30,601 nt of DNA, from positions 1 to 30,601 of IMG/VR virus record IMGVR_UViG_3300037504_000905; one strand, written 5' to 3'. Shown here in pieces: positions 1 to 30,601 of the stretch (positions are counted from its first letter, which is position 1; each line of letters opens with the position of its first letter). This DNA comes from a virus. A program made the position numbers and the translations under genes. The notes beneath the pieces were generated by a model that did no database searches, was not told the origin of the DNA, and saw only the letters and a list, made by a program, of their open reading frames with translations.

Positions 1-2982
1 AAAATTGGTGCCGATACTCAAATTCCCAGTTAGCGCATTGATATAGCTATCGCCATATGATTCTAATCTTGTTTGAACTGATGCAGTTCCATTTCCTCTG
101 TAAATGGAGAAAGATAATGCTCCACTGGTGTTTGTATTTCTGAATAAGAAAAAGTTTGCATTGGCAGTAGATACATCTGGAAACTCCAAACGGAGATTAG
201 TTGATGCATCTGCACCCTGCGTGACAATTATATCTCGCGGGGTTCCGCCACTTAAAGTTAGATTCCCTGATATATCAAGACTTGAGTTTGGTGTTGTTGT
301 CCCGATGCCGACGTTGTCTTGAGTCGTCACGTCGCCATTGCTAGAATCAAATACCCATGAACAATTTGAATCAGCGCCAACCCATGCACCATTTGGAACC
401 ACGAATGATGTAATTCCCGTTGCGGTGATGTTGCCAGCAGCATTGAATTGCAAGCGCTCATTTGATTCAATGCCAATATAGTCGCCGTCCTCAATTGTAA
501 GCGCAGTGATGCTTGTCCATTCCGCTGTGTTGTTTGTGCTATCAAATGTGAGCGTTGGTTCACCTGCGCCACCAGTGATTGATGCGCCATCTGCCATGTC
601 AATATTTGAACCAGATAGCACGCGGAATGTGTTGGCTTGGAAGTCAAAGTCTATTGCGCCCGCGATCACGACATTTATATCATCGTCGCTCGATGCAATG
701 AATCCGGTGTCGTCGTCAGCGTCTAGCAACAATCCAAGCCCGTTCATTTGTAGCTTGGTTTGAAAGTCGATTTGCGATGCTGCGAACGTAGCGGAAATAC
801 TTGTGTTGGCATAAAATCCAATACTACCAGCACTATTAAAAATCATATAGGTATCTGCGCTGATACCGTATTGCCCGCCGTCATTTGTATAAAAATCACT
901 CGCTGTCAGTTGCCCGCTCGCATTGAATGCTGCAATTGTACTTGGATTTACAGTTCCGTTTGAGGACGTGGTGATGGCATGCGTATGATTGCCCACTGCG
1001 CTATTTGCGGTTGCGGCTGTCAGTGTGCCAGGCGTAGTCAATGCAACATCATCGGCGTTCACCGTAATGCCATCACCTGCGCCTACATTAAACGTGCGGT
1101 TTGCAGATATGTCGCCGCCGCCAGTCAATCCACTACCCGCTGTGAGTGTTACGCTTGTATGGTTGATATGTTCGTTTGCCACAAAGCCCACAAGCGAATC
1201 GTGGTTGACGGTGTCGCCGCCGCCACTCTCATGTGTGCTGGCATGCGCTGGTAAATCTCCAACTTGGATTGCGCTTGGAATGTAGCGTGTTCCGTCACCG
1301 CGCAGGATGTGGCCTGCCGTGTTGCCATCTACGTGAATAATTCCACTTCCTGAATTACTGATTTCAATATCTCCGACTACATCTAGCAATGAGCTTGGCA
1401 ACGTCGTCCCGATGCCAACGTTGCCGGTAGATCTTTCTATCCATAATGCACTAGTACCTGTGGAATCGTTATTGTGTCTGAGTATATTTAGGCCATTACT
1501 AGTTTCTGTGGAGTGATTTTCGCTTCTGATTGTGAATCCATAATTATCTGTACTGTGTTTGATTATCAAGCCAGCTTTATAGTTTCCTATGTCCGCTCCA
1601 TCAGTATTAAATTCTAAATATTGATCTTCTGTAGTTGTATAGTCCCCAATTTGTAATTCAGAGCCCGGACTCGTCGTCCCGATGCCGACGTTGCAACCTT
1701 CAAAATACGCATAATCCGTCGCGCCACTGCTATCAAATCCCAGGCGTGCGGATGCCGCACTGTTGCCGATCCAGTCAGCATCTTCTAGTATAATGCCGGT
1801 TATACCAGAGAAGGCAAATGTGCCCGCCGCGTTGACGGTCAGCAATTCATTGCCGCTGATGCCAAATCGTCCACCATCAACTGTAAAGTAATCATCCATT
1901 GTAATTTGACCAGATGCATTAGATTGCAAAATTGTGCTGTGATTTGTTGCTCCATCAGATGTTGTAGCGATATTGTGTGTATGTGACGCTGCGGTAACAT
2001 TATTTGTTGTAGTAGTATCAAGTGTAGAGGGTGTGCCTAAATTTACAGTGTAAGCAGCGTTTGCGCCGCCGTCAGTTGCGGTCAAGCCATTATTGATGTT
2101 TAGATTGCGTTCGTTTGTTAAATTGCCTGTAAGTGACACTACAATGTAAGTTGCATCAGATGGCGCAATGCCTGCACTAGATAATGTTTGCCAACTTGGA
2201 TCTGACCCATCAGAAAATAATATTGTGTTGTTTGCCCCAATCGCCAAATCTGTCCAGTCCGCACCACCGCCTACAATCAAATCGCCTTGTGTGTACGAAC
2301 TCAATGATGTAAGTGGAATTTCACCGCCTTCAGCATTTGTGCTATGATTGTGAACAGCGTCAGACCAAACATTGTCCCAATCAAGTTGACCACCCTCATT
2401 ATTGTTTGCGTGAGAGTGAACACCATCTCCGCCGGCAGTTATTATATGATTATCCCAATCAAATGTTTGCCATTCTGGTTCTGTGCCAGCATTATTTACA
2501 GCAAGTAATTGATATTGTGTGCCAACAGCTAAATCTTCCCAATCTGCTGCACCGCCAATTATAATATCGCCTTGCGTGTATGAACCAAGACTTGCAAGAG
2601 GAATTTCTCCACCCTCAGCATTTGTGCTATGATTGTGTACCATATCTGCGCCTGCTGCACTAGAAATATTGTCCCAATCAAAGCTGGCCCATTCAGGTAA
2701 TGTTGCAGCGGCGTTAACAGTAAATAATTGATATTGCGTTCCGATATTTAATGTATTCCAAGTTGGCGTTCCGTCTCCATAGATTATTCTGCCTTGAGCA
2801 GCGGTTACTACAATTTCGTTTGTAAGTGTAGCATCAGCACTATTTACAAGATATTCAGCATTGGCAGGTGCTCCGCCGCTACCGCCGCCACTGGGCACAG
2901 TCGGAGCCGCTTCTAATTGTGTTACTCGATTGTATAAATCACGCAATCTTGCATGAACTTCTTCAAACAATTCATCTATCAT
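1..2982 (-). CDS. Long tail fibre / receptor-binding protein, 3' end outside window
   Basis: One reading frame runs uninterrupted from an ATG at 2982 to base 1 (994 codons) and has no stop in the window, so only its N-terminal part is seen. The start shares one base with the stop of the baseplate gene (TAATG), which implies translational coupling. Residues about 115-250 hold two near-identical copies of a HNHSTNAEGGEIPL...YTQGD...GG.ADW block, with repeated FDWDN motifs between them. Further on come NVGIGTT motifs (near 1669-1695, 1397-1424 and 292-318) and a GSGLTGGGDIS...NRTFNVGAG segment, all common in repetitive phage fibres. At least five HxH motifs (HNH, HSH, HTH) recall the metal-binding HxH sites of trimeric fibre shafts such as T4 gp37. 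NVGIGTT fibres often end in a self-cleaving chaperone, which would lie outside this window. The role, host-surface binding at the tail tip, is inferred from family and position. Confidence 0.85.
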   Translation of the reverse strand, partial: MIDELFEEVHARLRDLYNRVTQLEAAPTVPSGGGSGGAPANAEYLVNSADATLTNEIVVTAAQGRIIYGDGTPTWNTLNIGTQYQLFTVNAAATLPEWASFDWDNISSAAGADMVHNHSTNAEGGEIPLASLGSYTQGDIIIGGAADWEDLAVGTQYQLLAVNNAGTEPEWQTFDWDNHIITAGGDGVHSHANNNEGGQLDWDNVWSDAVHNHSTNAEGGEIPLTSLSSYTQGDLIVGGGADWTDLAIGANNTILFSDGSDPSWQTLSSAGIAPSDATYIVVSLTGNLTNERNLNINNGLTATDGGANAAYTVNLGTPSTLDTTTTNNVTAASHTHNIATTSDGATNHSTILQSNASGQITMDDYFTVDGGRFGISGNELLTVNAAGTFAFSGITGIILEDADWIGNSAASARLGFDSSGATDYAYFEGCNVGIGTTSPGSELQIGDYTTTEDQYLEFNTDGADIGNYKAGLIIKHSTDNYGFTIRSENHSTETSNGLNILRHNNDSTGTSALWIERSTGNVGIGTTLPSSLLDVVGDIEISNSGSGIIHVDGNTAGHILRGDGTRYIPSAIQVGDLPAHASTHESGGGDTVNHDSLVGFVANEHINHTSVTLTAGSGLTGGGDISANRTFNVGAGDGITVNADDVALTTPGTLTAATANSAVGNHTHAITTSSNGTVNPSTIAAFNASGQLTASDFYTNDGGQYGISADTYMIFNSAGSIGFYANTSISATFAASQIDFQTKLQMNGLGLLLDADDDTGFIASSDDDINVVIAGAIDFDFQANTFRVLSGSNIDMADGASITGGAGEPTLTFDSTNNTAEWTSITALTIEDGDYIGIESNERLQFNAAGNITATGITSFVVPNGAWVGADSNCSWVFDSSNGDVTTQDNVGIGTTTPNSSLDISGNLTLSGGTPRDIIVTQGADASTNLRLEFPDVSTANANFFLFRNTNTSGALSFSIYRGNGTASVQTRLESYGDSYINALTGNLSIGTNF
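2238..2640 (-). repeat. Duplicated block inside the tail fibre gene
   Basis: Two copies of about 119 bp, at 2521-2640 and 2238-2356, encode the same HNHSTNAEGGEIPL...YTQGD...GGxADWxDLAxG block with few changes, offset by about 283 bp. The spacer repeats the shorter FDWDN motif. The copies are diverged at synonymous sites, so the duplication is not very recent. Confidence 0.8.
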
Positions 2983-4145
2983 TAGATGTCCTCAAAGGTC
3001 AATCTTTTTTGTGATTCGCCTTGACCACCAGCCAAATTGATTTGTACAGCTACGATACGTTTATTTGCTTCGGTATCTCCAATTTTCACAGTAACTTTAT
3101 CACCAAAGTTATAATTTACTCCATACAAACTTGATGGTATGTCTAGTGGTTCAAAATCAAATTTTTCTACAGTCTTTAATTTTTCTAACCATTCGTCAGC
3201 TAAATCATTTAGTTGTGCAACAGAGTCTTGTGAACCAGCACCACGCATCACCTCTCTTAGATTGAGAACGCTTTCAGATTGAGCGGTTGCATTTTCTTGA
3301 TATTCGATTGAGCGTGTTGTGCCTGCACCTTTCCCGTAAGCATATACACGATTTGCTTCTTTGCGATGACGTGTACTTAAAGAGCTTTCTTGTACATTGC
3401 CACGACCAGGACTAAAAATATGTGGCGCATTGCCAGCAGCGTTTAAGCCTGTGCTTGAATCTAATCCTGTTGTTGTGCGATCTTCTCCAAGTTGATCAAC
3501 AAATGTTTTGAAAATATAATTGCCAACCGTTCCGTTAGTTTCAACATCAAAATCTATTTCTGAATAACGTGCAATTTCGTTTAGAACTTCAAGTAAATTT
3601 TTACCAGAACGATCGCCTTGCCAGTTTATACCGTTGCCACCATCGGCTTCTACTGAAAATAAATTTGTTGCATCTGACAAAATGCGTCCATCAGCAAATC
3701 TACCATTTGCAATTGTAGCATCGCTTCCAATATTTTCTTTCACATATTCTTTCATCACGGTTTCAGATGCATCATTTTTTGCTGATTTTGTTGTAGTTTC
3801 GTCGTATGCAATGATGCGCCGATTCAACAAACCGTTTTGACCAGTGCCGACCACATTAAATTGATAGTTTGCATTGGAAAATAATTTGACGTTGAAGTCT
3901 TCACAGTGCCCAACAAAATCTGTATACCAATCAACGCGCCCTGGTATTTTTCTTCTGACTTCAATTATGCTATCTACAACAAATAATTCACGTTTGGGAT
4001 CGTTGTAATTCATGAATAGATTGAAGAATCCGCCGTCGTTAATTTTGTTTTGATACGACAGCGAACGATAATCATCAAGGATTGCCAAACGTGTACCTTC
4101 ATCATCATACAATACTATTTGATAGATAGCATAATTGACAGCCAT
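2982..4145 (-). CDS. Baseplate hub / tail protein, siphovirus Gp37-like family
   Basis: This 387-residue protein resembles the Gp37-like siphovirus family (named from ReqiPepy6), which acts as the baseplate hub below the distal-tail protein. Visible support includes the N-terminal YxIxLYDDEGxRLAIL strand pattern, the central GTGQNGLLNRRIIAY segment, the LLEVLNEIARYSEIDFDVE helix-strand and the C-terminal YGVNYNFGDKVTVKI...KRIVAVQ part, typical of family members. It starts at an ATG overlapping the upstream stop by one base (TAATG) and ends by the same kind of overlap with the fibre gene. Position between Dit/baseplate genes and the fibre fits. No peptidase motif is evident. The family assignment is from recalled pattern, not from a search. 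Confidence 0.75.
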   Translation of the reverse strand: MAVNYAIYQIVLYDDEGTRLAILDDYRSLSYQNKINDGGFFNLFMNYNDPKRELFVVDSIIEVRRKIPGRVDWYTDFVGHCEDFNVKLFSNANYQFNVVGTGQNGLLNRRIIAYDETTTKSAKNDASETVMKEYVKENIGSDATIANGRFADGRILSDATNLFSVEADGGNGINWQGDRSGKNLLEVLNEIARYSEIDFDVETNGTVGNYIFKTFVDQLGEDRTTTGLDSSTGLNAAGNAPHIFSPGRGNVQESSLSTRHRKEANRVYAYGKGAGTTRSIEYQENATAQSESVLNLREVMRGAGSQDSVAQLNDLADEWLEKLKTVEKFDFEPLDIPSSLYGVNYNFGDKVTVKIGDTEANKRIVAVQINLAGGQGESQKRLTFEDI

Positions 4146-4456
4146 TATTTCTTTAACTCAACTATATCAATTTTATCTTTTCTTGTAATTGGAATATAAA
4201 TTCTTTTTGATTTTGCTTGCGGATTACTAGTTGCATTTTTTGAAAAAGATAGCGGAAAAGCAAAAGGAAATCCAAAATTATCCACTGTAATATCGTGTGT
4301 ATGTTCGTTAGCTTTTGACAAATATGAATCCGCGATATTTGTTTTAGGTATACCTGCGCCCAAAGCATTTTCTTCTTTTGCTTTTATTTGTTTTGGCAAT
4401 ACAAAAATTATTGTTGATAATGCTGAATACGTCAAAAATTCACGTCGTGATAACAT
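4145..4456 (-). CDS. Small tail-cassette protein with a twin-arginine (Tat)-like signal
   Basis: The protein has 103 residues from an ATG at 4456, four bases after the upstream stop. A TTG at 4474 would add six residues but lies inside the previous gene. Residues 3-8 read SRREFL, matching the Tat consensus S/T-R-R-x-F-L, and are followed by a hydrophobic stretch (about 9-22) and a lysine-rich segment. No clear AxA cleavage site is seen. The rest includes HTHDITVDNFGFPF, an HxH like those in the neighbouring fibre, and is otherwise unrecognised. A secretion signal on a tail-operon product is unusual. It may be an exported accessory protein, an uncleaved membrane anchor, or chance. Its position between two baseplate genes with 1-4 base junctions shows that it belongs to the operon. 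Confidence 0.6.
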   Translation of the reverse strand: MLSRREFLTYSALSTIIFVLPKQIKAKEENALGAGIPKTNIADSYLSKANEHTHDITVDNFGFPFAFPLSFSKNATSNPQAKSKRIYIPITRKDKIDIVELKK

Positions 4457-4460
4457 TTTG

Positions 4461-5507
4461 TTATTTCCAACCAAGATATTTAATAAAAAACCCTATAAAA
4501 TTCACGTCGTTATTTATGGTGTCTGATACATTCCCACCACTTCTTGAAAATGTTAACAAAACAAAATCGTCAATATTAACATCACTTATTGTTGTTTCAA
4601 AATGACAACTATAATTATTTTCGCTTGTTTGAATTGCTTCGGCAGAATTAATTGCGATCTGGCTGTGATTTGCGTAACTTTCACTACAAGCCCCAATACT
4701 AGCAGCTATTCCTCCAAATATATCACCGCCACCAGAAACTCCCATTATAATACCAGTGGCTTCCATATTTGAAACAAAGTCATTAGGAACATAAAACCTT
4801 CCATATCCATAACTGTCTTGAGCATCTTGCAAAGTAACATATCTTAATAAAGGGGCCACATCATAACTTGGATTTATAACAGAATACGGAGGGATGCCAG
4901 ATCTGTCTTGTCCAGCAACAACCGGAACCCAAATAGATTTTTCCGTAACATCTACATATTCTCTTGCATCGGTTACCGAAGTTGCACCAGTGTCATCGAC
5001 TTCTACTGTTGCAAGTGGTATATCCCAATAGGTTGTGCGTCCAGTATCTTGTGTAAGAGAAGGTGTTGAGGGAACAGCAGGTGGCGTAACTTCTGTGCCC
5101 TTGATAACTGTTATTCTAACTTCCTGCTCGTCAACCGCAGGCACGTCGCCACCAGGATTGTAAGTTGAACCTTCGTAACATTTTCGCAATACAATATAAT
5201 CTATACGTTCATCGCCTGCTGCCGCAGCATCAACTGTAATATCTACGCTTGCATCATTTTCGTAATATGCACCATCAACTAATGCCGCACCAGTGTTTAC
5301 ATCTAAATTTGTGCCGTCAAGTGTAACTTCCAATTTGTTTGCAACACTGTAAAAAACTCCAATATTGTATAAGTCACTGTCGCTTTCAGCGCCACCGGCA
5401 ATCGCAGTTTGCGCAAGGTTGCGCCACATCGTGTTTTCTACATAAGGCCCTGCATCACCAGGTGAATCTGAAGTTGTGCCGCTCCAATAGAATGAATCCT
5501 GAGTCAT
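4461..5507 (-). CDS. Baseplate / tail-tip structural protein
   Basis: This 348-residue protein has a good ribosome site (AGGAGATATTTTA before ATG). The N-terminal third (MWRNLAQTAIAGG, then YSVANKLEVTLDGTNLDVNTGAALVDGAYYEND and DERIDYIVLRK) follows the layout of phage baseplate and fibre-base proteins that carry a small jelly-roll-like domain. The middle (IPLATVEVDDTGATSVTDAREYVD) is a typical linker in such proteins. The last ~130 residues are a separate beta-rich domain with GGGDIFGGIA and end in a hydrophobic FIGFFIKYLGW strand. This could be the receptor-binding or carbohydrate-binding head. It lies between Dit and the hub gene, where upper-baseplate and receptor-binding proteins sit in siphophages. 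The exact family is not certain. Confidence 0.6.
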   Translation of the reverse strand: MTQDSFYWSGTTSDSPGDAGPYVENTMWRNLAQTAIAGGAESDSDLYNIGVFYSVANKLEVTLDGTNLDVNTGAALVDGAYYENDASVDITVDAAAAGDERIDYIVLRKCYEGSTYNPGGDVPAVDEQEVRITVIKGTEVTPPAVPSTPSLTQDTGRTTYWDIPLATVEVDDTGATSVTDAREYVDVTEKSIWVPVVAGQDRSGIPPYSVINPSYDVAPLLRYVTLQDAQDSYGYGRFYVPNDFVSNMEATGIIMGVSGGGDIFGGIAASIGACSESYANHSQIAINSAEAIQTSENNYSCHFETTISDVNIDDFVLLTFSRSGGNVSDTINNDVNFIGFFIKYLGWK

Positions 5508-5522
5508 TAAAATATCTCCTAT

Positions 5523-6503
5523 TTATATTCCTATGTATTTTTCAAAATAATTTATTGATACCGCCGTGGTTCCAACGACTGCATTACCACCTATAACTTG
5601 CAACGCATTGTTTCCATTGGGTGCTTCAGGGTCGGGTGCAATATGAAAAGTTGCAATATCACTATCAATTGTCACAGTTCCAATTAAATTTGTGCCAGAT
5701 GTGTTCTCAACGGTTTTTTCACCATAGTTTAAATTTATGGTAACTGTTTCACCAGAAGAAACATCGTAATCTAATTCTATTTTTTCATCAGTTGTATTAT
5801 TCAGTATTTGTGGATTGTCAAGCGGTCCAACAATTTGTATAGTTGGATATGCTAACCAAGTTCCATTGTATAAGACGCTTACTATGTCAGATAGCCCGGA
5901 AGATCCAAACCATATTGGAAATACAGCTCTATTTGTCCAATCTGACGCATCATAAAAAATTAAGTTTTCAGTACTCTCTAGCTCCCACACAACACTATTT
6001 GTTTTAGGATTAAAAACAATTGGATCGTAAGCTATGAATCTAATGGTTTCATCAATTGAATATTCATCCCAACTGTCTGTTGAGCGCGCTGTAAAAGCTG
6101 GCCCCTGTTGCAAAAAAACATAAAGATCACGAACGCTACCGTCTGGCAATATTTTTCGCAAACGGCCTGGTTCAAAAGAGTTTGCGGTTTGTCGGTTTGG
6201 TCTAATTGAATTGATTGTGTTTGAGCGCAGGTCCCAATAATCTGTTCTGCAATTGCCATTTTTGCGATGCAACATTTGTATAATGCGTGGTTCTAATCTA
6301 TAATCAAGTGCTGTTTCGCCATGTTGGAATGGTCCTCTTTGCGTGATGTAACGTATGGGTGGCATACCCCAACCTGTGAAGCTACGCAAAAAAGATTTTT
6401 CTAAATCATTAAACTCATACACATTTGACATATCAAGTATAGATCCATCTGTAGCAATTTCTGTATCAGGTGGTATATAATAGTCAAATTCTATGCGTGC
6501 CAT
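5523..6503 (-). CDS. Distal tail protein (Dit-like)
   Basis: The 326-residue product directly follows the tape measure, with an AGGGG ribosome site in the end of that gene. Dit proteins form the hexameric ring joining the tail tube to the baseplate. The N-terminal half fits the family: DMSNVYEFNDLEKSFLRSFTGWGMPPIRYITQRGPFQHGETALDYRLEPR is followed by RKNGNCRTDYWDLRSNTINSIRPNR, where one half-domain strand repeats. A link (IRFIAYDPIVFNP) leads to a C-terminal galectin-like beta domain (YPTIQIVGPLDNPQI, then VTINLNYGEKTV). The motif order and gene position agree, so confidence is fairly high. Confidence 0.75.
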   Translation of the reverse strand: MARIEFDYYIPPDTEIATDGSILDMSNVYEFNDLEKSFLRSFTGWGMPPIRYITQRGPFQHGETALDYRLEPRIIQMLHRKNGNCRTDYWDLRSNTINSIRPNRQTANSFEPGRLRKILPDGSVRDLYVFLQQGPAFTARSTDSWDEYSIDETIRFIAYDPIVFNPKTNSVVWELESTENLIFYDASDWTNRAVFPIWFGSSGLSDIVSVLYNGTWLAYPTIQIVGPLDNPQILNNTTDEKIELDYDVSSGETVTINLNYGEKTVENTSGTNLIGTVTIDSDIATFHIAPDPEAPNGNNALQVIGGNAVVGTTAVSINYFEKYIGI

Positions 6504-6504
6504 T

Positions 6505-9500
6505 TTATGCCCCTACGCTTTGCAATGCTGCCAAAACATCGTAGTAAATACCAGCTTCACTTTGAACATTTGTGTAAGTTGGATTAACCTCAACGTTTAT
6601 TTGTCTACTGTTATCAACATTATTTGTATTGCTTGATGTTTGTAAGGGGGTAGTCATTGCTGAAAAATTTGATAGTTGCGAAGATCCAGAAGAAGAAAAA
6701 TTGTTTGCGGAAAAACTGCTAGAACTATTACCTCCGCCACCAATTGGACAAGGCAATCCAAATTGACTGAACGCCCAACAAATTGCATTCTCAACAGTAC
6801 CAAACAATGCTTGTCTTAATGAATCCACACTTCCGGCAATACCATCTTTTATGCTGTCAATCATTGCGCTTCCAACGCTTTTTAAACTTGAAACTAATCC
6901 AGAAAAAGAAGTTGCCAAATCTAGCCCTGCAAAAAAATCTGAAACTGGATCAAATATTGTAGAAACAACAGTATCTATGCCATCTTTTATTTTTCCAACA
7001 ATGTCTTTTCCGAGTTGCATCACAGCGCTCCATAAAGTTTGCGCACCTGTTGCTAAGCCGGTTATACCATCTTTTATTGCGGTTACAAATTTACTTTGCC
7101 AAACAGCTTCAATACCACTAACTATTTTTGCAACTATGCTTTTACCAAAATCAATAATATCTTCCGATAATTCTGTTATAGCCGCTCCCATTCCTTCGAT
7201 TGCTCTACTGAATGCATCTTTTAAATTTGAAGCAACTTCATTTATACCCTCTACAACTTTTCCTATGAGTGCCTTACCAGCATCCTTGAAATCCTCTAAG
7301 AAGTCAGCGATTTTGTCAAGCATGCCCTGAATTCCAGTTCCGATAGCTGTTTTTATTGCTTCAAATTTTGTTGCTAGCCCTGTTGAAAATCCATCCCACA
7401 AATTATTCCAAGCTGTACTTACACTAGAAATAAAAGTTGCCCATACTTCTTCGATTTCTTCTATCCATGTATTTAGCGACTCTTTTATTTCGGCGATTAT
7501 TGTTACAACTTTTGTTTTTGCAGAATCCCATAGAGTTGTCCATGCAAGCGAAACGGCATCAACGAATGTCTGCCATGCAGTTTGTATTGCAGTTATCCAG
7601 GTTTCAAGCGCTAATTCAATTGCAGCTATTACAGTTTCAACCTTCGACTTTATGGCATCCCACATGGTTTTCCAAAAATCTTCTATGTTTTCTACAAAGA
7701 TTGACCATGCTTTTTCTAATGCGCTTATCCAAGTGTCCAACTTAGATTTTATAGCTGCAATTGCCTTTTCAACAATATCTTGTACGCTTGACCATAATAA
7801 GTCCCACAGTCTTTTAACTTCATCAGCAAAATATTGCACAGCACTTATTATTGCACGAATCCACCCATCTATGAAGTCCATTATTCTATCAAGAATGCGT
7901 TCAATCACATCCTGTATTGCGTCCATCATGTCAGGAATAATTGATTTTCCAACTAGTTCTTTGCTGAGTTTTTCAAAGAAACCAGTCACGCTACCAATAA
8001 ACGATTTTACAGCTTTGATTATCAATTTTAACGGAGCTTCAAAGGCACTTACTAGAAGCTTTCCTAAATTTTTGAGAATTTTTTCAACATCTTTCTCTGC
8101 CATGGCTTCCATCAATTCAATCCAAGTGTTTTTCATTTCTACCCAGATTTCAACTAATGTTTTTATGATAGAAGCTATTGCGCTAACAATTCCTGTAAAC
8201 GTTGCAACAAGCGCCAATAAAATTGTACCAACAGTTCCGACAAAAACTTTTATTTCGTTTGTTATTGCTTCCCAATTCAATTCTTTTAAAGCTTCAAATG
8301 CATCAATGAATTTTGGTAATGCGTCTTCTGCTATAACAGAAATTGATGACAATACAACGGTTTTAACTATATCAAAAATTGTTGAAAGAATTGGTTTCAA
8401 TTCGTTAAGAGATCCAATAAATGAACTTATTTTATTTACTATGTTTCCAATAACAGAAATTGCATTTTTTGCAAATGTGATAAAATCATTCGCTGCACCC
8501 GTTCCAAAAATCGAAGATACAATTGCGCCAACCTGCATCAATGCACCTTGAAAATCACCACTCAAAACAGAAGTTAAGGCTTTGACTGCACGTGGTGTAT
8601 TTTCAGTTAACCAATCTCCAAACATTGTGAAAAATTTTTCTAGTTTCGGTCCAACCATTTCAAATACAGAAATTGCAACTTTTCCAAATTCTTTCAATGC
8701 TGGTTTAAATGAGTTTACAAATTGAATTCTAACTGTCTCTATTTGACCATCGAGGGCCTCCATTATGCCTTCAAGTGTTTCTGATCGCGCAGCAGCTTGC
8801 TCTTGAATTCCTGTTGCGTTTTCAGTTGCGTCAGCCATATTATTCCAACCTTCAACACCTTGTGCCATTAAAACATTCATACCACGTAAGCCTTGACGTG
8901 TAAAAATAGATGTCATATAATTGGTTTTTTGTTCTTCTGTCATGTCGGCCATGGAGACCTCGAATTGACCAACTATATCAACCAAATCTCTAAATTCACC
9001 ATGTTCATCAAATAATTCTATGCCAAGTGCTTCTAATGCTTTTGTCGCTTTTGGGGTGCCTTTTGTCAAGTCTCCAAGAACTGCACCTAAAGATGTGCCT
9101 GCCATAGAGCCTTGTATACCCGCTGTGGACAATAAAGCTAAAGCATTATTTGTATCTTCAATCGACATTCCCATTTGAGATGCCGTTGGTCCAACAAATT
9201 TTAATGCTTCTACCAATCCGTCAACTTCCGCTACAGAGGCATCAGCGGCTTTAACTAAATTGTCAAGCGCGCCTTCCATAAAAACAGCTTTTTCTTCATC
9301 TGTTTCAAGTTCACCGCCAAATGTAGCTAATGCAACCGCAGCAACATCTGATGCTTGTGCTACATCAAGAGTTGTTGCAGCGGCCAGGTTGAACGCTGCT
9401 GCTAATGCACCACCTAATTCACTAGTTCCGGCCATGTAACCTTCAAGATCACCAAATATTGATGTGCTTGACAAGCCGGCTTTATAAAGGCCAGTCATTG

Positions 9501-9882
9501 CTTCTGCTGCACCACTGGCGGATGCACCTAAAACTTTTGAATCTGCGCCAACCGCAATTGCAATATCTCCAAGCTCTTCAACAGATTTTCCTGACTCCGC
9601 TGCTGCTGTAGACAATATTGCAAGTTGACTTTCAAATTCCGATGCAATTTGTATTGACTCTTTGCCAAATTCAAGCATTGCACCAGCGGCCTTTAAGGCC
9701 ATCTCTGCAACTTTTTCTAGTGCAATTCCGACGCTTACTTCAAGAGCACGTGTTAATGAAAATCCTTGTTTTTCAGCTTGTTCAGTAGCATCGTTTGCTT
9801 GCCCGATGCCATTTAAATAACTTGTGAGACCTCGGTTAAAGTCCCTTACATCAAAAACTGCTACTAAACCTATTTTTTCCAA
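6505..9882 (-). CDS. Tail tape measure protein
   Basis: At 1125 residues this is the longest complete gene. It sets tail length and passes into the host at injection. Residues about 60-400 carry a TP901-type tape-measure core (AAAESGKSVEELGDIAI, GLYKAGLSSTSIFGDL, LVEALKFVGPTASQMGMS, LLSTAGIQGSMAGTSLG, RQGLRGMNVLM). A hydrophobic stretch at about 546-576 may cross a membrane. Residues 673-848 are four tandem 44-residue repeats rich in Trp. The C-terminus is Ser/Asn-rich, then VNVEVNPT-like. The start is TTG at 9882 with AGGA ten bases upstream, because no ATG fits; it overlaps the chaperone extension frame. At about 1.5 angstrom per residue the tail would be near 170 nm, an inference. Confidence 0.9.
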   Translation of the reverse strand: MEKIGLVAVFDVRDFNRGLTSYLNGIGQANDATEQAEKQGFSLTRALEVSVGIALEKVAEMALKAAGAMLEFGKESIQIASEFESQLAILSTAAAESGKSVEELGDIAIAVGADSKVLGASASGAAEAMTGLYKAGLSSTSIFGDLEGYMAGTSELGGALAAAFNLAAATTLDVAQASDVAAVALATFGGELETDEEKAVFMEGALDNLVKAADASVAEVDGLVEALKFVGPTASQMGMSIEDTNNALALLSTAGIQGSMAGTSLGAVLGDLTKGTPKATKALEALGIELFDEHGEFRDLVDIVGQFEVSMADMTEEQKTNYMTSIFTRQGLRGMNVLMAQGVEGWNNMADATENATGIQEQAAARSETLEGIMEALDGQIETVRIQFVNSFKPALKEFGKVAISVFEMVGPKLEKFFTMFGDWLTENTPRAVKALTSVLSGDFQGALMQVGAIVSSIFGTGAANDFITFAKNAISVIGNIVNKISSFIGSLNELKPILSTIFDIVKTVVLSSISVIAEDALPKFIDAFEALKELNWEAITNEIKVFVGTVGTILLALVATFTGIVSAIASIIKTLVEIWVEMKNTWIELMEAMAEKDVEKILKNLGKLLVSAFEAPLKLIIKAVKSFIGSVTGFFEKLSKELVGKSIIPDMMDAIQDVIERILDRIMDFIDGWIRAIISAVQYFADEVKRLWDLLWSSVQDIVEKAIAAIKSKLDTWISALEKAWSIFVENIEDFWKTMWDAIKSKVETVIAAIELALETWITAIQTAWQTFVDAVSLAWTTLWDSAKTKVVTIIAEIKESLNTWIEEIEEVWATFISSVSTAWNNLWDGFSTGLATKFEAIKTAIGTGIQGMLDKIADFLEDFKDAGKALIGKVVEGINEVASNLKDAFSRAIEGMGAAITELSEDIIDFGKSIVAKIVSGIEAVWQSKFVTAIKDGITGLATGAQTLWSAVMQLGKDIVGKIKDGIDTVVSTIFDPVSDFFAGLDLATSFSGLVSSLKSVGSAMIDSIKDGIAGSVDSLRQALFGTVENAICWAFSQFGLPCPIGGGGNSSSSFSANNFSSSGSSQLSNFSAMTTPLQTSSNTNNVDNSRQINVEVNPTYTNVQSEAGIYYDVLAALQSVGA
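7339..7866 (-). repeat. Four tandem 132-bp repeats in the tape measure gene
   Basis: Four in-frame copies lie at 7735-7866, 7603-7734, 7471-7602 and 7339-7470. Each encodes 44 residues of the form xWI..I......F......WxxLWD....I..I.......; tryptophans or hydrophobics recur at positions 2, 10, 21 and 25. 44 is four times 11, the usual tape-measure helical period. Copies 2-4 are closest and copy 1 is more diverged, suggesting stepwise expansion. Confidence 0.85.
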
Positions 9883-10139
9883 CTCTTATTTTTCCTGTTA
9901 GCTAACTCGTTTTCATATAATGCAATTTGATTTTCCACATTATAGAACGCTATCATTTCGGCTTTGCAATCGTCGCATTGTTCATTCCACTTTGTAGGTG
10001 TTAGGCCCCACCACCTTGCTACTCTCAATTCAAAAAATCTTGTTGAAAATGTCCACTTAGACTTTTTGCGATTCCAATTGATTAAATCGCTAATCTTCTT
10101 CTGATTGTATTGAACTGCGAAACGTATCTTCCGCAGCTT
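9870..10139 (-). CDS. Frame-shifted C-terminal extension of the tail-assembly chaperone (gpT-like)
   Basis: This open frame lies +1 (equivalently -2) relative to the chaperone gene, between a TAA at 10140-10142 and a TAG at 9870-9872. It contains KKISDLINWNRKKSKWTFSTR, then RWWGLTPTKWNEQCDDCK and FYNVENQIALYENELA. It has no ATG in a useful place and no own ribosome site, and it fills the exact gap between chaperone and tape measure where lambda-type phages encode the T half of gpGT. Any shift must happen in 10093-10139. One candidate is TTT-C at 10119-10122, where a Phe tRNA could slip +1 to TTC. The two proteins would let the chaperone coat and load the tape measure. That it is coding is well supported by position and composition. 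The shift site itself is inferred. Confidence 0.6.
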   Translation of the reverse strand, partial: KLRKIRFAVQYNQKKISDLINWNRKKSKWTFSTRFFELRVARWWGLTPTKWNEQCDDCKAEMIAFYNVENQIALYENELANRKNKSWKK

Positions 10140-10587
10140 TTACAGCTTCAGGATCGGCCCCCCTGCTACTCAACTTGATGATTTCCATCATGGCATTTTG
10201 AATTTGCTTGGGCGTTTTCAAAAGTTCAGTGGTGACATACATAACTTTCAAATCATATTTACTTTCAGGCAAATCAATTTCTAGCCACTTTTGAAGTTCA
10301 AGCCACTCATCAGAAATTTCACAATCGACGCCTTGATAAAAAATATAGGCCATCGCTTTTTCTGATGCCTCTTCATTTGCCTTTTGCAATTCAGCTTGAT
10401 AGACAAGCCACTTATTTACATCTTCTTCTGGTGCATCCTTTATTGAATCCTCGTCATATTCATATTCTTGTTTGTTGCTAGCGCCAGGAAGATCAACTTT
10501 GTATGTCGGAACTTCCAAATCATATTTTGCCATTACAGCATTTTGAATCTTTTGCAACTGAATTAAACTTATCTCTCTATATTCCAT
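10090..10587 (-). CDS. Tail assembly chaperone (gpG-like)
   Basis: I place the start at the ATG at 10587 (165 residues), since AAAAGGGGG lies nine bases upstream; an ATG at 10617 in the same frame has no ribosome site. The protein is acidic and mostly helical (EYEYDEDSIKDAPEEDVNKWLVYQAELQKANEEASEKA, with ELLKTPKQIQNAMMEIIKL near the end), like other siphophage tail chaperones. It immediately precedes the frame-shifted extension and the tape measure, the conserved G-GT-H order. A run of six G at about 10159-10164 looks slippery, but a stop in the extension frame lies between it and the extension, so it cannot be the productive site for that frame. Confidence 0.65.
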   Translation of the reverse strand: MEYREISLIQLQKIQNAVMAKYDLEVPTYKVDLPGASNKQEYEYDEDSIKDAPEEDVNKWLVYQAELQKANEEASEKAMAYIFYQGVDCEISDEWLELQKWLEIDLPESKYDLKVMYVTTELLKTPKQIQNAMMEIIKLSSRGADPEAVKAAEDTFRSSIQSEED

Positions 10588-10609
10588 TTTGTAATGCCCC
10601 CTTTTAGGT

Positions 10610-10659
10610 CGGGACATACTTGAATGTAAAAGGAGAGAAAATCATCCAAATATGTCCCG
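10610..10659. repeat. Inverted repeat between propeller and chaperone genes
   Basis: CGGGACATA at 10610-10618 and TATGTCCCG at 10651-10659 are perfect 9-bp inverted arms around 32 bases. In the leftward mRNA this stem would form just after the propeller stop and before the chosen chaperone ribosome site. No U-run follows, so it is not a plain terminator. It may tune the ratio of the two structural gene products. Confidence 0.5.
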
Positions 10660-10673
10660 TCGTAGAAAACAAC

Positions 10674-11645
10674 CTAGTAGCCAGCGACTCGATAAACTAC
10701 ACCTTCGTTTGAGCTATTTTCACCCACCACAAAAGCTTGATTAGAATCACACATGTAAACAGCATTGTATTCAGTACCTGCTGGTAAACTTGTTACTGTT
10801 TCCCAGTCTGCACCACCGTTTCGCGTGCGATATAAATCATCGCCATCAATTGCCATTCCTACAAATCTATTTGCAAAATGCATGTCGTTAATACCAGAAC
10901 CAGCACTTGCGGTAAATAAACTTGTCCAAGAGGCGCCCGCGTCATCACTATACCAAATGACACCATTAGCATCACCGACCATCAAATTATTTTCATCAAA
11001 TACATATAATGAATAAAGGTCAGGTGTACCACTAATAGCTGTCACTGTTGCCCATTGTTCACCGCCATCATCAGTCTTTACAACAACACCTGATTCAGCT
11101 ACCGCATATCCAATATCTTTGTTTGCAAGCATAATAGCATGATAATCATTTGTTGTTGCAACACCGGCATCTTGTACTGTCCAAGATACACCGCCATCGT
11201 CACTAAATGAAATATAGCCACCGGTCAGTGCAATCCAAATATGCCTAAAGTCTAATGCAAACAATGCGCCACTATCATCAGCGAACAAGTTTGAGCCACT
11301 TGATTCAACATCAACTGTTGTCCAAGTTGCCCCACTATCATCAGAATATGCAATTTCTCCATTGGCGGCGGCGGTCCCCCGCGCAACAATCCATCTTGTG
11401 GTATCTTTATCTTTTCGCACACAGGTTACACTGATAATATCTTCATCTGTATCAAATGGTTGTACAGCTGCGTTAGCCCAGGTGTCTCCATTGTCATTTG
11501 TATAAACCACATCAGCCTCAGCGCTTGTTACAGAATCACATCCTAGAAAGCCTTGCTCACAGAGATCAAGATCACCTCCACAAACACCCGCACATCTCTC
11601 TTCATTACAAAACATTATATCATTAACAGCTTCTTGAGCAGCCAT
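10674..11645 (-). CDS. Six-bladed Asp-box beta-propeller tail protein
   Basis: The 323-residue protein has GGAGTG ten bases before ATG. It contains six Asp-box motifs (S/T-x-D-x-G-x-x-W): TNDNGDTW, SDDSGATW, SDDGGVSW, TDDGGEQW, SDDAGASW and the weaker TRNGGADW. They are spaced about 40-50 residues, with a terminal VVYRVAGY strand able to close the ring. Asp-box propellers occur in sialidases and Ycf48-like proteins; no sialidase arginine triad is evident. The first 36 residues have five cysteines (13, 18, 22, 29, 36). It lies between the probable tail tube and the chaperone, so I infer a structural or decorating role on the tail rather than catalysis. A separately encoded propeller in this slot is unusual. 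Confidence 0.75.
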   Translation of the reverse strand: MAAQEAVNDIMFCNEERCAGVCGGDLDLCEQGFLGCDSVTSAEADVVYTNDNGDTWANAAVQPFDTDEDIISVTCVRKDKDTTRWIVARGTAAANGEIAYSDDSGATWTTVDVESSGSNLFADDSGALFALDFRHIWIALTGGYISFSDDGGVSWTVQDAGVATTNDYHAIMLANKDIGYAVAESGVVVKTDDGGEQWATVTAISGTPDLYSLYVFDENNLMVGDANGVIWYSDDAGASWTSLFTASAGSGINDMHFANRFVGMAIDGDDLYRTRNGGADWETVTSLPAGTEYNAVYMCDSNQAFVVGENSSNEGVVYRVAGY

Positions 11646-11650
11646 AATTT

Positions 11651-12163
11651 CTACACTCCATCCGTTGAATCAGGTAATGCTTGTGCGCCAGCTTCCACAT
11701 CCACAACAATAATTAGTGGGGGCGCGGCGCTAATATCATAGGTTGCTTCACTACGATCATCACCCTCTTTAAGTGCCATATTACTAAAACTTCTATTTGT
11801 AATACGTCTTACATCTAAAATAAATGTCTTTAACCAATTATTGAATACGTCACGTCGTCCATTGCAAATTTTATTGATATACAATGGAAACGGACATTTC
11901 TGACGTTCCAATACAGTTAGAACATCAGTCACATCTTCCATAATTTGTGTTGAAACCGCATCAGGCGGTCCCGCCGTCTCTCCTGCTGTAACCCACTTTT
12001 TAGGCCCGCTTGGATCTGGGCAAAAGAAAGGTGTGTAATCACCTAACGGTTCATCCAAACTTTCTACCTCGTGACATCCAAGAAATACAACATCAGTTGA
12101 AGGTCCATCAGGTTGAATCCAAATAGAACCTTGCCCCCCTGTAAAATGTACTTCATTTGCCAT
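11651..12163 (-). CDS. Probable major tail (tube) protein
   Basis: The start is the ATG at 12163 (170 residues) because CGGAGGAATAGAGTA precedes it; an in-frame TTG at 12187 would bury the ribosome site in the gene. The protein begins ANEVHFTGGQGSIWIQPDG and contains FLGCHEVESLDEPLGDYTPFFCPDPSGPKKW and then RRITNRSFSNMALKEGDDRSEATYDISA, a beta-rich protein with the length and position of a siphophage tube subunit. It follows the gp10-like gene and ends five bases before the propeller gene. It could instead be a tail completion protein, with the propeller gene being the tube; the fold suggests otherwise. Confidence 0.55.
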   Translation of the reverse strand: MANEVHFTGGQGSIWIQPDGPSTDVVFLGCHEVESLDEPLGDYTPFFCPDPSGPKKWVTAGETAGPPDAVSTQIMEDVTDVLTVLERQKCPFPLYINKICNGRRDVFNNWLKTFILDVRRITNRSFSNMALKEGDDRSEATYDISAAPPLIIVVDVEAGAQALPDSTDGV

Positions 12164-12167
12164 TACT

Positions 12168-12575
12168 CTATTCCTCCGATACTTCAATTATTGCATCTGT
12201 CATAATTTTCACAAAATCCTTCATTCTCTTTTTCGCTATTTGCTTAGGATATTCTCTCGCTTTAATTCCGCTTACATAGTGCCCCTTACTAAAAGCCATA
12301 TTACCACTCGCGCCACCACTTCTTGATGGAATTGTACCCGCAACACTTTTTGTTTTATAATTAGGTTTAAAAGCTAAAACTTTGGCGCGCCGTGGTGCAA
12401 CATAATGTCTTTTTGTGCCCGCACTCACAAATCTATAAATATCATTGTCGGTGCCTTCCTCACCTTCAATTGCATTATTTTTTGTACGCACCTCTTTATC
12501 AAAGTCAACCTTAGTTTTCCAATCCTTTACTGATGATTGAAAATCCTTATCCATCACATCAACAAACTTTTCCAT
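12168..12575 (-). CDS. HK97 gp10-like tail-completion / neck protein
   Basis: I choose the ATG at 12575, four bases after the upstream stop (GAGG just before it), giving 135 residues. A GTG at 12647 would add 24 residues but would overlap the previous gene by 68 bases. The C-terminal half (HYVAPRRAKVLAFKPN, then KGHYVSGIKAREYPKQIAKKRMKDFVKIM) follows the gp10 pattern of a strand pair, an HxxGIxARxF-like motif and a closing helix. Proteins of this family sit at the head-tail junction or cap the tail tube. Its place just before the tube gene fits. Confidence 0.6.
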   Translation of the reverse strand: MEKFVDVMDKDFQSSVKDWKTKVDFDKEVRTKNNAIEGEEGTDNDIYRFVSAGTKRHYVAPRRAKVLAFKPNYKTKSVAGTIPSRSGGASGNMAFSKGHYVSGIKAREYPKQIAKKRMKDFVKIMTDAIIEVSEE

Positions 12576-12579
12576 TGCC

Positions 12580-12891
12580 TCAGAAAAAGTCTGTTGTGCT
12601 TTCCTGCTCGTCAACTTCGATTTCGCTAAAATCTTCTGAAGCGACACGTTCTATATAATCCTTTTGCAAAAAGCATTTCGCATCATTGCTATCAATGTTG
12701 TATTCACGCCCAGGACTAAACCAATAAATATGACCAGATTTACAACCTCTCATTCTCAAATCCGTATCATACGTGAACAAAATTTGTGTATAGCCATTCT
12801 GTCCTTCTTTGTAATTATCTGTTGTCACATTCACCTCCGGCACAACTACAATTTTGTTATGCCTTATTTTCTTACCTCCGCAACATGCCAT
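12580..12891 (-). CDS. Small unknown protein of the head-tail region
   Basis: This 103-residue protein begins MACCGGKKIRHNK and continues with GYTQILFTYDTDLRMRGCKSGHIYWFSPGREYNIDSNDAKCFLQK. It overlaps the DUF1360 gene by 20 bases, and GGAGG in that overlap is too far inside the gene to be its ribosome site, so it is probably coupled to the gene before. Four cysteines and a short beta-rich centre suggest a compact fold. Position before the gp10-like gene fits a head-tail connector or a small accessory protein, but I do not recognise the family. Confidence 0.55.
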   Translation of the reverse strand: MACCGGKKIRHNKIVVVPEVNVTTDNYKEGQNGYTQILFTYDTDLRMRGCKSGHIYWFSPGREYNIDSNDAKCFLQKDYIERVASEDFSEIEVDEQESTTDFF

Positions 12892-13198
12892 CGTTCACCA
12901 CTATTGCAATTGTGCTTAATGTTAACCACGTTGCAAAATACATTGTAATTTGAGGCAAAAAAATATAAGCCAAAACCAGCATCGCTGACGCCCACACGCT
13001 AAAACACCAAACACAACTCAATAATTCACCAAGTAATGTATTCGGCCAAACATCAAACGGCATGCCATCTTGTACGCGTTCTATGCCTACCATTTTTCTA
13101 ATTCTCAAAAATATACCAAACGGCCCTTTTTCTTCTACAAACAATGAAGACAATCGCCAGCATGCTAATCCTAAAATCAAAATTTCTATCATATTCAT
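12872..13198 (-). CDS. DUF1360-type membrane protein
   Basis: This 108-residue protein begins with a hydrophobic segment (IEILILGLACWRLSSLFV), then EEKGPFGIFLRIR, the LLSCVWCFSVW motif with its CxxC pair and a second hydrophobic stretch. Together these are the hallmark of the DUF1360 family, found in phages and Firmicutes. The function is unknown. It is the first gene of the tail operon. The ATG at 13198 is eight bases from the -10 box, so the transcript should have almost no leader. Confidence 0.8.
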   Translation of the reverse strand: MNMIEILILGLACWRLSSLFVEEKGPFGIFLRIRKMVGIERVQDGMPFDVWPNTLLGELLSCVWCFSVWASAMLVLAYIFLPQITMYFATWLTLSTIAIVVNDGMLRR

Positions 13199-13205
13199 TT
13201 ACTAT

Positions 13206-13233
13206 ATTATATCATATTTTGTTGCATTGTCAA
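13206..13233 (-). promoter_or_regulatory. Leftward promoter of the tail operon, leaderless type
   Basis: Read leftward: TTGACA (13228-13233), 16 bp, TATAAT (13206-13211). The ATG of the DUF1360 gene is at 13198, eight bases after the -10, so the predicted start site falls at or next to the start codon. It is divergent from the terminase small subunit promoter. Confidence 0.8.
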
Positions 13234-13248
13234 GCAAACAAAAAAAAC

Positions 13249-13267
13249 AATTGTCAACTTGACAATT
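13249..13267. promoter_or_regulatory. Palindromic operator over the -35 of the terminase small subunit promoter
   Basis: AATTGTCAA-C-TTGACAATT is a perfect 19-bp palindrome. Its right half is the -35 box of the rightward promoter, and its left half ends 15 bp from the leftward -35. GTCAA-N-TTGAC recurs at 21757-21767 and 22545-22555 over the -35 of two other rightward promoters. This suggests a common repressor or regulator site. Confidence 0.6.
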
Positions 13268-13287
13268 TGTCGCATAAATGTTATAAT
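13259..13287 (+). promoter_or_regulatory. Consensus promoter for terminase small subunit, leaderless
   Basis: TTGACA (13259-13264), 17 bp, TATAAT (13282-13287) is a perfect sigma-70 consensus. The probable start codon (13297) is ten bases after the -10, so the mRNA has at most a few leader bases. Confidence 0.85.
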
Positions 13288-13296
13288 ATGATTAGA

Positions 13297-13812
13297 ATGA
13301 AAATAGAAAAGTTGCAAGAGGAAAATACTAGACAATATCAAGCGATCTGCGATTTTTGGCGATTAGGCCCAGGGCGCAATCTAAATCAACTTCATATACA
13401 ATATGATGTACAGGAAAATCCACCATGTAAAACTTATGGAACATTGCGCCGATGGGCTTCGGATTACAATTGGGAAAATCGCATTGCACAAGCAATTTCT
13501 GAAGATCAAGAGTTGCTTGAAAATGAATATCAAGAAAGATTGCTTGAGAACGCACGCCGTCGCTTTGATATTCTTGAAGATATGTATTCACTTGCAAACG
13601 AAATTGACATTGATACTGAAATGGTAAGTGTGGCGCAAGCAACCACACTCTACAAAACATTCTTAGACGCAGTCGGGAAAGTGTTTAATGTTGATGCGCC
13701 TGACAAAATCGCACTCACAGATCCATCGGGCAAAGAACCCTACAATCAATCTGATGTTCAGCACCTTCTTGAACTGACAGAAAAATATGAAAACAGACCC
13801 AAAGAAAAATAG
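13297..13812 (+). CDS. terS: Terminase small subunit
   Basis: Chosen start ATG 13297 (171 residues), since the promoter -10 ends at 13287; an ATG at 13288 lies upstream of the expected transcription start, and longer frames upstream cross the promoter. Residues about 45-65 (CKTYGTLRRWASDYNWENRI) are a recognition-helix pattern typical of terminase small subunits. A long charged helical region follows (LLENEYQERLLENARRRFDILEDMYSLA), the likely oligomerisation part. The C-terminal ~30 residues after DPSGKEP probably contact the large subunit. It recognises the packaging site. The large subunit gene lies about 5.9 kb away instead of adjacent. A bidirectional hairpin terminator overlaps the stop. 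Confidence 0.75.
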   Translation: MKIEKLQEENTRQYQAICDFWRLGPGRNLNQLHIQYDVQENPPCKTYGTLRRWASDYNWENRIAQAISEDQELLENEYQERLLENARRRFDILEDMYSLANEIDIDTEMVSVAQATTLYKTFLDAVGKVFNVDAPDKIALTDPSGKEPYNQSDVQHLLELTEKYENRPKEK

Positions 13813-13841
13813 CCATTGCAATTTTCCACAATGGCTATTTT
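13806..13841. terminator. Bidirectional hairpin terminator
   Basis: A perfect 13-bp stem (13806-13818 with 13829-13841) around a 10-base loop has A-rich and T-rich flanks (AAAATAGCC...GGCTATTTT). It separates the rightward terminase gene from the leftward gene ending at 13856 and can serve both. Confidence 0.85.
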
Positions 13842-13855
13842 CCCTAAAGCTAACT

Positions 13856-14260
13856 TTATTCACATTCCCAATTCAAAGGATAACCAGCATCGGCCCACCC
13901 TTCGATGACCTTCTGCTTGTCAACCTCGTAACTAAACCACACGCCTTCAATTTCTCCTGTATATCTGTCTTTATCACTTTTGATAATTTGTTCAGTAAAT
14001 CTATTTAAAAATTTACTCGGAACCCAAACTATAACTTTGTTACAATTTTCAAACAAACCAGATTCCCTGGCTTGTTCTTCAGATAGATGTACATCCACAT
14101 CGCAACTATAACTATTGACCCTATCTGAAACCAACAACGGATTTAGATTTGGCAAATCAAGCTCGCGTCTTGCTAAATCCAAGCCCACCAAGCCAGAATC
14201 GTGCGATTCAAAATAAACTGCGCCAACACTCTTTCCTGCGAAAACAACTCTGAATTTCAC
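13856..14260 (-). CDS. Unknown small accessory protein
   Basis: The 134-residue protein starts with GTG at 14260, with AAAGGAG eight bases upstream. It begins with a beta strand (KFRVVFAGKSVGAVYFES), continues with SGLVGLDLARREL and ends WADAGYPLNWECE. It includes CNKVIVWVPSKFLNRFTEQIIK, a strand-helix unit resembling one in 14799-15158 (IAIVVLPINLLEAILKF), so the two may share a fold. No catalytic motif is evident. It is the last gene of a three-gene unit driven by the repeat-controlled promoter at 15204. I do not recognise a family. Confidence 0.6.
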   Translation of the reverse strand: MKFRVVFAGKSVGAVYFESHDSGLVGLDLARRELDLPNLNPLLVSDRVNSYSCDVDVHLSEEQARESGLFENCNKVIVWVPSKFLNRFTEQIIKSDKDRYTGEIEGVWFSYEVDKQKVIEGWADAGYPLNWECE

Positions 14261-14282
14261 TTTTCTCTCCTTTGAATTTAAA

Positions 14283-14735
14283 TTATCGTAATCTTAACAA
14301 CTTGTCAAATTCAAACCTCATAGGCTGTTCAACTCCAACAAAGATGAAGCTGCCTTTCTCCATAACAAGTGCACGCGGATTTGCAAACTCAATCAAATCT
14401 ATTGCATTTTTGATGTTGTTTTTCCCTGTCACCTCTCGCGAAAAAACTTTTGCAGCAGGGCGTTTTCCAGGCACAGATTTGACCAGGTAAATTTCCAGCG
14501 GCCCCAGGAGTGCATTGTAATATTTACTATTACTACAAATATCAGCAATAGCCATTGTCAAATCTGGAAAACTCATCTGAAAAATGACTTTATCAAATTT
14601 ACCAGCAGCGTCAATCAAAAAACCCAGAACGATCTCGACGCCAAAAAACGTTTTGTTTTCGACGACGACATCCATGTCGTCGATTCCATACTCATTCTTA
14701 TCAAACTCATGCCGCCCCACAACTAGAACTTTCAT
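14283..14735 (-). CDS. Unknown accessory protein with N-terminal RHE motif
   Basis: This 150-residue protein has an excellent ribosome site (AAAGGAGAGAAAA before ATG). It begins KVLVVGRHEFD; its neighbour 14799-15158 begins KALWLSRHEPT. This shared strand plus RHE may mark a common Rossmann-like start. The middle alternates strands and helices (AAGKFDKVIFQMSFPDLTMAIADI, then YYNALLGPLEIYLVKSV), and the end contains GSFIFVGVEQPM. It looks like an alpha/beta single-domain protein. No enzymatic motif can be assigned. It lies in a unit with two other small genes and probably is an accessory, possibly host-interaction gene. Confidence 0.6.
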   Translation of the reverse strand: MKVLVVGRHEFDKNEYGIDDMDVVVENKTFFGVEIVLGFLIDAAGKFDKVIFQMSFPDLTMAIADICSNSKYYNALLGPLEIYLVKSVPGKRPAAKVFSREVTGKNNIKNAIDLIEFANPRALVMEKGSFIFVGVEQPMRFEFDKLLRLR

Positions 14736-14763
14736 TTTTCTCTCCTTTAAATTAATTTGCTTG

Positions 14764-14789
14764 GGGGATAAGCTTTTGCGCTTATCCCC
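14764..14789. other. Strong intercistronic hairpin
   Basis: GGGGATAAGC (14764-14773) pairs perfectly with GCTTATCCCC (14780-14789) around six bases, right after the stop of the gene at 14799. No U-run follows in the leftward mRNA, so it is better seen as a partial terminator, or an mRNA-processing or stability element inside the operon. Confidence 0.6.
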
Positions 14790-14798
14790 TTGCCTAAA

Positions 14799-15158
14799 TT
14801 ACAAAACTTCTGTTACAACCTCCACCTTAATCACCTTTTCATAGTGACTAAAGCTGAAAACAACATTATCATCAATGATCTCACGATTCATAACAGCACG
14901 CAAAATCATGCCGCCGCTCTTGTAAAAATTACTGAATTTCAGTATTGCTTCCAGTAAATTGATTGGCAATACAACAATTGCAATATTACAGTCGTCAGCC
15001 AACTCATCAAATCTTACAACGGACTCACGGCTATTACTCGGTAATGACTCATCGACCTGTTTGATGTTGGTTTCATCAAACCTATGATGAAACTTTTTTG
15101 TTAAAACTTCTACTTGTTCTTCAGTTGGTTCATGACGTGACAACCATAATGCCTTCAT
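14799..15158 (-). CDS. Unknown accessory protein with N-terminal RHE motif
   Basis: The protein has 119 residues, with an AAAGGAGATAGAA ribosome site before ATG. It opens with KALWLSRHEPTEEQVEVL, a strand then RHE then helix, and has a central IAIVVLPINLLEAILKF and C-terminal ILRAVMNREIIDDNVVFSFSHYEKVIKVEVVTEVL strands. The order strand-helix-strand-helix-beta pair suggests a small alpha/beta sensor- or nucleotide-binding-like fold, but nothing decisive is seen. It is the first gene of the unit from the repeat-controlled promoter at 15204, with about 40 bases of leader. Confidence 0.6.
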   Translation of the reverse strand: MKALWLSRHEPTEEQVEVLTKKFHHRFDETNIKQVDESLPSNSRESVVRFDELADDCNIAIVVLPINLLEAILKFSNFYKSGGMILRAVMNREIIDDNVVFSFSHYEKVIKVEVVTEVL

Positions 15159-15203
15159 TTCTATCTCCTTTTGTTTAACTAATGTTTACCCTTAACTATC
15201 CCA

Positions 15204-15282
15204 ATTATACCATAACCATAAAACCATGTCAAGGATTTTATGTTAAGATGGTGTTACAAAATGGTTACGATAACGTTAACAT
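15204..15282 (-). promoter_or_regulatory. Repeat-controlled promoter 1 (four 11-bp repeats)
   Basis: Leftward TATAAT (15204-15209) is preceded by TGG (extended -10), 17 bp and TTGACA (15227-15232). After 9 bp come four direct repeats on the plus strand at 15242, 15253, 15264 and 15275 (GTTAAGA, GTTACAA, GTTACGA, GTTAACAT) on an exact 11-bp pitch. It drives 15158-13856. Confidence 0.85.
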
Positions 15283-15318
15283 GGGATATTGCAAATAAAC
15301 ACAAACGCTCTCAAGCTG

Positions 15319-15378
15319 ATACTACCAGTACCACCATGGTGGTACTAACACAAAAACGGTATTTGGTACTGGTAGTAT
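15319..15378. repeat. Nested inverted repeats next to the FtsK-like gene
   Basis: ATACTACCAGTACCA (15319-15333) and TGGTACTGGTAGTAT (15364-15378) are perfect 15-bp inverted arms, 30 bp apart. Inside, 15327-15346 is a perfect 20-bp palindrome centred on CCATGG. TGGTACT half-sites thus occur three times. The right arm touches the stop of the translocase gene. No T-run follows, so a protein-binding or recombination site is more likely than a terminator. Confidence 0.75.
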
Positions 15379-16826
15379 TACGTTAAAATGCGTTTTACAG
15401 AGCGATAAGCCGCACCTCCGGTGTAACCATAAATACGCTCTTGTATTTCGTTTAGGCTCAAACCTTGTTCATGTAATTCTCTCACAAGTTTATCTTCGCT
15501 GTTATCTTTCGGGGCTGACAAAGATTGCATTGGTTCACCCTGTTGAATTGCATTATAAACTTGTTCGCGAGATACATAAGGTACTTGAATTTCTTGCACT
15601 TCTTTTCCTGTCAATTGTGCCCACGCTCGACCTTTGTTTTTTACATTGCCAACCTTTTGACCAAGCACAACTCTTTGTGATGTCGGACTTGTATGAAAGC
15701 AAATGCGTGTGCTAAAATTATCTCTGGTTTGCGTATCAATAACACTATGCTTTGCATTCTGACCAGCTAACAAAAGGTACACCCCATATTGTCTTGCGGT
15801 TTGCGCAGTTTCTCTCAGGTAATCTCCAATATCATCCTGATTGAGTAAATTTGTGCCTTCATCAACAACTGTAACAATCGGAGACAGATTTTCATTTGAT
15901 TGTTTATTATAAGATTGCAAATTGTGAGCAAGCGGATATTGTTCATACAGCTCTTTCCTGCGATAAATTTCTTGTTGTACACCACTCAATACTGCAATTG
16001 AATCTTCCGTTGTACGTGCTATAGGATACCGCAACCTATTCCAATTTTGCAAAGCGTTAAACGCGCTGCCATTTATGTCAATCAGACACACTTCTAAATT
16101 TTCTTGTGCTTTAGCAAACTGGTAAATGAGTTGCAATAAAAAAATTGACTTTCCCCAACCTGACGCTCCAACCGCAAGTGTATGCATCAAATCATGAATT
16201 GAAGCTGTCAACACTTCATTTTGTGATTTTCCAACGATCAAATTATTTAGACTTGGATTTTTGCATATTTTGTCCAATTCGATCATATTTGGTAGACTTT
16301 CTTGCGTCAGCATATTTTGTTCCGATTGCGGTAACGTATTTTCAGTTTGTTTAACTGTCAAATTATCAGCTTTCAATGCAGCTTGTTTTTGCACATCAAG
16401 CGCTGACAACGCGATTAACGGATGCGCACCAGCGTTATCGCGGTTTGGATCGTATAATGCAAAGTTTCCTAAATTGATAATCGGAAAAATTCCATTCTCA
16501 GGCTTAATCATGCGGCTTTTCATATCAAACCACTCCAACGCAACTTGCAATGTTCGATAGAATGCATAGAACATCAGAACGAATACACCTACAATTGAAA
16601 AAATTTTAATGCCTTCCCATGCTTTTTTGCTTGCAATTTTCCATGGCAACAACGCTCTTTGCTGAGCAAGTTCTATTTCTCTTGTTTTGCTATCGAGCCT
16701 ATCCACGGTAAATTTATATGCACCAGATAAAATGCAGCCTGATGCAAATGCAATCAAAACAAGAACGGTTAATGCGACTACATCAAATTTTATTCCTCTG
16801 ATTCTATTCTTTAGTCTTTTTGTCAT
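15378..16826 (-). CDS. FtsK/HerA-like membrane DNA translocase
   Basis: The 482-residue protein is counted from ATG 16826, which overlaps the previous gene by 23 bases; the frame extends to 16889 but without a better start. Two membrane segments lie at about 14-36 and 75-93. An FtsK-type ATPase domain follows with Walker A GASGWGKS near 218-225 and Walker B IVTVVDEG near 316-323, plus TRICFHTSPTSQRVVLG and GRAWAQL motifs typical of FtsK/SpoIIIE and plasmid-transfer ATPases. The last ~35 residues (EQGLSLNEIQERIYGYTGGAAYRSVKRIL) look like a helix-turn-helix. It may move phage DNA at the membrane, or serve segregation or transfer of a plasmid-like prophage. It is the third gene of a three-gene membrane module. 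Confidence 0.8.
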   Translation of the reverse strand: MTKRLKNRIRGIKFDVVALTVLVLIAFASGCILSGAYKFTVDRLDSKTREIELAQQRALLPWKIASKKAWEGIKIFSIVGVFVLMFYAFYRTLQVALEWFDMKSRMIKPENGIFPIINLGNFALYDPNRDNAGAHPLIALSALDVQKQAALKADNLTVKQTENTLPQSEQNMLTQESLPNMIELDKICKNPSLNNLIVGKSQNEVLTASIHDLMHTLAVGASGWGKSIFLLQLIYQFAKAQENLEVCLIDINGSAFNALQNWNRLRYPIARTTEDSIAVLSGVQQEIYRRKELYEQYPLAHNLQSYNKQSNENLSPIVTVVDEGTNLLNQDDIGDYLRETAQTARQYGVYLLLAGQNAKHSVIDTQTRDNFSTRICFHTSPTSQRVVLGQKVGNVKNKGRAWAQLTGKEVQEIQVPYVSREQVYNAIQQGEPMQSLSAPKDNSEDKLVRELHEQGLSLNEIQERIYGYTGGAAYRSVKRILT

Positions 16827-17121
16827 TTTGCTTATCCCACAACAAATATATAATAATTCCAACCAACAAAACCCTATCAGCGATTGCATACAAAAAATTC
16901 ATATTTGCATCAATAAAGCTTGCCCATGCCAAAGGTAAAATTTGCAAGCGTTCATTTTGTTCTTCCATAAGCTGTTGTTGCGCAAGTTTATTTTCAGCTT
17001 GCACTTCTAAATACTTTGTATTGACAGCTTTGTAAATCAAATCACCCAAACCAAAGTTTAACGCAATTCCTAAAATGATTATCATTCCTATTATAAATAC
17101 AAAAAACCTTTTAAGTCTCAT
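16804..17121 (-). CDS. Small membrane protein with coiled segment
   Basis: The protein has 105 residues. Residues 5-23 are hydrophobic (RFFVFIIGMIIILGIALNFG), followed by a charged helical segment with EVQAENKLAQQQLMEEQNERLQ (probable coiled coil). A second membrane segment (VLLVGIIIYLLW) is followed by a basic tail. The start overlaps the end of the winged-helix gene by 11 bases, with GAGG nine bases before it. Sandwiched between two membrane partners, it probably forms a complex with the FtsK-like translocase. The family is not recognised. Confidence 0.6.
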   Translation of the reverse strand: MRLKRFFVFIIGMIIILGIALNFGLGDLIYKAVNTKYLEVQAENKLAQQQLMEEQNERLQILPLAWASFIDANMNFLYAIADRVLLVGIIIYLLWDKQNDKKTKE

Positions 17122-17758
17122 TCACTAAAACCTCACCATTTATTTTTGTAATCTTATTTGCTTTTTCCAATTCATTTAAATAATTGTAAACCGTTGGCTC
17201 GCTCACATCAAGCTGTTTTGCAATATCGCTCACAGTAATTCTACCATTATTTTTAAGCAACTCTAAAAGAACACTCATTCTTTTTTGTTTGCTTGACAAC
17301 CTCGACTCGACAATATTTTTTGTAGCATCCATTCTGGCAAGGTACAATCCAAACTCTAAAAAATTACCATAACTATCCAGTGCTGCAAGTAATCCTAATG
17401 CAATTGGAGTCCACACTTGCACGAAACTTGACCACATTGCTTTTGCACCTAATAATGTTGCAAAAGCTAATACCACGCCCACAAATGTGGACATTACACT
17501 TATCACAAGTGCAATCCAATCCCATATTTGCTTACTGTCACCCTTGCGATAAATCTCAATTACATTTGACAATGTGCCAACCTCACTGCCGAACGCCAGC
17601 GAAAATGAACCACACAAAACAAGTCCAGTCCTAAACCATTGTGGTAACACTTGCAACTCCGTAAAACTAAATGCAAGCACAGCAAAACAGAAAAAACCAA
17701 CGGCGCTCGCTACACTTGGAACCAATAAACTTAACCCTCTCCATCCCAAAACTTTCAT
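17111..17758 (-). CDS. Multi-pass membrane protein with C-terminal winged helix
   Basis: This 215-residue protein has a clear AAGGAGATTTT before ATG. Four or so hydrophobic segments occupy residues 5-140 (PSVASAVGFFCFAVLAF, FRTGLVLCGSFSLAFG, IWDWIALVISVMSTFVGVVLAFATLL, WTPIALGLLAALDSYGNFL). Residues about 155-212 are a winged helix (KQKRMSVLLELLKNNGRITVSDIAKQLDVSEPTVYNYLNELEKANKITKI). A membrane-anchored DNA-binding protein next to an FtsK-like motor could tether a DNA site to the membrane or sense a membrane signal. It is the first gene of this three-gene unit, read from the promoter at 17790. Confidence 0.7.
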   Translation of the reverse strand: MKVLGWRGLSLLVPSVASAVGFFCFAVLAFSFTELQVLPQWFRTGLVLCGSFSLAFGSEVGTLSNVIEIYRKGDSKQIWDWIALVISVMSTFVGVVLAFATLLGAKAMWSSFVQVWTPIALGLLAALDSYGNFLEFGLYLARMDATKNIVESRLSSKQKRMSVLLELLKNNGRITVSDIAKQLDVSEPTVYNYLNELEKANKITKINGEVLVNET

Positions 17759-17789
17759 AAAATCTCCTTTCTTAAATTGTGTACTTCAT

Positions 17790-17817
17790 ATTATACCATT
17801 ATTCTAAAACAAGTCAA
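17790..17817 (-). promoter_or_regulatory. Promoter of the FtsK-like module
   Basis: Leftward TTGACT (17812-17817), 16 bp, TATAAT (17790-17795) has the same TGG extended -10 as the other accessory promoters. It lacks the 11-bp repeats, so this unit appears to be outside that control. Confidence 0.75.
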
Positions 17818-17841
17818 ACTTATATGTATTACAACGCAAAT

Positions 17842-17877
17842 AAAAAAGGCTTAGATTTTTAGTCTAAGCCCTTTTTT
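17842..17877. terminator. Bidirectional terminator, GGCTTAGA family
   Basis: GGCTTAGA (17848-17855) pairs with TCTAAGCC (17863-17870), with A6 on the left and a T-run on the right. It ends the leftward unit above and shields the FtsK module. Near-identical stems occur at 21311 and 27902. Confidence 0.85.
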
Positions 17878-17897
17878 TAAACAAATTTATGCTATTA

Positions 17898-18224
17898 TCA
17901 GCACGGTGTCACATCAATCTCGCAACCGCAGCACCCGTAACCAGCATCGGGGGCTTCTAGCCTGAGGAAATTTACAATCCCTGGCTGATTAATATCATAG
18001 CTGGGATGCCCCTCTCGCCATGCGCTAAGCGCGCGATGCTCATCAACCGACAACTTCTTTGGCCACCAGGACGATTTCCAAATCGCACGACAAACAACCT
18101 CTCCGCCAGCATCATTGATTAATCTCTGGTTACATATTACCTCGGTGGCCGGCGCCTTCGCTGACTCCAGAACTCTAACCCCTTTCCCCTTTCGGTAAAT
18201 CCACAATCTGGTTTTCTGTTTCAT
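17898..18224 (-). CDS. Unknown small protein with C-terminal cysteines
   Basis: The protein has 108 residues, with AAAGGAGAGAGCA before ATG. It opens basic (KQKTRLWIYRKGKGVRVLESAKAPA) and has WKSSWWPKKLSVDEHRALSAWREGHPSYDINQPGIVNFLRLEAPDAGYGCCGCEIDVTPC, where CCxC plus a terminal Cys could bind a metal. The SxDEHRALxAWREG helix is distinctive, but no family is recognised. It is the second gene of the unit controlled by the promoter at 18577 and ends at the terminator at 17842. Confidence 0.6.
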   Translation of the reverse strand: MKQKTRLWIYRKGKGVRVLESAKAPATEVICNQRLINDAGGEVVCRAIWKSSWWPKKLSVDEHRALSAWREGHPSYDINQPGIVNFLRLEAPDAGYGCCGCEIDVTPC

Positions 18225-18238
18225 TGCTCTCTCCTTTT

Positions 18239-18550
18239 TTATGCTGACTTAACAACAAACTTAACTGCTTTGTCTGAACTTGTTGCAATATTTCCGTTTT
18301 GATCAACAAAGTAAACCTCACTTTTTGTTAACCAATCTCCAATAACATCCAAGCCGTAACGCGCCCTGACCTGGTGGGGATAACAACAAGCTATCTTAAA
18401 GCCCTTTTCAATAGCTTCTAGCACCCTACTATCATTTAAGGCGGGTAATGCGCCAGATTCGTGACCATGCATCACGATCACTTTTTGGCTATCTAAAATA
18501 GCCACTGGCTTGCCCGCTTTGTGTGCTATTAGCTTCTCGAAGTCTGTCAT
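18239..18550 (-). CDS. Unknown small protein with HGHE and CCYPH motifs
   Basis: The protein has 103 residues, with AAAGGGGGTAAA before ATG. The core is KPVAILDSQKVIVMHGHESGALPAL, then LEAIEKGFKIACCYPHQVRARYGLDVIGDW, then a beta pair. A strand ending in HGHESG and a later strand ending in ACC are faintly like the His/Cys dyad of caspase-type folds, but the protein is much shorter than such a domain. I take this only as a resemblance. It is the first gene after the repeat-controlled promoter at 18577. Confidence 0.6.
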   Translation of the reverse strand: MTDFEKLIAHKAGKPVAILDSQKVIVMHGHESGALPALNDSRVLEAIEKGFKIACCYPHQVRARYGLDVIGDWLTKSEVYFVDQNGNIATSSDKAVKFVVKSA

Positions 18551-18576
18551 TTTACCCCCTTTCCTAACTTGACCTA

Positions 18577-18655
18577 ATTATACCACCGATGATACATTAC
18601 GTCAAGCGATTTGTGTTACGATTGTGTTACGAAACCGTTGCGAAGCCGTTAACAT
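18577..18655 (-). promoter_or_regulatory. Repeat-controlled promoter 2 (four 11-bp repeats)
   Basis: Leftward TATAAT (18577-18582) with TGG before it, 17 bp, TTGACG (18600-18605), 9 bp, then repeats at 18615, 18626, 18637 and 18648 (GTTACGA, GTTACGA, GTTGCGA, GTTAACAT). The repeats overlap the 3' end of the upstream gene. The -35 differs from consensus by one base. Confidence 0.85.
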
Positions 18656-18989
18656 GAGAAGTTGCAACAGGAATAATAATCTCAAATCCATGGCAATCAT
18701 CACGAATATGTGATCGCCAATTTTCCACATTATCCCAAACACGCATGCTTCCAGGATACCCCATGAGAACTTTCTGCGCGTGCGGAATATCAAACAAAAC
18801 TGAATTAGTCCTGTTTGAGTTTTTCCAATAAGTGTTGTCTTCGCATTCCACAGGAACGCAAAACACAACACTTTGAATTGACTGCTGCCGACTAACATCC
18901 TCAATAAAGGCGAGATTTCCGCCAGCAATGCAATATTCATTGTTAACAAAAATCTCGTTTTTATTCTCTGTCCATTGAATCATTTTCAT
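18627..18989 (-). CDS. Unknown small protein
   Basis: The protein has 120 residues, with AAGGGGGTTAAA before ATG. It starts KMIQWTENKNEIFVNNEYCIAGG and contains QSVVFCVPVECEDNTYWKNSNRTNSVLFDIPHAQKVLMGYPGSMRVWDN. Mixed strands and no transmembrane segment suggest a soluble protein. Its last ~10 codons are also the repeat array of the next promoter, so this coding end is constrained by both. It follows 19000-19518 in the same unit. The family is not recognised. Confidence 0.55.
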   Translation of the reverse strand: MKMIQWTENKNEIFVNNEYCIAGGNLAFIEDVSRQQSIQSVVFCVPVECEDNTYWKNSNRTNSVLFDIPHAQKVLMGYPGSMRVWDNVENWRSHIRDDCHGFEIIIPVATSHVNGFATVS

Positions 18990-18999
18990 TTTAACCCCC

Positions 19000-19518
19000 T
19001 TAGAATTTGTAATTTAATATTTCTTCATCCGAGAAAAGCTCCTCAATTTCCTCAGACGTGCAATCAAGCTCATTCGCTATATAGATAGCCCTGGAATGTA
19101 TTTTCACGCCGTCCCGTTCTGGTTCCGGCTCCGGCTCCGGATCCGGCTTAGGTCCAAGTTTCCACTCCAAGAGTTGACCGTATGAACGAGTGCGGCCACG
19201 GCGATATGTGCGAGGCACATAAACAAAGTGCCCCGTGTGCTGCGTCCCTCTCGGTAAAAGATCCTTGGTGCGCGTGTAGTGACGAGAAACCACACCTTGG
19301 CACACCACTTCAAAAATAGCCCACGGTAGCTCAGGTCCATAACGCCATCCGCTTACTTTGTGGATGGCTTGCGACTTACCGCTTGCCACCACAATACCCT
19401 CTACTTCTGGAAGTTGTGCGGTAAGCTCCTCCTCTTTACCGCCCCCGAAGTTCCTCGTACGAAGAACCTCGCGCCCATCGGCGCCCTTAACTACTTTTGC
19501 CCATTCTGTTAATTGCAT
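19000..19518 (-). CDS. Unknown accessory protein with acidic Pro-Glu linker
   Basis: The protein has 172 residues, with AAAGGGGGGGAGACA before ATG. It begins with LTEWAKVVKGADGREVLRTRNFGGGKEEE, has a basic middle (RHYTRTKDLLPRGTQHTGHFVYVPRTYRRGRTRSYGQLLEWK), then a low-complexity DPEPEPEPE linker near residues 128-138 and an acidic helical end (DCTSEEIEELFSDEEIL). The gene is visibly more GC-rich, with codons such as GGC, CGG and CCG, than the terminase or replication genes around it, which suggests later acquisition. The function is unknown. It is the first gene from the promoter at 19556. Confidence 0.6.
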   Translation of the reverse strand: MQLTEWAKVVKGADGREVLRTRNFGGGKEEELTAQLPEVEGIVVASGKSQAIHKVSGWRYGPELPWAIFEVVCQGVVSRHYTRTKDLLPRGTQHTGHFVYVPRTYRRGRTRSYGQLLEWKLGPKPDPEPEPEPERDGVKIHSRAIYIANELDCTSEEIEELFSDEEILNYKF

Positions 19519-19555
19519 TGTCTCCCCCCCTTTAATCCCTCTCTGAACTGTCCTA

Positions 19556-19634
19556 ATTATACCAGAACGATCGTACTATGTCAAGTAAAAAGCGTTACGA
19601 TTATGTTACGATTGCGTTACGAAAGCGTTAACAT
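19556..19634 (-). promoter_or_regulatory. Repeat-controlled promoter 3 (four 11-bp repeats)
   Basis: Leftward TATAAT (19556-19561) with TGG before it, 17 bp, TTGACA (19579-19584), 9 bp, then repeats at 19594, 19605, 19616 and 19627 (GTTACGA three times, then GTTAACAT). This is the cleanest copy. Confidence 0.9.
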
Positions 19635-19695
19635 GAGATATTGTAAATAATACCACTTTATAAAATTTTACTGATAGCCCTTACTTACATTAAAC

Positions 19696-19723
19696 TTTAC
19701 ATATAAAAAATTTGTGCTATAAT
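19696..19723 (+). promoter_or_regulatory. Leaderless promoter of terminase large subunit
   Basis: TTTACA (19696-19701), 16 bp with TGTGC before the -10, then TATAAT (19718-19723). The expected transcription start is at or beside the ATG at 19730, so no leader or ribosome site exists. Confidence 0.75.
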
Positions 19724-19729
19724 TATAAT

Positions 19730-21277
19730 ATGAATTTTGAAGATGAGCTTGTAGACAAAATAGTTGAAATGAGTTTTATCCAAAAACAAGCATACCTTAA
19801 GTCGCTTTCTAAAACTGAAAGGCAAATTCTAAAAGCTGTTTTGGAACATAAAACTGTACCAAAAGAATTGTGTAAACTTAGAGATAATTCAGCAAGCTTT
19901 ACAGATTGGATTATATCACATTTTTATGTACCAGAACTAAATGGCCCCATAGCGCTCAAACAATATCAAATTGATGCACTTAATAAAGCCACAAGTAAAA
20001 ATGAAGACGGTCTATACAACTATTCTTTAATTTTATGGATGGATATTAAAAAATCAATTAAAAGTTGTATAGCCGCCGCCGTCGCTCTGAGAATGGCTTT
20101 TATGCGCAATTGGGCCTCAATAAAAGTTGTTGCAAACAAACGTGACCAAGCCGCATCACGTAGCTATTTTTACATCACGCGATCTTTAAAACTTAATCCT
20201 GAGACAAACACAATGCTACAAAGCGGTGACATAAAAATCAATAACTACAAAATTGAATTCAAATTCAATAATGCAAGTATTCAGGCATTACCTCTTAATC
20301 CAGAAGGTGAAGCAGGTGGCAATGATGATCTAATTATTTGGACTGAAGCCTGGGCCGCAAAAACAAAAGCGGCTCAAACTATGTTTACAGAAATGGTTAT
20401 ACCGCCCAACAAATTTGGTAAAGGCTTCAAATGGATAGAATCATATGCAGGTTACAGTGGAGACAGTCCAATACTAGAAAGATTGTACAAAGAAAATGTT
20501 GAAAATGGCAACAAACTAAATGACACAATGTACGAAAATGGCCAAACCTTCGCATTATACAATACAATTCCACGTTTGCCTTGGCAATCAAAAGAATATT
20601 ATGCACAACAAGCCAAAGAATTAACTGAATCTGAATTCAATCGTGTGCATAGAAACATTTGGCAATCATCTACAAACAAATTTGTTGAAAATCTACAATG
20701 GGACCTATGCAAAAGAAGAATACCGCCACTTAAACACAAGGAAAAATTATTACTTGCACTTGATGTCGGTTTACATAACGACTGCTTTGCAATTGTCGGG
20801 GTCAACAAAATAAATGGAAAAATAGCTGTGCGCACAATTCGTGTATGGAAACCACAAAAAGGACAAAAACTTCATTTTTCTAACCCCAATCCAAAAGACA
20901 AAAAAAATGATGCAAACTATCCTTTTGGTTACATACAAAAATTATGCAAAGAATACCGTGTAATTGCATTACGCTACGATCCATATCAAGCTGAAAAACT
21001 TGCTGAAGACCTGGAGCGCGAACGTATTATCAACTGCGAGCCATTTTCGCAACTTTCCTTGCGCACTAAAGCAGACAAATATTTACAGGACATTATACGT
21101 GAACAAGAAATAATTCATCCTGATCATCCTGTGCTCACACAACACATTTACAATGCACAAGCACAACACAAGGGTGAAAACAAATTACGCATGGTCAAAT
21201 CTACTGACACAAAAAAAATAGATGCAGCCGTAGCTCTCGCCATGGCTGCGTACTCAATCAAAGATTATAGAATGTAA
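19730..21277 (+). CDS. terL: Terminase large subunit
   Basis: The protein has 515 residues. The start is ATG 19730, because the -10 box ends at 19723; an in-frame TTG at 19712 lies over the promoter. The N-terminal ATPase domain has a P-loop-like DIKKSIKS at 105-112, in which Ile110 stands where Walker A normally has Gly. The Walker-B region is LIIWTEAW, with Glu206 kept and Thr at the usual Asp. The C-terminal RNase-H-like nuclease looks intact: Asp345 (LALDVG), Asp417 (RYDPYQ) and Asp498 (KKIDAAVALAMA). It packages DNA into heads with the small subunit, encoded 5.9 kb away. ATPase motif changes may be a family trait or a defect. A hairpin terminator follows. Confidence 0.9.
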   Translation: MNFEDELVDKIVEMSFIQKQAYLKSLSKTERQILKAVLEHKTVPKELCKLRDNSASFTDWIISHFYVPELNGPIALKQYQIDALNKATSKNEDGLYNYSLILWMDIKKSIKSCIAAAVALRMAFMRNWASIKVVANKRDQAASRSYFYITRSLKLNPETNTMLQSGDIKINNYKIEFKFNNASIQALPLNPEGEAGGNDDLIIWTEAWAAKTKAAQTMFTEMVIPPNKFGKGFKWIESYAGYSGDSPILERLYKENVENGNKLNDTMYENGQTFALYNTIPRLPWQSKEYYAQQAKELTESEFNRVHRNIWQSSTNKFVENLQWDLCKRRIPPLKHKEKLLLALDVGLHNDCFAIVGVNKINGKIAVRTIRVWKPQKGQKLHFSNPNPKDKKNDANYPFGYIQKLCKEYRVIALRYDPYQAEKLAEDLERERIINCEPFSQLSLRTKADKYLQDIIREQEIIHPDHPVLTQHIYNAQAQHKGENKLRMVKSTDTKKIDAAVALAMAAYSIKDYRM

Positions 21278-21307
21278 CCAAACAATTACACTGTTTGGTT
21301 TAGTTTT
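21276..21307 (+). terminator. Terminator after terminase large subunit
   Basis: AACCAAACA (21276-21284) and TGTTTGGTT (21292-21300) pair perfectly around seven bases, followed by TAGTTTT. The stem overlaps the stop codon. Confidence 0.8.
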
Positions 21308-21308
21308 C

Positions 21309-21338
21309 AAAAAGGCTTAGATTTTACTCCAAGCCTTT
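21309..21338 (-). terminator. Leftward terminator, GGCTTAGA family
   Basis: AAAGGCTT pairs with AAGCCTTT (21311-21318 with 21331-21338), and in the leftward direction a TTTTTG tail follows. It ends the unit of the gene at 21354. Its left arm is the same GGCTTAGA sequence as in the terminators at 17842 and 27902. Confidence 0.75.
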
Positions 21339-21353
21339 AGGAATCACACAAAA

Positions 21354-21620
21354 TTATGCTAATGCTTTCTTGATCAAGATTTTATCCGAAGGTGGCGCTT
21401 TCACCTCTCCACTATTCAAATCTATATATCCTTTTCCTTTGCTGCTATTCCTCATTTGCCCGTTGCGATCATAATGAGCGAATGAATAATACAAGCGAAC
21501 ATGACCATATTTTTCCCAACGATTAAATCTGATTACAGACCTCCACCCTGTATGCTTCGGAGCAATTTTTACTTCTTGCATCTTGTTAATTGCCTGAATT
21601 TGCTCTTGTGTCAGTTTCAT
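21354..21620 (-). CDS. Unknown small protein
   Basis: The protein has 88 residues, with AAAAGGAGAGAACA before ATG. It is basic (KIAPKHTGWRSVIRFNRWEKYGHVRLYYSFAHYDRNGQMRNSSKGKGYIDLNSGEV), likely a small beta-rich domain; GWRSVIRFNRWEKYGHVRLYYS could be a nucleic-acid binding face. It is a single-gene unit between the repeat-controlled promoter at 21670 and the terminator at 21309. No family is recognised. Confidence 0.6.
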   Translation of the reverse strand: MKLTQEQIQAINKMQEVKIAPKHTGWRSVIRFNRWEKYGHVRLYYSFAHYDRNGQMRNSSKGKGYIDLNSGEVKAPPSDKILIKKALA

Positions 21621-21669
21621 TGTTCTCTCCTTTTGTTTTAATGTTTAGTGTTTATCCTTAACTATCTCA

Positions 21670-21748
21670 ATTATACCACTATCCCCATACTATGTCAATA
21701 GAATAGTGTTACGATTGTGTTACGAAATGGTTACGAAAACGTTAACAT
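21670..21748 (-). promoter_or_regulatory. Repeat-controlled promoter 4 (four 11-bp repeats)
   Basis: Leftward TATAAT (21670-21675), 17 bp, TTGACA (21693-21698), 9 bp, then repeats at 21708, 21719, 21730 and 21741 (GTTACGA three times, then GTTAACAT). The base pair before TATAAT is the usual TGG. It drives the gene at 21620. Confidence 0.9.
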
Positions 21749-21887
21749 TAAACTTTGTCAAGTTGACTACCCAAACAATTTGTGATATAATACTTTCAAG
21801 ATGATTGATTGCATCCTCAATTAATTCTGCACCACGTGCAGAACTTAATTCTGCTTCGATTTCTCTTATAAACTTTTCCTTATTCAT
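21720..21887 (-). CDS. Unknown 55-residue protein
   Basis: An ATG at 21887, two bases after the stop of the 26-residue gene, opens a frame to TAA at 21720. It encodes MNKEKFIREIEAELSSARG, then AELIEDAINHLESIISQIVWVV. The first ~40 residues are an amphipathic helical pair with coding-like composition. The last ~15 residues run through an oppositely oriented promoter and the repeat array, so the C-terminus may be incidental. The ribosome site is weak, so coupling to the previous gene is likely. Confidence 0.5.
   Translation of the reverse strand: MNKEKFIREIEAELSSARGAELIEDAINHLESIISQIVWVVNLTKFNVNVFVTIS
21763..21791 (+). promoter_or_regulatory. Orphan rightward promoter, copy of the HNH-operon promoter
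   Basis: TTGACT (21763-21768), 17 bp, TATAAT (21786-21791), preceded by the GTCAAGTTGAC palindrome (21757-21767). About 64 bp (21740-21797) are nearly identical to the promoter at 22551. Only a 7-codon frame follows (ATG 21801), so it either makes an RNA antisense to the leftward small genes or is a duplication remnant. Confidence 0.65.
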
Positions 21888-21889
21888 TT

Positions 21890-21970
21890 TTAAACCCATA
21901 TCGTATTATAATATCTAGCAAATGCTTCCCTACCTTTAAATTTCCCAAATGTCAAAGTTCTTTTATTCAT
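21890..21970 (-). CDS. 26-residue micro-ORF
   Basis: The ATG at 21970 has a strong GGGAGAGAGCA ribosome site of the same kind as the neighbouring genes, and the frame ends TAA at 21890. The product (MNKRTLTFGKFKGREAFARY plus six residues) is basic. Its spacing, two bases before the next start and sixteen after the zinc-ribbon stop, argues that it is translated. Confidence 0.45.
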   Translation of the reverse strand: MNKRTLTFGKFKGREAFARYYNTIWV

Positions 21971-21985
21971 TGCTCTCTCCCTTTT

Positions 21986-22201
21986 TTAATGATTCTTTCT
22001 CAAATCTTTATAGTAATCACAAGATTCACAAATTGCGATATCATTCTCTACAAAAAGAAACTTTTCAGACCCGCAATTTGGGCAAACATTGGGCCTAGGA
22101 ACCCAATAAAACTCGGGTAAATACGGATAATATTCGGCACACAAACAGCACGCCTCATAATCATCTTTAATAATTTTCCTAAATTTAGGTATATCGGATT
22201 C
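21986..22201 (-). CDS. Zinc-ribbon reading frame without its own start
   Basis: This frame encodes ESDIPKFRKIIKDDYEACCLC and later RPNVCPNCG and CESCDYYKDLRKNH: three CxxC pairs, a rubredoxin-like or zinc-ribbon arrangement of about 70 residues. No ATG, GTG or usable TTG precedes the first CxxC. It begins exactly where 22200-22409 stops, after a run of nine T in the leftward mRNA. Deleting one T would fuse the two into a single protein (GWEKVFF-ESDIPKF). So this is most likely the C-terminal half of that gene, reached by a +1 slip, a phase-variable tract or a one-base sequence error. A start at ATT inside the frame is the alternative. Confidence 0.6.
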   Translation of the reverse strand, partial: ESDIPKFRKIIKDDYEACCLCAEYYPYLPEFYWVPRPNVCPNCGSEKFLFVENDIAICESCDYYKDLRKNH

Positions 22202-22409
22202 AAAAAAAAACTTTTTCCCACCCGCTTACCCTTTCAGCATCTTGCACCCAGAGCTCGCCGTTTTCGAGAGCTTTGGATATATCCATGCTTACATGAATAT
22301 CTGGAAGATCATTACAATCCTCAAGCGCCCAAAATGCGCCATTGGCGCAGGGGCCATCATGCTTACGCTTTTTGCCATTCGGTATACTAAAACTTCTAAC
22401 AAGATTCAT
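22200..22409 (-). CDS. Unknown small protein, N-terminal half of a probable zinc-ribbon fusion
   Basis: The start is ATG 22409 (69 residues), with GGGGGAGATTGAA before it; a TTG at 22424 would sit upstream of that ribosome site. The protein reads SFSIPNGKKRKHDGPCANGAFWALEDCNDLPDIHVSMDISKALENGELWVQDAERVSGWEKVFF. Its stop TGA comes right after a T9 tract, beyond which a zinc-ribbon frame continues. It is the first gene of the unit from the promoter at 22458. The domain itself is not recognised. Confidence 0.6.
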   Translation of the reverse strand: MNLVRSFSIPNGKKRKHDGPCANGAFWALEDCNDLPDIHVSMDISKALENGELWVQDAERVSGWEKVFF

Positions 22410-22457
22410 TTCAATCTCCCCCAAAGTACTATGAACTTGTCTCTCTCGGCTGTCCTA

Positions 22458-22536
22458 ATTATACCACTATTTATATACTATGTCAATAAATAAGTGTTAA
22501 GATTGCGTTACGATAACGTTACAGAAACGTTAACAT
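22458..22536 (-). promoter_or_regulatory. Repeat-controlled promoter 5 (four 11-bp repeats)
   Basis: Leftward TATAAT (22458-22463) with TGG before it, 17 bp, TTGACA (22481-22486), 9 bp, then repeats at 22496, 22507, 22518 and 22529 (GTTAAGA, GTTACGA, GTTACAG, GTTAACAT). It is divergent from the HNH-operon promoter, so the repeats may act on both sides. Confidence 0.85.
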
Positions 22537-22550
22537 TAAACTTTGTCAAG

Positions 22551-22579
22551 TTGACTGTTTGGTCAATTTGTGATATAAT
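22551..22579 (+). promoter_or_regulatory. Leaderless promoter of the HNH-methyltransferase-primase operon
   Basis: TTGACT (22551-22556), 17 bp with TGTGA before the -10, then TATAAT (22574-22579). The ATG at 22586 is where transcription should begin. GTCAAGTTGAC (22545-22555) overlaps the -35. Confidence 0.8.
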
Positions 22580-22585
22580 ACTTTC

Positions 22586-22825
22586 ATGCTCACAGATATG
22601 ATATGGAAGCTCAAGAAACTTCGCTACAAAATGTATTTAAAAAGCCCGCAATGGAAACGCAAGCGTTACGCTGTTCTATGTCGTGACAATTTTAGATGCA
22701 CAAAATGCGGACGCAAACACCATTTACACGTGCACCATAAAACATACGAGCATATATTCAATGAACCATTGAGGGATTTAATAACACTATGCAAAAAGTG
22801 TCATCAGAAAGAACACAAAAGATAA
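22586..22825 (+). CDS. HNH endonuclease
   Basis: This 79-residue protein has the full HNH pattern: CTKCG at about 38-42, then HLHVHHKTYEH around 47-57, an N in IFNEPLRDL and CKKCH at 69-73 near the end. The two CxxC pairs bind the structural zinc, and HVHH provides the catalytic histidines. A basic N-terminus (WKLKKLRYKMYLKSPQWKRKRYAVLC) is typical of small phage HNH nucleases, which often act in packaging or cut DNA at the packaging site. It overlaps the methyltransferase start by 37 bases and has no leader, so it is the head of a leaderless operon. Confidence 0.85.
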   Translation: MLTDMIWKLKKLRYKMYLKSPQWKRKRYAVLCRDNFRCTKCGRKHHLHVHHKTYEHIFNEPLRDLITLCKKCHQKEHKR

Positions 22826-23763
22826 ATGTATTATCATTATTTGACGGAATAAGTTGTGGGCAACTTGCATTGCAAAAAGCCGGTATAGAATACAATCAAT
22901 ATTTTGCAAGCGAAATTGACAAATATCCCATAGCAGTTACACAAAAAAGATTTCCAGAAACGATCCAGCTTGGCAACATAGAAAATTGGCATAAATGGAA
23001 ACTGCCAAAAATAGATTTAATTATAGGCGGTTCACCATGTCAAGGTTTTTCCAGTGCTGGCAATCAATTAAATTTTGACGACCCAAGAAGCAAACTATTT
23101 TTTGAATTTGTAAATGTCATCAATCACTACAAGCCACAATACTTTTTGTTGGAAAACGTCAAAATGAAAAAAGAATGGAGTGACATTATAACTAAATACA
23201 TGAAAGTCAAACCAATTTTAATCAATAGTGCATTGGTGTCTGCACAAAGAAGAAAAAGATTGTACTGGACAAATATACCTAATGTAATGCAACCAAAAGA
23301 CAAAAAGATATTATTGCAAGACATTATCGAACATGGTTATACAGAAAAAAACAAAAGTTATTGTTTGGTGTCAAGTTATACACCATCACTAAAAAGATAT
23401 TTGAAAAAACACATGCATCAAATTGTATGGAATAACTGGAATGCACACAAATCAAAACTGAGAATTATAGCCAACTCAAGATGTATTGATGAAAAATCAC
23501 CATCATGTACAACAAGAATGAATAACCCGAACAATAACGGTACTACGGTTTTGTTTTATAAAAATTTAACATGGCGCAAATTAACACCACTAGAATGTGA
23601 ACGTTTGCAAACAATACCAGACAATTATACTCTTGTTGCACATCCACACTTTCATGGTAAAATGATGTCTGATTCACGACGTTACATGATGATTGGAAAT
23701 GCTTGGACGGTAGATGTAATTGCACACATTTTTAGTTTTATGAATTATAACAAGGGAGATTGA
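22789..23763 (+). CDS. DNA (cytosine-5) methyltransferase
   Basis: This 324-residue protein has the ordered C5-methyltransferase motifs: I (LSLFDGISCGQLAL, SAM binding), IV (GGSPCQGFSSAGN, catalytic Cys84), VI (ENVK at 122), VIII (QRRKRLYW), IX (RKLTPLECERLQTIP) and X (MIGNAWTVDVIAHI). The target-recognition region between VIII and IX is about 100 residues, so one short site is probably recognised. It likely shields phage DNA from host restriction. The HNH gene ahead is too generic to call a restriction partner. The start ATG lies inside the HNH gene; motif I begins only about 13 residues later, so no N-terminal extension is needed. Confidence 0.9.
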   Translation: MQKVSSERTQKINVLSLFDGISCGQLALQKAGIEYNQYFASEIDKYPIAVTQKRFPETIQLGNIENWHKWKLPKIDLIIGGSPCQGFSSAGNQLNFDDPRSKLFFEFVNVINHYKPQYFLLENVKMKKEWSDIITKYMKVKPILINSALVSAQRRKRLYWTNIPNVMQPKDKKILLQDIIEHGYTEKNKSYCLVSSYTPSLKRYLKKHMHQIVWNNWNAHKSKLRIIANSRCIDEKSPSCTTRMNNPNNNGTTVLFYKNLTWRKLTPLECERLQTIPDNYTLVAHPHFHGKMMSDSRRYMMIGNAWTVDVIAHIFSFMNYNKGD

Positions 23764-23768
23764 ATTAA

Positions 23769-23966
23769 ATGAAAGAGAAATCACTAATTGTAGAAACAAA
23801 CCAACCAGAAACTTTTATAGAAAGAATATATGAATTAGTATATGAGTTTGAGGAATTGTCAGCAGATCCGTTTCAAGAAGGTAATTTACTATTTTTTACA
23901 AAACTCAATCATTCAAACAAAAATTCATTTTGTTTAGAAGTACAAGAGCTTAAGGGAAAAAACTAA
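23769..23966 (+). CDS. Unknown small protein of the replication operon
   Basis: This 65-residue protein starts six bases after the methyltransferase stop and ends immediately before the primase start. The sequence is ETFIERIYELVYEFEELSADPFQEGNLLFFTKLNHSNKNSFCLEVQELKG, a helix followed by a beta pair. There is AAGGGAG before the start region. Its position makes a replication accessory role plausible, but the family is not recognised. Confidence 0.55.
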   Translation: MKEKSLIVETNQPETFIERIYELVYEFEELSADPFQEGNLLFFTKLNHSNKNSFCLEVQELKGKN

Positions 23967-25379
23967 ATGGATATTGTAACTTGTATTGAACGTGAAGAAC
24001 AAGGTGACTCAACAATATTCTCAGAACTGTTTGAAGATAAAGTAATTTATGACCACAAGGAAAGCACATGGTATTTATGGAATGGTCACATTTGGCAACG
24101 TGACGATAAACAACAGGTATACAACCTTACTGAGCTTGTAGCAGAAACATATCAAGAAAATATGAGCGCACTTCCTAGCCACTTCCTCAAAAAATGCGCA
24201 TATCGCATTCGCCGCCTACATCGTCTTGTCGGTATAAGAAATTGCTTAGAACTTGCAAAATCTAAAATGTCATTAGATACTGATTGGGATAATGATCCAT
24301 TCAAACTTGCAGTATCAAACGGCGTGCTAAATTTAGAAACCGGTGAACTGGAAAAAGGAAAACCTGATGATTACATCAGAACTACAAGCAAAATTGAATG
24401 GAAAGGATTAGACGAACCGGCACCACGTTTTGAAAAATTCCTAGAAGAAATATTTAATGGCAATCAAGAAGTCATCAAATTCATACAGCGCCTTTTTGGT
24501 TATGCAATGACAGGTTTAAATGTCGAGCACGTTTTACCAATATTTTATGGGCCGGAAGGACGTAACGGCAAAGGTGTTTTACTCAAAATTATTTGTCATG
24601 TTTTAGGAAACGATCTTGCCAGCCCCGTCTCAAAAGAAATTCTACTCAGCGGAATTCGCAATCCTGGCGCATCAGCTCCATTCCTTTTTGAATTACAAGA
24701 CAAGCGCTTCGTATACGCTGAAGAAACAACAGAAGGTGCAAAATTTGACGAAGGTCAAGTCAAAATGCTAACAGGCGGCACGCCATTTGCCGCAAAAGAA
24801 CTTTATCATCAGCCTGTGACCATTACTCCAAAATATTTGTTAGTAATGACAACCAACTCCAAACCACAAGTTTCTGCTGACGACCCAGCGATTTGGGAAA
24901 GAATATTACTCATCGAATTTACGCAACGTTTTATGGAAAATCCAGAACTTGACAACGAAAGAAAAATTGACAAATTTTTATACGAAAAGCTAACCAAAGA
25001 AGCATCTGGTATTTTGGCTTGGCTTGTGAAGGGTTGCATGGAATGGCAAAAGCACAAATCATTGCGGACACCACAATGCGTTAAATATACCACTGATGCA
25101 TACAAAAATGACCAAGATTCCATTGGGCGCTTTCTAAAAGATGAATGCAAAATTCTGGATGACGCAAAAGTGTATGCTTCAGATTTACAATCTCGCTATA
25201 ACACCTGGGCAACCGGTGATACAAAAAAAATGAATCGTCATGAATTCTCTAAATCAATTCGTGATAAAGGCTTTGAAAGAAATCGTGATGCATCAGGTTA
25301 CTACTACACCGGATTGCAACTTAAACCACACGCATCAAACTCACTTGAACATGAACTAGAAAAATACCTTGACAATTAA
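23967..25379 (+). CDS. Phage/plasmid primase-helicase (D5/P4 family)
   Basis: This 470-residue protein has a D5_N-type N-terminal domain (YDHKESTWYLWNGHIWQ, then LAVSNGVLNLETGELEKGKPDDYIRTTS) and a superfamily-3 helicase domain: Walker A GPEGRNGKG at 195-203, Walker B FVYAEET near 248-254, KMLTGGTPFAAKELY and the sensor MTTNSKP. A C-terminal wing (FLKDECKILDDAKVYASDLQSRYNTWA) closes it. The archaeo-eukaryotic primase catalytic half of longer P4-type proteins is not apparent, so it may act mainly as a helicase. It unwinds the replication origin, a candidate for which is at 27613-27885. A promoter for the next gene overlaps the end of this one. Confidence 0.9.
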   Translation: MDIVTCIEREEQGDSTIFSELFEDKVIYDHKESTWYLWNGHIWQRDDKQQVYNLTELVAETYQENMSALPSHFLKKCAYRIRRLHRLVGIRNCLELAKSKMSLDTDWDNDPFKLAVSNGVLNLETGELEKGKPDDYIRTTSKIEWKGLDEPAPRFEKFLEEIFNGNQEVIKFIQRLFGYAMTGLNVEHVLPIFYGPEGRNGKGVLLKIICHVLGNDLASPVSKEILLSGIRNPGASAPFLFELQDKRFVYAEETTEGAKFDEGQVKMLTGGTPFAAKELYHQPVTITPKYLLVMTTNSKPQVSADDPAIWERILLIEFTQRFMENPELDNERKIDKFLYEKLTKEASGILAWLVKGCMEWQKHKSLRTPQCVKYTTDAYKNDQDSIGRFLKDECKILDDAKVYASDLQSRYNTWATGDTKKMNRHEFSKSIRDKGFERNRDASGYYYTGLQLKPHASNSLEHELEKYLDN

Positions 25380-25396
25380 AAATAACGTGTTATAAT
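25369..25396 (+). promoter_or_regulatory. Promoter inside the end of the primase gene
   Basis: TTGACA (25369-25374) overlaps the last codons, followed by 16 bp and TATAAT (25391-25396). It would give a leader of about 80 bases for 25483-25692. Confidence 0.75.
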
Positions 25397-25426
25397 TACA
25401 AACAAATAATAATAGTAAAAGGAAAA

Positions 25427-25483
25427 ATGTCTCAGAGGAAGCAATGCCTGATGAGGCATTTCTCTGTACAGGGGATTGAATAA
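25427..25483 (+). other. Structured leader with an 18-codon ORF
   Basis: AAAAGGAAAA precedes an ATG at 25427; the frame ends TAA at 25483, overlapping the next start (TAATG). Inside it AATGCC (25443-25448) pairs with GGCATT (25455-25460) and AGAG with CTCT outside, forming a hairpin before the AGGGG ribosome site. This may be a leader peptide or a purely structural RNA element controlling the next gene. Confidence 0.4.
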
Positions 25484-25692
25484 TGAAAATTGATATGGCG
25501 CAAGTAAAAAGTCTAAATGATTACATTTATGGCAAATGTTGGCTTCAGAGGGTTTACAAAAAGATATATTGGTATTTCAATCCAATGAAATACCAATATT
25601 ATCTTGGTAGATTGTGGGAAGCTGAAACAAAAGTTAAGCTTAGAACAATAGACAAATTACTTGAAGCCTATAGCGCAGATTGGATTGAATAA
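25483..25692 (+). CDS. Unknown small basic protein
   Basis: This 69-residue protein has AGGGG nine bases before ATG. It is rich in Tyr, Trp and Lys (NDYIYGKCWLQRVYKKIYWYFNPMKYQYYLGRLWEAETKVKLRTIDKLLEAY). Helical and basic, it could bind DNA or a membrane surface. It has its own promoter and is followed by a hairpin terminator. The family is not recognised. Confidence 0.55.
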   Translation: MKIDMAQVKSLNDYIYGKCWLQRVYKKIYWYFNPMKYQYYLGRLWEAETKVKLRTIDKLLEAYSADWIE

Positions 25693-25739
25693 TGATTCGC
25701 AATACAAACGTAGCATCATAGAAACACTCGTAATAACAA

Positions 25740-25767
25740 AATGAGATGGAGGTCAATCCATCTCATT
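25740..25767. terminator. Bidirectional hairpin terminator
   Basis: AATGAGATGGA (25740-25750) pairs perfectly with TCCATCTCATT (25757-25767) around six bases between convergent genes. T-richness is modest on both sides. Confidence 0.75.
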
Positions 25768-25787
25768 ATTCTGTTGCAATATAAATT

Positions 25788-26069
25788 TTACAAGCTTCCA
25801 ACATTCATAAGAGCTTGTTCTATTTTGTCAATTTTATCAGACAAAATATTAACTTTTTTACAAACATCATCAATGTAATTTAGGATGCATTGATACAAAT
25901 CATCTTTTTGTTTTGCACTCGGCGTCATTGTAATTTTGTATTCACTACCAATAACTACATCTTTTGTTTCCTCTTCACAATTACAACAACTCAATTCAAT
26001 TGTACTCCAACCTGTATCTCGCATCTCATAATTTGCATTGACAGTAGCTATAAATTCTATTTTATTCAT
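25788..26069 (-). CDS. Unknown small protein with cysteine cluster
   Basis: I use the ATG at 26069 (93 residues) instead of a TTG at 26078. No good ribosome site is visible, so it is probably coupled to the gene ahead, whose stop is 13 bases away. Features are ELSCCNCEEE near residue 26 and a long C-terminal helix (KDDLYQCILNYIDDVCKKVNILSDKIDKIEQALM) with heptad spacing, likely a coiled coil. It is the last gene of the leftward run of small genes. The family is not recognised. Confidence 0.55.
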   Translation of the reverse strand: MNKIEFIATVNANYEMRDTGWSTIELSCCNCEEETKDVVIGSEYKITMTPSAKQKDDLYQCILNYIDDVCKKVNILSDKIDKIEQALMNVGSL

Positions 26070-26081
26070 GATTTGCAATTT

Positions 26082-26246
26082 TCAGACACTTGGAGGCCAT
26101 CTGTCTGCCTTGTCAAAAAAATAATCAATGATTTTACCGTCTTCTGTTGTAACAATACATAAAACTCTGTTAAAAACGCATCCGATAATAGTGTTTAATA
26201 AACCGAGCAATGTTAATCCCCTAATGTAACATCTATCTTTATTCAT
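26082..26246 (-). CDS. 54-residue protein with one hydrophobic stretch
   Basis: The ATG at 26246 has AAGAGGAGAATAT before it, and the frame ends TGA at 26082. It reads MNKDRCYIRGLTLLGLLNTI then IGCVFNRVLCIVTTEDGKII and DYFFDKADRW. A moderately hydrophobic segment (11-26) is followed by a polar tail. It begins ten bases after the previous small gene, so it belongs to the same transcript. Confidence 0.55.
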   Translation of the reverse strand: MNKDRCYIRGLTLLGLLNTIIGCVFNRVLCIVTTEDGKIIDYFFDKADRWPPSV

Positions 26247-26255
26247 ATTCTCCTC

Positions 26256-26399
26256 TTACATCATTTTGTCTATCAATAACACAAAAACCTCAAGCATTTT
26301 TAATATCAATGCTATCACTCCATATAAAGCCAATGTTCCACCAAGAACAATAGCTATAACTGTTGCCGCAAACAGCAAAACGCCTATTACAACGCTCAT
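26256..26399 (-). CDS. 47-residue membrane protein
   Basis: The ATG at 26399 has TAGGAGATATTGAA before it. Almost the whole protein is hydrophobic (MSVVIGVLLFAATVIAIVLG, then GTLALYGVIALILKMLEVFV), enough for two short membrane helices. It could be a holin-like protein, but no lysin lies in this window. It is grouped with three other tiny proteins. Confidence 0.6.
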   Translation of the reverse strand: MSVVIGVLLFAATVIAIVLGGTLALYGVIALILKMLEVFVLLIDKMM

Positions 26400-26451
26400 T
26401 TCAATATCTCCTATATCTCTTTATGCTTACTATCTGTATACGTGCTTACAG

Positions 26452-26592
26452 TCAAACCTCATAGCCTCTAATAATTACATAAGAGTTCACGAGGAACAAA
26501 AACAGCGCAATCCAGAACATTCCTGATTGCATACTTGTATTTACTACAATCAAACCAAGTAAAATTTCAATTGCTACCTGTACGAGTATCAT
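26452..26592 (-). CDS. 46-residue membrane protein
   Basis: The ATG at 26592 has GGAGAGGTAT before it, and the frame ends TGA at 26452. It reads MILVQVAIEILLGLIVVNTS, then a second hydrophobic segment (FWIALFLFLVNSYVII), ending RGYEV. Two predicted membrane helices in 46 residues resemble small phage membrane proteins. Confidence 0.55.
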   Translation of the reverse strand: MILVQVAIEILLGLIVVNTSMQSGMFWIALFLFLVNSYVIIRGYEV

Positions 26593-26623
26593 ATACCTCT
26601 CCGAAGCTGCAAGCTAAAAACAA

Positions 26624-26734
26624 CTAAAAGTTGACAAATAAAAGCAGAGTGATAATTACAAATAATACTTCATTGTCAATCACAAGTCCAAACGCAAACA
26701 TAAGTAATTGTAACACAACCATGAGTTTACGCAT
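26624..26734 (-). CDS. 36-residue membrane protein
   Basis: The ATG at 26734 lies two bases after the stop of the zinc-finger gene (CTAGGATTATAAA context), and the frame ends TAG at 26624. The product (MRKLMVVLQLLMFAFGLVI, then LFVIITLLLFVNF) is nearly all hydrophobic after a basic start, as expected for a small membrane peptide. Confidence 0.45.
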   Translation of the reverse strand: MRKLMVVLQLLMFAFGLVIDNEVLFVIITLLLFVNF

Positions 26735-26735
26735 T

Positions 26736-26951
26736 TTATAATCCTAGATAGAACATGTCGCAATTTGTACAATATATGATGTCGTATCCTCCATGTGTGA
26801 TTGGCATATATGTATTTGTGCGAGAATGCCCTCCACAATACGGGCATCTAAAATACCAATGCGCAATATATTTTTCTTCTTGAAGGCTATCTATGTATTT
26901 GTCAAAAACTTTTGTTAACTCCTTCTTGAGTTGTTCTTGCATTTTGTTCAT
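26736..26951 (-). CDS. Small zinc-finger protein
   Basis: The start is ATG 26951 (71 residues), with AAGGAG nine bases upstream, inside the previous gene. A helical N-terminus (KMQEQLKKELTKVFDKYIDSLQEEKYIAH) precedes a CPYCG...CTNCD pair of CxxC motifs about 25 residues apart, a zinc ribbon. It could be a transcription or replication adaptor. The gene overlaps 26902-27120 by about 50 bases. Confidence 0.6.
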   Translation of the reverse strand: MNKMQEQLKKELTKVFDKYIDSLQEEKYIAHWYFRCPYCGGHSRTNTYMPITHGGYDIIYCTNCDMFYLGL

Positions 26952-27120
26952 CAATAATACTCCTTAATCTTTTCATGCTTTTATGAAATTCATTTAATGC
27001 ATCAGAAGCAATAAAGTTATCATCAAGTATGTTTAAGTCAATCAATCCTTGCACGACGCCAGCTATACGTTTAGACTTTTCAATGAAATCTTCTACAGTT
27101 TCTATTTCTTGTTGTTTCAT
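26902..27120 (-). CDS. Unknown small helical protein
   Basis: This 72-residue protein is predicted all-helical (EIETVEDFIEKSKRIAGVVQGLIDLNILDDNFIASDALNEFHKSMKRLRSIIDEQN). It begins three bases after the stop of the gene at 27124 and overlaps the zinc-finger gene at its 3' end. No family is recognised. Nesting of starts suggests coupled translation of these genes. Confidence 0.5.
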   Translation of the reverse strand: MKQQEIETVEDFIEKSKRIAGVVQGLIDLNILDDNFIASDALNEFHKSMKRLRSIIDEQNARTTQEGVNKSF

Positions 27121-27123
27121 AAT

Positions 27124-27498
27124 TCACCAACTGTTTACTACATACAATGCAATTTTTTGACCTTTTAGGCCAAGACTTTGAAGAAAAAATTCCAAGTCAA
27201 GGGATGTGCCACGATTTGTTTTGTCATTAAAAACAACCTCTTCTATACCAGGTGCAGAGCATCCATCAACAACTTCAAACAAATATCCTGTTGATATTCC
27301 AAAAACAATATCTTCATTACCATCGTTGTAATACACCTCAAACCACACAGGTGCATCTTTGCCTGGTTCTGCTTCAATCAAAAATTCAAATAAACTGAAT
27401 TCGCCACCACAATTAAAATAATCACCTTTTATGCGTTCGGCTTCCTCGGTAGACATTTTGATACCAAGAAAAACCTCAATTGTTTGATACATTCCCAT
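27124..27498 (-). CDS. Unknown accessory protein, first gene of the 27.5-kb unit
   Basis: This 124-residue protein has AGGAGGATTGCAAA before ATG. It reads GMYQTIEVFLGIKMSTEEAERIKGDYFNCGGEFSLFEFLIEAEPGKDAPVWFEVYYNDGNEDIVFGISTGYLFEVV with an alternating strand-helix pattern and then FFLQSLGLKGQKIALYVVNSW. It looks like a compact alpha/beta domain and is otherwise unrecognised. Its leader of about 80 bases has a structured hairpin (27522-27554). Confidence 0.55.
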   Translation of the reverse strand: MGMYQTIEVFLGIKMSTEEAERIKGDYFNCGGEFSLFEFLIEAEPGKDAPVWFEVYYNDGNEDIVFGISTGYLFEVVDGCSAPGIEEVVFNDKTNRGTSLDLEFFLQSLGLKGQKIALYVVNSW

Positions 27499-27521
27499 TT
27501 TGCAATCCTCCTTATGACATA

Positions 27522-27554
27522 ATGCCCTAGCGGCTTATGCTAGCCTTAAGGCAT
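27522..27554 (-). other. Nested hairpin in an mRNA leader
   Basis: ATGCC (27522-27526) pairs with GGCAT (27550-27554), and inside it CTAGC (27527-27531) pairs with GCTAG (27539-27543). It lies between the promoter at 27582 and the gene at 27498, upstream of the ribosome site. Confidence 0.45.
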
Positions 27555-27581
27555 TTATGCTTATACTATTATATTATCTGT

Positions 27582-27609
27582 ATTATACCATAGTTAGAAA
27601 ATATGTCAA
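27582..27609 (-). promoter_or_regulatory. Leftward promoter next to the origin-like region
   Basis: TTGACA (27604-27609), 16 bp, TATAAT (27582-27587) with TGG before the -10. The GTGTAC repeats begin a few bases upstream of the -35 (27613), so an origin-binding protein could also control this promoter. Confidence 0.75.
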
Positions 27610-27612
27610 TTC

Positions 27613-27885
27613 GTGTACTCGGTGTACCTTATGTACCATGTTTCATGAACTTTTCTAAATATTTTTAAAAAAATAAAAAAGTTTCATGAAATATGGTACA
27701 CAAGGTACACTAATCTATTTCTAATAATAGATATAGTTAATATTATTAAGGTTTTATGTTAAAAAACTTAATATTTTTAAGCTATATGTTAAGATTATTA
27801 AGGTATATATTAAGATTATTAAGAATGTATGTTGTGTACCATGTTTAAAAAGAAGGTACATAGAAGGTACACAAGGTGCATTTTC
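27613..27885. other. Candidate replication origin: iterons, inverted repeat, AT-rich direct repeats
   Basis: No gene is found here. GGTACAC-like repeats (either strand) occur about nine times: GTGTACT, GTGTACC and ATGTACC on a 9-bp pitch at 27613-27640, two around 27694-27710 and four at 27835-27880. The segments at 27632-27655 and 27678-27700 form a near-perfect inverted repeat (TGTACCATG-TTTCATGAAC against GTTTCATGAA-AT-ATGGTACA) around an A/T core. TTAAGATTATTAAG repeats at 27789-27802 and 27810-27823 (21-bp pitch) lie in a stretch almost free of G/C. Iterons plus an AT-rich unwinding region are the classic origin layout. Confidence 0.6.
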
Positions 27886-27901
27886 TAATACATTTATAAT
27901 G

Positions 27902-27940
27902 AAAATATGGCTTAGACCTAAATCTAAGCCATATTTTTTT
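27902..27940. terminator. Terminator, GGCTTAGA family, beside the origin-like region
   Basis: A perfect 15-bp stem (27902-27916 with 27923-27937) including GGCTTAGA/TCTAAGCC has a loop of six, with a long T-run to the right. It ends the leftward gene at 27948 and insulates the region at 27613-27885. Confidence 0.85.
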
Positions 27941-27947
27941 AATACAA

Positions 27948-28205
27948 TTATCCAATAACAGTGTTTTCATGCCACCACTTACCAGCATTTTCGCACCACC
28001 AAGAATAAGGTTTATTTTCATTTATGGCACTTTCTACAATCGCCATAATGTTACTTGGCCTGATTCCTTCTGGTGGAAATATTGAATTGTTAATTCTTCT
28101 AATTACAAATAAGCCTTCATCACTTGTGTGTATTTGCAAAGACCAACAATCGGTGTTTCTGATTATGGATCCACGCAAGTTTTTTGATTGGTCTTCATCC
28201 CACAA
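27948..28205 (-). CDS. Unknown small protein; frame interrupted by an amber near its true start
   Basis: The visible frame is TTG 28205 to 27948 (85 residues; DEDQSKNLRGSIIRNTDCWSLQIHTSDEGLFVIRRINNSIFPPEGIRPSN, then PYSWWCENAGKWWHE). No ATG or ribosome site fits this start. In the same frame an ATG at 28247, with AAAGGAGAAAATTCAA before it, opens 12 codons (MWEKNPNNEHGS) followed by TAG at 28209-28211, then TAT TTG and the body. So the gene has either a readthrough amber, a short leader ORF with reinitiation at TTG, or is an interrupted gene. The terminator at 27902 ends it. Confidence 0.5.
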   Translation of the reverse strand: MWDEDQSKNLRGSIIRNTDCWSLQIHTSDEGLFVIRRINNSIFPPEGIRPSNIMAIVESAINENKPYSWWCENAGKWWHENTVIG

Positions 28206-28268
28206 ATACTAACTACCATGTTCATTGTTAGGGTTCTTTTCCCACATTTGAATTTTCTCCTTTACTCT

Positions 28269-28640
28269 TTACTGTCTTTCTTCTAATACATCGTTCCATG
28301 TCCACTTTTCGCACATTTCATCATACAAAGTTGCGAACAATTCTCGTTCAAAGCTATCCATACTATTTTTGTATCGCAACTTTGCCTCATGTTCAGAAAC
28401 GTCTAAAGTATTGTAAACAAATATTACGCTTGGCTCTAATGTAAGCAATCCAACATCGTGCGCCCAATCAGACAAATCATCATAAGTATCCTCATGAGCG
28501 TCTATTTCCGATTGCTCAAATTCAGTATCTTTCATTGCCTGAAGTCCAGCCAAGCAAATTCTTGAATATCCTGATGCTTCATGATCCCAGTTTTCCAACG
28601 CTTCTCTTACTTTTTGTTGCAATTCTTTGTTATTCATCAT
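28269..28640 (-). CDS. Unknown helical acidic protein
   Basis: The start is taken at ATG 28640 (123 residues), with AGGGGAGAATTA before it; an in-frame ATG at 28676 also has a fair GGGGAA site, so the N-terminus is uncertain. The protein is acidic and mostly helical (QQKVREALENWDHEASGYSRICLAGLQAMKDTEFEQSEIDAHEDTYDDLSDWAHDVG). DALEHRE-like phage proteins occur, but no family is recognised. It follows 28690-28914 in the same unit. Confidence 0.55.
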   Translation of the reverse strand: MMNNKELQQKVREALENWDHEASGYSRICLAGLQAMKDTEFEQSEIDAHEDTYDDLSDWAHDVGLLTLEPSVIFVYNTLDVSEHEAKLRYKNSMDSFERELFATLYDEMCEKWTWNDVLEERQ

Positions 28641-28689
28641 TAATTCTCCCCTGACCAAATCTCCTCTTTCAAACATTTCTGTAATTCCC

Positions 28690-28914
28690 CTATACTGTTA
28701 TTGTGAAATTTATGTTATGGAAAATTGCATTGTCACCGCTGTCTAAAACGGCTTTGGCTTCAACGATATTCCCAATTGCTTTTTTGATTTTTCTTAATGC
28801 ATCTTCTGATTCAATACAAAAAGAAAAACCAACAGTGTTATCGAATTTCAAGTTTTCATCAAACCCCCCGCCTATCTGACAAAAGCTTCCGTCATCAAAA
28901 CGTACTGTTATCAT
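28690..28914 (-). CDS. Unknown small protein; frame continues upstream without a start
   Basis: From ATG 28914 it encodes 74 residues (TVRFDDGSFCQIGGGFDENLKFDNTVGFSFCIESEDALRKIKKAIGNIVEAKAV). The frame stays open upstream for about 90 bases and reads coding-like (HVNAKELDLIQALAEVKKPDYNGQ), but no ATG, GTG or TTG lies there before the adaptor gene's stop. So the 5' part may have been lost, or translation begins at a rare codon. No strong ribosome site precedes 28914. Confidence 0.5.
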   Translation of the reverse strand: MITVRFDDGSFCQIGGGFDENLKFDNTVGFSFCIESEDALRKIKKAIGNIVEAKAVLDSGDNAIFHNINFTITV

Positions 28915-29008
28915 CTGTCCATTGTAATCAGGTTTCTTGACTTCTGCTAATGCTTGAATTAAATCGAGTTCCTTAGCATTAACATGGATTATTGCAAATG
29001 GAGGATAT

Positions 29009-30280
29009 TTACAATGTGTTGATGTGTCGGTTTATTTTTATACCGCGGGATTGTATGCGTTTGTATGCCGTTGCTTCACCTAAACGTGTGCCAAATGGAT
29101 TCATTAGATCCTCTTCCGTAAAACCAAATGAGCGCACATTATTTGTAAGTGCAAGATCTTCTTGCCAGCGATTGACTATGCGAGATGGAGCGTCACATTG
29201 GCAAATTGGTTTGTTTAAGCGTGCTGTTGCAAGCATTGCAATTGTATAAGCCCACCATTGCGATAATTCATCACAGTTGCGATTTCGTTGTGTTTGTTCA
29301 CCACTGTAGTAATTTATGATGACTTTGTCAGGCTCAAGGCTTTCGTTGAAACATCCATAGTCCCAACTTCCGCTTGAATATGATGCGGGCTGCACAGCAA
29401 ATGTTCCGACACGTTTGTTTTGTGTGCGTAAACATCCTGTTTGACTTGACCAACTGCAACCAACATCGTTGCATACAGCCTCGTTTACCCACAAAAATGT
29501 TGCTTGATCGGAACTGTCATTGTAAACTCGATAGAATTCTACAGTGTCCACATAAGAAGATGCTGAATCGGCGTCAATTATGCCAGCGTCAATTTGACGC
29601 TGTAATTGAGGTTTAAGCAGCAGATATTTTGGAATGTAAACTATTGCGGTTGCCCCACTGATTTTTGCATTGATTGGCCGAATTTGCCAGTAATTATCAG
29701 CATCTTCACTTCCTGGATCGGTGCGGCAATTTGCAGCATCCGCAGCACTATATTCTTTGAAGTACGCTTTCAGTTCACAAGCATTTGTGAAATCAACGGT
29801 AACTGTAAACACCGCTGTGTCATCAAATGTATCTCCAGTGGTGTCTATATCAGATTCACGTGTAATATCACTCGCATCAATTTGTGATGTCGCGCGTACG
29901 CCACCTTGAATTACTTTTCCATAGCTAGCTTGCACGCTTTTTTGTACAAATCCACTTGCTTGATAACCACTAATACCACGCCATTCTTTTTGATAAAATT
30001 GCGGATAGTTAACAGTTTCAATGTACCATTGTGGTGCAGGAAAATAACCAACTTCGTGAATTAAATCATCTTCTGCTTGCCTGATTGCAAGTCGCAATTC
30101 TTCGCGTGACAGTTGGCTATCATCTTGCCAACCAAATTGATACAAATAATCCGTACATCTTTGACTGGCCCTAAGTTCAGTTTTTGCTTGAAAGAATTGA
30201 ATTGGATCAAATCCTAGAATATTGGCATATCTTCCAAGACTTAAAAAATTATTACCTGCATACTCTGCACTAAACGTCAT
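29009..30280 (-). CDS. Probable head-tail adaptor / structural protein
   Basis: This 423-residue protein has an N-terminal helical part (SLGRYANILGFDPIQFFQAKTELRASQRCTDYLYQFGWQDDSQLSREELRLAIRQAEDDLIHEVGYFPAPQWY) and a C-terminal helical part (WWAYTIAMLATARLNKPICQCDAPSRIVNRWQEDL, then LMNPFGTRLGEATAYKRIQ). This helix-beta-helix plan recalls gp6/gp15-type head-tail connectors with a long beta insert (about 110-330). That the inserted portion forms a decoration is inference. The ATG is at the predicted transcription start of its promoter, so the mRNA is leaderless. It is not next to the tail operon but lies in a separate unit. Confidence 0.5.
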   Translation of the reverse strand: MTFSAEYAGNNFLSLGRYANILGFDPIQFFQAKTELRASQRCTDYLYQFGWQDDSQLSREELRLAIRQAEDDLIHEVGYFPAPQWYIETVNYPQFYQKEWRGISGYQASGFVQKSVQASYGKVIQGGVRATSQIDASDITRESDIDTTGDTFDDTAVFTVTVDFTNACELKAYFKEYSAADAANCRTDPGSEDADNYWQIRPINAKISGATAIVYIPKYLLLKPQLQRQIDAGIIDADSASSYVDTVEFYRVYNDSSDQATFLWVNEAVCNDVGCSWSSQTGCLRTQNKRVGTFAVQPASYSSGSWDYGCFNESLEPDKVIINYYSGEQTQRNRNCDELSQWWAYTIAMLATARLNKPICQCDAPSRIVNRWQEDLALTNNVRSFGFTEEDLMNPFGTRLGEATAYKRIQSRGIKINRHINTL

Positions 30281-30286
30281 ACAATT

Positions 30287-30314
30287 ATTATAGCACAGAT
30301 TTATAAATTGTCAA
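30287..30314 (-). promoter_or_regulatory. Leaderless promoter of the adaptor gene
   Basis: Leftward TTGACA (30309-30314), 16 bp, TATAAT (30287-30292), with TGTGC before the -10. The ATG at 30280 falls exactly on the expected start site. Confidence 0.8.
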
Positions 30315-30320
30315 ATTTAA

Positions 30321-30575
30321 TCATTCATCCATTTCTTCAATTTCCCACTGGTTTCTCAAGCTTGTTTTCAATGCAAACATCCAGCCTGATGTCCGTTCTT
30401 TGCTCGGGAAATCATAGGCATTGAAAACAAATGTCGATTTATCTATCTTTACAATCTCTATTTGCCAAGTCTTACTTCTAATAAACAACGTGTCTCCGCG
30501 TTGCATCTCGGCGGTTTTTGATGATATGATTTTCTGTTTATCCTTCTGGTGTTTTGCTTGAATTGTGTAATCCAT
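30321..30575 (-). CDS. Unknown small protein
   Basis: This 84-residue protein has AAAGAGAATTAAAA before ATG. It is basic with a beta-rich centre (MQRGDTLFIRSKTWQIEIVKIDKSTFVFNAYDFPSKERTSGWMFALKTSLRNQWEIEE), resembling small head-to-tail or head-completion proteins. It ends six bases before the -35 of the adaptor promoter. The family is not recognised. Confidence 0.5.
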   Translation of the reverse strand: MDYTIQAKHQKDKQKIISSKTAEMQRGDTLFIRSKTWQIEIVKIDKSTFVFNAYDFPSKERTSGWMFALKTSLRNQWEIEEMDE

Positions 30576-30601
30576 TTTTAATTCTCTTTTAATGTATCTA
30601 T

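Follow-up and report, generated by a model that had tools for sequence, protein, structure and literature searches.

What protein, if any, reads a set of phased repeats that stands at one fixed distance in front of five separate promoters? The question is raised by a viral record of 30,601 nucleotides, which was analysed over its whole length and is referred to here as the window. All five promoters point leftward and share a layout that is identical to the base (Table 1). In the direction of transcription, four repeats on an 11-bp pitch are followed by 9 bp, TTGAC(A/G), 17 bp and TATAAT. The -10 element is TG-extended (TGG-extended TATAAT) in every promoter, and the sigma-70 consensus score is 12/12 in four promoters and 11/12 in one. 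The repeat consensus in this direction is TCGTAAC and the most distal repeat is always ATGTTAAC; the fourth unit, GTTAACAT, is invariant in all five boxes. The coordinates and spacings given in the initial annotation proved accurate throughout. Its description of GTTACGA as occurring three times per box holds as a consensus but not to the letter: 10 of the 15 inner units are exact, and the others read GTTAAGA (n=2), GTTACAA, GTTGCGA and GTTACAG.

Table 1. Promoter-array boxes and the transcription units behind them; the first coordinate of each box is the start of its -10 element, and unit positions are starts.
Feature	Position	Strand	Content
Box 1	15204..15282	-	promoter and four-unit array; -10 15204-15209, -35 15227-15232; units 15242, 15253, 15264, 15275; exact WalR consensus TGTTAAGATGGTGTTAC at 15241-15257
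Box 2	18577..18655	-	promoter (TTGACG) and four-unit array; units 18615, 18626, 18637, 18648; exact WalR consensus at 18614-18630
Box 3	19556..19634	-	promoter and four-unit array; units 19594, 19605, 19616, 19627
Box 4	21670..21748	-	promoter and four-unit array; units 21708, 21719, 21730, 21741; exact WalR consensus at 21707-21723
Box 5	22458..22536	-	promoter and four-unit array; units 22496, 22507, 22518, 22529
Divergent promoter near box 5	22551-22579	rightward	TTGACT-17-TATAAT, for HNH/methylase genes
Unit behind box 1	13856..15158	-	ORFs 14799-15158, 14283-14735, 13856-14260; strong Shine-Dalgarno sequence each; no family match
Unit behind box 2	17842..18550	-	ORFs 18239-18550, 17898-18224; then terminator-like hairpin 17842-17876
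Unit behind box 3	18627..19518	-	ORFs 19000-19518, 18627-18989; no family match above cut-off
Unit behind box 4	21354..21620	-	single ORF, 88 aa, no family match; faces 3' end of terminase gene
Unit behind box 5	21720..22424	-	ORFs 22200-22424, 21986-22144, 21720-21899

The architecture and its statistical reality are directly supported. A pattern of T.GTAAC-like units on an 11-bp pitch, placed 7-13 bp before TTGAC and followed after 16-18 bp by TA...T, has five matches in the window and none in 1000 dinucleotide-preserving shuffles. An array PWM gives the five sites scores of 52.6-59.0, their own shifted overlap reaches 20.8, and scores elsewhere are 15.0 or lower, with no sixth copy of the array in the window. 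All five sites in the record lie at one distance from a promoter and there are no others.

Mean pairwise identity among the five boxes is 0.83-1.0 in the unit cores and 0.93-1.0 in the -35 and -10 hexamers. The corresponding values are 0.43 for the 9-bp gap, 0.38-0.70 for the 4-bp spacers, 0.54 for the 17-bp spacer and 0.28 for the segment 20-60 bp past the -10. Conservation of cores and hexamers amid intervening sequence that has mostly drifted supports the earlier claim of a common regulator site under selection. The surrounding sequence had also been called otherwise unrelated; this is only partly correct, as the upstream flank, divergent promoter included, is common to boxes 4 and 5, and a leader sequence is common to boxes 1 and 4. 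Some of the boxes are therefore local duplicates. One might then regard all five as copies of a recently duplicated promoter cassette, too young to have diverged and saying little about a regulator, and box 2 does overlap the 3' end of the ORF before it (18627-18989), like an inserted cassette. This is considered very improbable, as cores and hexamers were kept although the leaders, the 9-bp gap and part of the spacers have diverged, and the same plan arises independently in the L020 and G407/G408 phages described below.

Each -10 is followed after 26-49 bp by the start of a small ORF that has a Shine-Dalgarno sequence, in keeping with the dispersed set of small accessory genes originally proposed. 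The downstream genes tested displayed no family match above the cut-off and none is phosphate-related, as genes of a Pho regulon would be. Structure prediction without an alignment gave an unusable model for ORF 14799-15158 (mean pLDDT 52). ORF 21986-22144 carries a CPNCG..CESCD sequence that appears zinc-ribbon-like by eye.

The repeats have the layout of OmpR-family operators, in which head-to-tail direct repeats of 6-7 bp are separated by ~4-5 bp to give a 10-11 bp pitch (PMC10609481, PMC4168254). The earlier assignment to an OmpR/PhoB-type operator stands as regards the OmpR-family type of direct repeat (7 + 4 bp) but not as regards the Pho box: the E. coli PhoB (CTGTCAT) and Streptomyces PhoP (GTTCACC) consensuses, both on an 11-bp pitch, match at 0.49-0.53 of positions at the best offset on either strand. 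The cores of WalR/VicR, MtrA-like and HLR1 sites match the arrays well, a direct correspondence with published boxes, and the arrays are best read as predicted sites of the WalR/MtrA/RpaB kind.

One close likeness is to the WalR/VicR/YycF boxes of Bacillota. These are direct repeats of TGTWAH with a pitch of 11 bp, and TGTAAT-N5-CGTAAT is among the high-affinity sites that were footprinted (PMC4168254). Exact TGTWAH-N5-TGTWAH occurs three times in the window, where 0.40 is expected. Of the five boxes, 1, 2 and 4 hold all three matches, and 3 and 5 each deviate by one base. Over four units the window arrays agree with this Bacillota consensus at 0.89 of positions. WalR sites likewise are found upstream of the -35, a position associated with activation (PMC4168254, PMC10746227). 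The arrays differ from these boxes in having four units instead of two, near-consensus promoters and many CGTAAC/CGTTAC half-sites, which are one base off the WalR half-site, and in that the window host is not known to belong to the Bacillota. The cyanobacterial RpaB site HLR1 consists of KTTACAWW-like direct repeats, and RpaB acts as an activator at -66 to -45, where the two proximal units lie here (PMC13421787). The HLR1 pitch, however, is 10 bp (8 + 2) and that of the arrays 11, and the HLR1 core fits only if an 11-bp pitch is imposed. Actinobacterial MtrA sites, too, are direct repeats of the OmpR-family type, with units of 6-7 bp spaced by 4 bp, for example GTTATCAAATCGTTATG on an 11-bp pitch (PMC10609481, PMC5650626); these are loosely conserved pairs, and the comparison with the arrays is an informal one.

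The same architecture recurs in unrelated phages. In L020 (GC 60%), a four-unit array is found 19 bp, one helical turn further, before TTGACA/TATAAT; the 21-mer GTTACGATTGCGTTACGAAAG is common to L020 and box 3, and no detectable protein is shared with the window. Box 3 had only weak chance matches among annotated phages and plasmids. A clade of larger phages displays three or four such promoters each, again with no detectable protein in common with the window. Two members, G407 and G408, have four each in the stretches examined, and seven of these eight promoters have a small ORF within 25-35 bp; a sample of five of their arrays agrees with TGTWAH at 1.0 of positions, and no homologues of window proteins were found in these loci. 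Such promoters are absent from Clostridioides phage CP067347, which is distantly related to G407. Searches of viral contigs with the terminase, FtsK-like protein and D5 primase detected no relatives of the window phage.

Random spacing of the repeats in unrelated genomes was the outcome named beforehand as speaking against a selected regulator site. Among viral contigs, scanned as were all collections with exact patterns only, the distance from array to TTGAC is non-random: 19 of 70 independent matches are at 9-11 bp, compared with 6.8 expected (p = 2.6e-5). In these contigs a proper -10 was not significantly more frequent at 9-11 bp than at other distances (p = 0.11). Four viral contigs (L016, L019, L022, L023) with GTTACGA repeats but no promoter were set aside.

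A predicted mechanism follows the position of the units. The five boxes appear to be TG-extended near-consensus sigma-70 promoters, probably of early or accessory genes, and a single DNA-binding regulator probably controls the downstream small genes as a set. If the -10 is placed at -12 to -7, the four units would lie at about -51..-45, -62..-56, -73..-67 and -84..-78, just upstream of the -35 and on one helix face, and could hold two head-to-tail dimers of a response regulator. Since alpha-CTD and class-I activators act at this place, the regulator is most likely an activator; it would most likely be the host's own WalR/MtrA/RpaB-type protein, coupling the small accessory genes of the phage to the envelope or growth state of the host. 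We infer from sequence, with about an even chance of being right, that the arrays are operators for a single host OmpR-family response regulator that activates rather than represses these near-consensus promoters.

The near-perfect -35 and -10 leave no obvious need for an activator. The repeats might be a sequence-specific UP-like element for alpha-CTD, or a phased module of bendable DNA, with no dedicated regulator. The 11-bp pitch, which phases the units on one face, agrees with this, as do the related Bacillota phages Enterococcus phage H1, Phass-1 and MT837012, in which TTGACA-17-TATAAT promoter arrays before small genes have A-rich tracts at the same place upstream. The consensus early promoters of H1 and Phass-1, large Bacillota phages, resemble those of the window in being dispersed, each before a small unknown gene, but their A-rich upstream region is without phased T.GTAAC repeats. 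An UP-like or structural role is thought quite improbable here: the units are a specific 7-mer and not A-tracts, three to four copies reach -85, and genomes ranging from 28% to 60% GC have kept the 7-mer core.

Use of the array layout by host chromosomes was not seen in the sampled Bacillota. GTTACGA-N4-GTTACGA-N4-GTT is absent from 398 genomes, and the TGTAAY architecture occurs once in 61, about the chance level. A GTCAA-9-GTTA pattern gave eight scattered matches in genome contigs, mostly attributable to chance. Two Bacillota sequences, L012 and L014, have TTAAC units before TTGAC-17-TATAAT.

This concentration of sites in phages rather than in sampled Bacillota chromosomes might point to a phage-encoded regulator, non-OmpR or encoded outside the fragment, that coordinates the five promoters in the manner of stoperators or phage activators. 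The record is a linear 30.6 kb fragment, so that such a gene could sit elsewhere, and the window has one winged-helix protein (17111-17758), which had been put forward as a candidate. That candidate was rejected: its C-terminal domain matches HTH_24/HTH_11/DeoR-like families (DeoR/Lrp type), its N-terminal half is apparently membrane, and its gene is within an FtsK operon. No OmpR-type (Trans_reg_C) DNA-binding domain was found in the record. In addition, no protein is common to the window and the examined stretches of phages with the same architecture, and the arrays are at -45 to -85, whereas repressors usually overlap the promoter. Regulation by a phage protein is accordingly held to be unlikely, though with some weight, and the regulator of the arrays is probably host-encoded.

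To our knowledge, few cases of host response regulators controlling phage genes are known (CtrA, PhoB). Phage promoters wired to such regulators are nonetheless an established theme, on which the arrays are a variant: here too, sites are concentrated in phage promoters at functional positions and recur in other phages. In phages of Alphaproteobacteria, sites for CtrA, an essential host OmpR-family regulator, are clustered in phage promoters and have originated independently in unrelated phages (PMC9437464). The CtrA motif is TTAA-N7-TTAA and its sites cluster in gap regions, unlike the one fixed array per promoter seen here; gel shift and reporter experiments demonstrated binding by CtrA (PMC9437464), whereas the arrays here are predicted sites. 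In cyanophages, host PhoB binds upstream of phage accessory genes (P-SSM2 pstS; S-PM2d, PMC10976474), but those Pho boxes (PyTTAAPyPyT/A) are loosely conserved and variably placed, and the arrays match them weakly.

A broader proposal is put forward tentatively, with clearly less than even confidence. Phages of unrelated lineages and hosts may have arrived independently at phased T.GTAAC arrays that stand 9-11 bp, or one further turn, ahead of the near-consensus promoters of their small accessory genes. Early expression would thereby be gated by envelope or growth state through an essential host regulator of the WalR/MtrA/RpaB type; such an arrangement would be widespread and apparently undescribed. 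If this is true, a fixed operator-promoter cassette that recurs among unrelated phages would let one read which host regulator a phage listens to, would help in picking host-takeover genes, and would provide a promoter part with a predictable switch. It would also allow a test of whether phages use WalR-type regulators to sense the condition of the host cell wall.

As a separate observation, which is suggestive only, two contigs (L005, L006) have GTTACAA-type triplets 9 bp before TTGACA-17-TACAAT. They are termed cyanophage-like on the basis of ferredoxin, collagen-like tail and SbcCD-like matches.

The five boxes occupy the positions and have the layout described in the initial annotation: TATAAT, 17 bp, TTGAC(A/G), 9 bp and four units at an 11-bp pitch are present in 5/5. 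Read in the direction of transcription, the arrangement is ATGTTAAC-N4-TCGTAAC-N4-TCGTAAC-N4-TCGTAAC-N9-TTGACA-N17-TATAAT, with TGG preceding the −10 hexamer. The three inner units, given there as GTTACGA, are exact in 10 of 15 cases and inexact in the remainder. With an array PWM, a gap of >30 bits separates the boxes from the rest of the window, and a looser array-promoter definition has 0 matches in 1000 dinucleotide shuffles. The boxes rank among the region's best sigma-70 matches; other consensus-like promoters (e.g. 13259+, 17817−, 25369+, 27609−, 30314−) display no such array. The complete virus record (G000, IMG/VR) is linear and 30,601 bp long, and 5/5 boxes lie on its minus strand, between the tail, terminase and primase blocks.

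Coordinates of boxes, genes and other elements
Feature	Position	Orientation	Description
Box 1	15204-15282	minus	
Box 2	18577-18655	minus	
Box 3	19556-19634	minus	
Box 4	21670-21748	minus	
Box 5	22458-22536	minus	
Siphovirus tail genes		leftward	Sipho_Gp37, SPP1-type Dit, PhageMin_Tail tape measure
Small-gene ORF	14799-15158		starts MKALWLSRHEPTEEQ, contains VVLPINLLE
Mirrored copies	15320-15385		TACTACCAGTACCA / TGGTACTGGTAGTA, two copies flanking CACCATGGTG; just right of box 1
FtsK-like ATPase	15378-16889	leftward	
Small membrane-like protein	16804-17121	leftward	
Winged-helix protein	17111-17758	leftward	apparently multi-span membrane N-terminal half, C-terminal winged helix
Hairpins	17842-17876, 21309-21343		terminator-like; the first 3′ of the box 2 unit
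ORF overlapping box 2	18627-18989		last codons (VNGFATVS) contain box 2
Terminase large subunit	19712-21277		
HNH/C5-methylase/D5-type primase block	22586-25379	rightward	
Palindrome-like element	13244-13265, 21757-21770, 22545-22557		TTGTCAAGTTGAC (or TTGTCAACTTGACAA)

Fixed spacing over otherwise unrelated sequence had been claimed, and this holds in part. Mean pairwise identity among boxes reaches 0.83-1.0 for units and 0.93-1.0 for hexamers, vs lower values for the 9-bp gap (0.43), the inter-unit spacers (0.38-0.70), the 17-bp spacer (0.54) and the leaders (0.28); the 9-bp gap is constant in length and drifting in sequence. The flanks, however, are partly shared. Local copying also happened, as the upstream flank, divergent promoter included, is common to boxes 4 and 5, and leader sequence is common to boxes 1 and 4. 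The ORF that ends within box 2 is what a cassette would predict. The palindrome-like element overlaps the −35 of opposite-strand promoters and is a second putative operator, probably for a repressor of the rightward genes.

Published consensuses were fitted to the arrays on both strands and at all offsets. The Pho-box reading proposed initially is not borne out, as only about half of positions agree with the consensus of E. coli PhoB or Streptomyces PhoP, a poor fit. In the window, the fit is good for three others: 0.89 for the WalR/VicR consensus (a Bacillota consensus that may not be the host's), 0.92 for an informal MtrA core and 0.83 for the HLR1 core with pitch set at 11 bp. A five-array sample from two contigs of a clade of larger phages, G407 and G408, gives a WalR fit of 1.0. 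Exact WalR boxes (three in the window vs 0.40 expected) are found only inside boxes 1, 2 and 4. WalR sites upstream of the −35 lead to activation (PMC10746227), as do RpaB sites between −66 and −45 (PMC13421787). The proximal unit pair, at about −62 to −45 with +1 taken from the −10, sits where these proteins activate; on these grounds the candidate regulator preferred here would be an activator of the WalR/MtrA/RpaB-type clade. The same layout was not seen in sampled Bacillota chromosomes.

Similar arrays are found in other viral contigs. The 11.3-kb contig L020, whose GC content is 60% and whose proteins show no similarity to those of the window, displays GTTAAAA-GTTACGA-GTTACGA-GTTACGA at an 11-bp pitch ahead of TTGACA/TATAAT, and the 21-mer GTTACGATTGCGTTACGAAAG is common to L020 and box 3. 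The array-to-TTGAC distance is 19 bp, one helical turn more than in the window boxes. Small ORFs running leftward follow the array, and a divergent promoter lies on its opposite side; a repeated GC-rich segment (CGTCCGCCTGCGCTCTGCGGTCGGCTTCCGCTCCCTCGTTTGCCTCC...) lies between some of these small genes (L020:300-1200). A scan of viral contigs with GTCAA-N{4,34}-GTTACRA-N4-GTTACRA matched 105 stretches. Spacing is not random, in agreement with the initial annotation: 9-11 bp gaps occur in 19/70 clustered matches vs 6.8 expected from equal use of 31 gaps (p = 2.6e-5), the counts being taken after clustering and some clusters being coding repeats. The excess of proper −10 hexamers in this gap group is not significant (p = 0.11).

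Stretches of G407 and G408 carry four promoters each, which share a strand and have T.GTAAC-like units; the distance from the units to TTGAC is 10 bp, and from there to the −10 it is 17 bp. A small ORF lies 25-35 bp downstream of 7/8. G409 has three such promoters with T.GTAAC-like units. G407-G411 and others have proteins in common with one another and none in common with the window. Distant relatives of G409 among Enterococcus phages have TTGACA-17-TATAAT promoter arrays with A-rich upstream tracts, not phased repeats. In L145 (Phage Phass-1), L143 and L144 (Enterococcus phage H1), TTGACA-17-TATAAT/TACAAT promoters are dense, before nearly every small early gene, and the A-rich tracts often end in GGGG or GGC. 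Given the Enterococcus phage arrays, a consensus promoter ahead of each small gene is a common plan, in which the phased repeats take the UP element's place.

Control of phage promoters by the host response regulators CtrA (PMC9437464) and PhoB (PMC10976474) is established. The open literature gave nothing relevant on early phage promoters under WalR-type control, which is weak evidence as subscription papers were mostly outside its scope. The present plan is therefore set beside known host-regulator control, yet is new in form: a fixed four-unit putative operator joined to a consensus promoter, with a copy at each of several accessory units. Judged from sequence, this operator-promoter plan also recurs in unrelated phages.

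A Shine-Dalgarno-bearing ORF starts 26-49 bp past the −10 in 5/5 boxes. Small-gene units do follow each box, but they comprise one to three ORFs, not up to five as first described. The scanned unit ORFs have no match above cut-off in Pfam, PHROG, NCBIfam or PADLOC. The ORF containing VVLPINLLE recalls Csx16-type ring nucleases by eye; HMM searches gave no match and its predicted fold is unusable. The leftward operon 15378-17758 encodes an unusual trio, and the mirrored copies after its FtsK-like gene form a putative long hairpin or another operator. The two terminator-like hairpins are nearly identical (AAAAAGGCTTAGATTTT...AAGCC), end different leftward units and look as if they spread together with the cassettes.
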